Origin: Actinomycetota bacterium | Lineage (GTDB): Bacteria; Actinomycetota; Actinomycetes; S36-B12 | Direction of reading: 5' to 3' | DNA: 36,978 nucleotides | Assembly: GCA_947449035.1 (NCBI GenBank) | Contig: CANFQC010000025.1 | Coordinates: 1 to 36,978, forward strand | Part shown: positions 1 to 36,978 of the stretch, one piece after another | How the letters are laid out: every line of letters starts with the position of its first letter | How positions within the stretch are numbered: position 1 is the stretch's first letter | Made by a program: the position numbers and the translations under genes | The notes under the pieces: model-generated | What the model was told of the DNA's origin: nothing | The model's input: only the letters and a program-made list of their open reading frames with translations | Database searches by the model: none

Positions 1-153
1 CCGCCGTTGCCGCCGGCGCCGCCGTTGCCCTGTCCGACGGCGTTTCCGCCGTTTCCGCCGCTGCCTGCGGAAGTTCCCAGGGTGCTTCCGCTTCCGCCGT
101 TGCCGCCGGCGCCGCCGTTGCCCTGTCCGACGGCGTTTCCGCCGTTTCCGCCG
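1..153. repeat. Perfect 60-bp direct repeat, period 93 bp, inside the PGRS-like gene
   Basis: Positions 1-60 and 94-153 are identical base for base. A third, degenerate copy lies at about 370-429. The 93-bp period is 31 codons, so the reading frame is kept. This is a coding repeat that probably grew by slippage or unequal crossover. It is not a CRISPR array, because the spacing sequence is also Gly-rich coding sequence. Confidence 0.85.
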
Positions 154-599
154 TTCCCGCCGGGCGCGCCACTGCCGCCTGCTCCGCCGTTCCCGCCGAC
201 CGCGCCATTTCCGGACACGGAGCCGCCGTTGCCTCCCGCACCGCCGTCACCCGCCCATCCACTGGTGCCGGCGTTCCCGCCGTTGCCGCCGGCGCCGCCA
301 TTCCCGCTCAGGTCAGCATTGCCACCTTTTCCGCCGTTGCCTGCGTAAATTCCCGATGTGCCGCCGCTTCCGCCGTTGCCGCCGGCGCCACCAATGCCCT
401 GTCCGACAGCGTTTCCACCGTTGCCGCCGGCGCCGCCGGCGCCCCCGGCAAACTGGGCAGCCCCGCCAGAACCGCCGGCGCCGCCGTTGGCAGCGTGTGC
501 GGTTCCGCTGGCAAGAAACACCCCAAAGCCGACTCCAGCGATCGCCAGAGCAAGTCTGCGAAGACGAGCATTCCTGACACGTGAATGGCTGCTAAGCAT
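1..599 (-). CDS. Exported glycine-rich PGRS-like protein, N-terminal part (runs off left edge)
   Basis: The minus-strand frame starts at ATG 599 and stays open to the window edge, so only about 199 residues are visible. Residues 1-36 form a Sec signal peptide: an Arg-rich start, a hydrophobic stretch (LALAIAGVGFGVFLAS) and an A-H-A cleavage site. After it the protein is almost wholly GGNGG/GGAGG-type repeats, as in mycobacterial PGRS domains, but there is no PE domain. The signal peptide closely resembles that of the glycine-rich gene at 2085, so the two are paralogues. A TAGCAT hexamer lies at -12 to -7 from the ATG with no Shine-Dalgarno, suggesting a leaderless mRNA. The function is unknown; a cell-surface or extracellular structural role is an inference. 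The Pro-rich and Arg-rich readings in other frames are shadows of the repeat. Confidence 0.85.
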   Translation of the reverse strand, partial: MLSSHSRVRNARLRRLALAIAGVGFGVFLASGTAHAANGGAGGSGGAAQFAGGAGGAGGNGGNAVGQGIGGAGGNGGSGGTSGIYAGNGGKGGNADLSGNGGAGGNGGNAGTSGWAGDGGAGGNGGSVSGNGAVGGNGGAGGSGAPGGNGGNGGNAVGQGNGGAGGNGGSGSTLGTSAGSGGNGGNAVGQGNGGAGGNG

Positions 600-605
600 G
601 TACGG

Positions 606-611
606 ATGCTA
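606..611 (-). promoter_or_regulatory. -10 hexamer TAGCAT for a leaderless transcript of the PGRS-like gene
   Basis: On the minus strand TAGCAT occupies -12 to -7 relative to the A of the ATG at 599. Transcription would then start at or next to the start codon. No clear -35 was found. Confidence 0.5.
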
Positions 612-862
612 AAGGAAGCGCTTGCACCGTGGCACGATTTGGCGCGTAATTCAGGATCGGCCGAGTCGCAGACTGAACTGCTCAGGCAAAGTCACGGTGA
701 CGTACCGCTGCCAAGTGCGAGTGGTGTGTGGTCTGTGCGTCGGCGCGTTGCTGCTGACCTCATGCTCACCCGGGGCATCATCCGGTGCTCTTAGCTGCGG
801 ATGGGATCGTCGAACCGGTGACAGGTCTGGTGCCGTAGCCTGCATCCGCAGAAGGGTGGGTC

Positions 863-2035
863 ATGAGCATGGATCCGTTGGCCGACATCGTCGCCGGACA
901 GTATGAGCAATGGGTTTACCCCGAGCCGATTCGCGACCTGCCAGGCTGGCTAGTCAACAACTGGCAATGGTTCGACCCCAGTCATGCTCACTGCAGCCTC
1001 TGGCCGGAATCACCAAATCGCGTCGACCTTCGCATCCTCGTTGCCGGGTGCGGGACGAACCAAGCGGCGGTCATCGCCTACACGAACCCGGGGGCCAGCG
1101 TTACCGGAATCGACGTGAGTGAAGCGTCGTTGGATCACCATCGCTTCCTGAAGACGGCCTACAGTCTGGACAATCTAAACCTGCGTCGACTTCCGATCGA
1201 GGAGGTGAAGGAACTCGGAGATAACTTCGACCTGATTATCTCGACGGGGGTCCTCCACCACCTTGCTGATCCTGATGCGGGGCTTGCAGCCCTGGCAGAC
1301 GTGCTGGCGCCAGATGGCGTTATTGCGCTCATGCTGTACGCCACCACAGGTCGTCTTGGAGTCGAACTCATGGAGGCCGCATTCCGCGACGCGGGACTGG
1401 GCCAAACACCTGACGACATCGCACTTGTCCGTGACGCGCTTGATGTCCTCCCCGATAGGCATCCGCTGCGCGCCTACCTGGCATTCGCTCCTGATTTGAA
1501 CTTCGATGCGGGACTGGTCGATACCTTCCTCCATGGCAGACAACGTAGTTACACAACCAGTGAATGCTTGAAATTCGTGCAGACCGCCGGCCTACAGTTC
1601 GGTGATTGGTTCTTCCATGCACCATACGAGCCGTCCACCGGAGGCGATAACAACTTCCTGGCCCGAGTGGGTGAACTGCCGGACGCGCAGCGCTGGGCGG
1701 TGATGGAACGAATTAATACGAACAATGCGTGTCACTTCTTCACTGCTCGCCGTGATGGACGAGTCGCACCTGCGCGTCGCCGCCCCTGGGAAACCATGAG
1801 CGCACGAGACATTGTTCCGGTTTGGCGTTACCGCTGCTCTCTTCGTGGCAGTGCACTTGAGCGGCCCGGATGGCAGACGACGGCACATGAAGATCTGCAG
1901 CAGATTGCGTCCCTCATTGATAACCAGCGGTCTGTGGCAGAGATATTCGAGCTCAGTGGTCTCTCTTCCACTGAGTCGCTTCTGGATTGGCTCTGGCACG
2001 CGGACTTCGTCACATTTACTTACGCGGATAAGTAG
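863..2035 (+). CDS. Class I SAM-dependent methyltransferase with a C-terminal extension
   Basis: The gene encodes 390 residues starting at ATG 863, preceded by a GAAGGGTGGG ribosome-binding stretch. The Rossmann methyltransferase core is clear: the SAM-binding loop [10 protein letters not shown] near residues 58-67, the acidic strand end GIDVSEASL, and [14 protein letters not shown] as motif IV. This core is typical of methyltransferases from mixed, poorly characterised families. The last 100 or so residues are not part of the core and look like a small winged-helix or PqqD-like domain ([17 protein letters not shown]). The substrate cannot be told. The gene lies between two PGRS-like secreted protein genes, which suggests but does not show that it modifies the cell envelope. 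The 263 bp upstream (600-862) hold only the divergent start region. Confidence 0.8.
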
Positions 2036-2072
2036 GGCGAGAGTTTGTCCCCCACATGGTGTCGAGCGGCCC

Positions 2073-2078
2073 TATCCT
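2073..2078 (+). promoter_or_regulatory. -10 hexamer TATCCT for a leaderless PGRS-like transcript
   Basis: TATCCT sits at -12 to -7 from ATG 2085 and no Shine-Dalgarno precedes the start. The gene would be transcribed independently of the methyltransferase that ends at 2035. Confidence 0.55.
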
Positions 2079-2084
2079 TTGCGA

Positions 2085-3971
2085 ATGACCGCGCACTACA
2101 GACGATTGAGACAGGCCAAAATCAGCCGCTATGCGCTCACGCTTAGTGGAGTTGGTGTTGGGCTGATCTTTCTCGCCTCTCCCGCGCATGCCTCCAACGG
2201 CGGCAATGGCGGAAATGGTGGTTCCGCCTCGTACCAAGGCGGTATTGCTGGCAACGGCGGTGACGGTGGTTCAGCGAGCGCACACGGCAACGGCGGTAAT
2301 GGCGGCGACGGCGGCAGCGGCGGAATTGGCGCAGCCGGAACCTCACTCAGCCTCGACGGCGGGAATGCGACGGGCGGCGGCAACGGCGGTAAGGGCGGCA
2401 CTGGTGGAGCCGTTTCTGGAAATGGCGGTAACGGCGGCAACGGCGGCACGGGCGGAATTGGTGGATCGGGCGCGGCAGGCTACGCGGGCAGCGCAGGTGT
2501 AGACGGTGCCAACAGCGGCGACAACGGGGGCGCGGGCGGCACGGGAGCCGAAGGCGGCAAGGGTGGAGTCGGCGGTACAGGCGGTAATGGCGGCACGGGC
2601 GGAGTAGCACTGGGATCTGGCCAGTCCGGTCAGAACGGCAATGCTGGTAGCGGTGGCGCTGGTGGAGTGGGCGGCAACGGTGGCGCTGGCGGCAGCGGTG
2701 GCGCAGGGGCAGCCGGCGATATCTCCACCCCCGATGGGGGGATCGGCGGCACTGGCGGAACCGGCGGTGTCGGTGGCGCAGGTGGTGCGGGCGGATCGGC
2801 AGGTGTGTACGCCAAGGGAGGTAACGCAGGCAGCACAGGTGTCGGCGGCAACGGTGGCGCTGGCGGCAGCTCCGGCACTGGCGGTAAAGGCGGTGACGGT
2901 GCCGCAGGCGTAAGCACCCGAGTCGATGGCGGTAACGGCGGTAAAGGCGGCGACGCCGGTACTCCCGGCGCAGGCGGAGTCGGCGGAAGTGGAAGCATCA
3001 ATGGGGCAACGGGCGTAAACGGGCCACTGCCGACGTCTGGTGGCAATGGTGGCAAAGGTGGAGCCGGATACACAGCGAAGGCCGTGGGAGCGAGCGGCGG
3101 TAACGGCGGCAAAGGTGGAGCCGGTGGTCAGTTCGGAAACGGCGGCACCGGCGGTGCTGGGGGAAACGCCGCTGCAGGAGACGGCACTACTAGCGCGGGC
3201 GCCGGCGGTAATGGCGGCATTGGTGGCGCCGGTGGTGTTGCAGCCGGAAATGGCGGTGCTGGCGGAGCCGGGGGTAGCGGAGGTAGCGGAGGTACCGGAG
3301 GAAACGGTGGAATCGGGGTCGCAGGCGGCGCAGCAACCAGCGCCGGCGCCGGCGGCAGCGGCGGCGCCGGCGGCTCCTCCCTCTCTGCCGGTGGTAACGG
3401 CGGCGCCGGTGGTCCTGGCGGCAACGGCGGTGACGGCGGTAACGGCGGTAACGGCGGTAACGGTGCCGACAACCTGAGCGGTAATGGCGGCGACGGCACT
3501 GATTCTGGTTCGGGCTCCGATGGTGGTCCTGGCGGCACCGGCGGCACCGGCGGCAGCGGCGGTAACGGCGGAACGAACGCAATCAATGGTTCTGGCGGCA
3601 GCGGCGGCAACGCGGGCTCCGGCGGTAAAGGCGGTAACGCCGGCAACGGAGGATCAGGGACTTTGAGCGGGGGAAACGTGTCGGGCGGCAACGGCGGTAA
3701 CGGTGGTAACGCCGGCTCGGGTGGAAAGGCCGGCGCTGGCGGCTTAGCAGGAACAGGCGGTACGGGAGGAATTGCCGGAGCCGCAGGCAATGGCGGTAAC
3801 GCCGGCGCAGCAGGCAATGGCGGCAATGGCGGAAGTGCAGTCTCCGATCAGGATGCGACCGGTGGCAATGGCGGCAACGGCGGGGTCAATGGTGGAACCG
3901 GTGGCATTGGCGGTCCCGCCACGGCAACCAACGGCACGGCAACCAACGGCACCCCCGGCACCCCCGGTTAG
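2085..3971 (+). CDS. Exported glycine-rich PGRS-like protein, complete
   Basis: The gene encodes 628 residues. The frame is open further upstream, to 1812, but that part overlaps the methyltransferase. ATG 2085 was chosen because it gives a proper signal peptide: Arg/Lys-rich start, hydrophobic [15 protein letters not shown], and the cleavage site P-A-H-A before SNGG. Residues from about 38 to the end are dense GGNGG, GGTGG and GGAGG units broken by short spacers. The last residues are rich in Thr, Asn and Pro (TNGTPGTPG) with no LPXTG sorting motif and no membrane anchor. This resembles the PGRS repeat of mycobacterial PE_PGRS proteins but lacks PE. It is a paralogue of the gene at 1-599. 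The role is unknown. The Pro-rich frames on the opposite strand are artefacts of the GGC/GGT repeat. Confidence 0.88.
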
Positions 3972-4001
3972 TCAGCGAGGAACAGTCGGCATTTTGTTCA
4001 C

Positions 4002-4631
4002 TTACGCGCTCACGAACTCGATGACAGTCCACACGCACAGTCCCGCAAGCACCACGCCTGACACCAGACGAATGCGCCACAGTGGAATGCGGGTCTGAAG
4101 CCAGCGTCCGACGATCACGGCGATTGCCGCAACGGTGATCACCGCACCCCACGAGCCGAGGAATACCGAGAGTGGCGACCCGGTGCGAGCTGCCAGGCCT
4201 GCGGTGAACAGCTGTGAAAGATCGCCCCACTCAGCGGCGAAGATCACGATGAAGCTGGTGATGAAAGCGCGCTTCGGCGAATTCGACTCTTGTTGACGCA
4301 CCTTCTCGAGGACTTCGTCCTCCTCTTCGCGCTCGGTGGCGAGTTCGCTTGCCCGTGAGGAAAGTCCGCCCTTGATCAGGAGCACCGCTCCGACTCCGAA
4401 GAGCAGGGCCGTGATGGCCATGACCGGGCGTTGCGGCAGCAGGGCGAGCACTCCACCGACCGTGACGGCGATGATCATCTGCACGCCGAAGGCTGCAGAG
4501 ACGCCGAGCCACACCGGTAAGTGCTTGTAGCGGGTGGCGAGGACGAGGGTGGCGATCAGGGTCTTGTCGGGGAGCTCGGCGGGGAAGATGAGGATGAAGG
4601 TGCCGAGGATGATCGCGATGTCCAGGCTCAT
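4002..4631 (-). CDS. UPF0016/Gdt1 (TMEM165) family cation exporter
   Basis: A 209-residue integral membrane protein with about six transmembrane segments in two halves. Each half carries the family signature: E-L-P-D-K-T at residues 19-24 and E-W-G-D-L-S in the second half. A charged loop (ATEREEEDEVLEK) separates the halves. Bacterial Gdt1-family members studied so far export Mn2+ or exchange Ca2+/Mn2+ for protons; the ion used here is an inference. The start at 4631 (MSLDIAI) was chosen over an in-frame ATG at 4652, because a TAGTCT hexamer lies 11-16 nt upstream of 4631, giving a very short leader. It converges on the PGRS-like gene and diverges from the DUF3027 gene. Confidence 0.85.
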   Translation of the reverse strand: MSLDIAIILGTFILIFPAELPDKTLIATLVLATRYKHLPVWLGVSAAFGVQMIIAVTVGGVLALLPQRPVMAITALLFGVGAVLLIKGGLSSRASELATEREEEDEVLEKVRQQESNSPKRAFITSFIVIFAAEWGDLSQLFTAGLAARTGSPLSVFLGSWGAVITVAAIAVIVGRWLQTRIPLWRIRLVSGVVLAGLCVWTVIEFVSA

Positions 4632-4690
4632 AACGTGTTCGAGACTACCCACTGGAGCATGCTCAGTCCGTGCTGGGAGAGAATGGTTCC

Positions 4691-5632
4691 GTGGATACCG
4701 CCCCCTTCGTGACCGACGGCCTGCTGACGGCTGCCGTCGACCTGGCTCGTGACGCCGCCAATGTCGAAGCAGGCGGCGACTGGGTGGGCGATCACCTCGA
4801 AGTCGCCATGGAGGACGATCGCCTGGCTACCCATCTCTTCGCTTGCACGAACCCCGCTTATCGCGGCTGGCGCTGGGCTGTCACTGTCACCCGTGCTGAT
4901 GGCTTTGACGATGTGACTATCACTGACGCGGTTCTGCTGCCCGGCCCTGATTCACTTGTCGCCCCGGCCTGGGTGCCGTGGGCAGAACGCGTACGCCCAG
5001 GTGATCTTGGTCCTGGCGATGTACTGCCGACCCCGGCGAACGACATGCGTCTTGTTCCCGGCTTCACTGACGAAGATTCCCTCGAAGGTCTGTCCTCGCT
5101 TGCACCGCTCTCGCCGGGTATGTGGGAGCTCGGCCTCGGTCGTGCCCGCGTGCTGTCAGTTCTCGGCCGCGACGAGGCGACTGAGCGTTGGGATGAAGGT
5201 GACTTCGGTGCCGAATCACCGATGGCGAAGGCCGCCGGACAGCCCTGCGGAACCTGCGGTTTCCTGATGATTCTTGGCGGCGCACTCGGTCAGGCCTTTG
5301 GCGTATGCGCGAATGCCTTTGCTCCTGCCGACGGCCGAGTAGTGGCACTGAACTACGGATGCGGTGCACATTCCGAGGTCGAAGGTGGCGAGATCGAGAA
5401 CATCGCAGTTGCCGTCACTGATGAGGAAGCCTGGGACAACGTCGATCTCAGTGAGGTCGAGGATCTTCCGGAGCCTGTCGCCGCGGATGAGACTGCGGTT
5501 GATGCAGATGCAGAGGCGGTCGCAGACGAGATTCAGGCGGAAGAGAACGCTTCAGATGACGTCATCGTGGACGCCTTCATCGCCGCAGAAATCTCTGCTG
5601 CCGATGATCTCGACGAAGCTGACGAGGCGTAA
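4691..5632 (+). CDS. DUF3027 family protein
   Basis: An actinobacteria-specific family of unknown function (Rv0883c type), normally encoded close to serC, as here. GTG 4691 was chosen as start because GGGAGAG lies about 9 nt upstream; GTG 4670 in the same frame is possible. The product has 313 residues. It is soluble and acidic, with the conserved blocks RGWRWAVTVTRA, DLGPGDVLPT, and a Cys-rich segment CGTCGFLMILGG...C...YGCGAHSEVE that could bind a metal (inference). The last 80 residues are very acidic and Ala-rich and are probably disordered. It ends 10 bp before the convergent DUF2530 gene. Confidence 0.85.
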   Translation: MDTAPFVTDGLLTAAVDLARDAANVEAGGDWVGDHLEVAMEDDRLATHLFACTNPAYRGWRWAVTVTRADGFDDVTITDAVLLPGPDSLVAPAWVPWAERVRPGDLGPGDVLPTPANDMRLVPGFTDEDSLEGLSSLAPLSPGMWELGLGRARVLSVLGRDEATERWDEGDFGAESPMAKAAGQPCGTCGFLMILGGALGQAFGVCANAFAPADGRVVALNYGCGAHSEVEGGEIENIAVAVTDEEAWDNVDLSEVEDLPEPVAADETAVDADAEAVADEIQAEENASDDVIVDAFIAAEISAADDLDEADEA

Positions 5633-5642
5633 TACCTCGGAA

Positions 5643-5882
5643 CTAGCGGGCCGCGCCACCTTCTCGGCGGCGGCGGTACAGCACGTAGGCAATTCCGCCG
5701 AGGCCGCTGATCACTCCGACAGCGCACGCGCCGAACCACCAGGTGGTGCCGGCCGCCGCCAAGGAATCTCGGAAGAAGAGCAGCACGAGTGCCGCGATGA
5801 CCCAGGCCGCAGTGCCGATGACGATGGGCGTGAGCGCATCGCCATTCGTGAGCGATGAGGTGATCGATCCGCTGCGGGCCAT
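5643..5882 (-). CDS. DUF2530 small membrane protein
   Basis: A 79-residue protein with two transmembrane helices (IVIGTAAWVIAALVLLFF and WWFGACAVGVISGLGGIAYVLY) and a basic tail RRRREGGAAR. This is the layout of DUF2530 (Rv0882 type), a family found beside DUF3027 genes in actinobacteria. A GTG at 5918 would extend it by 12 residues. ATG 5882 is preferred because TACCGT lies at exactly -12 to -7, giving a leaderless transcript. The function is unknown. Confidence 0.78.
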   Translation of the reverse strand: MARSGSITSSLTNGDALTPIVIGTAAWVIAALVLLFFRDSLAAAGTTWWFGACAVGVISGLGGIAYVLYRRRREGGAAR

Positions 5883-5888
5883 GCGCCT

Positions 5889-5894
5889 ACGGTA
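5889..5894 (-). promoter_or_regulatory. -10 hexamer TACCGT, leaderless DUF2530 transcript
   Basis: It occupies -12 to -7 from ATG 5882 on the minus strand. It is half of a divergent promoter pair with the hexamer at 5930-5935. Confidence 0.5.
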
Positions 5895-5929
5895 CCCAGG
5901 CGGCGACCCGGGAGTCACGCGTGATCCCT

Positions 5930-5935
5930 TAGGCT
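5930..5935 (+). promoter_or_regulatory. -10 hexamer TAGGCT, leaderless start of the 28-residue ORF
   Basis: TAGGCT occupies -12 to -7 from ATG 5942. The same hexamer at the same distance precedes the VWA gene at 21660 on the other strand. Confidence 0.55.
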
Positions 5936-5941
5936 GCCGAC

Positions 5942-6028
5942 ATGAGTCCGCGCGCGCGTCGAATCGTCACCCTCGCCGTACTCGTTGCCGTCGTGGCGGC
6001 TGTCGCGATCTCCGCGCTGGTCCGCTGA
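5942..6028 (+). CDS. 28-residue single-pass membrane peptide
   Basis: The ORF runs from ATG 5942 to TGA 6026-6028. The peptide has a basic head (MSPRARR) followed by one hydrophobic helix (IVTLAVLVAVVAAVAISAL) and ends VR. A TAGGCT -10 hexamer at the leaderless distance supports expression. Its stop overlaps the only possible start codon of the next gene (CTGA), so it may act as a leader whose translation feeds the downstream gene. I recognise no family. It is short enough that chance is possible; the promoter position and the overlap are the arguments for it. Confidence 0.5.
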   Translation: MSPRARRIVTLAVLVAVVAAVAISALVR

Positions 6029-6869
6029 AGCGCTTCCTCACCCTCGCAGCTCTCCTGATCGGGAGTGCTGCCGCCGTCATGTCAGCTGCTCCCGCGGCGG
6101 TTGCGTCAGATGCGAGCTTGGTCTGTCGATTCTCAGATAAGCGTTTCACCGAGATCAGCGGGTTGGCTTCCTCGATTCGACACCCCGGCGTGCTGTATCT
6201 GCACAACGACTCCGGCGATGGGCCCTTTATTTACGCCGTTGATGCGAAGACCTGCGCAACCCTGGCGACCTTAACGATCCGCGGGGCCAGCATGCGTGAT
6301 GCCGAGGCGATCGCCACCGGGCGCGATGAGCAGGGCCGCGCAGTGATCTGGTTCGCCGATATCGGTGACAACCTCGATTCCTGGCCGTTCGTCAAAATCT
6401 ATGAGATCCGTGAGCCGAAGCGCCTCGCGAACACAACAGTTGATGCGACTGCGTTTCGATTTACCTATGGCGACATTCCGCACAATGCCGAGGCGCTGCT
6501 GGCGAATCCGGCAAAGCCGCAATTGTGGGTCGTGACGAAGCAATTGGCACATGGCTCGCTGTACCGACTACCCGAGCCACTTCGCTCCGGCGTGGTGAAC
6601 ATTGCGAGCAAGATCAGGCGCGAGGGTGGTCTGGTGACTGATGGTGCAGTCTCGCCAGACGGACTGCGCTACGTGCTTCGCGACTATGACGATGCGTATG
6701 TATATGCAGGTCTACCGCCTGGAAGAAAAATCGCGACTATTCCGCTGCCGTTTCAGCTTCAAGGTGAGGCCATCACTTGGGCACCCGACGGTCGTTCGTT
6801 GCTGATCGCAAGTGAGCGAGACAAGAGGCTGCTACGCGTTACCTTGCCGATGAGCGCAATGGCAGTGCG

Positions 6870-6873
<4 letters not shown>
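6025..6873 (+). CDS. Secreted protein, probable beta-propeller fold, CTG start
   Basis: About 282 residues. The sequence from CTG 6025 forms a complete Sec signal peptide (KRFLTLAALLIGSAAAVMSAAPAAVA, cleaved near AVA-SD). No ATG, GTG or TTG lies in frame immediately upstream, and the next ATG (6079) falls inside the signal peptide. CTG, overlapping the stop of the 28-residue ORF, is therefore the best start. The mature part has repeated strand-rich units (GVLYLHNDSGDGPFIYAVD, AVIWFADIGDN, AEALLANPAKPQLWVVTKQ, GEAITWAPDGRSLLIASE), suggesting a beta-propeller such as those of phytase-like esterases. No catalytic residues could be assigned. The gene ends by overlapping the convergent MFS gene by 4 bp. 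Confidence 0.7.
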
Positions 6874-10377
<3,504 letters not shown>

Positions 10378-10503
10378 GGGGTCTCCTCACGTGGAATGCC
10401 GCCATTCTTCCGTCCCAGCTCCTTTCGTGCCCCATGGGGGCGAGATAAGTGATGAGGCTCTCGTCGGAGCGCACCCAAGGGCGCTGAGTGATGGAATGGG
10501 GTC

Positions 10504-11202
10504 ATGAGCCTGTGGACCCCGCCCCCGGAGGACGCCCCTCGTCGGTTGGCCGATCTGCGGGTGACCTATGACCTGGGCACCTTGGCCCCGGAGGATCTCC
10601 CGGCCTGCCCCCTCGATGCCTTTCACGGGTGGTTCGTCGAGACGGAGGCGGCCGGGCTGCCCGAACCGAACGCCATGGTCGTCTCGACTGCGACCGCTGC
10701 GGGGGCGCCGAGTTCGCGCACCGTACTGCTCAAGGACGCTGACACCCGTGGCTTCGTCTTCTACACGAACCTGGAATCCCGCAAGAGTCGCGAACTCACC
10801 GAGAATCCGCATGTCTCGCTCGTGTTCCCATGGTTCGCGATCCATCGGCAGGTCACCGTGGTCGGCACGGCCGAACTCATCGGTCGCGATGAAGTTGAGA
10901 CGTATTACCGATCGCGCCCGCGTGGATCGCAGCTCGGAGCCTGGGCGAGTGCCCAGTCGACCGTGATCGACGGGCGCGAGCAATTGGAGGCTCGATACGC
11001 CGAGCTTGTCGAGCAGTACGGCGACGATGTCGAGATTCCGGTACCGCCTTTTTGGGGTGGCTGGCTGATTCGCCCATCAGCTATCGAGTTCTGGCAGGGG
11101 CGTCCCTCGCGACTTCACGATCGTCTTCGATTCAGGGCGGCTAGTGCGCAAGCAGATCTCTCGCATGCTGATAGTTGGGTGCTCGAGCGCCTCTCCCCGT
11201 GA
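10504..11202 (+). CDS. pdxH: Pyridoxamine 5'-phosphate oxidase
   Basis: An FMN enzyme that oxidises pyridoxamine or pyridoxine phosphate to pyridoxal phosphate, the cofactor needed by the neighbouring SerC. It has 232 residues. The FMN- and substrate-binding stretches are recognisable: NAMVVSTATAAGAPSSRTVLLK, FVFYTNLESRKSRELTENP, RQVTVVGTAE, the SRPRGSQLGAWAS block, and the C-terminal EFWQGRPSRLHDRLRF and R-L-S-P. The start at ATG 10504 gives a normal N-terminus; neither a strong Shine-Dalgarno nor a clean leaderless hexamer was found. Confidence 0.93.
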   Translation: MSLWTPPPEDAPRRLADLRVTYDLGTLAPEDLPACPLDAFHGWFVETEAAGLPEPNAMVVSTATAAGAPSSRTVLLKDADTRGFVFYTNLESRKSRELTENPHVSLVFPWFAIHRQVTVVGTAELIGRDEVETYYRSRPRGSQLGAWASAQSTVIDGREQLEARYAELVEQYGDDVEIPVPPFWGGWLIRPSAIEFWQGRPSRLHDRLRFRAASAQADLSHADSWVLERLSP

Positions 11203-11223
11203 GTGCGTGAAGCCATCCAGGAA

Positions 11224-11229
11224 TAGGTT
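11224..11229 (+). promoter_or_regulatory. -10 hexamer TAGGTT, leaderless MFS exporter transcript
   Basis: It lies at -12 to -7 from the GTG at 11236. No Shine-Dalgarno is present. Confidence 0.5.
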
Positions 11230-11235
11230 TCGTGC

Positions 11236-12492
11236 GTGGCACTCTTCGCTGATCTGACCCCGCTTCGGGTCAGCGCGCCGTATCGGCGATTGTGGGCATC
11301 GCTGGGCATTAGCAATATCGGTCAGCAGATGACCTCGGTTGCTGTTGGTTTCCAGGTCTGGGATCTCACCCACTCAAGTTTCATGGTGGGTCTTGTCGGA
11401 CTGTTCCAACTTGTGCCCCTGATTGGGTTCGGTCTTTATGGCGGCACTTTGTCGGATGCCTTCGATCGACGCATTGTCGGAGTGGTGACTGCAGTCGGCA
11501 TGTGGACCTGCTCCGCGCTGTTCCTCGCGCAGTCGCTGCTCGGCATCGATTCCGTTGGCGTTCTTTACCTGATCATTGCGATGGCGTCGATGTTCTTCGC
11601 TGTCGGAAATCCCGCGAGGCAGGCGATCATCCCGCGCATCGTGCCGCGTGAATTGCTTCCTTCCGCGAATGCCTTGAGCATGCTTACCTGGAACTTCGGA
11701 TTCACCATCGGTCCACTCCTCGGCGGCGCACTCGTCGCCATCACCGGCACCGTCACTTCGGCGTACGTCATCGATGTCGTTGCCTACCTCGTTCTCATCT
11801 GGGCGATGTGGATGCTGCCAAGCCTGCCGCCGATCGTCATCGATGGTGATGAGCGACCACGTGCGGGCTGGTCTGCCGTGCGCGAAGGGTTCGTATTCCT
11901 GAAGGGCAAGAAGAACCTTCAGATGACCTTCTACGAAGACATCATCGCGATGGTCTTCGGCATGCCACGTGCGCTCTTTCCGGCGATTGCCGCACAGTGG
12001 TACGGCGGATCCCTCCGGGAAGTGGCAACGGTTCTCGGCATTCTCTCGGCAGGACCTGCTGTCGGCGCACTGTTATCTGGCGTGCTCTCCGGTTGGCTGC
12101 ACTCCATCCGTTTCCAGGGCCGAGCAATCGTGCTCGCGATCGTGGTGTGGGGCACAGCCATAGCGGCATTCGGCATGGTGCGCTGGCTGCCACTTGCCTT
12201 CCTGCTTCTCGCGATCGCCGGTGCCGCTGACAACGTCTCGGCTGTCTTCCGTTCCACAATCTTGCAGACCGCGACCCCTGATGAGTACCGCGGCCGACTC
12301 CAGGGCGTATTCACGGTGGTGGTCGCCGGCGGCCCAAGACTTGGCGATGTCGAGGCGGGCACAGTCGCAGCACTTGCGGGCGAGACAGTCTCGGTGATCT
12401 CAGGTGGAGTTGCGTGCGTGCTACTCGCCGTGGGTCTCGCACGTGCAGTGCCGTCGTTCGTGAAGTACGACGCGCACAATCCTGTGGCGTAG
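11236..12492 (+). CDS. MFS exporter, EntS-like (MFS_3) family
   Basis: 418 residues, starting at GTG 11236. About 12 transmembrane helices are visible, with the N-terminal segment SAPYRRLWASLGISNIGQQMTSVAVGFQVWDLT and the loop GTLSDAFDRRIV typical of this branch of drug and siderophore exporters. FRSTILQTATPDEYRGRLQGVFTVVVAGGPRLGD is also characteristic of the family. The substrate is unknown. It is a single-gene unit between pdxH and the toxin-antitoxin pair, with its own probable leaderless promoter. Confidence 0.85.
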   Translation: MALFADLTPLRVSAPYRRLWASLGISNIGQQMTSVAVGFQVWDLTHSSFMVGLVGLFQLVPLIGFGLYGGTLSDAFDRRIVGVVTAVGMWTCSALFLAQSLLGIDSVGVLYLIIAMASMFFAVGNPARQAIIPRIVPRELLPSANALSMLTWNFGFTIGPLLGGALVAITGTVTSAYVIDVVAYLVLIWAMWMLPSLPPIVIDGDERPRAGWSAVREGFVFLKGKKNLQMTFYEDIIAMVFGMPRALFPAIAAQWYGGSLREVATVLGILSAGPAVGALLSGVLSGWLHSIRFQGRAIVLAIVVWGTAIAAFGMVRWLPLAFLLLAIAGAADNVSAVFRSTILQTATPDEYRGRLQGVFTVVVAGGPRLGDVEAGTVAALAGETVSVISGGVACVLLAVGLARAVPSFVKYDAHNPVA

Positions 12493-12519
12493 GTGCTGGC
12501 AGCTTTGCAGAATTCCTAC

Positions 12520-12548
12520 TTGACCAGAATCTGGCCAGAATCTACCCT
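12520..12548 (+). promoter_or_regulatory. Toxin-antitoxin promoter with a built-in direct repeat
   Basis: TTGACC at 12520-12525 and TACCCT at 12543-12548 are separated by exactly 17 bp, and the antitoxin ATG begins 6 nt after the -10. The spacer holds CCAGAATCT twice (12524-12532 and 12535-12543), an 11-bp period that puts both copies on one face of the helix. This is a good candidate for the autoregulatory site of the antitoxin. Confidence 0.7.
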
Positions 12549-12554
12549 GAACTC

Positions 12555-12809
12555 ATGAGCGCACCCACGGACGATGCCAGCATTGGGGTCTTCGATCTCA
12601 AGTCTCAACTCTCGTCCGTCCTTGAGCACGTCCTGGCCGGCCAGATTTACACGGTGACCCGTCACGGTCACCCGATCGCGCGCATCACTCCAATCGCTGT
12701 CGCTTCGGCGAATGAGCGACGCGCCGCTGCCGCGCGCATGATTGAGGCTCGGCGAGGCAGAAAACTTGGAATCTCGATGAAAGACGCGATCACGCAGGGT
12801 CGCGCGTGA
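12555..12809 (+). CDS. Type II antitoxin, Phd/YefM-like
   Basis: 84 residues. The start is ATG 12555, set by the leaderless promoter just upstream. The N-terminal half (IGVFDLKSQLSSVLEHVLAGQIYTVTRHGHPIARITPI) is the Phd/YefM DNA-binding fold. The C-terminal part (ANERRAAAARMIEARRGRKLGISMKDAI) is the basic, flexible region that would wrap the toxin. Its last codons overlap the toxin start by 4 bp (GTGA), which couples their translation with antitoxin first, the usual order. Confidence 0.87.
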   Translation: MSAPTDDASIGVFDLKSQLSSVLEHVLAGQIYTVTRHGHPIARITPIAVASANERRAAAARMIEARRGRKLGISMKDAITQGRA

Positions 12810-13213
12810 CAGCGGGAATCGTGCTCGACGCCTCCACGACTCTGGCCTGGGCATTCGACGATGAGGCAGGCAAATACTCCGAAGGTGTACTGCAGTTCGT
12901 CGTCGAAAATCACGCTGTGGTACCTGCACTATGGAGCTACGAAATTGCGAACGGTGTCCTTGTCGGTCTCCGTCGCGAGCGGCTTAGTATCGAGGCGGCC
13001 GTAGATTTCACAAACGATCTCGTTGCCATGGATATTCGAGTCGATTCGGCCCCATGCGAGCCCATGAGTCTGCTCGCGGAGGCGTTGGACTCGGGACTCA
13101 CGGCGTATGACGCGTCGTACCTACTTCTTGCTCGGTCGACCGGACTGCCTTTAGCGACTCGTGACAAGGCATTAGTGAGAGCCGCACGTAAATCGGGCAT
13201 CGACGTCTTCTGA
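12806..13213 (+). CDS. vapC: VapC-type PIN-domain ribonuclease toxin
   Basis: 135 residues, GTG start. PIN domains cut RNA with a set of acidic residues that hold Mg2+ or Mn2+. Here these are D8 (IVLDAS), E46 (WSYEIANG), D102 (AYDASYLLLA) and D120 (LATRDKAL), all in the right order and spacing. The RNA target is not predictable. Together with the overlapping Phd-like gene it forms a complete type II toxin-antitoxin module. VapC is more often paired with VapB; a Phd-type partner is a common actinobacterial variant. Confidence 0.9.
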   Translation: MTAGIVLDASTTLAWAFDDEAGKYSEGVLQFVVENHAVVPALWSYEIANGVLVGLRRERLSIEAAVDFTNDLVAMDIRVDSAPCEPMSLLAEALDSGLTAYDASYLLLARSTGLPLATRDKALVRAARKSGIDVF

Positions 13214-13232
13214 CCTAGCCGTCCGAGCGTGA

Positions 13233-13511
13233 CTAGCGGTTGCGCAGGTAGAGCGTGACCAGGGCATCGAGGGTCATGCCCTGCTCCTCGGCCTTCTTGC
13301 GTAGCTCCTTGCGAAGCGACTTCGGGATTTCGACCGAGAGCTCGACGAGCTTGTCCTTGGCCGGTGGGCGCATAGTGTCCGAGGCCGACGAGCCGGCCCG
13401 AGTGGAGAGATCCTCATGCGACTGCTCTGCAGGAGCGGGAAGGGTCGGATGAATGTCAGCGTCGGCCGCCTTACGCAAAGCGGGGCGCGGGGTGGGATCA
13501 AAGGTGCTCAC
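13233..13511 (-). CDS. Small ribbon-helix-helix-like partner of ParA
   Basis: 92 residues from GTG 13511, overlapping the parA stop (GTGA). Residues 1-50 are Pro/Ala-rich and probably disordered. The C-terminal 42 residues (LVELSVEIPKSLRKELRKKAEEQG...) read as a beta strand followed by two helices, like CopG/ribbon-helix-helix DNA-binding proteins. Position and fold suggest a centromere-binding or adaptor partner of the ParA ATPase rather than a classical ParB, whose domains are absent. The pair could position some cellular cargo. The fold call is by eye. Confidence 0.65.
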   Translation of the reverse strand: MSTFDPTPRPALRKAADADIHPTLPAPAEQSHEDLSTRAGSSASDTMRPPAKDKLVELSVEIPKSLRKELRKKAEEQGMTLDALVTLYLRNR

Positions 13512-14293
13512 GGGTACTCCCTGACTGCTCGGCCGAACGGATAGAGCAAATTTTCGAGAAGCTGATCGAAGATAGCGCTCAGCTCGCGGCCCGCGGGTGA
13601 ATCCCAAGTATGAATAGGAATGCCAGCGCCCTCGGACTGCGGGATTGCATTGCGTTCAGGCACCATCACGGGGCTGACAAGCGGGCCGAATGCATCCTGG
13701 AGTTCCTGGATGCGCATGCGGTGTTCGGCGACAGTGGTGCGCGCACGATTCATGAGAATCGTCGATGTGCGAATAGCGGGGTTAGTAGAACTCCGGATCA
13801 CGTCAACAGCCTCAACTGCCTGCTGCGCACCGTGCAGTGCGAAGTAGCCGGGCTCGGTCACGACGAGCGCGGCATCGGAGGCGCTGAGGGCGTTGCGAGT
13901 GAGCTCGCCGAGTGAGGGTGGGCAATCGATGAGCACGATGTCGTAGCTTCGCGGCACGTTCGCGAGCGCCGATTTCATTCGAAGCTCGCTGTAAGCGCCC
14001 TCTCGAGCGTTGCGGTGCTCAAGTGAGCGCTCGGACGCGATGACGTGAACGTTCGCACCCCACGGAGTGGGCAGAATCGCGTCGACAGCGATGCCTGGGC
14101 GTGCGTCGGCGAGCACGTCGTTGGTGGTGAAGGGCGGATTGTCGACGCCAAGACCCATGGTGGCGTTGGCCTGGGGGTCGAGATCAATGACGAGTACCTT
14201 GAGGCCGCGATTCCAGGCCGCACTGGCGATCCCGAGGGTCACAGTCGTCTTCCCGACGCCACCCTTCATCGAGACAACGGAGATCGTGGGCAC
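13508..14293 (-). CDS. ParA/Soj-family ATPase
   Basis: 261 residues, GTG 14293. The deviant Walker A box KGGVGKTT starts at residue 10, the second conserved segment is VIDLDPQANATMGLG and Walker B is IVLIDCPPSLG. These ATPases dimerise on nonspecific DNA to position chromosomes, plasmids or protein clusters. No ParB gene, rep gene or parS-like site was seen, and the flanks are chromosomal, so this is an orphan ParA with a small downstream partner. TAGCAT at -12 to -7 suggests a leaderless transcript. Confidence 0.9.
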   Translation of the reverse strand: MPTISVVSMKGGVGKTTVTLGIASAAWNRGLKVLVIDLDPQANATMGLGVDNPPFTTNDVLADARPGIAVDAILPTPWGANVHVIASERSLEHRNAREGAYSELRMKSALANVPRSYDIVLIDCPPSLGELTRNALSASDAALVVTEPGYFALHGAQQAVEAVDVIRSSTNPAIRTSTILMNRARTTVAEHRMRIQELQDAFGPLVSPVMVPERNAIPQSEGAGIPIHTWDSPAGRELSAIFDQLLENLLYPFGRAVREYP

Positions 14294-14299
14294 GCCGTA

Positions 14300-14305
14300 A
14301 TGCTA
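14300..14305 (-). promoter_or_regulatory. -10 hexamer TAGCAT, leaderless parA transcript
   Basis: On the minus strand it lies at -12 to -7 from GTG 14293, inside the 25 bp that separate parA from the Cys-rich gene. Confidence 0.5.
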
Positions 14306-14318
14306 GGCGTGCGGTCGA

Positions 14319-14492
14319 TCAGCCGAAGAGTCGGCTGAAAAATCCGCCCTGCTTCTTGGCGGCGGCCTTCTGCTCAGCGGTGCACGTGCACCACTGACCC
14401 TTGGGAACGCTGCTCTTGACCTGGGCAATGTGTTGACCGCACCCGGCCCAGGTTGTCTTGCTGCAGGCCTTGCAGGTAACGGGGCGGCACAT
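14319..14492 (-). CDS. 57-residue cysteine-rich protein
   Basis: The ORF starts at ATG 14492 behind AGAGGAA and ends with TGA at 14319. Six cysteines are present at residues 2, 7, 10, 18, 35 and 37 (MCRPVTCKAC, AGCGQH, WCTC), plus a His at 21, an arrangement suited to binding zinc or another metal. The tail is Lys/Ala-rich and ends GGFFSRLFG. It resembles small conserved bacterial proteins of unknown function with the N-terminus CRPVTC and WAGCGQH. A CsoR-like palindrome overlaps its promoter, so expression may respond to copper or to a related signal. Function not known. Confidence 0.8.
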   Translation of the reverse strand: MCRPVTCKACSKTTWAGCGQHIAQVKSSVPKGQWCTCTAEQKAAAKKQGGFFSRLFG

Positions 14493-14503
14493 GGTGTTCC
14501 TCT

Positions 14504-14520
14504 CGATCAGTGAATGATCG
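14504..14520. promoter_or_regulatory. Inverted repeat in the leader of the Cys-rich gene
   Basis: CGATCA and TGATCG are perfect 6-bp arms around GTGAA. The repeat lies between the probable -10 and the Shine-Dalgarno of the 57-residue gene, so it could be a small hairpin in the mRNA or a second protein site. Confidence 0.45.
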
Positions 14521-14521
14521 A

Positions 14522-14541
14522 ACTATACCCCAGGGGGTATA
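14522..14541 (-). promoter_or_regulatory. CsoR-like operator overlapping a -10 element
   Basis: TATACCCC and GGGGTATA (14524-14541) form a perfect 8-bp inverted repeat around AG. A G/C tract flanked by A/T, as here, is the pattern recognised by CsoR/RcnR-family repressors, which sense copper, nickel, persulfide or formaldehyde. On the minus strand TATAGT (14527-14522) inside it is a good -10 for the Cys-rich gene, so binding would block transcription. No csoR-like gene is in the window. Confidence 0.6.
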
Positions 14542-14548
14542 TGAATTG

Positions 14549-15178
14549 CTACCGGGTCAGCAGTTCCTGGAGGTGGGGCAGGTCGCGGATGGCAACAGTC
14601 GCCGCGTGGCCGTTCAGCGCTGCGGTCACCGCGCCCGAAGCCAGCCCAGCCTGAACTCCGGCGGGGGCATCCTCGACCACCACGCACTCGAGGATGTCGA
14701 TGCCGATCAAGGAGGCACCGAGAAGGAAGGGCTCGGGATGGGGCTTTCCGTAGGTGATGTCCTCGCAGGTGACGAGGATCGGGGGAGTGATTCCCGCTGA
14801 TCCCAGTCGTGCCTGGGCGAGTAAGAGATCGGCGCTCGTGACGACTGCCCACGGGATGCCGTGGCTCTCGAGGAAGTCGAAGAGCTCATACGCGCCCGGC
14901 ATCGCGACGATGCCGTCGAGATCCTCGCGCTCCGCAACGGTTTGGTCGGCGCACAGTTCAGCGAGTTCTTCGGCGGTCGCATTCGGGAAGAGCGCGCGAA
15001 CGGTCTCGATAGCCGGCTGACCATGAAGAATGTCGAGGCGCTCGGCCACGCCCATGCGCTCGGCCCACTGAGTCCAGGTGCGAACAGTCGAAGCCCCCGA
15101 GTCGACGATCGTGCCATCCATGTCGAACAGGACTCCACGAATAGTGCGCACGTTGTTGTCGTCGACGCGAATCTCCAT
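14549..15178 (-). CDS. HAD-superfamily phosphatase, phosphoglycolate phosphatase/beta-phosphoglucomutase-like
   Basis: 209 residues from ATG 15178; an ATG at 15196 would add six. The four HAD motifs are visible: VLFDMDGTIVDS with the nucleophile and acid aspartates, VVTSA, the lysine in YGKPHPEPF, and VVEDAPAG. The helical cap between motifs I and II makes it subfamily IA. The substrate is probably a small sugar phosphate, but this family is too mixed to name it. CAAGAT lies at -12 to -7 from ATG 15178, a near match to the leaderless pattern. It lies 25 bp downstream of the photolyase on the same strand. Confidence 0.85.
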   Translation of the reverse strand: MEIRVDDNNVRTIRGVLFDMDGTIVDSGASTVRTWTQWAERMGVAERLDILHGQPAIETVRALFPNATAEELAELCADQTVAEREDLDGIVAMPGAYELFDFLESHGIPWAVVTSADLLLAQARLGSAGITPPILVTCEDITYGKPHPEPFLLGASLIGIDILECVVVEDAPAGVQAGLASGAVTAALNGHAATVAIRDLPHLQELLTR

Positions 15179-15203
15179 GCGGGCATCTTGCCGCATGCGC
15201 CGA

Positions 15204-16547
15204 TCAGCCGTCCTTCATCTCCTTGAGCACGGAGTAATCCGAGAGGGCAACCTCTCGCTCAACCTTGTGATCGACGATGCGCTCGGGGTAACCCAGTGCA
15301 TAGCCATCCGGTTGATCCCAGGGCTCATGTGCCCGTGCCCCATCAAGGTGTGCCAGTTCGGGGATGTAGCGGCGCACGTAGTCACCGTCGGGATCGAACT
15401 TAAGCCCCTGCATGACCGGATTGAAGACTCGATAGAACGGCGAGGCGTCAGTGCCGCAGCCCGCAGTCCACTGCCACCCATGTGTATTGCTGGCGACATC
15501 CCCATCGTGCAACCAGGTCATGAACTCACGTGCACCGCGCTGCCAGGGCAAATGAAGATCCTTGACCAAGAAGCTCGCGACCACCATGCGCACGCGATTG
15601 TGCATCCAGCCTTCAGATCGCAATTGACGCATGCCGGCATCGACAAACGGATAGCCCGTGCGCCCTTCCGCCCAGGCAGCGAATGCCTCGTCGTCATCCG
15701 CCCACTTCATTCGATCGAATCGATCGTCGAGTGATTCGCGAACGGATGCCGGTGCCTGATGCAGGACGTCGGCATAGAACTCACGCCAGCAGATCTCCTT
15801 GCGATACACCTCGTCAGCCTCGCCGAGATCAGCGAGCAGGCTGCGCGGATGAATCTCGCCCCACTTCAGGTGATGGCTGAGAAAACTGGTTCCGTCGACA
15901 TCCGGACGATTGCGCGCCTCGGAGTAATTCGCGAGGGCATTAGCTCGGAATTCCTCCCAGCGTTCCCAGGCAATTCCTTCGCCTGCAGTCGGCATCGTGA
16001 CGCCGGCCGGTGCGTCGTCTTGAGGTAGCGGTTCCGAAGCGACTCCCGACGCGATCCACGCGAGTGAGGGATCAGGAGCCTCGGCGGGAGCTCGCCAGCC
16101 GTGTCGAAACCACGCTCGGTAGAACGGCGTGAAGACTCGATATGCAGTTCCGTCATCCTTCGTCACGCGACCGGGTGCTACCGCATACGGAGACCCGTTG
16201 CGCACGAGAGGGATGGAGCCGAGCGAGATCTCAACAGCGGCATCGCGTCGCATTCCGTAAGGAGCGAAATCGGCGGAGACGTGAACGCTTGCTGCGCCAA
16301 TCTCCGCGCACAGGGCCGGAATCACGTCGACCGGGTCGCCGCGGCGAATCACGAGATTGCCGCCCAGGCTTTCGTTTAATGAGCGCAACGATGCGCAGAG
16401 ATATGTAAGGCGCACGTCGCCCGCGGGATCCCAGACATGAGGATCAATGACGAAGACCGGCACGACAGGACCGTCGGCGATGGCAGCCATCAATGCGGGG
16501 TGATCGAGGATTCGCAGGTCACGACGGAACCACATGACACTGGACAT
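15204..16547 (-). CDS. phr: Deoxyribodipyrimidine photolyase (cryptochrome/photolyase family)
   Basis: 447 residues. A light-driven flavoprotein that splits UV-induced cyclobutane dimers. The N-terminal antenna domain begins MSSVMWFRRDLRILDHPAL. The C-terminal FAD domain has TSFLSHHLKWGEIHPR, EICWREFYADVL, RTGYPFVDAGMRQL, the family hallmark GWMHNRVRMVVASFLVKDLHLPWQ, and WASNTHGWQW-like DVASNTHGWQWTAGCGTDASPFYRVFNP. This is the class I pattern, so CPD repair is the likely function; the antenna pigment cannot be told. TAACCT at -12 to -7 from ATG 16547 suggests a leaderless mRNA. Confidence 0.93.
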   Translation of the reverse strand: MSSVMWFRRDLRILDHPALMAAIADGPVVPVFVIDPHVWDPAGDVRLTYLCASLRSLNESLGGNLVIRRGDPVDVIPALCAEIGAASVHVSADFAPYGMRRDAAVEISLGSIPLVRNGSPYAVAPGRVTKDDGTAYRVFTPFYRAWFRHGWRAPAEAPDPSLAWIASGVASEPLPQDDAPAGVTMPTAGEGIAWERWEEFRANALANYSEARNRPDVDGTSFLSHHLKWGEIHPRSLLADLGEADEVYRKEICWREFYADVLHQAPASVRESLDDRFDRMKWADDDEAFAAWAEGRTGYPFVDAGMRQLRSEGWMHNRVRMVVASFLVKDLHLPWQRGAREFMTWLHDGDVASNTHGWQWTAGCGTDASPFYRVFNPVMQGLKFDPDGDYVRRYIPELAHLDGARAHEPWDQPDGYALGYPERIVDHKVEREVALSDYSVLKEMKDG

Positions 16548-16553
16548 GTGACC

Positions 16554-16559
16554 AGGTTA
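16554..16559 (-). promoter_or_regulatory. -10 hexamer TAACCT, leaderless photolyase transcript
   Basis: It lies at -12 to -7 from ATG 16547 on the minus strand. The divergent ZIP gene at 16606 has the weaker match CACACT at the same distance from its ATG. Confidence 0.5.
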
Positions 16560-16605
16560 GGGGCGATCGACGGTCACCGCAGCCGGCGAGTGCCACACTG
16601 AGTGC

Positions 16606-17361
16606 ATGTGGCTGGCAGCGCTCTATGGCGGACTCGCGTCCTCGATGCTCATCGTGGGAACCTTCCTCGCCTACGCGTTCAAGCCCTCGCCCCGTTTGAC
16701 CGCCGTCGTGATGGCGCTCGGCGCGGGTCTGCTGATCGGTTCGGTGGCCTATGACCTAGTGGCCGAAGCGCAAGTGAACCTCTCACTTCGTGAACTTGCT
16801 CTCGCGCTCATGGCTGGTGCTCTTGTCTTCGTCCTGGGCAGCCGATTCATCGAGCGCCGTGGTGTGAAGAATGCGAGCGAATCGCATGCAGCCCACCGAA
16901 AGAGTCCTGCACCTGCGGCCGAAGCTGAAAGCAATCCACTGTCGATCGTGTTGGGCAGCGCTCTCGACGGCATTCCTGAATCTTTCGTACTCGGGCTCAG
17001 CGTGCTCACCGGCGGAGTGAGCCTTCCGCTGCTCCTCGGCATCTCCTTGTCGAATGTGCCTGAGGGAATGGCCGCGGGGTCGGGCCTTCGTTCCCGCGGA
17101 TGGCCGGCCAAGAAGGTCATCGCCATGTGGGTTGCCGTCGTGGTGATCTCAGCAGCTTCCGCGGCATTTGGTCACGAAATTCTCGCCAATGACGACGGCA
17201 CGTGGGCGGGTCTGGCGCAGACATTCGCCGCGGGAGCACTTCTCGCCATGCTGGCCGACACGATGCTGCCGGAGTCGTACGCGGTGGAGCGCTCGTGGAC
17301 TGGCGCATTAGTGGTGGGCGGCTTTGCTGGCTCACTTCTGATAGCGGGGCTAGTGGCCTAG
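16606..17361 (+). CDS. ZIP-family divalent metal transporter
   Basis: 251 residues with about eight transmembrane helices and a short Ala/His-containing loop (ESHAAHRKSPAPAAEAES) after helix 3. The two metal-site helices carry ALDGIPESFVLGL and SLSNVPEGMAAG, the family's D/H-x-x-P-E signatures; the usual first His is Asp here. ZIP proteins bring zinc, iron or manganese into the cytoplasm. It ends 50 bp before the IdeR-type repressor on the same strand, which makes iron or manganese a reasonable guess. Confidence 0.85.
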   Translation: MWLAALYGGLASSMLIVGTFLAYAFKPSPRLTAVVMALGAGLLIGSVAYDLVAEAQVNLSLRELALALMAGALVFVLGSRFIERRGVKNASESHAAHRKSPAPAAEAESNPLSIVLGSALDGIPESFVLGLSVLTGGVSLPLLLGISLSNVPEGMAAGSGLRSRGWPAKKVIAMWVAVVVISAASAAFGHEILANDDGTWAGLAQTFAAGALLAMLADTMLPESYAVERSWTGALVVGGFAGSLLIAGLVA

Positions 17362-17364
17362 CCC
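17347..17364. repeat. Inverted repeat spanning the ZIP stop codon
   Basis: GGGCTAG and CTAGCCC are perfect 7-bp arms around TGGC. It has no T-run. It may be a weak terminator or an operator upstream of ideR; it does not match the classical 19-bp iron box. Confidence 0.4.
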
Positions 17365-17411
17365 ATTCGCTAGATTGGCATTCCCAGCCGAGCCCGACGT
17401 AGAGGACATTC

Positions 17412-18110
17412 GTGAGCGATCTGATCGACACCACGGAAATGTATCTGCGCACCATCTTCGAGCTGGAAGAAGAAGGCGTCACCCCGATGCGAGCTCGCAT
17501 TGCGGAGCGACTGAGCCAGAGCGGGCCAACTGTCTCTCAGACTGTCGCGCGGATGGAACGCGATGGCCTCGTCGTCGTCACCGATGATCGCTCGCTCGCG
17601 CTTACCGAGGGCGGTCGTGAGACGGCGATGCGCGTCATGCGCAAGCACCGGATCGCGGAGTGCATGCTCGTCGATCTGCTCCAGGTCGAGTGGGAGGACG
17701 TTCACGCCGAGGCATGTCGCTGGGAGCACGTGATGAGCACTGAGGTGGAGCTCAAAATTCTCAATGCCCTCGGCAACCCCACAGTCTCGCCATTTGGCAA
17801 TCCGATTCCTGGTATCGAGGAACTCCTCCCGGGCCAGGCGGTTCAGGCTTCCGGCATTTCCGTGCCGCTCTCCGATGTGGCAACAGAGGAGGTCGCGCGA
17901 GTGATCGTGCGACGTATCGCGGAGCCGATCCAGACTCATGGGGCAACGATGACGCGTTTGCGTCGCGTGGGTGCCGTGCCCGGAGCATCGGTGAAGGTGC
18001 ACACGGCCGCCGGCGGCGTGATGATCGGAAGCGCTGGCGAGTACACCGAACTCTCGATGGACGACGCACTTCATGTACTCGTCCAGCCAGGGGACCCTGC
18101 CGACCATTGA
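17412..18110 (+). CDS. ideR: Iron-dependent repressor, IdeR/DtxR family
   Basis: 232 residues, GTG start behind AGAGG. The N-terminus is close to mycobacterial IdeR: DTTEMYLRTIFELEEEGV, then the winged helix with the recognition segment SGPTVSQTVARMERDGL. Metal ligands fall at the IdeR numbering: M10, C102, E105 and H106 for one site, H79, E83 and H98 for the other. A C-terminal SH3-like domain follows (VPGASVKV...). With Fe2+ bound it would repress uptake genes and activate iron storage. A TAGATT hexamer at 17371-17376 could be its -10. The neighbouring ZIP gene suggests shared control. Confidence 0.92.
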   Translation: MSDLIDTTEMYLRTIFELEEEGVTPMRARIAERLSQSGPTVSQTVARMERDGLVVVTDDRSLALTEGGRETAMRVMRKHRIAECMLVDLLQVEWEDVHAEACRWEHVMSTEVELKILNALGNPTVSPFGNPIPGIEELLPGQAVQASGISVPLSDVATEEVARVIVRRIAEPIQTHGATMTRLRRVGAVPGASVKVHTAAGGVMIGSAGEYTELSMDDALHVLVQPGDPADH

Positions 18111-18187
18111 CCGACGCCCGCCCCAGGCGTACGCTTACCGCACAAAGATTCGGTATGCGAACACTTTTTCGCACCTCGGGAGACTCC

Positions 18188-19060
18188 ATGTCCTTCTTTA
18201 CGTCCATTGCTGACGCACGCGAGAAGCTCGCGAAGACCGGGTACCTGGTCGATGAGGAACTTGCGACGGTCGTCTTCCTCGGCGATGCCCTCGGCAAGCC
18301 GATCATGCTCGAAGGTCCGGCCGGCACAGGCAAGACTGAACTGGCCAAGGCCGTCGCCGAGGCGGCGGGTGCAACCTTGGTGCGCCTGCAGTGTTATGAA
18401 GGCCTCGATGAATCTCGCGCACTGTACGAGTGGAACTACCGCAAGCAGTTGCTGCGTATTCAGTCAGCGCAAGGTGACGAATCGTCGGAATGGACTGTAC
18501 TTCACGACGACATCTTCAGCGAAGAGTTCCTGCTCTCGCGTCCATTGCTCACTGCGATTCGCCAGACCGGCCCAACCGTTCTGCTAGTCGATGAAACCGA
18601 CAAGGCAGATGTCGAGGTCGAGGGCCTGCTGCTTGAGGTACTGAGCGAATTCCAGGTCACGATTCCCGAACTAGGCACGATTGCGTCCACTCATGTGCCC
18701 TTCGTAGTGCTGACTTCGAATGCGACTCGTGAGCTCTCGGAAGCTTTGAAGCGCCGTTGCCTTTATGCACATGTTGATTACCCCGACGCGATTCGTGAGC
18801 GGGCAATCGTGATGTCTCGCGTGCCTGAGACAACCGAAGAGCTTGCCACCGAACTCGTACGCGCGGTGCGTGCGATGCGCACCATGGAACTACGCAAGGC
18901 GCCGAGTGTCGCCGAGACCATTGACTGGGCGCGGGCGATGAACGTGCTCGGTGTCACCGAATTGACCGAAGAAGTCATGGAGCAAACGCTCGGTGTCGTG
19001 CTCAAGCATCAAAACGATCGCAATCGCGTACGCGAAACCCTGCATATCGGAGGAAAATGA
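18188..19060 (+). CDS. MoxR-type AAA+ ATPase
   Basis: 290 residues from ATG 18188, behind GGGAGA. Walker A is GPAGTGKTE (residues 43-51), Walker B is VLLVDETDKAD (131-141) and sensor 1 is VVLTSNATRELSEALKRRC. MoxR ATPases, of which CoxD is the best known, work with VWA-domain proteins to insert metals into or mature enzyme complexes. The CoxE-like VWA partner is at 20290-21660 on the opposite strand, separated by a thiolase gene. The stop overlaps the thiolase start, so MoxR and thiolase form one operon. Confidence 0.88.
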   Translation: MSFFTSIADAREKLAKTGYLVDEELATVVFLGDALGKPIMLEGPAGTGKTELAKAVAEAAGATLVRLQCYEGLDESRALYEWNYRKQLLRIQSAQGDESSEWTVLHDDIFSEEFLLSRPLLTAIRQTGPTVLLVDETDKADVEVEGLLLEVLSEFQVTIPELGTIASTHVPFVVLTSNATRELSEALKRRCLYAHVDYPDAIRERAIVMSRVPETTEELATELVRAVRAMRTMELRKAPSVAETIDWARAMNVLGVTELTEEVMEQTLGVVLKHQNDRNRVRETLHIGGK

Positions 19061-20250
19061 TGAGCGAAGTCTTCCTCGTCGGCGGAGTTCGCACTCCGGT
19101 CGGAAAGTACGGCGGAGCACTTGCGGGCACCCGTGCCGATGATCTTGCTGCTCTCGTGGTCGGCGAGGTGGTTGCCCGCACCGGCATCCCGGCTGACTGC
19201 ATCGACGATGTGATTCTCGGTGCGGCAAACCAATCGGGCGATGACAACCGCAACGTAGCTCGCATGGCCGTACTTCTGGCAGGACTTCCCAACGAGATAC
19301 CGGGCTTCACAGTCAACCGCTTGTGTGCGTCAGGCCTGCAGGCCATTGCCTCCGCCTCTCAAGCCATCGGTTCAGGTCAGATGTCGATGATCGTGGCTGG
19401 CGGAGCCGAGTCGATGACTCGCGCACCCTGGGTGATGGCCAAGCCTGGATCGCCGTGGGCCAAGCCTGGTGAGGTCTCGGACACCGCACTCGGTTGGCGT
19501 TTCATCAACCCGCGGATGAAAGGCATTGATGGCGGCGACGCCACGTTGACTCTGGGCGAGTGCACCGAAAAGCTCGCAAAGCTTCACGGCATTACTCGCG
19601 AGGCCTCGGATGAGTACGCGCTTCGCTCTCAGTCACTCGCTGCCGCGGTCTGGGAGCAGGGTTACTTCGCTTCCGAGATCGTTGCGGTCGAGACCAAGGC
19701 CGGAACTTTTGATCGTGACGAGACTGTGCGTGCGAGCACCACAGCAGAGTCGCTGGCCAAGCTCAAGCCCGTCTTCACCTCCGACGGTGTCTCGACAGCG
19801 GGCAACTCCTCGCCGTTGTCCGACGGAGCATCCGCGATTCTTGTGGCGGGTGCCGATGCGGTCGCAGCTCACTCGCTAACCCCACGTGCCCGCATCATCG
19901 GATATTCCGTCGCGGGCGTCGAGCCGAGTCTGTTCGGCACTGGGCCGGTGCCTGCCATTCGCAAGGTGCTCGCCCAGGCAGGCCTGACCATTGACCAGAT
20001 TGACGCCATCGACATCAACGAAGCCTTCGCCGCACAGGTACTCGCCTGTGAAAAGGAACTCGGAATCGATCGCGAGCGCCTTAACCCGTCGGGTGGTGCG
20101 ATCGCCCTGGGTCACCCTCTCGGCTCCAGCGGCTCGCGCATCGTCGTGTCACTCCTCGGGCATCTCGAGCGCACGGGTGGTCGTTATGGCATCGCATCGC
20201 TGTGTATTGGCGTGGGCCAAGGAGCAGCGCTCCTGATCGAGCGCGTGTAG
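19060..20250 (+). CDS. pcaF: 3-oxoadipyl-CoA thiolase (PcaF/PaaJ-like)
   Basis: Cleaves 3-oxoadipyl-CoA with CoA to succinyl-CoA and acetyl-CoA. 396 residues. ATG 19060 has better spacing from GGAGG than ATG 19057. Catalytic residues are C89 (NRLCASG), H352 (ALGHPLGSSG) and C382 (CIGVGQG). The stretch ILGAANQSGDDNRNVARMA matches the PcaF/PaaJ branch rather than acetoacetyl-CoA thiolases, as does LGWRFINPRMK. It would complete the pathway encoded at 24-35.6 kb, which makes 3-oxoadipyl-CoA but has no thiolase of its own. A general acetyl-CoA acetyltransferase role is the alternative. Confidence 0.8.
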   Translation: MSEVFLVGGVRTPVGKYGGALAGTRADDLAALVVGEVVARTGIPADCIDDVILGAANQSGDDNRNVARMAVLLAGLPNEIPGFTVNRLCASGLQAIASASQAIGSGQMSMIVAGGAESMTRAPWVMAKPGSPWAKPGEVSDTALGWRFINPRMKGIDGGDATLTLGECTEKLAKLHGITREASDEYALRSQSLAAAVWEQGYFASEIVAVETKAGTFDRDETVRASTTAESLAKLKPVFTSDGVSTAGNSSPLSDGASAILVAGADAVAAHSLTPRARIIGYSVAGVEPSLFGTGPVPAIRKVLAQAGLTIDQIDAIDINEAFAAQVLACEKELGIDRERLNPSGGAIALGHPLGSSGSRIVVSLLGHLERTGGRYGIASLCIGVGQGAALLIERV

Positions 20251-20283
20251 CAGAGGGTGTGCAGCGCTCTTGATCGAGCGCGT
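20224..20283. repeat. Duplicated hairpin at the thiolase 3' end
   Basis: A 23-bp sequence (20224-20246) recurs at 20261-20283 with a single change. The first copy is the last codons of the thiolase; the second lies beyond its stop codon. Each copy holds GCGCTC and GAGCGC arms around six bases, so two identical stem-loops stand side by side between convergent genes. They could act as a bidirectional terminator, although no long T-run follows. Confidence 0.7.
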
Positions 20284-20289
20284 TAAAAC

Positions 20290-21660
20290 TCAAACGATTT
20301 GCGTAACAGCGTCGATCAGCTGACGGATCGTCGATACCTCGAAGAACTCCGTGCAGTGATTGGCGTACTCGTAGGCGCAGGAGTCGAGCGAGTCCCACTC
20401 GTGGCGTTGCTCAGGGTTCAGCCAGTAGAGCCGCCGGGCGCGATGGGAGAGTTCTGCGAGTTCGGGCGATGCGGAGTCGCGCCGGTGCGATCGAGTATCA
20501 CCCGCGATGATCACCGTGGTCTTCGCGGTTACGGCATCTCCCCACGTTTCCAGGAATGTGCTCAGCACGCGCTGGTAGTCACTGCGACCGTCCTTGACGA
20601 TCAGGCCGCGTCCGCCTAGCAGTTGACGGGGATCAAGCACTCCGGGTGAGTTCGAGAGAATCTCGGTGATCTCGACGATGCCGTCGATGAAGACGAATGA
20701 GCGCACGCGTCGGAACTCCTGATGTACGGCGTGCAGCAAAGTCAGGGTGAATGGCGCGAACTGTGCTGTCGAGCCCGATACGTCGCAGAGCACGATGAGG
20801 TCGGGCTTCGTCGGTCGCTTGCGGCGAAGCACTGGCTTTACCGGAACTCCGCCGGTGCCCATCGAAGCGCGAATGGTGCGGCGCATATCGAGACCTTGGG
20901 TGCCACGGCGCTTACGGTTGCCAAGGCGCGTGGCGAGGCGGCGTGCCAAAGGTCGCATTGCCTGGCGCATGGCAACAAGCTCATCGGGGCCGGCCTGCAG
21001 AAGTGGTCGATCCTCAGGATCCTCAAGGCTCTGCATGGAGAACTGACCCTCGACCTCTCGGAGCCGACCGGCCACGAGATCTTCCATGCGCAGTTTCATG
21101 TGCTCGAGAACTGCGGCAGCCTCGGCGGCATCGACTGCCTTGTCGTACGCGGATTCCGCTTCGCCCTGCTCGAGGTAGCGGCGATATAGGTCAGAGACGT
21201 TCATTTTGCGCAATGCCCGTTGGGTGTGATGCCCTGCTGACTGTTGGTTCTTATCGGTCCCGGCGTAGCGCTCGATGGCCTCGTCAAGAAGGACATCGAT
21301 CTGCGACACGTCGCCTTCTCGGAGCGCGCGCACGAGATCGTCCATCAGTTGCTCATCGCCTCGTTCCTGTCCGGAATTACCGGTCGCGGTTGCATCTGAG
21401 CGACGTTCACGTTGCACTCGCGGGAACACCGTTTCAAAACTGCGCTCGAAGAGGACCTCGTGCGAGGTGTCCTTGACGAGCGTGGCCTTCAACGCCGTGC
21501 GCACGTCGATGCGATTGCTGATATCGACGGTGGTGAAGGCATTGACCGCATCGAGGGTCTCGCTCGTCGAGACAGGAAGGCCACCAGCGCGCAGTCGGCG
21601 CACCAGATCCAAGATCGCGGCGGGCACGCCCTCGATCGGGGGAATTGTTGCGGTAGCCAC
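20290..21660 (-). CDS. VWA-domain protein, CoxE-like
   Basis: 456 residues, GTG 21660. The C-terminal half is a von Willebrand factor A domain with the metal-site motif DVSGS at 293-297 and a later GDTRSH that supplies further ligands. The N-terminal half is helical and charged, and includes LRAGGLPVSTSETLDAVNA, which is common in CoxE-type proteins. It is expected to partner the MoxR ATPase at 18188. The client complex is unknown; no CO dehydrogenase or similar molybdoenzyme genes are nearby. TAGGCT at -12 to -7 suggests a leaderless transcript. Confidence 0.85.
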   Translation of the reverse strand: MATATIPPIEGVPAAILDLVRRLRAGGLPVSTSETLDAVNAFTTVDISNRIDVRTALKATLVKDTSHEVLFERSFETVFPRVQRERRSDATATGNSGQERGDEQLMDDLVRALREGDVSQIDVLLDEAIERYAGTDKNQQSAGHHTQRALRKMNVSDLYRRYLEQGEAESAYDKAVDAAEAAAVLEHMKLRMEDLVAGRLREVEGQFSMQSLEDPEDRPLLQAGPDELVAMRQAMRPLARRLATRLGNRKRRGTQGLDMRRTIRASMGTGGVPVKPVLRRKRPTKPDLIVLCDVSGSTAQFAPFTLTLLHAVHQEFRRVRSFVFIDGIVEITEILSNSPGVLDPRQLLGGRGLIVKDGRSDYQRVLSTFLETWGDAVTAKTTVIIAGDTRSHRRDSASPELAELSHRARRLYWLNPEQRHEWDSLDSCAYEYANHCTEFFEVSTIRQLIDAVTQIV

Positions 21661-21666
21661 GTGAGG

Positions 21667-21672
21667 AGCCTA
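21667..21672 (-). promoter_or_regulatory. -10 hexamer TAGGCT, leaderless VWA-gene transcript
   Basis: Located at -12 to -7 from GTG 21660 on the minus strand. Confidence 0.5.
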
Positions 21673-21729
21673 GCCTTCGCTTGCTCGAGATGAATCGCCG
21701 TTTCGCATCATGACAATTCAAGGATTGCA

Positions 21730-22299
21730 ATGGAAAGCCGCCTGCTCGACCTCGCGCTCTTGATTCGCGATGACACCGAGGCATCACGCATGGCCTACCT
21801 GGCCACCCTTGCTTCACGCCTGGGGTTCACGGCCGTGCATGTGTGCGTGCCCACTGGCGAGAATCTCTCACCCGACCTCATCGAACGGCTCATTGCTGCG
21901 GCTGAGCCGGGGATGCTCGTTGTGGACGACGGTGCCCAGGTGTCAGGCATCGTGCGTTCCTATGACCTTGCGGAAATTGCCCGAGTGCGTGCGGAACTCG
22001 ATGCGAGCGAGGATTTCCGACCGCTGATCGTTGCCGTGCCTGTGTCTATCGGCCGCACCATAAATGAGGCAGTCGCGCGTGCAGATCGTGAACCACGTTT
22101 CGTAGGTGATGCTCACCCACGCGAGTGCGGAATCTTCGGTGACTTCGAGGATGCGCAGCTTCAGGTACTCGAACTCGCACGAGCGGGGTGCGAAGTGCTG
22201 CTCGTCGAAATCCCGGACGAGAACGACGTGGCCGATCTTCTGGCTCAGATTCGCGCGCTAGTGGTTGGCGCGACCCCAGCGATTTTCGATAAGGGTTAG
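21730..22299 (+). CDS. Uncharacterised soluble protein
   Basis: 189 residues from ATG 21730, with AAGGA about 7 nt upstream. No signal peptide or membrane segment is present. It alternates helices and hydrophobic strands (GFTAVHVCVP, GMLVVDDGA, PLIVAVPVSIGRT, CEVLLVEIPDENDVADLLAQI), so an alpha/beta fold is likely. I do not recognise a family with confidence; a distant likeness to segments of luciferase-like oxidoreductases was considered but cannot be supported. It diverges from the VWA gene and is followed directly by the promoter of the RNA candidate. Confidence 0.7.
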   Translation: MESRLLDLALLIRDDTEASRMAYLATLASRLGFTAVHVCVPTGENLSPDLIERLIAAAEPGMLVVDDGAQVSGIVRSYDLAEIARVRAELDASEDFRPLIVAVPVSIGRTINEAVARADREPRFVGDAHPRECGIFGDFEDAQLQVLELARAGCEVLLVEIPDENDVADLLAQIRALVVGATPAIFDKG

Positions 22300-22303
22300 A
22301 AGG

Positions 22304-22333
22304 TTGACGGGTTGAGAAAGGCCCCCGTAATCT
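22304..22333 (+). promoter_or_regulatory. Promoter of the RNA candidate
   Basis: TTGACG at 22304-22309 and TAATCT at 22328-22333 are 18 bp apart. The predicted start near 22340 coincides with the base of the first hairpin of the RNA. Confidence 0.6.
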
Positions 22334-22339
22334 GCAGGT

Positions 22340-22431
22340 ACTGAAGGGAAGCCTTCGGAGTAGTGAGCCCCGGAGGGCCAGCCCGAGGATCGTGAGATCG
22401 CCTAGGGTGGGAGCCGGGGCTCTTTCCTTTC
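22340..22431 (+). ncRNA. Candidate structured small RNA, about 90 nt
   Basis: No ORF occupies this stretch. The RNA would open with a hairpin (TACT-GAAGG, loop GAAG, CCTTC-GG-AGTA, with GG bulged; 22339-22362). A long closing stem follows: GAGCCCCGG (22365-22373) with CCGGGGCTC (22414-22422). It encloses an inner hairpin in which CCCGAGG pairs with CCTAGGG. TTTCCTTTC follows the closing stem like a terminator. With a promoter on one side and a terminator on the other, this is a self-contained transcription unit. It is not the SRP RNA, a tRNA, a T-box or a riboswitch class I recognise, and the next gene points towards it from the other strand. A plain large terminator for the upstream gene is the main alternative. 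Confidence 0.5.
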
Positions 22432-22432
22432 A

Positions 22433-22999
22433 CTATCGGTTTACATGCCACGTTAGCCCGTGACAGTGGCAAGCCTGCCGAACGGTTTCTGCACCCTTCT
22501 CTCCTTGAGGTCGGAGGAGAATTTCATACATCGCACCGGCGAGGGCATCCGCGATCCAGGTCAGGGGTTCGTTCTTCCCCTGCCAAGTCAACGCAGGCAT
22601 CAGGTCTCTGGCGTGTGCGAACACCTGTTGTGCCACACGTCGATCTCGCACGTCAAGGTGCCTTCCGCGACTCTCGATGTGCAATGTTGAGACTTGGCTC
22701 AGCGCAGCAGTCTCAAGGGCATCATGCATCAAGATGTCACGGGTTGAATCCTGGCGTGCTCGCCCGCATGCAGCGGCAAATGCATAGGAAGCAATGGGCA
22801 GGTTCCACGCAACGGCACCCATTCGACCGCGAACGAGCGGTCCTTCCTGAGACCAGTGGAAAGCTCGACCCCGCCCTTCAGTGACGGTGCGAAGCCGATC
22901 TCTCACCACGTTCTCTGGCGCGTCTACCAAGACAAGAGCGAGGATGTATACGCATCCGGTCCCTGTATCGACAATCGACTCGTCAATCATGCCGATCAC
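22433..22999 (-). CDS. DUF3800-like protein
   Basis: 188 residues from GTG 22999, with GGAG upstream. It begins MIGMIDES, and the early acidic IDES motif followed by a hydrophobic strand (YILALVLVD), then FHWSQEG, is characteristic of DUF3800, an RNase H-like fold found in many accessory genes. The second half has HIESRGRHLDVRDRR and EPLTWIADALAGAMYE, also typical. The function is unknown; nuclease activity has been suggested for the fold. It converges on the RNA candidate, its stop lying at the end of the T-rich tract. Confidence 0.65.
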   Translation of the reverse strand: MIGMIDESIVDTGTGCVYILALVLVDAPENVVRDRLRTVTEGRGRAFHWSQEGPLVRGRMGAVAWNLPIASYAFAAACGRARQDSTRDILMHDALETAALSQVSTLHIESRGRHLDVRDRRVAQQVFAHARDLMPALTWQGKNEPLTWIADALAGAMYEILLRPQGEKGAETVRQACHCHGLTWHVNR

Positions 23000-23092
23000 G
23001 ATGTCTCCGCTCCCAACCCGAACACCAGGGTTGGAGTGAAGTTACGACTGTGTCTGACGACGTGCCAGACTCAATTTCTCAGCTGTGGACAG

Positions 23093-23872
23093 TTAGGCGT
23101 GTCGCCGACCGGCAAGATCCTCATTGATCTGCACGGCGCACTCGCGCAACTGGGTCAGGTAGCTGCCGCGCAGAGTGTCGAGATCTACCCGAGTTGCCTG
23201 GCCTGACACGTTGATCGTGGCGACGACTCGGTTGTCAGCATCGTGGACGGGCACAGCGATCGATCGAACACCTGCCTCGAGTTCCTGGTCGAGCAGGCAG
23301 TAGCCCTGCTCTCGTACGCGCAGGATCTCTGCTCGAAGTTCCTTGGGGTCCGTGATTGTGCGATCCGTGCGGGCCTGCATGGCAACTCTGCCGAGATAGG
23401 TATCGAGTTCGGCCTCGCTGAGTGCGGCAAGTAGGACTCGGCCCATGGAAGTGCAGTAAGCAGGAAGGCGAGCACCCACGGACAATCCGATGGTCATGAT
23501 GCGATTTGTCGAAGCGCGCGCGACGTAGACGATGTCATCACCGTCGAGAACGCTGGCAGAGCATGACTCATGCATGCGCTCAGCAAGTTCTTCCAGATGG
23601 TCCTGCGCGATCTCGGTAAGCGAGAACGATGAGAGATACGCGTAACCGAGCTGAAGCACGCTAGGGCGCAGGGAGAAAAGACGTCCGTCGGACGAGACAT
23701 ACCCGAGGGATTCGAGGGTGATGAGGAATCGCCGTGCGGCGGCACGGGTCATGCCGGTCTCGCGGGCGACGTCAGAGAGGGTCAGGCGCGGTCGATCGTG
23801 GGAGAACGCGCGAATGACGGCTAGCCCCCGCTCCAGGGACTGGACGAATTCGGCCGGTCGGGTCTCAGACAC
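23093..23872 (-). CDS. IclR-family regulator, PcaR/PobR-like
   Basis: 259 residues, GTG 23872. An N-terminal winged helix (EFVQSLERGLAVIRAF, LTLSDVARETGMTRAAARRFLITLESLGYV) is joined to an effector-binding domain with RLPAYCTSMGRVLLAA and GYCLLDQELEAGVRSIAVPV. These blocks match the PcaR/PobR branch, which senses aromatic acids or 3-oxoadipate. It diverges from the hydroquinone dioxygenase genes and palindromes with GAACA/TGTTC halves fill the 165 bp between them, so it very likely controls that operon and itself. TACTCT at -12 to -7 indicates a leaderless transcript. Confidence 0.88.
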   Translation of the reverse strand: MSETRPAEFVQSLERGLAVIRAFSHDRPRLTLSDVARETGMTRAAARRFLITLESLGYVSSDGRLFSLRPSVLQLGYAYLSSFSLTEIAQDHLEELAERMHESCSASVLDGDDIVYVARASTNRIMTIGLSVGARLPAYCTSMGRVLLAALSEAELDTYLGRVAMQARTDRTITDPKELRAEILRVREQGYCLLDQELEAGVRSIAVPVHDADNRVVATINVSGQATRVDLDTLRGSYLTQLRECAVQINEDLAGRRHA

Positions 23873-23878
23873 GGTGTC

Positions 23879-23884
23879 AGAGTA
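23879..23884 (-). promoter_or_regulatory. -10 hexamer TACTCT, leaderless IclR-regulator transcript
   Basis: At -12 to -7 from GTG 23872. TTGTGC (minus strand, 23908-23903), 18 bp further up, is a usable -35 and overlaps the palindrome at 23892-23906. Confidence 0.55.
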
Positions 23885-23891
23885 GGAGAGA

Positions 23892-23906
23892 GTTCGTTAT
23901 CCGCAC
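23892..23906. promoter_or_regulatory. PcaR-like operator
   Basis: GTTCGTTATCCGCAC. As I recall it, the Pseudomonas PcaR box is GTTCGATAATCGCAC, which matches at 12 of 15 positions, with both outer halves identical. It overlaps the -35 of the divergent IclR-family gene, so autoregulation is likely. Confidence 0.55.
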
Positions 23907-23944
23907 AAGTAGTCGTCATGCGAACAACAATTCGATAACAACGG

Positions 23945-23992
23945 TTGACGACCGCCTCATGAAAGGCCACGATCTGTTCATCCAGCGAACAG
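23945..23992 (+). promoter_or_regulatory. Probable promoter and operator of the hydroquinone operon
   Basis: TTGACG at 23945-23950 is a good -35; the -10 seventeen bases on (CACGAT) is weak, as expected for an activated promoter. CTGTTC (23974-23979) and GAACAG (23987-23992) are perfect arms seven bases apart. GCGAACA recurs at three places in this intergenic region (near 23920, 23985 and 24004), which suggests several regulator half-sites. Confidence 0.5.
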
Positions 23993-24037
23993 GTGTACGC
24001 ATGGCGAACATTTGATTGACAGCCAGGAGGCGATGAC

Positions 24038-24574
24038 GTGAGTTCAGGTAAGGCAGCCGTGGGCGGTGGAACCGAGCGCTCGGAGTACACCACCGTCTTC
24101 GCATCGCTCGACAACTATGACAAGGGTGGCGTTGAGATCATCAATGATGACGCCCGTCACTACGCATTCTCCAATCTTTTCGAGGTGGCTGCTAAGAGCA
24201 AGCCATGGGAAAAGGTTGCCGTAGCGAAGAACCTCGAGTACGTGCTCGAAGCCGTGCGCGCCGAGGGTGTCTCTGAGTGGCGCACCGCAGCGCACGATGA
24301 ATTCGCTGTGTGCATGGACGGCGAGGTGACCGTTGACCTCGTAAAGCTCGATGCATCACCGCTTGCTGCCGACGCCCAAGGGTCGATCGCGGTTGAAGGT
24401 GAGCCCGCTGGCAAGAAGATGGGCCGCATTCATCTCAAGCGTGGCCACCAGGCACTGCTCCCGGCCGGTTCGGCCTACCGCTTCACTTCCGCCGCCCCCG
24501 GCGTTCTCATGATGCAGACCATCGCAGGCCCGGATACCCAGTACCGCTGGGCCGAGATCTGCCAGACCGCGTAA
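24038..24574 (+). CDS. Hydroquinone 1,2-dioxygenase, small subunit (HapC/PnpC-like)
   Basis: 178 residues from GTG 24038, 7 nt after AGGAGG; the nearby ATG 24033 is out of frame and runs at once into a stop. Two-subunit hydroquinone dioxygenases (HapCD, PnpCD, HqdAB) pair a subunit of about 18 kDa with one of about 38 kDa to open the ring of 1,4-benzenediols, giving 4-hydroxymuconic semialdehyde. This protein has the cupin-like small-subunit pattern: HDEFAVCMDGEVTVDLVKL, then GRIHLKRGHQALLPAGSAYRF. It carries no iron site of its own in the known enzymes. Identification rests on size, fold and the large subunit encoded 13 bp downstream. Confidence 0.8.
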   Translation: MSSGKAAVGGGTERSEYTTVFASLDNYDKGGVEIINDDARHYAFSNLFEVAAKSKPWEKVAVAKNLEYVLEAVRAEGVSEWRTAAHDEFAVCMDGEVTVDLVKLDASPLAADAQGSIAVEGEPAGKKMGRIHLKRGHQALLPAGSAYRFTSAAPGVLMMQTIAGPDTQYRWAEICQTA

Positions 24575-24587
24575 CCGGAGACCTGAC

Positions 24588-25568
24588 ATGACTGTTGCTG
24601 ACGTCGTTCGTTCGACTGCACCGAACTCTGAGGGCTACTTCGAGTTCACCCTCGGCGAGTTCCATTTCCGCCGTGACGAGTACTTCGTCTACATCAGCTG
24701 GCCGACCGGCAGCCACATGATGAGCGTCGATGCCTTCCTTCGCGCAATGCAGCGCGACGTGGCATGGGACTTCTTCTACGGCACCGTGAACTTCGATGGA
24801 GTCTTCGGCACGGTAAATCATTACGGCACGGTCGACATCTTCGCTGGCCGATTTAATGACTCGTACCGCAAAGCCGAACTTGATTACAGCGAGAATCACG
24901 AGACCCCGGCTATTCGCGAGACCTTCAAGTCGATCCTCGCTGACTGGACCAACGCAGCCTTTGATCCCTTCGCCTCACCGCATGAGACGGGTGCTGCCTT
25001 CGGCATCAAGAACGGTGACAACGACTCTGCCGTCACTCGTCGTCGTATCGCCGCAAGCCGCATGGTCGCGGTGCCCGGTGACGAGGAGATCCGCACCGAT
25101 GAGTCCGGCTTCCCGGTGAACCGAATGTTCCTCGATGTCGACCAGAGTGAGCCGGTCGTCGAGTTCGAGCCAGGCTTTGAGGGTGAGGTTGCCGCGTTCA
25201 ATCTCTTCGCCTACCTCTCGCGCTCCGATGTCACCTGGAACCCGTCGGTGGTCTCGCAGTGCAAGGACTCTTTGTTCTGCCCGACGACCGAGGAGTACAT
25301 CCTCCCGATCATCCATGGCAATGATCGTGTCGAGTGGTTCGTGCAGCTTTCCGACGAGATCACCTGGGCTGTCGAGGATCGCGACACGGGCGCCATGCGT
25401 TCGCGCGTGACCATGAAGGCCGGCGATGTCGCGGCAATGCCCGCCGACATCCGTCATCAGGGTTACTCACCCAAGCGATCGATGCTCCTGGTGTGGGAGA
25501 ACAACTCGAGCGCCATTCCTGATCTCATCGCCAGCGGCAAACTGCCGACCTACCCGATCGAGTTCTAG
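24588..25568 (+). CDS. Hydroquinone 1,2-dioxygenase, large catalytic subunit (HapD/PnpD-like)
   Basis: 326 residues. The iron ligands reported for PnpD are His256, Asn258, Glu262 and His303. Here H243, N245, E249 (IIHGNDRVEWF) and H290 (DIRHQGYSP) have exactly the same spacing, all shifted by 13. Other family stretches are EYFVYISWPTGSHMMSVDAFLRA, NFDGVFGTVNHYGTVD and SMLLVWENN. The enzyme would cleave hydroquinone with O2 to 4-hydroxymuconic semialdehyde in the cytoplasm. Neighbouring genes encode each following step. Substituted hydroquinones are also possible substrates. Confidence 0.87.
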   Translation: MTVADVVRSTAPNSEGYFEFTLGEFHFRRDEYFVYISWPTGSHMMSVDAFLRAMQRDVAWDFFYGTVNFDGVFGTVNHYGTVDIFAGRFNDSYRKAELDYSENHETPAIRETFKSILADWTNAAFDPFASPHETGAAFGIKNGDNDSAVTRRRIAASRMVAVPGDEEIRTDESGFPVNRMFLDVDQSEPVVEFEPGFEGEVAAFNLFAYLSRSDVTWNPSVVSQCKDSLFCPTTEEYILPIIHGNDRVEWFVQLSDEITWAVEDRDTGAMRSRVTMKAGDVAAMPADIRHQGYSPKRSMLLVWENNSSAIPDLIASGKLPTYPIEF

Positions 25569-25579
25569 TAGTTCCGTTG

Positions 25580-25604
25580 GTGGCCATGCATCGCATGGCC
25601 ACCC
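25580..25604 (+). repeat. Strong stem-loop between the dioxygenase and dehydrogenase genes
   Basis: GGTGGCCATGC and GCATGGCCACC are perfect 11-bp arms around a three-base loop (ATC). It begins 12 bp after the dioxygenase stop and no T-run follows. An mRNA-stabilising or processing hairpin that raises dioxygenase levels over the later genes is the most likely role. Confidence 0.8.
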
Positions 25605-25641
25605 ACGTGTAGTCCGCGTTCGTCTCGAGATCGGAACCCAC

Positions 25642-27111
25642 ATGCAGAGCAAGATGTTCATCGGCGGCGAATTCGTCGACGCACTCGACGGTGCGACCAT
25701 TGACGTCTTTGATCCGCATGACGGCAGCTTGCTGGCGAGTGTCGCTGAGGCGAAGGAAGCCGATATCGATCGTGCCGTCGAGGCTGCCACCGCGGCGAAG
25801 CATGGGTGGGCACGACTTGCCGCGGCTGATCGTGGTCGACTGCTGCTGCGCTTGGCTGATGCCATTGAGGCCGATGCCGACAACCTTGCGATGATTGAAA
25901 CTCGCGACACCGGCCACCCGATTCGCGATACCCGCAATCTCGATGTCATGCGCACTGCCGCAACCTTCCGCTACTTCGGCGGCATGGCCGACAAGTTCCA
26001 GGGTTCTGTAGTGCCGGTTGAGGCAGGATTCCTGGACTACGTCACTCCTGAGCCGCTCGGTGTTGTCGGCCAGATCGTGCCGTGGAACTTCCCGGTCATG
26101 TTCTGCAGCTGGAAGATGGGTCCGGCTCTCGCAGCAGGCAACACCGTGGTGATGAAGCCCGCCGAACTCACTCCGATGAGCGCACTTCGCATTGCCGAGC
26201 TCATGGCCGAGGTCGGTTTCCCGGCGGGTGTCGTCAACATCCTTCCCGGCTACGGCAATACCGCAGGTCAGCGCATCGTGGAGCACCCTGGAATTGCCAA
26301 GGTTTCTTTCACCGGCAGCACGCCGGTGGGCAAGAGCGTGGCGCGTGGAGCAGCCGACACCTTGAAGCAAGTCCATCTCGAGCTCGGCGGCAAGGGTGCC
26401 AACATTGTCTTTGAGGACGCCAACATTCCCGCGGCTGTCGGCGGCACTGCCTTCGGTATCTTCCACAATCAGGGTCAGGCGTGTATCGCCGCAAGTCGCC
26501 TGATCATCCACGAGTCAGTTGTGGATGAGTTCCTCGAGCGTTTCCTCGCTCTGGCCGCGAGCATCAAGCTGGGTGATCCCAAGGATCCGACCACAGAGAT
26601 GGGCCCTCTCACGTCCACGATGCATCGCGATCGAGTGCTGTCGTACATCGAGGTCGCAAAGAGCGAAGGCGGCGAGATTCTGCTCGGCGGAAAGGCGCCG
26701 TCGGATCCCGAACTTGCCAATGGCTGCTACATCGAGCCCACCGTCGTGCGCACTGATGCATCCTCGCGCGTTGCATGTGAAGAGGTCTTCGGCCCGTTCA
26801 TGACTTTGCATACCTTCCGCACCGATGGGGAGGCATTGGCGATCGCCAACTCAGTCGACTACGGCCTGGGCGGCGGTCTGTGGACGAATAACCTCACGCG
26901 CGCACACAAGATCGCCCGCGAATTGCACGCCGGCATGGTCTGGATCAACTCTTACAAGCGAGTGAATCCGGGTTCGCCCTTCGGTGGCATGGGTGTTTCG
27001 GGCTACGGCCGAGAGATGGGCTTCGAGGCAATGCGCGAGTACACCGAGCCCAAGGCCATCTGGGTGAACATCGACGCAGCGATCCCGCCGTTCTATCCGC
27101 GGGGCGCTTGA
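25642..27111 (+). CDS. Aldehyde dehydrogenase, probable 4-hydroxymuconic semialdehyde dehydrogenase
   Basis: 489 residues from ATG 25642. Upstream in-frame codons overlap the dioxygenase gene and are not family-like. NAD(P)+-dependent ALDH with the catalytic cysteine C281 (GQACIAASR), general base E247 (LELGGKG), cofactor segments IVPWNFPV and FTGSTPVG, and EEVFGPF. It should oxidise the ring-cleavage product to maleylacetate, the role of HapE/PnpE. The family alone does not fix the substrate; its position between the dioxygenase and the 3-oxoadipate genes does. Its stop overlaps the next start (TGATG). Confidence 0.85.
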   Translation: MQSKMFIGGEFVDALDGATIDVFDPHDGSLLASVAEAKEADIDRAVEAATAAKHGWARLAAADRGRLLLRLADAIEADADNLAMIETRDTGHPIRDTRNLDVMRTAATFRYFGGMADKFQGSVVPVEAGFLDYVTPEPLGVVGQIVPWNFPVMFCSWKMGPALAAGNTVVMKPAELTPMSALRIAELMAEVGFPAGVVNILPGYGNTAGQRIVEHPGIAKVSFTGSTPVGKSVARGAADTLKQVHLELGGKGANIVFEDANIPAAVGGTAFGIFHNQGQACIAASRLIIHESVVDEFLERFLALAASIKLGDPKDPTTEMGPLTSTMHRDRVLSYIEVAKSEGGEILLGGKAPSDPELANGCYIEPTVVRTDASSRVACEEVFGPFMTLHTFRTDGEALAIANSVDYGLGGGLWTNNLTRAHKIARELHAGMVWINSYKRVNPGSPFGGMGVSGYGREMGFEAMREYTEPKAIWVNIDAAIPPFYPRGA

Positions 27112-27968
27112 TGGCGAATATCACCACGCTCTCCGACGCAATCGCGACTCATGTTCGCGACGGTCAGACACTTGCACTCGAGGGCTTCACGCACCTCATC
27201 CCGAATGCCGCGGCCCACGAGATCATTCGCCAAGGCCGCAAGCACCTCACGCTCGTGCGCATGACCCCGGATGTCACTTATGACCAGCTCATCGGGGCCG
27301 GTTGCGCTGACAAGCTCATTTTTTCCTGGGGCGGAAACCCCGGGGTGGGTTCCCTTCATCGTTTCCGCGATGCAGTTGAGCGTGACTACCCGCATCATCT
27401 GGAGATTGAGGAGCACAGTCACGCGGGCATGGCCACGCGCTATGTAGCAGGCGCAAGTGGCCTGCCCTTCGGCATGCTTCGCGGTTATGTCGGAACCGAC
27501 TTGCTCAAGTACACGCCGAATATTTCCACCGTGACCTGCCCCTTCACCGGTGAGGAACTCGCGGCAGTGCCTGCGCTCACTCCCGATGTCGGCATCATCC
27601 ATGCGCAGCAGGCGGATCGCCACGGCAATGTCGGACTCTGGGGCATTCAAGGCGTACAGAAGGAAGCCGTCATGGCTTCCAAGGCCAGCATTGTCACGGT
27701 CGAGGAGATCGTTGACGAGCTTGATTCGCGTGTGACCGTCACCCTGCCTTCGTGGGTGATCTCATCGGTTGCCGTTGTTCCTCGCGGAGCGCACCCTTCG
27801 TACGCGCATGGCTATTACGAGCGTGACAACGACTTCTACATCGGCTGGGATTCCATCAGCAAGGATCGCGATTCCTTCGATGCGTGGATTGATCGTCATA
27901 TTCACCAGACTTCCGACTACGCCGAGCACCTGCGTCTTGTCGACCAGGAAGAGGGAGTGCTCGCGTGA
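27111..27968 (+). CDS. catI: 3-oxoadipate CoA-transferase subunit A (CatI-like)
   Basis: 285 residues, ATG 27111 overlapping the dehydrogenase stop. Class I CoA-transferase alpha chain with LALEGFTHLIPNAAAHEIIRQG, FSWGGNPGVGSLHRFRDAVE and the later AVMASKASIVTVEEIVDELD. Length and sequence fit the CatI/GctA branch rather than the shorter PcaI. With subunit B it moves CoA from succinyl-CoA to 3-oxoadipate. The gene overlaps subunit B by 4 bp (GTGA). Confidence 0.85.
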   Translation: MANITTLSDAIATHVRDGQTLALEGFTHLIPNAAAHEIIRQGRKHLTLVRMTPDVTYDQLIGAGCADKLIFSWGGNPGVGSLHRFRDAVERDYPHHLEIEEHSHAGMATRYVAGASGLPFGMLRGYVGTDLLKYTPNISTVTCPFTGEELAAVPALTPDVGIIHAQQADRHGNVGLWGIQGVQKEAVMASKASIVTVEEIVDELDSRVTVTLPSWVISSVAVVPRGAHPSYAHGYYERDNDFYIGWDSISKDRDSFDAWIDRHIHQTSDYAEHLRLVDQEEGVLA

Positions 27969-28744
27969 CTGCCCCGGTAATCGCCGCGGAAGAGCTGGTA
28001 GCGACCGACGACGAAATGATGATGATCGTCGCCGCTCGCGAACTGCGCAATGGTGTGGTGTGCTTCGTCGGCATTGGCATGCCGAGTACAGCCGCCAATC
28101 TCGCTCGTCATATGCACGCACCTGATGCTGTGCTGATTTACGAGTCGGGCACGATTGGCGCAAAGCCCACCAAGCCGCCGCTGTCGATTGGTGATGGCGA
28201 ATTGGCCGATACGGCTGACGCGGTTGTGTCTGTGCCGGAGATCTTCACCTACTGGCTGCAGGCCGGTCGCATCGACGTCGGCTTCCTCGGTGCCGCGCAG
28301 CTCGATAAGTACGGCAACATCAACAGCACCGTCGTTGGCGACTACGACCACCCCAAGGTGCGGCTTCCCGGTGCCGGTGGGGCACCAGAAATCGCCGGCA
28401 GCGCCGGTGAGATTTTCCTGATGCTGCGCCAGAACAATCGCGCATTCGTCGAGAAGGTCGACTTTCTCACCAGCGTAGGCAATGCCGAGGGTGGAGATTC
28501 GCGTCAACGCATGGGCATGCGCGGCAAGGGCCCGTCCGTGGTGATCACTGATATCGGTGTACTGCGCGCCGATCCCGCGAGCGGGGAGTTCGTCCTCACG
28601 GCACTTCACGAGGGCAAGACGATTGACGATGCGAAGGCAGCGACGGGCTGGGATCTCCGGATTTCCGATCACGTGGAGATCACGGCACCTGCCACCGACG
28701 AAGAGCTCCGGAAACTGCGTGCACTCAAGGCAGGTGAGTTATGA
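27965..28744 (+). CDS. catJ: 3-oxoadipate CoA-transferase subunit B (CatJ-like)
   Basis: 259 residues, GTG start. The beta chain carries the catalytic glutamate, here most likely the Glu of LIYESGTIGAKP, preceded by CFVGIGMPSTAANLARHMHAP. GAAQLDKYGNINSTVVGDYDHPKVRLPGAGGAPEIA is the substrate-side loop shared by the family. Overlaps the genes on both sides by 4 bp, so the whole block is translationally coupled. Confidence 0.85.
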   Translation: MTAPVIAAEELVATDDEMMMIVAARELRNGVVCFVGIGMPSTAANLARHMHAPDAVLIYESGTIGAKPTKPPLSIGDGELADTADAVVSVPEIFTYWLQAGRIDVGFLGAAQLDKYGNINSTVVGDYDHPKVRLPGAGGAPEIAGSAGEIFLMLRQNNRAFVEKVDFLTSVGNAEGGDSRQRMGMRGKGPSVVITDIGVLRADPASGEFVLTALHEGKTIDDAKAATGWDLRISDHVEITAPATDEELRKLRALKAGEL

Positions 28745-29814
28745 GCCTGTCCTTCATCCATGACGTACCCGCGTCTCGCGTGGTCTTCGCGAACGGTTCT
28801 ATCGGTCAGGTCAGTGCTGAGTTGGAGCGTCTCGGCTGCTCTCGCGCCATGCTGATCTCTGGCGGTCCGGAAGCGCAGTACGCGTCGATCATCGAGAGCC
28901 AACTCGGCAACCGAGTGGTGGCGCGTTTCACCGACGTCGTGATGCATGTTCCTGTCGACGTTGTCGCAACGGCTCTCGCCATGCTGCAGGAGACAGGAGC
29001 TGATTGCCTGATTGCGCTCGGCGGCGGCTCGTCCACCGGAATGGCCAAGGCAGTTGCGCTCGAACTAGGCCTGCCGATCCTCGCCGTTCCCACCACCTAC
29101 GCGGGCTCGGAGATGACGAGCATCTGGGGGCTGACGGAGAACAACCGCAAGACCACCGGGCGCGACCTCAAGGTGTTGCCCAAGACCGTGATCTATGACC
29201 CCGAGCTCACGGTGAGCCTGCCTGCCGAGATCTCTGCGGCCAGCGGAATGAACGCGCTTGCCCACCTGGTCGAGGCCCTCTACTCACCCGGCATCTCACC
29301 CATCTCGTTCATGCAGGCACAAGAGGGCATTCGCTCGCTTGCGGTCGCACTTCCCAAGGTCGTGGCCGATCCTTCGGATCTCGATGCTCGCGGAGATGCG
29401 CTCTACGGAGCCTGGCTGGCCGGTTGGGCCTTGGGTACCACTGGCATGGGCGTGCATCACAAGATCTGCCATGTGCTTGGTGGCGCCTACAACCTTCCTC
29501 ACGCGCCGATGCATTCGGCGGTGCTGACCTACGCCACCGCGTTCAACAACGACTTCGCGCCGGCTGCCATGGCTGCGATCGTCCAGGCCTTTACTGACGC
29601 CGGCATGAGTGTGAGCAGTGCTGCCGATGGAGTGTGGCAACTGGCCACCGCGATTGGCGCTCCCGTGAGCCTGACTTCTGTCGGGTTCGACCCCGCTTCC
29701 ATCGACGAGGCCGCACAGGTCATCGTCGACGGGAAGCCCATCAACCCCCGTCCGGTGGACCTGGACGGAGTTCGTGCGCTGCTCACTGCGGCCTGCGAAG
29801 GGTCACCACCGTGA
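28741..29814 (+). CDS. Maleylacetate reductase (iron-type alcohol dehydrogenase family)
   Basis: 357 residues. Reduces maleylacetate to 3-oxoadipate with NAD(P)H. The cofactor loop IALGGGSSTGMAKA is followed by VPTTYAGSEMTSIWGLTE and TGRDLKVLPKTVIYDPELT, which separate maleylacetate reductases (HapF, PnpF, TfdF type) from other iron-type dehydrogenases. HHKICHVLGGAYNLPHAPMHS supplies the His-rich region. It serves both the hydroquinone branch (via the dehydrogenase) and the hydroxyquinol branch (via the dioxygenase at 34782). It is the last gene of the first operon. Confidence 0.9.
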   Translation: MSLSFIHDVPASRVVFANGSIGQVSAELERLGCSRAMLISGGPEAQYASIIESQLGNRVVARFTDVVMHVPVDVVATALAMLQETGADCLIALGGGSSTGMAKAVALELGLPILAVPTTYAGSEMTSIWGLTENNRKTTGRDLKVLPKTVIYDPELTVSLPAEISAASGMNALAHLVEALYSPGISPISFMQAQEGIRSLAVALPKVVADPSDLDARGDALYGAWLAGWALGTTGMGVHHKICHVLGGAYNLPHAPMHSAVLTYATAFNNDFAPAAMAAIVQAFTDAGMSVSSAADGVWQLATAIGAPVSLTSVGFDPASIDEAAQVIVDGKPINPRPVDLDGVRALLTAACEGSPP

Positions 29815-29824
29815 CCAGATTGTT

Positions 29825-29861
29825 ATCCCGAATAGCGGGATGACACTCTCCCATTGTGGGA
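29825..29861. promoter_or_regulatory. Two inverted repeats upstream of the transporter promoter
   Basis: ATCCCG-N5-CGGGAT (29825-29841) and TCCCA-N3-TGGGA (29849-29861) have centres 22 bp apart, two helical turns, and lie directly before the -35. The shared CCC/GGG cores suggest one regulator bound twice. The first could also serve as a weak terminator for the upstream operon. Confidence 0.45.
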
Positions 29862-29868
29862 AAAGTGA

Positions 29869-29897
29869 TTGACGGTTACTTACACCGGTCGTAGGTT
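29869..29897 (+). promoter_or_regulatory. Promoter of the transporter-hydroxyquinol dioxygenase operon
   Basis: TTGACG (29869-29874) and TAGGTT (29892-29897) are exactly 17 bp apart. Transcription would start near 29904, leaving a leader of about 68 nt before ATG 29972. Confidence 0.65.
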
Positions 29898-29971
29898 TCC
29901 GAGCAGTATCCGTCCTCACCGTGAGGGCGGCCACGGCGGTTCCCCCGAACCACCACTGAAATGGAGTGCAC

Positions 29972-31309
29972 ATGAGGATCGCTAAGTCGATTCGGATCGT
30001 GGCAGCAGTCGCTGTTGTCGGTCTGATCGCCACCGCGTGTGGCAATAGCTTGGACAGCAATTCCTCGGGCGACGCAGCTGCAACCGCAGCAGCACCGAGT
30101 GGCTCCGCCGCAGCAAGCGGCGGCGCAACCAAGACAATCAAGGTGGGTTTCGTGTCGGCTGAGACCGGCCCGCTCGCGGGCTTCGGCGAGGCTGACAAGT
30201 TCGTGGTCGACACCATGGGCCAGTACTTCGCCGAGCACCCCATTCAGGCGGGTGGCACCAGCTACAACGTCGAGATCATCCAGAAGGACGCCGAGTCTGA
30301 CTCGAAGCGTGCTGCTGAGGTCGCCGGCGAGCTCATCAACACCGATGGCGTTGACGTGATCCTCGTCCACGGTACTCCGGAGATGGTCAACCCTGTTTCC
30401 GATCAGTGTGAGGCGAACCAGGTTCCCTGTATTTCCTCTGACGCTCCGTGGCAGCCATACTTCATCGGCCGCGGCGGTGTTCCGGGCAAGACCTCCTTTA
30501 CCTGGACCTACCACTTCTTCTGGGGCCTCGAGGACATCGCAGCCGTGTACCAGGACATGTGGAACCAGGTCTCGACCAACAAGAAGGTCGCCGGCTTCTT
30601 CCCGAATGATCCTGATGGCCAGGCCTGGAGCGCCAATCTTCCCGACATGGTGAAGGCCAATGGCTACACGATCAACAACCCGGGCCTGCACACCAACCTG
30701 TCGCAGGATTACTCCTCGCAGATCTCTGCATTCAAGAAGGACAAGGACGAAGTTCTCACGGGCGTTCCGCTGCCCCCCGACTTCACTACCTTCTGGAAGC
30801 AGGCCAAGCAGCAGGGCTTCAACCCGAAGATCGCGACCATCGGCAAGGCACTGCTCTTCCCGTCGTCCATCGAGGCCCTTGGTGACATCGGCCAGAACCT
30901 GGGCACCGAGGTCTGGTGGAGCAACACCTCGCCGTTCAAGTCCAGCCTGACCGGACAGTCGGCAGCTGACTTCACCCAGGCATACACCGATGCCACCAGC
31001 AAGCAGTGGACTCAGCCGCTCGGCTTCTCCGAGGCTCTGTTCGAGGTCATGGCAGCAGACGTCATCGCTGCCGGCGGCCCCGACAAGCAGAAGATGGTCG
31101 ACGCCATGAAGACCATGAAGGTCAGCACCATCGTCGGCGACCTGGACTGGACGACCGGTCCGGTTCCGAACGTGGCGAAGACCCCCCTCACGGGTGGCCA
31201 GTGGCGCAAGACCGCCGCGGGTTCGCAGTTCCCGTGGGAGCTCGTCATCGTGTCGAACTCCATCGCACCGATGGTTCCGACCGGCGGCAAGGTCGAACCG
31301 CTCAGCTAG
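29972..31309 (+). CDS. HAAT-family ABC transporter substrate-binding lipoprotein (LivJ/LivK-like)
   Basis: 445 residues from ATG 29972 (GGAG 5 nt upstream). A lipoprotein signal ends L-I-A-T-A-C with the lipidated cysteine at residue 23; a Ser/Ala-rich linker then leads to the type I binding fold (IKVGFVSAETGPLAGFGEADKF). It would catch the substrate outside the membrane. Members of this family bind branched amino acids, amides, or aromatic and other organic acids. Because the operon ends with an aromatic ring-cleavage gene, an aromatic acid is the best guess here. Confidence 0.87.
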   Translation: MRIAKSIRIVAAVAVVGLIATACGNSLDSNSSGDAAATAAAPSGSAAASGGATKTIKVGFVSAETGPLAGFGEADKFVVDTMGQYFAEHPIQAGGTSYNVEIIQKDAESDSKRAAEVAGELINTDGVDVILVHGTPEMVNPVSDQCEANQVPCISSDAPWQPYFIGRGGVPGKTSFTWTYHFFWGLEDIAAVYQDMWNQVSTNKKVAGFFPNDPDGQAWSANLPDMVKANGYTINNPGLHTNLSQDYSSQISAFKKDKDEVLTGVPLPPDFTTFWKQAKQQGFNPKIATIGKALLFPSSIEALGDIGQNLGTEVWWSNTSPFKSSLTGQSAADFTQAYTDATSKQWTQPLGFSEALFEVMAADVIAAGGPDKQKMVDAMKTMKVSTIVGDLDWTTGPVPNVAKTPLTGGQWRKTAAGSQFPWELVIVSNSIAPMVPTGGKVEPLS

Positions 31310-31319
31310 TCAGGTAGCG

Positions 31320-31347
31320 GGGTGGGCGGCCCTCGGGTCGCCCACCC
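31320..31347 (+). repeat. Stable stem-loop after the binding-protein gene
   Basis: GGGTGGGCG and CGCCCACCC are perfect 9-bp arms; the loop can add a CCC/GGG stem. It lies 10 bp after the stop codon with no T-run. Such hairpins commonly protect the binding-protein mRNA or allow partial termination so that more binding protein than membrane parts is made. Confidence 0.75.
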
Positions 31348-31425
31348 TGCACACCTAATGCACCACCGACATTGCGCCACATTTCTGTTTCACCACGGTC
31401 ATCACTCCCCAGTTTGCGAGGGCAC

Positions 31426-32166
31426 ATGAGTTCGCTGCTCGAGGTGCGTGGCTTGTCGAAGCGATTCGGCAGCGTCGTCACCGCGGAGAACATCTCCTTT
31501 GACGTCAAGCAAGGCACTGCGTTGGGGATCGTGGGCCCTAATGGTGCCGGCAAGTCAACATTGCTCTCGCTTATCACCGGTGTGCTCCCGGTTGACGCGG
31601 GCACCATCACGTTCGACGGCCGCGACATCACGAAAGAACGCGCCGCGAACCGAACGAAGGCCGGTATCGCCCGTTCGTTCCAGATTCCACGCCCCTTTGT
31701 CGACATGACTGTCTTCGAGAACGTGTATGTCGGCGCAGCGTTCGGGGCTTCCCAGCATGGCCAGGTCGGCTATGAGGCCGCGGCTCGCGCACTTGAGACC
31801 ACTGGCCTACTGCACCTGTCAGAGAAGCCCGCGGGCTCGCTTCGACTCCTTGATCGCAAGCGTCTGGAGCTTGCTCGTGCGCTTGCCACGAATCCCAGTC
31901 TGATCCTGCTCGATGAGATCGCCGGCGGGTTGACCGAGAAGGAACTGCCTCCGCTGATCGAGTTGATCCGAGGCCTTCGTGACTCCGGCGTGACTGTCGT
32001 ATGGATTGAGCACATCGTCCACGCACTCACCGCGGTCGTCGATGAGCTCATGTGCCTGGCACTCGGTCGGGTGCTCGCCATCGGCGATCCACATGAGGTC
32101 ATGCGCTCACCAGAGGTCATCGAGGTCTATCTGGGCTCCACCTTCGACCTGGGGGAGGTCTCGTGA
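31426..32166 (+). CDS. HAAT ABC transporter ATPase (LivG-like)
   Basis: 246 residues from ATG 31426; GAGGG lies just upstream. Walker A is GPNGAGKST and Walker B LILLDEIAGGL. The ABC signature is degenerate: LRLLDRKRLELARAL stands where LSxGQ is expected. LivG-type subunits often diverge here, so this does not by itself mean loss of function. TFDGRDIT and ARSFQIPRPF are typical of the subfamily. Overlaps the next ATPase gene by 4 bp. Confidence 0.9.
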   Translation: MSSLLEVRGLSKRFGSVVTAENISFDVKQGTALGIVGPNGAGKSTLLSLITGVLPVDAGTITFDGRDITKERAANRTKAGIARSFQIPRPFVDMTVFENVYVGAAFGASQHGQVGYEAAARALETTGLLHLSEKPAGSLRLLDRKRLELARALATNPSLILLDEIAGGLTEKELPPLIELIRGLRDSGVTVVWIEHIVHALTAVVDELMCLALGRVLAIGDPHEVMRSPEVIEVYLGSTFDLGEVS

Positions 32167-32861
32167 CCCTTCTCAACGTTGACGCAATCGACGTCTACTA
32201 CGGAGACTTCCAGGCCCTCTACGGCATCACCCTTAACGTCAAGCAGGGTGAGACCCTCGCGATCATCGGCGCGAATGGCGCAGGTAAGTCGACGCTGATG
32301 AAGGCGGTCGCGGGCTTGATGACCCCGGCCTCAGGTTCCATCACCTTCAATGGCTCCGACGTCACCAAGTTGCCGAGCTATAAGCGAGTCCCGATGGGCA
32401 TTGCCCTCACCCCGGAGGGACGTCGGATCTTCCCGAGCTTGACCGTCGAGGAGAACCTGCTTGTCGGTGGATATTCCAAGCGCACGGGGCCGTGGAATCT
32501 CGCAAGCATCTATGACGCTTTCCCGCTCGTCGCAGACCGCAAGGATCGCGTCGGCTTGAACCTCTCAGGTGGTGAGCAGCAGGCGGTGGCCATTGGCCGA
32601 GCGCTGATGAGCAATCCCGACTTGCTGCTTCTCGATGAGGTGTCGCTTGGTCTCGCACCTGTGGTTGTCGAGCAGATCTACGCAGCGATGCCGAAGATCA
32701 CGAATGCCGGCACCACTGTTCTTCTAGTCGAACAGGACGTCAATCAGGCTCTCAAGATCGCCGACCGCGTGCAGTGCATGCTCGAAGGTCGCACCGTTCT
32801 GGAGGGCACCGCCCAATCACTGACGCGCGATCAGATCGCGTCCGCCTACTTCGGGATCTAG
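32163..32861 (+). CDS. HAAT ABC transporter ATPase (LivF-like)
   Basis: 232 residues, GTG 32163. Walker A GANGAGKST, intact signature LSGGEQQAVAIGRAL, Walker B LLLLDEVSLGLAP, and the switch His replaced by the LivF pattern VEQDVNQAL. DVYYGDFQALYGITLNVKQGE is the usual start. It pairs with the preceding ATPase to drive import; with one degenerate and one intact signature the ATPase dimer may be asymmetric. Confidence 0.9.
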   Translation: MTLLNVDAIDVYYGDFQALYGITLNVKQGETLAIIGANGAGKSTLMKAVAGLMTPASGSITFNGSDVTKLPSYKRVPMGIALTPEGRRIFPSLTVEENLLVGGYSKRTGPWNLASIYDAFPLVADRKDRVGLNLSGGEQQAVAIGRALMSNPDLLLLDEVSLGLAPVVVEQIYAAMPKITNAGTTVLLVEQDVNQALKIADRVQCMLEGRTVLEGTAQSLTRDQIASAYFGI

Positions 32862-32869
32862 GAGACATC

Positions 32870-33739
32870 GTGGGATGGCTTAATGCCGTAGTGCAGGGAG
32901 TCCTGCTCGGTGGCCTGTACGCGCTGCTTGCCGCAGGCCTGTCGTTGATGTTCGGCGTAATGCGCATCGTGAACCTGGCTCACGGTGTGCTCGCAGTAGT
33001 CGCGGCGTACATGGGCTACTTCCTTGTCGACAAGCTCCACTGGTCGGCATTCCTCACCCTCATCGTGGTTATCCCGGCCATGGCGGGTATCGGTTACGTT
33101 CTCCAGCTTGGCCTGCTGAATCCTGCGCTTGGCCGTGGTGGTCTCGCTCCGATCCTGGTGACCTTCGGCCTCGCCGTCGTCATCACGAACCTTCTGCAGC
33201 AGTTCTTCTCCGCTGATACCCACTCCATCCAGACCGGCACTATTGCGACGGACAGCATCCACATCACCGATGACATCTCCATTGGTGTCTTCTCGCTCCT
33301 CACATTCGTCGTAGGAGTCGTGGTGATCGCGGGTCTGCAGATGTACCTCTCGCGCACTCGCGGTGGTCGAGCAATGCGGGCCACCAGCGACGACAAGGAC
33401 GCTGCCCAGTTGATGGGCATCGACAACAAGCGCATCTACGCCAAGGCAACCGCGATCGCGCTGGGCATCGTCGGCCTGGCCGGTGTCTTCCTCGGTATGC
33501 GCACCCAGTTCAGCCCCACCGCAGGTGATGCAACGCTGATCTTCGCGTTCGAGGCGGTCATCATCGGCGGCCTCGGCTCCCTGTGGGGCACTCTGATCGG
33601 CGGCATGGTGCTTGGCGTGGCTCAGGCTGTCGGGGCACAGATCAACCCGGCCTACGGAATCTTGATCGGAAATCTCGTGTTCTTGGCCATTTTGGCCTTC
33701 CGACCAACCGGCCTCCTGCAGAAGGCGGTGAACTCGTGA
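32870..33739 (+). CDS. HAAT ABC transporter permease (LivH-like)
   Basis: 289 residues from GTG 32870, 5 nt after AGGAG. Begins QGVLLGGLYALLAAGLSLMFGVMRIVNLAHG, the LivH hallmark, and contains the coupling segment RAMRATSDDKDAAQLMGID and EAVIIGGLGSLWGTLIGG. About eight membrane helices. It overlaps the second permease gene by 4 bp. Confidence 0.9.
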   Translation: MGWLNAVVQGVLLGGLYALLAAGLSLMFGVMRIVNLAHGVLAVVAAYMGYFLVDKLHWSAFLTLIVVIPAMAGIGYVLQLGLLNPALGRGGLAPILVTFGLAVVITNLLQQFFSADTHSIQTGTIATDSIHITDDISIGVFSLLTFVVGVVVIAGLQMYLSRTRGGRAMRATSDDKDAAQLMGIDNKRIYAKATAIALGIVGLAGVFLGMRTQFSPTAGDATLIFAFEAVIIGGLGSLWGTLIGGMVLGVAQAVGAQINPAYGILIGNLVFLAILAFRPTGLLQKAVNS

Positions 33740-34779
33740 GCATTGCAGAGAACCTCAAGGTCAAGCGCGCCACCAAGTCGTCGTGGGCGGGCCTGGTCAT
33801 CGCAATCGTCGTGGTCGCGCTTCTCGCCATGGGCCCGTACACCTTCGGCCGCGGCATGCAGCAGAACCTGGTCATCCTCTTCTCGCTGATCGTGCTCGGC
33901 ACGATGTGGAACCTCCTGGCCGGATACGGCGGCATGGTCTCCATCGGTCAGCAGGCTTACATCGGCATTGGTGCATACGGACTGGTCTACATCGCTGACA
34001 CCTTGGGTATTGATCCGTTCATTGCCGTGCCCATTGCGGTCATCATTGCCGGAATCTTTTCGTTGCCGATCTCGTTCCTGGCCTTCCGTCTCTCCGGAGG
34101 CTATTTCGCCATCGGAACATGGGTCATCGCCGAGGTAGTCAAGCTCATCGTCGAGCAGATGGACGTCCTGGGAGCCGGCTCCGGCGTGAGCTTCATGGCC
34201 CTGACCACCTTGTCACCTGGTCGCCGTATCGCCTACGTGTACTGGCTTTCACTCATCGCCGTGGTCATTGCAGTAGCCGTGACCTACCTGCTCATGCGTT
34301 CACGTCTGGGGCTCGGGTTCACCGCGATTCGTGATGACGCGGTCGCTGCGGGGTCACTCGGAGTTCGCGTTACCCGCAGCAAGCGCATCGTCTATGTCGT
34401 TTCAGGAATGGGCTGCGCACTGGCTGGAGCGATGATCGCCGCGAATACCCTGCGCGTGCAGCCGGAGTCCATCTTCAGCGTGCAGTGGTCTGCGTACATG
34501 ATCTTCATCGTGGTCATTGGTGGCATCGGAACCATCGAGGGCCCGATCGTCGGAGCGATCGTCTTCTTTGCCCTGCAGCAATGGCTCTCTGACTTCGGTG
34601 TCTGGTACCTCGTGATCCTTGGTCTCCTGGCCATCATCATCACGTTGCTCCTCCCGCGCGGAATCTGGGGCCTGATCTCGGGCAACGGCAGAATCAGGCT
34701 CTTCCCGGTGGGGTACCGCATCGCCAATCCGCTGGAGAAGTTCGCCCTCATCAAGCCCGCTGCAACGCCGGAGGAATAG
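33736..34779 (+). CDS. HAAT ABC transporter permease (LivM-like)
   Basis: 347 residues from GTG 33736; a longer frame upstream overlaps the first permease and is not family-like. Hallmarks are NLLAGYGGMVSIGQQAYIGIGAYG, LSGGYFAIGTWVIAEVVKL, the cytoplasmic loop FTAIRDDAVAAGSLGV, and VIGGIGTIEGPIVGAI. About ten membrane helices. Only 2 bp separate it from the dioxygenase gene that follows, so import and ring cleavage are made together. Confidence 0.9.
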   Translation: MSIAENLKVKRATKSSWAGLVIAIVVVALLAMGPYTFGRGMQQNLVILFSLIVLGTMWNLLAGYGGMVSIGQQAYIGIGAYGLVYIADTLGIDPFIAVPIAVIIAGIFSLPISFLAFRLSGGYFAIGTWVIAEVVKLIVEQMDVLGAGSGVSFMALTTLSPGRRIAYVYWLSLIAVVIAVAVTYLLMRSRLGLGFTAIRDDAVAAGSLGVRVTRSKRIVYVVSGMGCALAGAMIAANTLRVQPESIFSVQWSAYMIFIVVIGGIGTIEGPIVGAIVFFALQQWLSDFGVWYLVILGLLAIIITLLLPRGIWGLISGNGRIRLFPVGYRIANPLEKFALIKPAATPEE

Positions 34780-34781
34780 GC

Positions 34782-35618
34782 ATGTCGATGACCGAGGATG
34801 AACTCACCGCGGTTGTTGTCGACCGCCTCTCTGCAACTCCTGATGCTCGGCTTCGTGAGATCACGCAGTCCCTGGTTCGCCACCTGCATGCGTTCGCGAA
34901 GGAAGTGCGTCTGACCGATGAGGAATGGTTCACCGGCATCCAATTCCTCACCGCTACCGGGCAGATGTGTGATGACGTGCGCCAGGAGTTCATCCTGCTC
35001 TCCGACACCCTCGGGTTCTCCTCACTCATCGATGTCATCAATCATTCCGATGTCGAAGCCCTGGCGACCGAGCCGACGATCCTCGGCCCGTTCTATGTAC
35101 CCGAGTCACCTGTGCGCGAATTCGGCGCATCCATGGTCGAGTACGACGACGGGGGAGAAGCAGCTGTTTTTCGCGGTGTCGTGACAGACACTGCCGGTAA
35201 TCCGCTCTCAGGGGCAATGCTCGACGTGTGGCAGAACGCGGCCACCGGCTTCTATGCCGTGCAGCAGCCCGACATGCAGCCGGCGACAAATCTTCGAGGC
35301 AGGTACATCACCGACGAGAACGGACGCTACGAAATCCGTACCGTGCGTCCGGTGCCCTACCCGATCCCGGCAGATGGTCCGGTAGGCAAGCTACTGGGGG
35401 CTACCGGCAGACACGAGTGGCGAGCCGCTCACATCCACGTCAAGGCCTCCAAGGACGGTTATGAGCCGCTCACGAGCCATGTCTTCGACCGCGAGAGCGA
35501 CTACCTGGACTCCGACACTGTGTTCGGCGTCAAGGATTCTCTGATCGCTGATTTCATTCCCGGGCCGGACGGCATCTTGGTGTGCGAGCACGACATCACC
35601 CTCGCCCTACTCAAGTAA
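34782..35618 (+). CDS. Hydroxyquinol 1,2-dioxygenase (intradiol)
   Basis: 278 residues. A non-haem Fe3+ enzyme that opens 1,2,4-trihydroxybenzene to maleylacetate. The iron ligands expected for intradiol enzymes are Y158 (TGFYAVQQPD), Y193 (RPVPYPIPADGP), H217 and H219 (AAHIHV). VPYPIPADGPVGKLLGATGRHEWR and YLDSDTVFGVKDSL fit hydroxyquinol rather than catechol dioxygenases, and the early LGPFYVPESP is also typical. Its product is the substrate of the reductase at 28741. A chlorocatechol or catechol role is less likely given the sequence and neighbours. Confidence 0.87.
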   Translation: MSMTEDELTAVVVDRLSATPDARLREITQSLVRHLHAFAKEVRLTDEEWFTGIQFLTATGQMCDDVRQEFILLSDTLGFSSLIDVINHSDVEALATEPTILGPFYVPESPVREFGASMVEYDDGGEAAVFRGVVTDTAGNPLSGAMLDVWQNAATGFYAVQQPDMQPATNLRGRYITDENGRYEIRTVRPVPYPIPADGPVGKLLGATGRHEWRAAHIHVKASKDGYEPLTSHVFDRESDYLDSDTVFGVKDSLIADFIPGPDGILVCEHDITLALLK

Positions 35619-35626
35619 CGCTTACC

Positions 35627-35678
35627 ATCGCCTGACCCGCAGGTGATCTGAAAACCTCTTGCTTCGGAACGGGTTTTC
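35627..35678. terminator. Probable terminator pair, bidirectional
   Basis: ATCGCCTG/CAGGTGAT (35627-35647, one G-U pair) is followed by GAAAACC/GGTTTTC (35650-35678). The A and T tracts lie within the second stem, so it could work in both directions between the converging dioxygenase and lipid methyltransferase genes. Confidence 0.5.
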
Positions 35679-35699
35679 CAAGCGCGGCGCGGAGCGGAA

Positions 35700-36947
35700 T
35701 TAGAACGCAGCAGGAATCGCAGCACCGCGGTACGGGAATCCGCTCACGCCGCCCTCACCGAGCTTCACTCCGAGGGTCTGGTGCAACTGGATCGTGTTGA
35801 GGTCGAAGCCCAGGCGCGATGCGGCCATGTAGAGGCGCCACACACGGGCGGTGCCCAAGCCAGCCTCGGCGACTGCTTCATCCCAGTGGTTCTCGAGGTT
35901 CTCGCACCAGTACTTGAGCGTGAGTGCGTAGTGCTCGCGCAGGTTCTCCTCGTGGCGGATCTCGAAGCCGGCCGTGTTCATGACGCTCATGATGTGAGCG
36001 GGGCCGGAGAGCTCGCCGTCGGGGAACACGTAGCGGTTGATGAAGCCGTTCTTGTAGTAGCTCTGCTCACTGTCATCAGGGCGCGTGATGGTGTGGTTGA
36101 GCATGCGTCCGAGCGGCTTGAGCTTCGAGTAGCCGAAGGCGAAGTACGACGGGTAGTTCTCGCGACCGATGTGCTCGGTGAGCCCGATCGAGCTGATGGC
36201 GTCGAAGTTTGACTCAGGAACGTCGCGGTAGTCGCTGAAGCGCACTTCGGCGCGACCTTCGAGCCCGCGCTCCTTGATGGCGTTCTGAGCAAATGCGGCC
36301 TGCTCCTTGGAGAGCGTGACACCGATCGCCTTGACGCCGTAGTGCTCGGCAGCGTGCATGACCATGCCGCCCCAGCCGCAGCCGATGTCGAGCAGTGTCA
36401 TGCCGGGCTGGAGGCCGAGCTTGCGGCAGACGAGATCGAACTTGTTGTACTGGGCTGTCTCCAGTGAGGCATCCGCATCGGGGAAGACTGCGCAGGTGTA
36501 GGCCATCGAAGGGCCGAGCACCCAGGAGTAGAAGAGGTTGCTGACGTCGTAGTGATGGTGAATGGCCTCGGCATCACGGCGCTTGCTGTGACGTCCGCCC
36601 TTGAGCACGGCTTCCTGCGGCGGAGGCGTCGGGCGCTTGAGTGCCTTGCCCGCAAAGGTGCGAGCGAGCTTGATCTTGTCGCCTGTCGTGACGTGATCCA
36701 GCGGCATCGGGTAGAGGCGCTGTAGTGCGGCGTAGGCATCGCCGTGGATCTCGAGGTCACCTGCGACGTAGGCGCGTGCCAGTCCAAGTTGGTTGGGCGA
36801 CGAGGCGATGTACTCGACGGCGCGCGGGGTGCGCACCTCGAGGGTCACTGCTGGGTCGGCCGGGCCCGAGGTGGATCCGTCGTACGCAATGAAACCGACG
36901 CCGCGTTCCGCCGGGACAATGAGGGAGAAGGCTTCCGCCAGCTTCAT
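35700..36947 (-). CDS. Cyclopropane-fatty-acyl-phospholipid synthase-like methyltransferase
   Basis: 415 residues from ATG 36947. It would add a SAM-derived carbon to a double bond in membrane lipids, giving a cyclopropane or methyl-branched chain. The SAM loop is LLDIGCGWGGM. A cysteine in SMAYTCAVF and a glutamate and histidine in IGLTEHIGRENY stand where the catalytic residues of the family lie. The N-terminus (VGFIAYDGSTSGPADPAV, GLARAYVAGDLEIHGDAYAAL) resembles the Rv3720 branch. Whether it makes cyclopropane or 10-methyl fatty acids cannot be told. Confidence 0.88.
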   Translation of the reverse strand: MKLAEAFSLIVPAERGVGFIAYDGSTSGPADPAVTLEVRTPRAVEYIASSPNQLGLARAYVAGDLEIHGDAYAALQRLYPMPLDHVTTGDKIKLARTFAGKALKRPTPPPQEAVLKGGRHSKRRDAEAIHHHYDVSNLFYSWVLGPSMAYTCAVFPDADASLETAQYNKFDLVCRKLGLQPGMTLLDIGCGWGGMVMHAAEHYGVKAIGVTLSKEQAAFAQNAIKERGLEGRAEVRFSDYRDVPESNFDAISSIGLTEHIGRENYPSYFAFGYSKLKPLGRMLNHTITRPDDSEQSYYKNGFINRYVFPDGELSGPAHIMSVMNTAGFEIRHEENLREHYALTLKYWCENLENHWDEAVAEAGLGTARVWRLYMAASRLGFDLNTIQLHQTLGVKLGEGGVSGFPYRGAAIPAAF

Positions 36948-36953
36948 CGCCGC

Positions 36954-36978
36954 TCAACCACCTTTTCGTAAAGACCGA
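36954..36978 (-). CDS. Possible last codons of an upstream gene (partial)
   Basis: On the minus strand the last 25 bases can be read as the end of an ORF, ...RSLRKGG followed by TGA at 36954-36956, 6 bp before the lipid methyltransferase start. Too short to identify; it is listed because the close spacing would suggest an operon. Confidence 0.25.

Follow-up and report, generated by a model that had tools for sequence, protein, structure and literature searches.

What controls the gene for a 57-residue protein with six cysteines, and what might so small a protein do? The gene lies on the minus strand at 14319–14492 of the window, the 36,978-nucleotide stretch of DNA analysed here, and its product carries its cysteines and a histidine at C2, C7, C10, C18, H21, C35, and C37. 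The first-pass annotation proposed that this gene is driven from a TATAGT −10 overlapped by a perfect CsoR-like palindrome, that a second palindrome lies in its leader, and that it answers to metal or sulfur. The open reading frame is indeed present, homologues were found at 80 loci, and 73 members could be aligned. Upstream, a perfect inverted repeat of 8 + 8 bp with a 2-bp spacer, TATACCCC AG GGGGTATA, occupies 14524–14541 (read on the minus strand as TATACCCCCTGGGGTATAGT), and the predicted −10, TATAGT at 14522–14527 (minus strand), overlaps the right arm of this TATACCCC-n2-GGGGTATA operator. The minus strand from 14592 to 14490 reads ...CATATACCCCCTGGGGTATAGTTCGATCATTCACTGATCGAGAGGAACACC-ATG, with a putative purine-rich ribosome-binding site, GAGAGGAAC, at 14496–14504 (minus strand) before the ATG at 14490–14492.

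A sister species (locus L010), whose protein is 96% identical, retains the 22-bp operator/−10 block CATATACCCCCTGGGGTATAGT unchanged amid diverged adjoining bases, and keeps the ribosome-binding block as well. Of 64 family genes with the operator, 24 have TATAnT at the corresponding place, against about four expected. Short palindromes are common, and a chance inverted repeat might be suspected, but the probability of this is negligible: the full 16-position palindrome has a single exact match in the 2,358,139-bp genome, with none for the reversed control pattern, and the operator is conserved before homologues across many genera as well as in the sister species. On sequence comparison, this conservation already refutes chance as the origin of the repeat, and the proposed palindrome over the −10 thus stands on its sequence, its uniqueness in the genome, and its conservation in the sister species. 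The second repeat, TCGATCA-n5-TGATCGA at 14503–14521, is real but probably has no function; the sister species carries a mutated 5′ arm (TGCACTCATTCGCTGATCGA), and with one arm so broken the repeat was dropped as a functional element.

The 14524–14541 repeat matches ATACCn6GGTAT, the operator shown by gel shift for ScCsoR, a CsoR-family repressor of Streptomyces coelicolor that is released by sulfane sulfur (PMC7533328), and like other sites of this class it stands near a promoter. The 2.36-Mb genome contains six exact matches to ATACCn6GGTAT, against one for the reversed control, and five of the six have a plausible target gene. One precedes the 57-residue gene and another a 42-residue paralogue, MCSPVKCEQCSKVTWSGCGEHVDQVKSMFTDEEWCTCARWGL (ORF at L007:4378–4506); these two are all the family members found in the genome. 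A third lies before the start of a CoADR-rhodanese (CoA-disulfide-reductase/rhodanese) gene, 76% identical, which is cut off by the end of contig C76 (L006:1–191), so that the full length of the enzyme cannot be read in this genome. The fourth (ATACCTAGGGGGGTAT) stands 15 bp before the ATG of the sole CsoR-family gene, on contig C9, and the fifth (L008:3974–3991, contig C56) overlaps the annotated ATG of a class I methyltransferase gene. By sequence, this methyltransferase is a possible member of the regulon, an assignment strengthened by another actinobacterium (L113), in which a homologue (45% over 261 residues) immediately follows the small gene. A link to the methyltransferase of a Microbacterium plasmid was rejected, there being no homology beyond the fold. 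The sixth site, C3:9319, lacks the GC run, lies at the end of an unrelated helicase-like gene, and was taken as chance.

Absence of the palindrome upstream of homologues had been set beforehand as a ground for abandoning CsoR-family control. The palindrome occurs there, with at most two mismatches and at −48 to −148, in 35 of 80 homologues, which a single-protein scan, by similarity to the 57-residue query, drew from many actinobacterial genera. The scores are cleanly split: no homologue has three mismatches, and the other 45 lie at background, with four to six. Control segments from the same loci reached two mismatches or fewer in 21 of 640 cases, some of them probably because the segment takes in a neighbouring gene's operator. 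Many homologues without their own operator belong to an operon headed by a CoADR-rhodanese or persulfide-dioxygenase-like gene, which has the operator, 1.5–2.4 kb upstream. A gene for CoADR-rhodanese, CsoR, rhodanese, TauE, SQR, or a persulfide-dioxygenase-like protein lies within 4 kb in 64 of 81 loci, and 74 of 81 have either a sulfur- or CsoR-type neighbour within that distance or a direct operator. Independent annotation agrees: on Rhodococcus jostii plasmid pRHL3, the family appears as a ‘hypothetical protein’ among an MBL-fold hydrolase, thioredoxin, rhodanese, DUF302, and a ‘metal-sensitive transcriptional regulator’, and on a Microbacterium plasmid the family gene directly follows a ‘metal-sensitive transcriptional regulator’. 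A further member, 51% identical, is encoded at MT835623.1:19139–19297, an unannotated 24-kb human faecal record labelled Bacteriophage sp., which may be a mislabelled bacterial contig.

Among 30 related genomes, which are not independent of one another, 26 contain the small family. The operator (at most one mismatch, starting 31–112 bp before the gene) precedes 29 of the 41 family genes testable there, as it does both members in the host genome. With targets assigned by distance and BLAST, 48 of the 52 exact sites in the relatives precede a small-family, CsoR, or sulfur-related gene; the small family is the commonest target (19 sites), and most of the remaining targets are persulfide enzymes and CsoR. 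These counts are in part circular: the operator sites or loci themselves helped to define the YeeE-like, TDT, thioredoxin, AhpD, and DUF302 labels, and some SQR, dioxygenase, and rhodanese reference sequences were drawn from the sites and loci counted, with the small-family, CsoR, and CoADR counts least exposed.

Across 296 genomes of the phylum, the shorter exact palindrome ATACCCCnnGGGGTAT occurs in 39 and its reversed control in none, and 16 genomes have both the exact operator and the family (Fisher p 5e-7, ignoring relatedness). One genome from another family of the phylum (G079, 2.9 Mb) has 22 exact ATACCCCnnGGGGTAT sites, far above any other genome searched. The small family is absent from the sampled genomes of family f3 (6–10 Mb), which we read as Streptomyces. 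Since Streptomyces has the ScCsoR circuit, this absence suggests that the small protein is not essential to such regulons.

Which signal does the operator convey? The predicted repressor, encoded at C9:47397–47618, is the only protein in the genome to match PF02583 (CsoR/RcnR, DUF156; E 1.6e-23). Position y of the sensory site in this family is a histidine in copper and nickel sensors but not in CstR. The host protein has a Cys pair (Cys35 and Cys64) at positions x and z and no histidine at y, the arrangement of the CstR type; its sensory site reads Cys-Gly-Cys, with glycine in place of the copper-binding histidine, and the Cys-His-Cys Cu(I) site is found only in paralogues from other genomes. 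Compared with solved structures, its best match is 7mq1, which lacks histidine at y, whereas Thermus CsoR and InrS possess it; 7mq1 was deposited as csoR, and we take it to be the pneumococcal CstR. Among CsoR proteins linked to the family or the operator, each of the 54 that were scored, the host protein included, reads Cys-(Gly/Ala/Ser)-Cys, and two further sequences outside the motif scoring likewise have no histidine at y. The CsoR of one genome, G424, reads Cys-Gly-His. Cys-His-Cys paralogues also exist in the 30 relatives, usually beside copA; none of their promoters carries the operator, while about half of the promoters of non-His CsoR genes do. The small family is present in 25 of 25 relatives with the regulator type that lacks histidine at y and in one of the five without it (Fisher p 2e-4, ignoring relatedness, and with one of the 25, G413, assigned from its Pfam match, its fingerprint unread), a co-occurrence that favours a persulfide signal.

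These results bear directly on copper, under which a CsoR-family protein would sense Cu(I) and the small protein would serve as a metallothionein-like copper buffer, as MymT does under RicR. What chiefly keeps copper under consideration is a Cu+ P-type ATPase gene (copA) directly after the host CsoR gene (the pair at L009:3111–5640, contig C9), and hence also behind its autoregulatory site; the presence of this gene, in place of sulfur genes, behind the sensor also counts against a persulfide regulon. Six cysteines in 57 residues would suit a copper buffer, and the operator motif alone cannot tell copper CsoR/RicR sites from persulfide CstR sites, the ScCsoR site resembling those of Geobacillus CsoR and Mycobacterium tuberculosis RicR (PMC7533328). 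Copper nevertheless appears quite unlikely: neither the host CsoR nor any other of the 54 scored linked regulators has the histidine ligand, the Cys-His-Cys CsoR genes of the relatives lack the operator, and none of the 52 exact sites in those relatives was assigned directly to copA. Replacement of the last cysteine by histidine in nearly half of the family members would, moreover, be unusual for a Cu(I) thiolate cluster. Copper was therefore downgraded as the main reading on account of the missing histidine and the operator targets. The CsoR–copA pairing recurs in both genus relatives searched and in some of the taxonomic family; a persulfide-type sensor may control copper export in this genome, and a CsoR gene beside copA does not necessarily encode a copper sensor.

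FrmR and RcnR belong to the same family of regulators (PMC5016687), and another DUF156-type signal such as formaldehyde, nickel, or cobalt might be considered on that account. Such control is very improbable given that the operator targets include no gene for formaldehyde or nickel and that the regulators carry the Cys-x-Cys pair.

The 57-residue gene is thus probably a target in a persulfide-responsive (CstR-like) regulon, with a mini-protein of zinc-binding type as a core member. The operator, its conservation, the genes that share it, and the type of regulator are all computational observations, and the operator is common to persulfide enzymes (CoADR-rhodanese in the host genome and many in the relatives). 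Control of the small gene by a CsoR-family repressor is well supported by the operator at homologues, in relatives, before both host members, and at the head of operons. The broader proposal of metal or sulfur control is narrowed by these results: persulfide, which we infer to be the inducer, is favoured because the co-regulated genes encode persulfide enzymes and the regulators lack the copper-binding histidine, and copper recedes.

Under such persulfide control, the CstR-type repressor from contig C9 would sit on TATACCCC-n2-GGGGTATA and cover the −10; given this position of the operator, repression would result from the blocking of RNA polymerase. A build-up of persulfide would lead to modification of the repressor's Cys pair and to its departure from the DNA, as shown for ScCsoR. 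The 57-residue protein, its 42-residue paralogue, the CoADR-rhodanese (of the CoASSH-reductase type), and the repressor's own operon would then be co-expressed, with the methyltransferase probably made together with them. The small protein would act beside the CoASSH reductase.

Several known systems resemble this one in part. The ScCsoR circuit of S. coelicolor (persulfide dioxygenase, rhodanese, TauE; PMC7533328) likewise relies on a CsoR-family sensor that uses two cysteines, an exactly matching ATACCn6GGTAT operator, and co-regulated persulfide enzymes; however, it comprises four genes and lacks a small Cys/His protein, whereas in the present genome the enzyme found is a CoADR-rhodanese, two small-family genes are added, and the sensor gene precedes copA. 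CstR controls a CoASSH reductase in Enterococcus faecalis (PMC9405070), and the cst-like operons of E. faecalis and Staphylococcus aureus (PMC9405070, PMC5480029) are similar in placing a CstR-type repressor over CoADR-rhodanese or rhodaneses, but these are Firmicutes, and the parts of the two sources consulted mention no member of the small Cys/His family. TTHA1953 of Thermus thermophilus, also CsoR-like, regulates sulfur genes and has a reactive Cys pair, although its operator lacks the GC run and it controls Sox genes (PMC10318464). The RicR/MymT pair of M. tuberculosis provides a case of a very small Cys-rich protein controlled by a CsoR-family repressor through a palindrome with a GC run; there, however, the signal is copper, and the regulators linked here lack the copper-binding histidine. 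MymT itself is not known to be related to the small protein.

The persulfide regulons of CsoR and CstR are known for enzymes and exporters. In this actinobacterial group, the commonest target is a Cys/His protein of 37–63 residues for which there is no family model. The regulon offers an operator, defined targets, and cultivable relatives (Corynebacterium, Actinomyces, Arthrobacter, Rhodococcus, and others), and a role for the small protein in sulfur stress, apparently unstudied so far, is directly testable.

Members of the family follow the pattern CxxC ... W-x-G-C-G-x-H ... C-x-C, or C-x2-3-H at the last position, and the alignment of 73 shows C2, C7, C10, W15, G17, C18, G19, H21, and C35 to be invariant. 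A larger set of 150 was collected by a pattern requiring C2, C7, C10, C18, and H or Q at 21. All 150 have H21 and a later cysteine, and in all of them that cysteine is followed by Cys at +2 or His at +2 to +4, the final cysteine being replaced by histidine in nearly half. Metal ligands, above all those of zinc, typically show such an exchange of Cys for His at one place, which catalytic thiols typically do not; its occurrence throughout the 150 hence points to metal binding. A small zinc protein would be expected to conserve four Cys/His ligands; the family has six that are invariant and one that is Cys or His, several of them required by the collection pattern. A GFFxRLFG-like (FFxRLFG-like) C-terminal tail is present in 89 of 125 long members, and members of 37–48 residues lack it.

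The AlphaFold model (pLDDT 80.6, pTM 0.51) comprises a β-hairpin, a CxxC turn, and a helix after CGxH, and a fold search with it against the PDB returned no solved match. No curated Pfam or NCBIfam model scores above its cut-off for the 57-residue protein, Pfam models match at most 9 of the 73 aligned members (best E 0.0014), and none of the candidates from Pfam, NCBIfam, or PDB profiles was credible. The open-access literature searched does not mention the family. The Cys/His pattern makes a small cytosolic protein structured by zinc the most likely reading; the case for zinc comes from this pattern, given that no solved fold matches the model.

Both zinc binding and the role of the protein are what we infer from these features. 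The first choice of role is that of a thiol/persulfide acceptor or a partner of the co-expressed rhodanese-type enzymes. We would tentatively go further and suggest that the family takes sulfane sulfur from the CoASSH reductase or a rhodanese, and is a zinc-structured, hitherto undescribed core component of the actinobacterial persulfide response and the one most frequently regulated. Second comes a function as a sink or chaperone for zinc that persulfide-damaged proteins release, the small protein itself taking no direct part in persulfide chemistry. This function is consistent with the invariant C2, C7, C10, C18, H21, and C35, a seventh position occupied by Cys or His in every case, and zinc-finger-like elements in the model. 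This seems somewhat unlikely, however, as no known fold was matched, and the invariant Trp and Gly, together with the tail of the long members, suggest partner binding beyond buffering.

A ParA/MinD-like ATPase gene (13508–14293, minus strand) begins 25 nt downstream of the small gene on the same strand and may possibly be reached by read-through, but it is not part of the regulon; it was rejected as a functional partner, not being adjacent to the small gene in the sister species. There, the small gene and the ParA-like gene are separated by a gene for a SLAC1-family anion transporter (L010:5172–6315, compared with 14319–13508 of the window); this transporter gene is missing at the host locus, and a whole-genome search found none elsewhere. 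Further along the window, at 12414–13213, two overlapping plus-strand open reading frames resemble a PHD/VapB antitoxin and PIN-domain VapC toxin pair.
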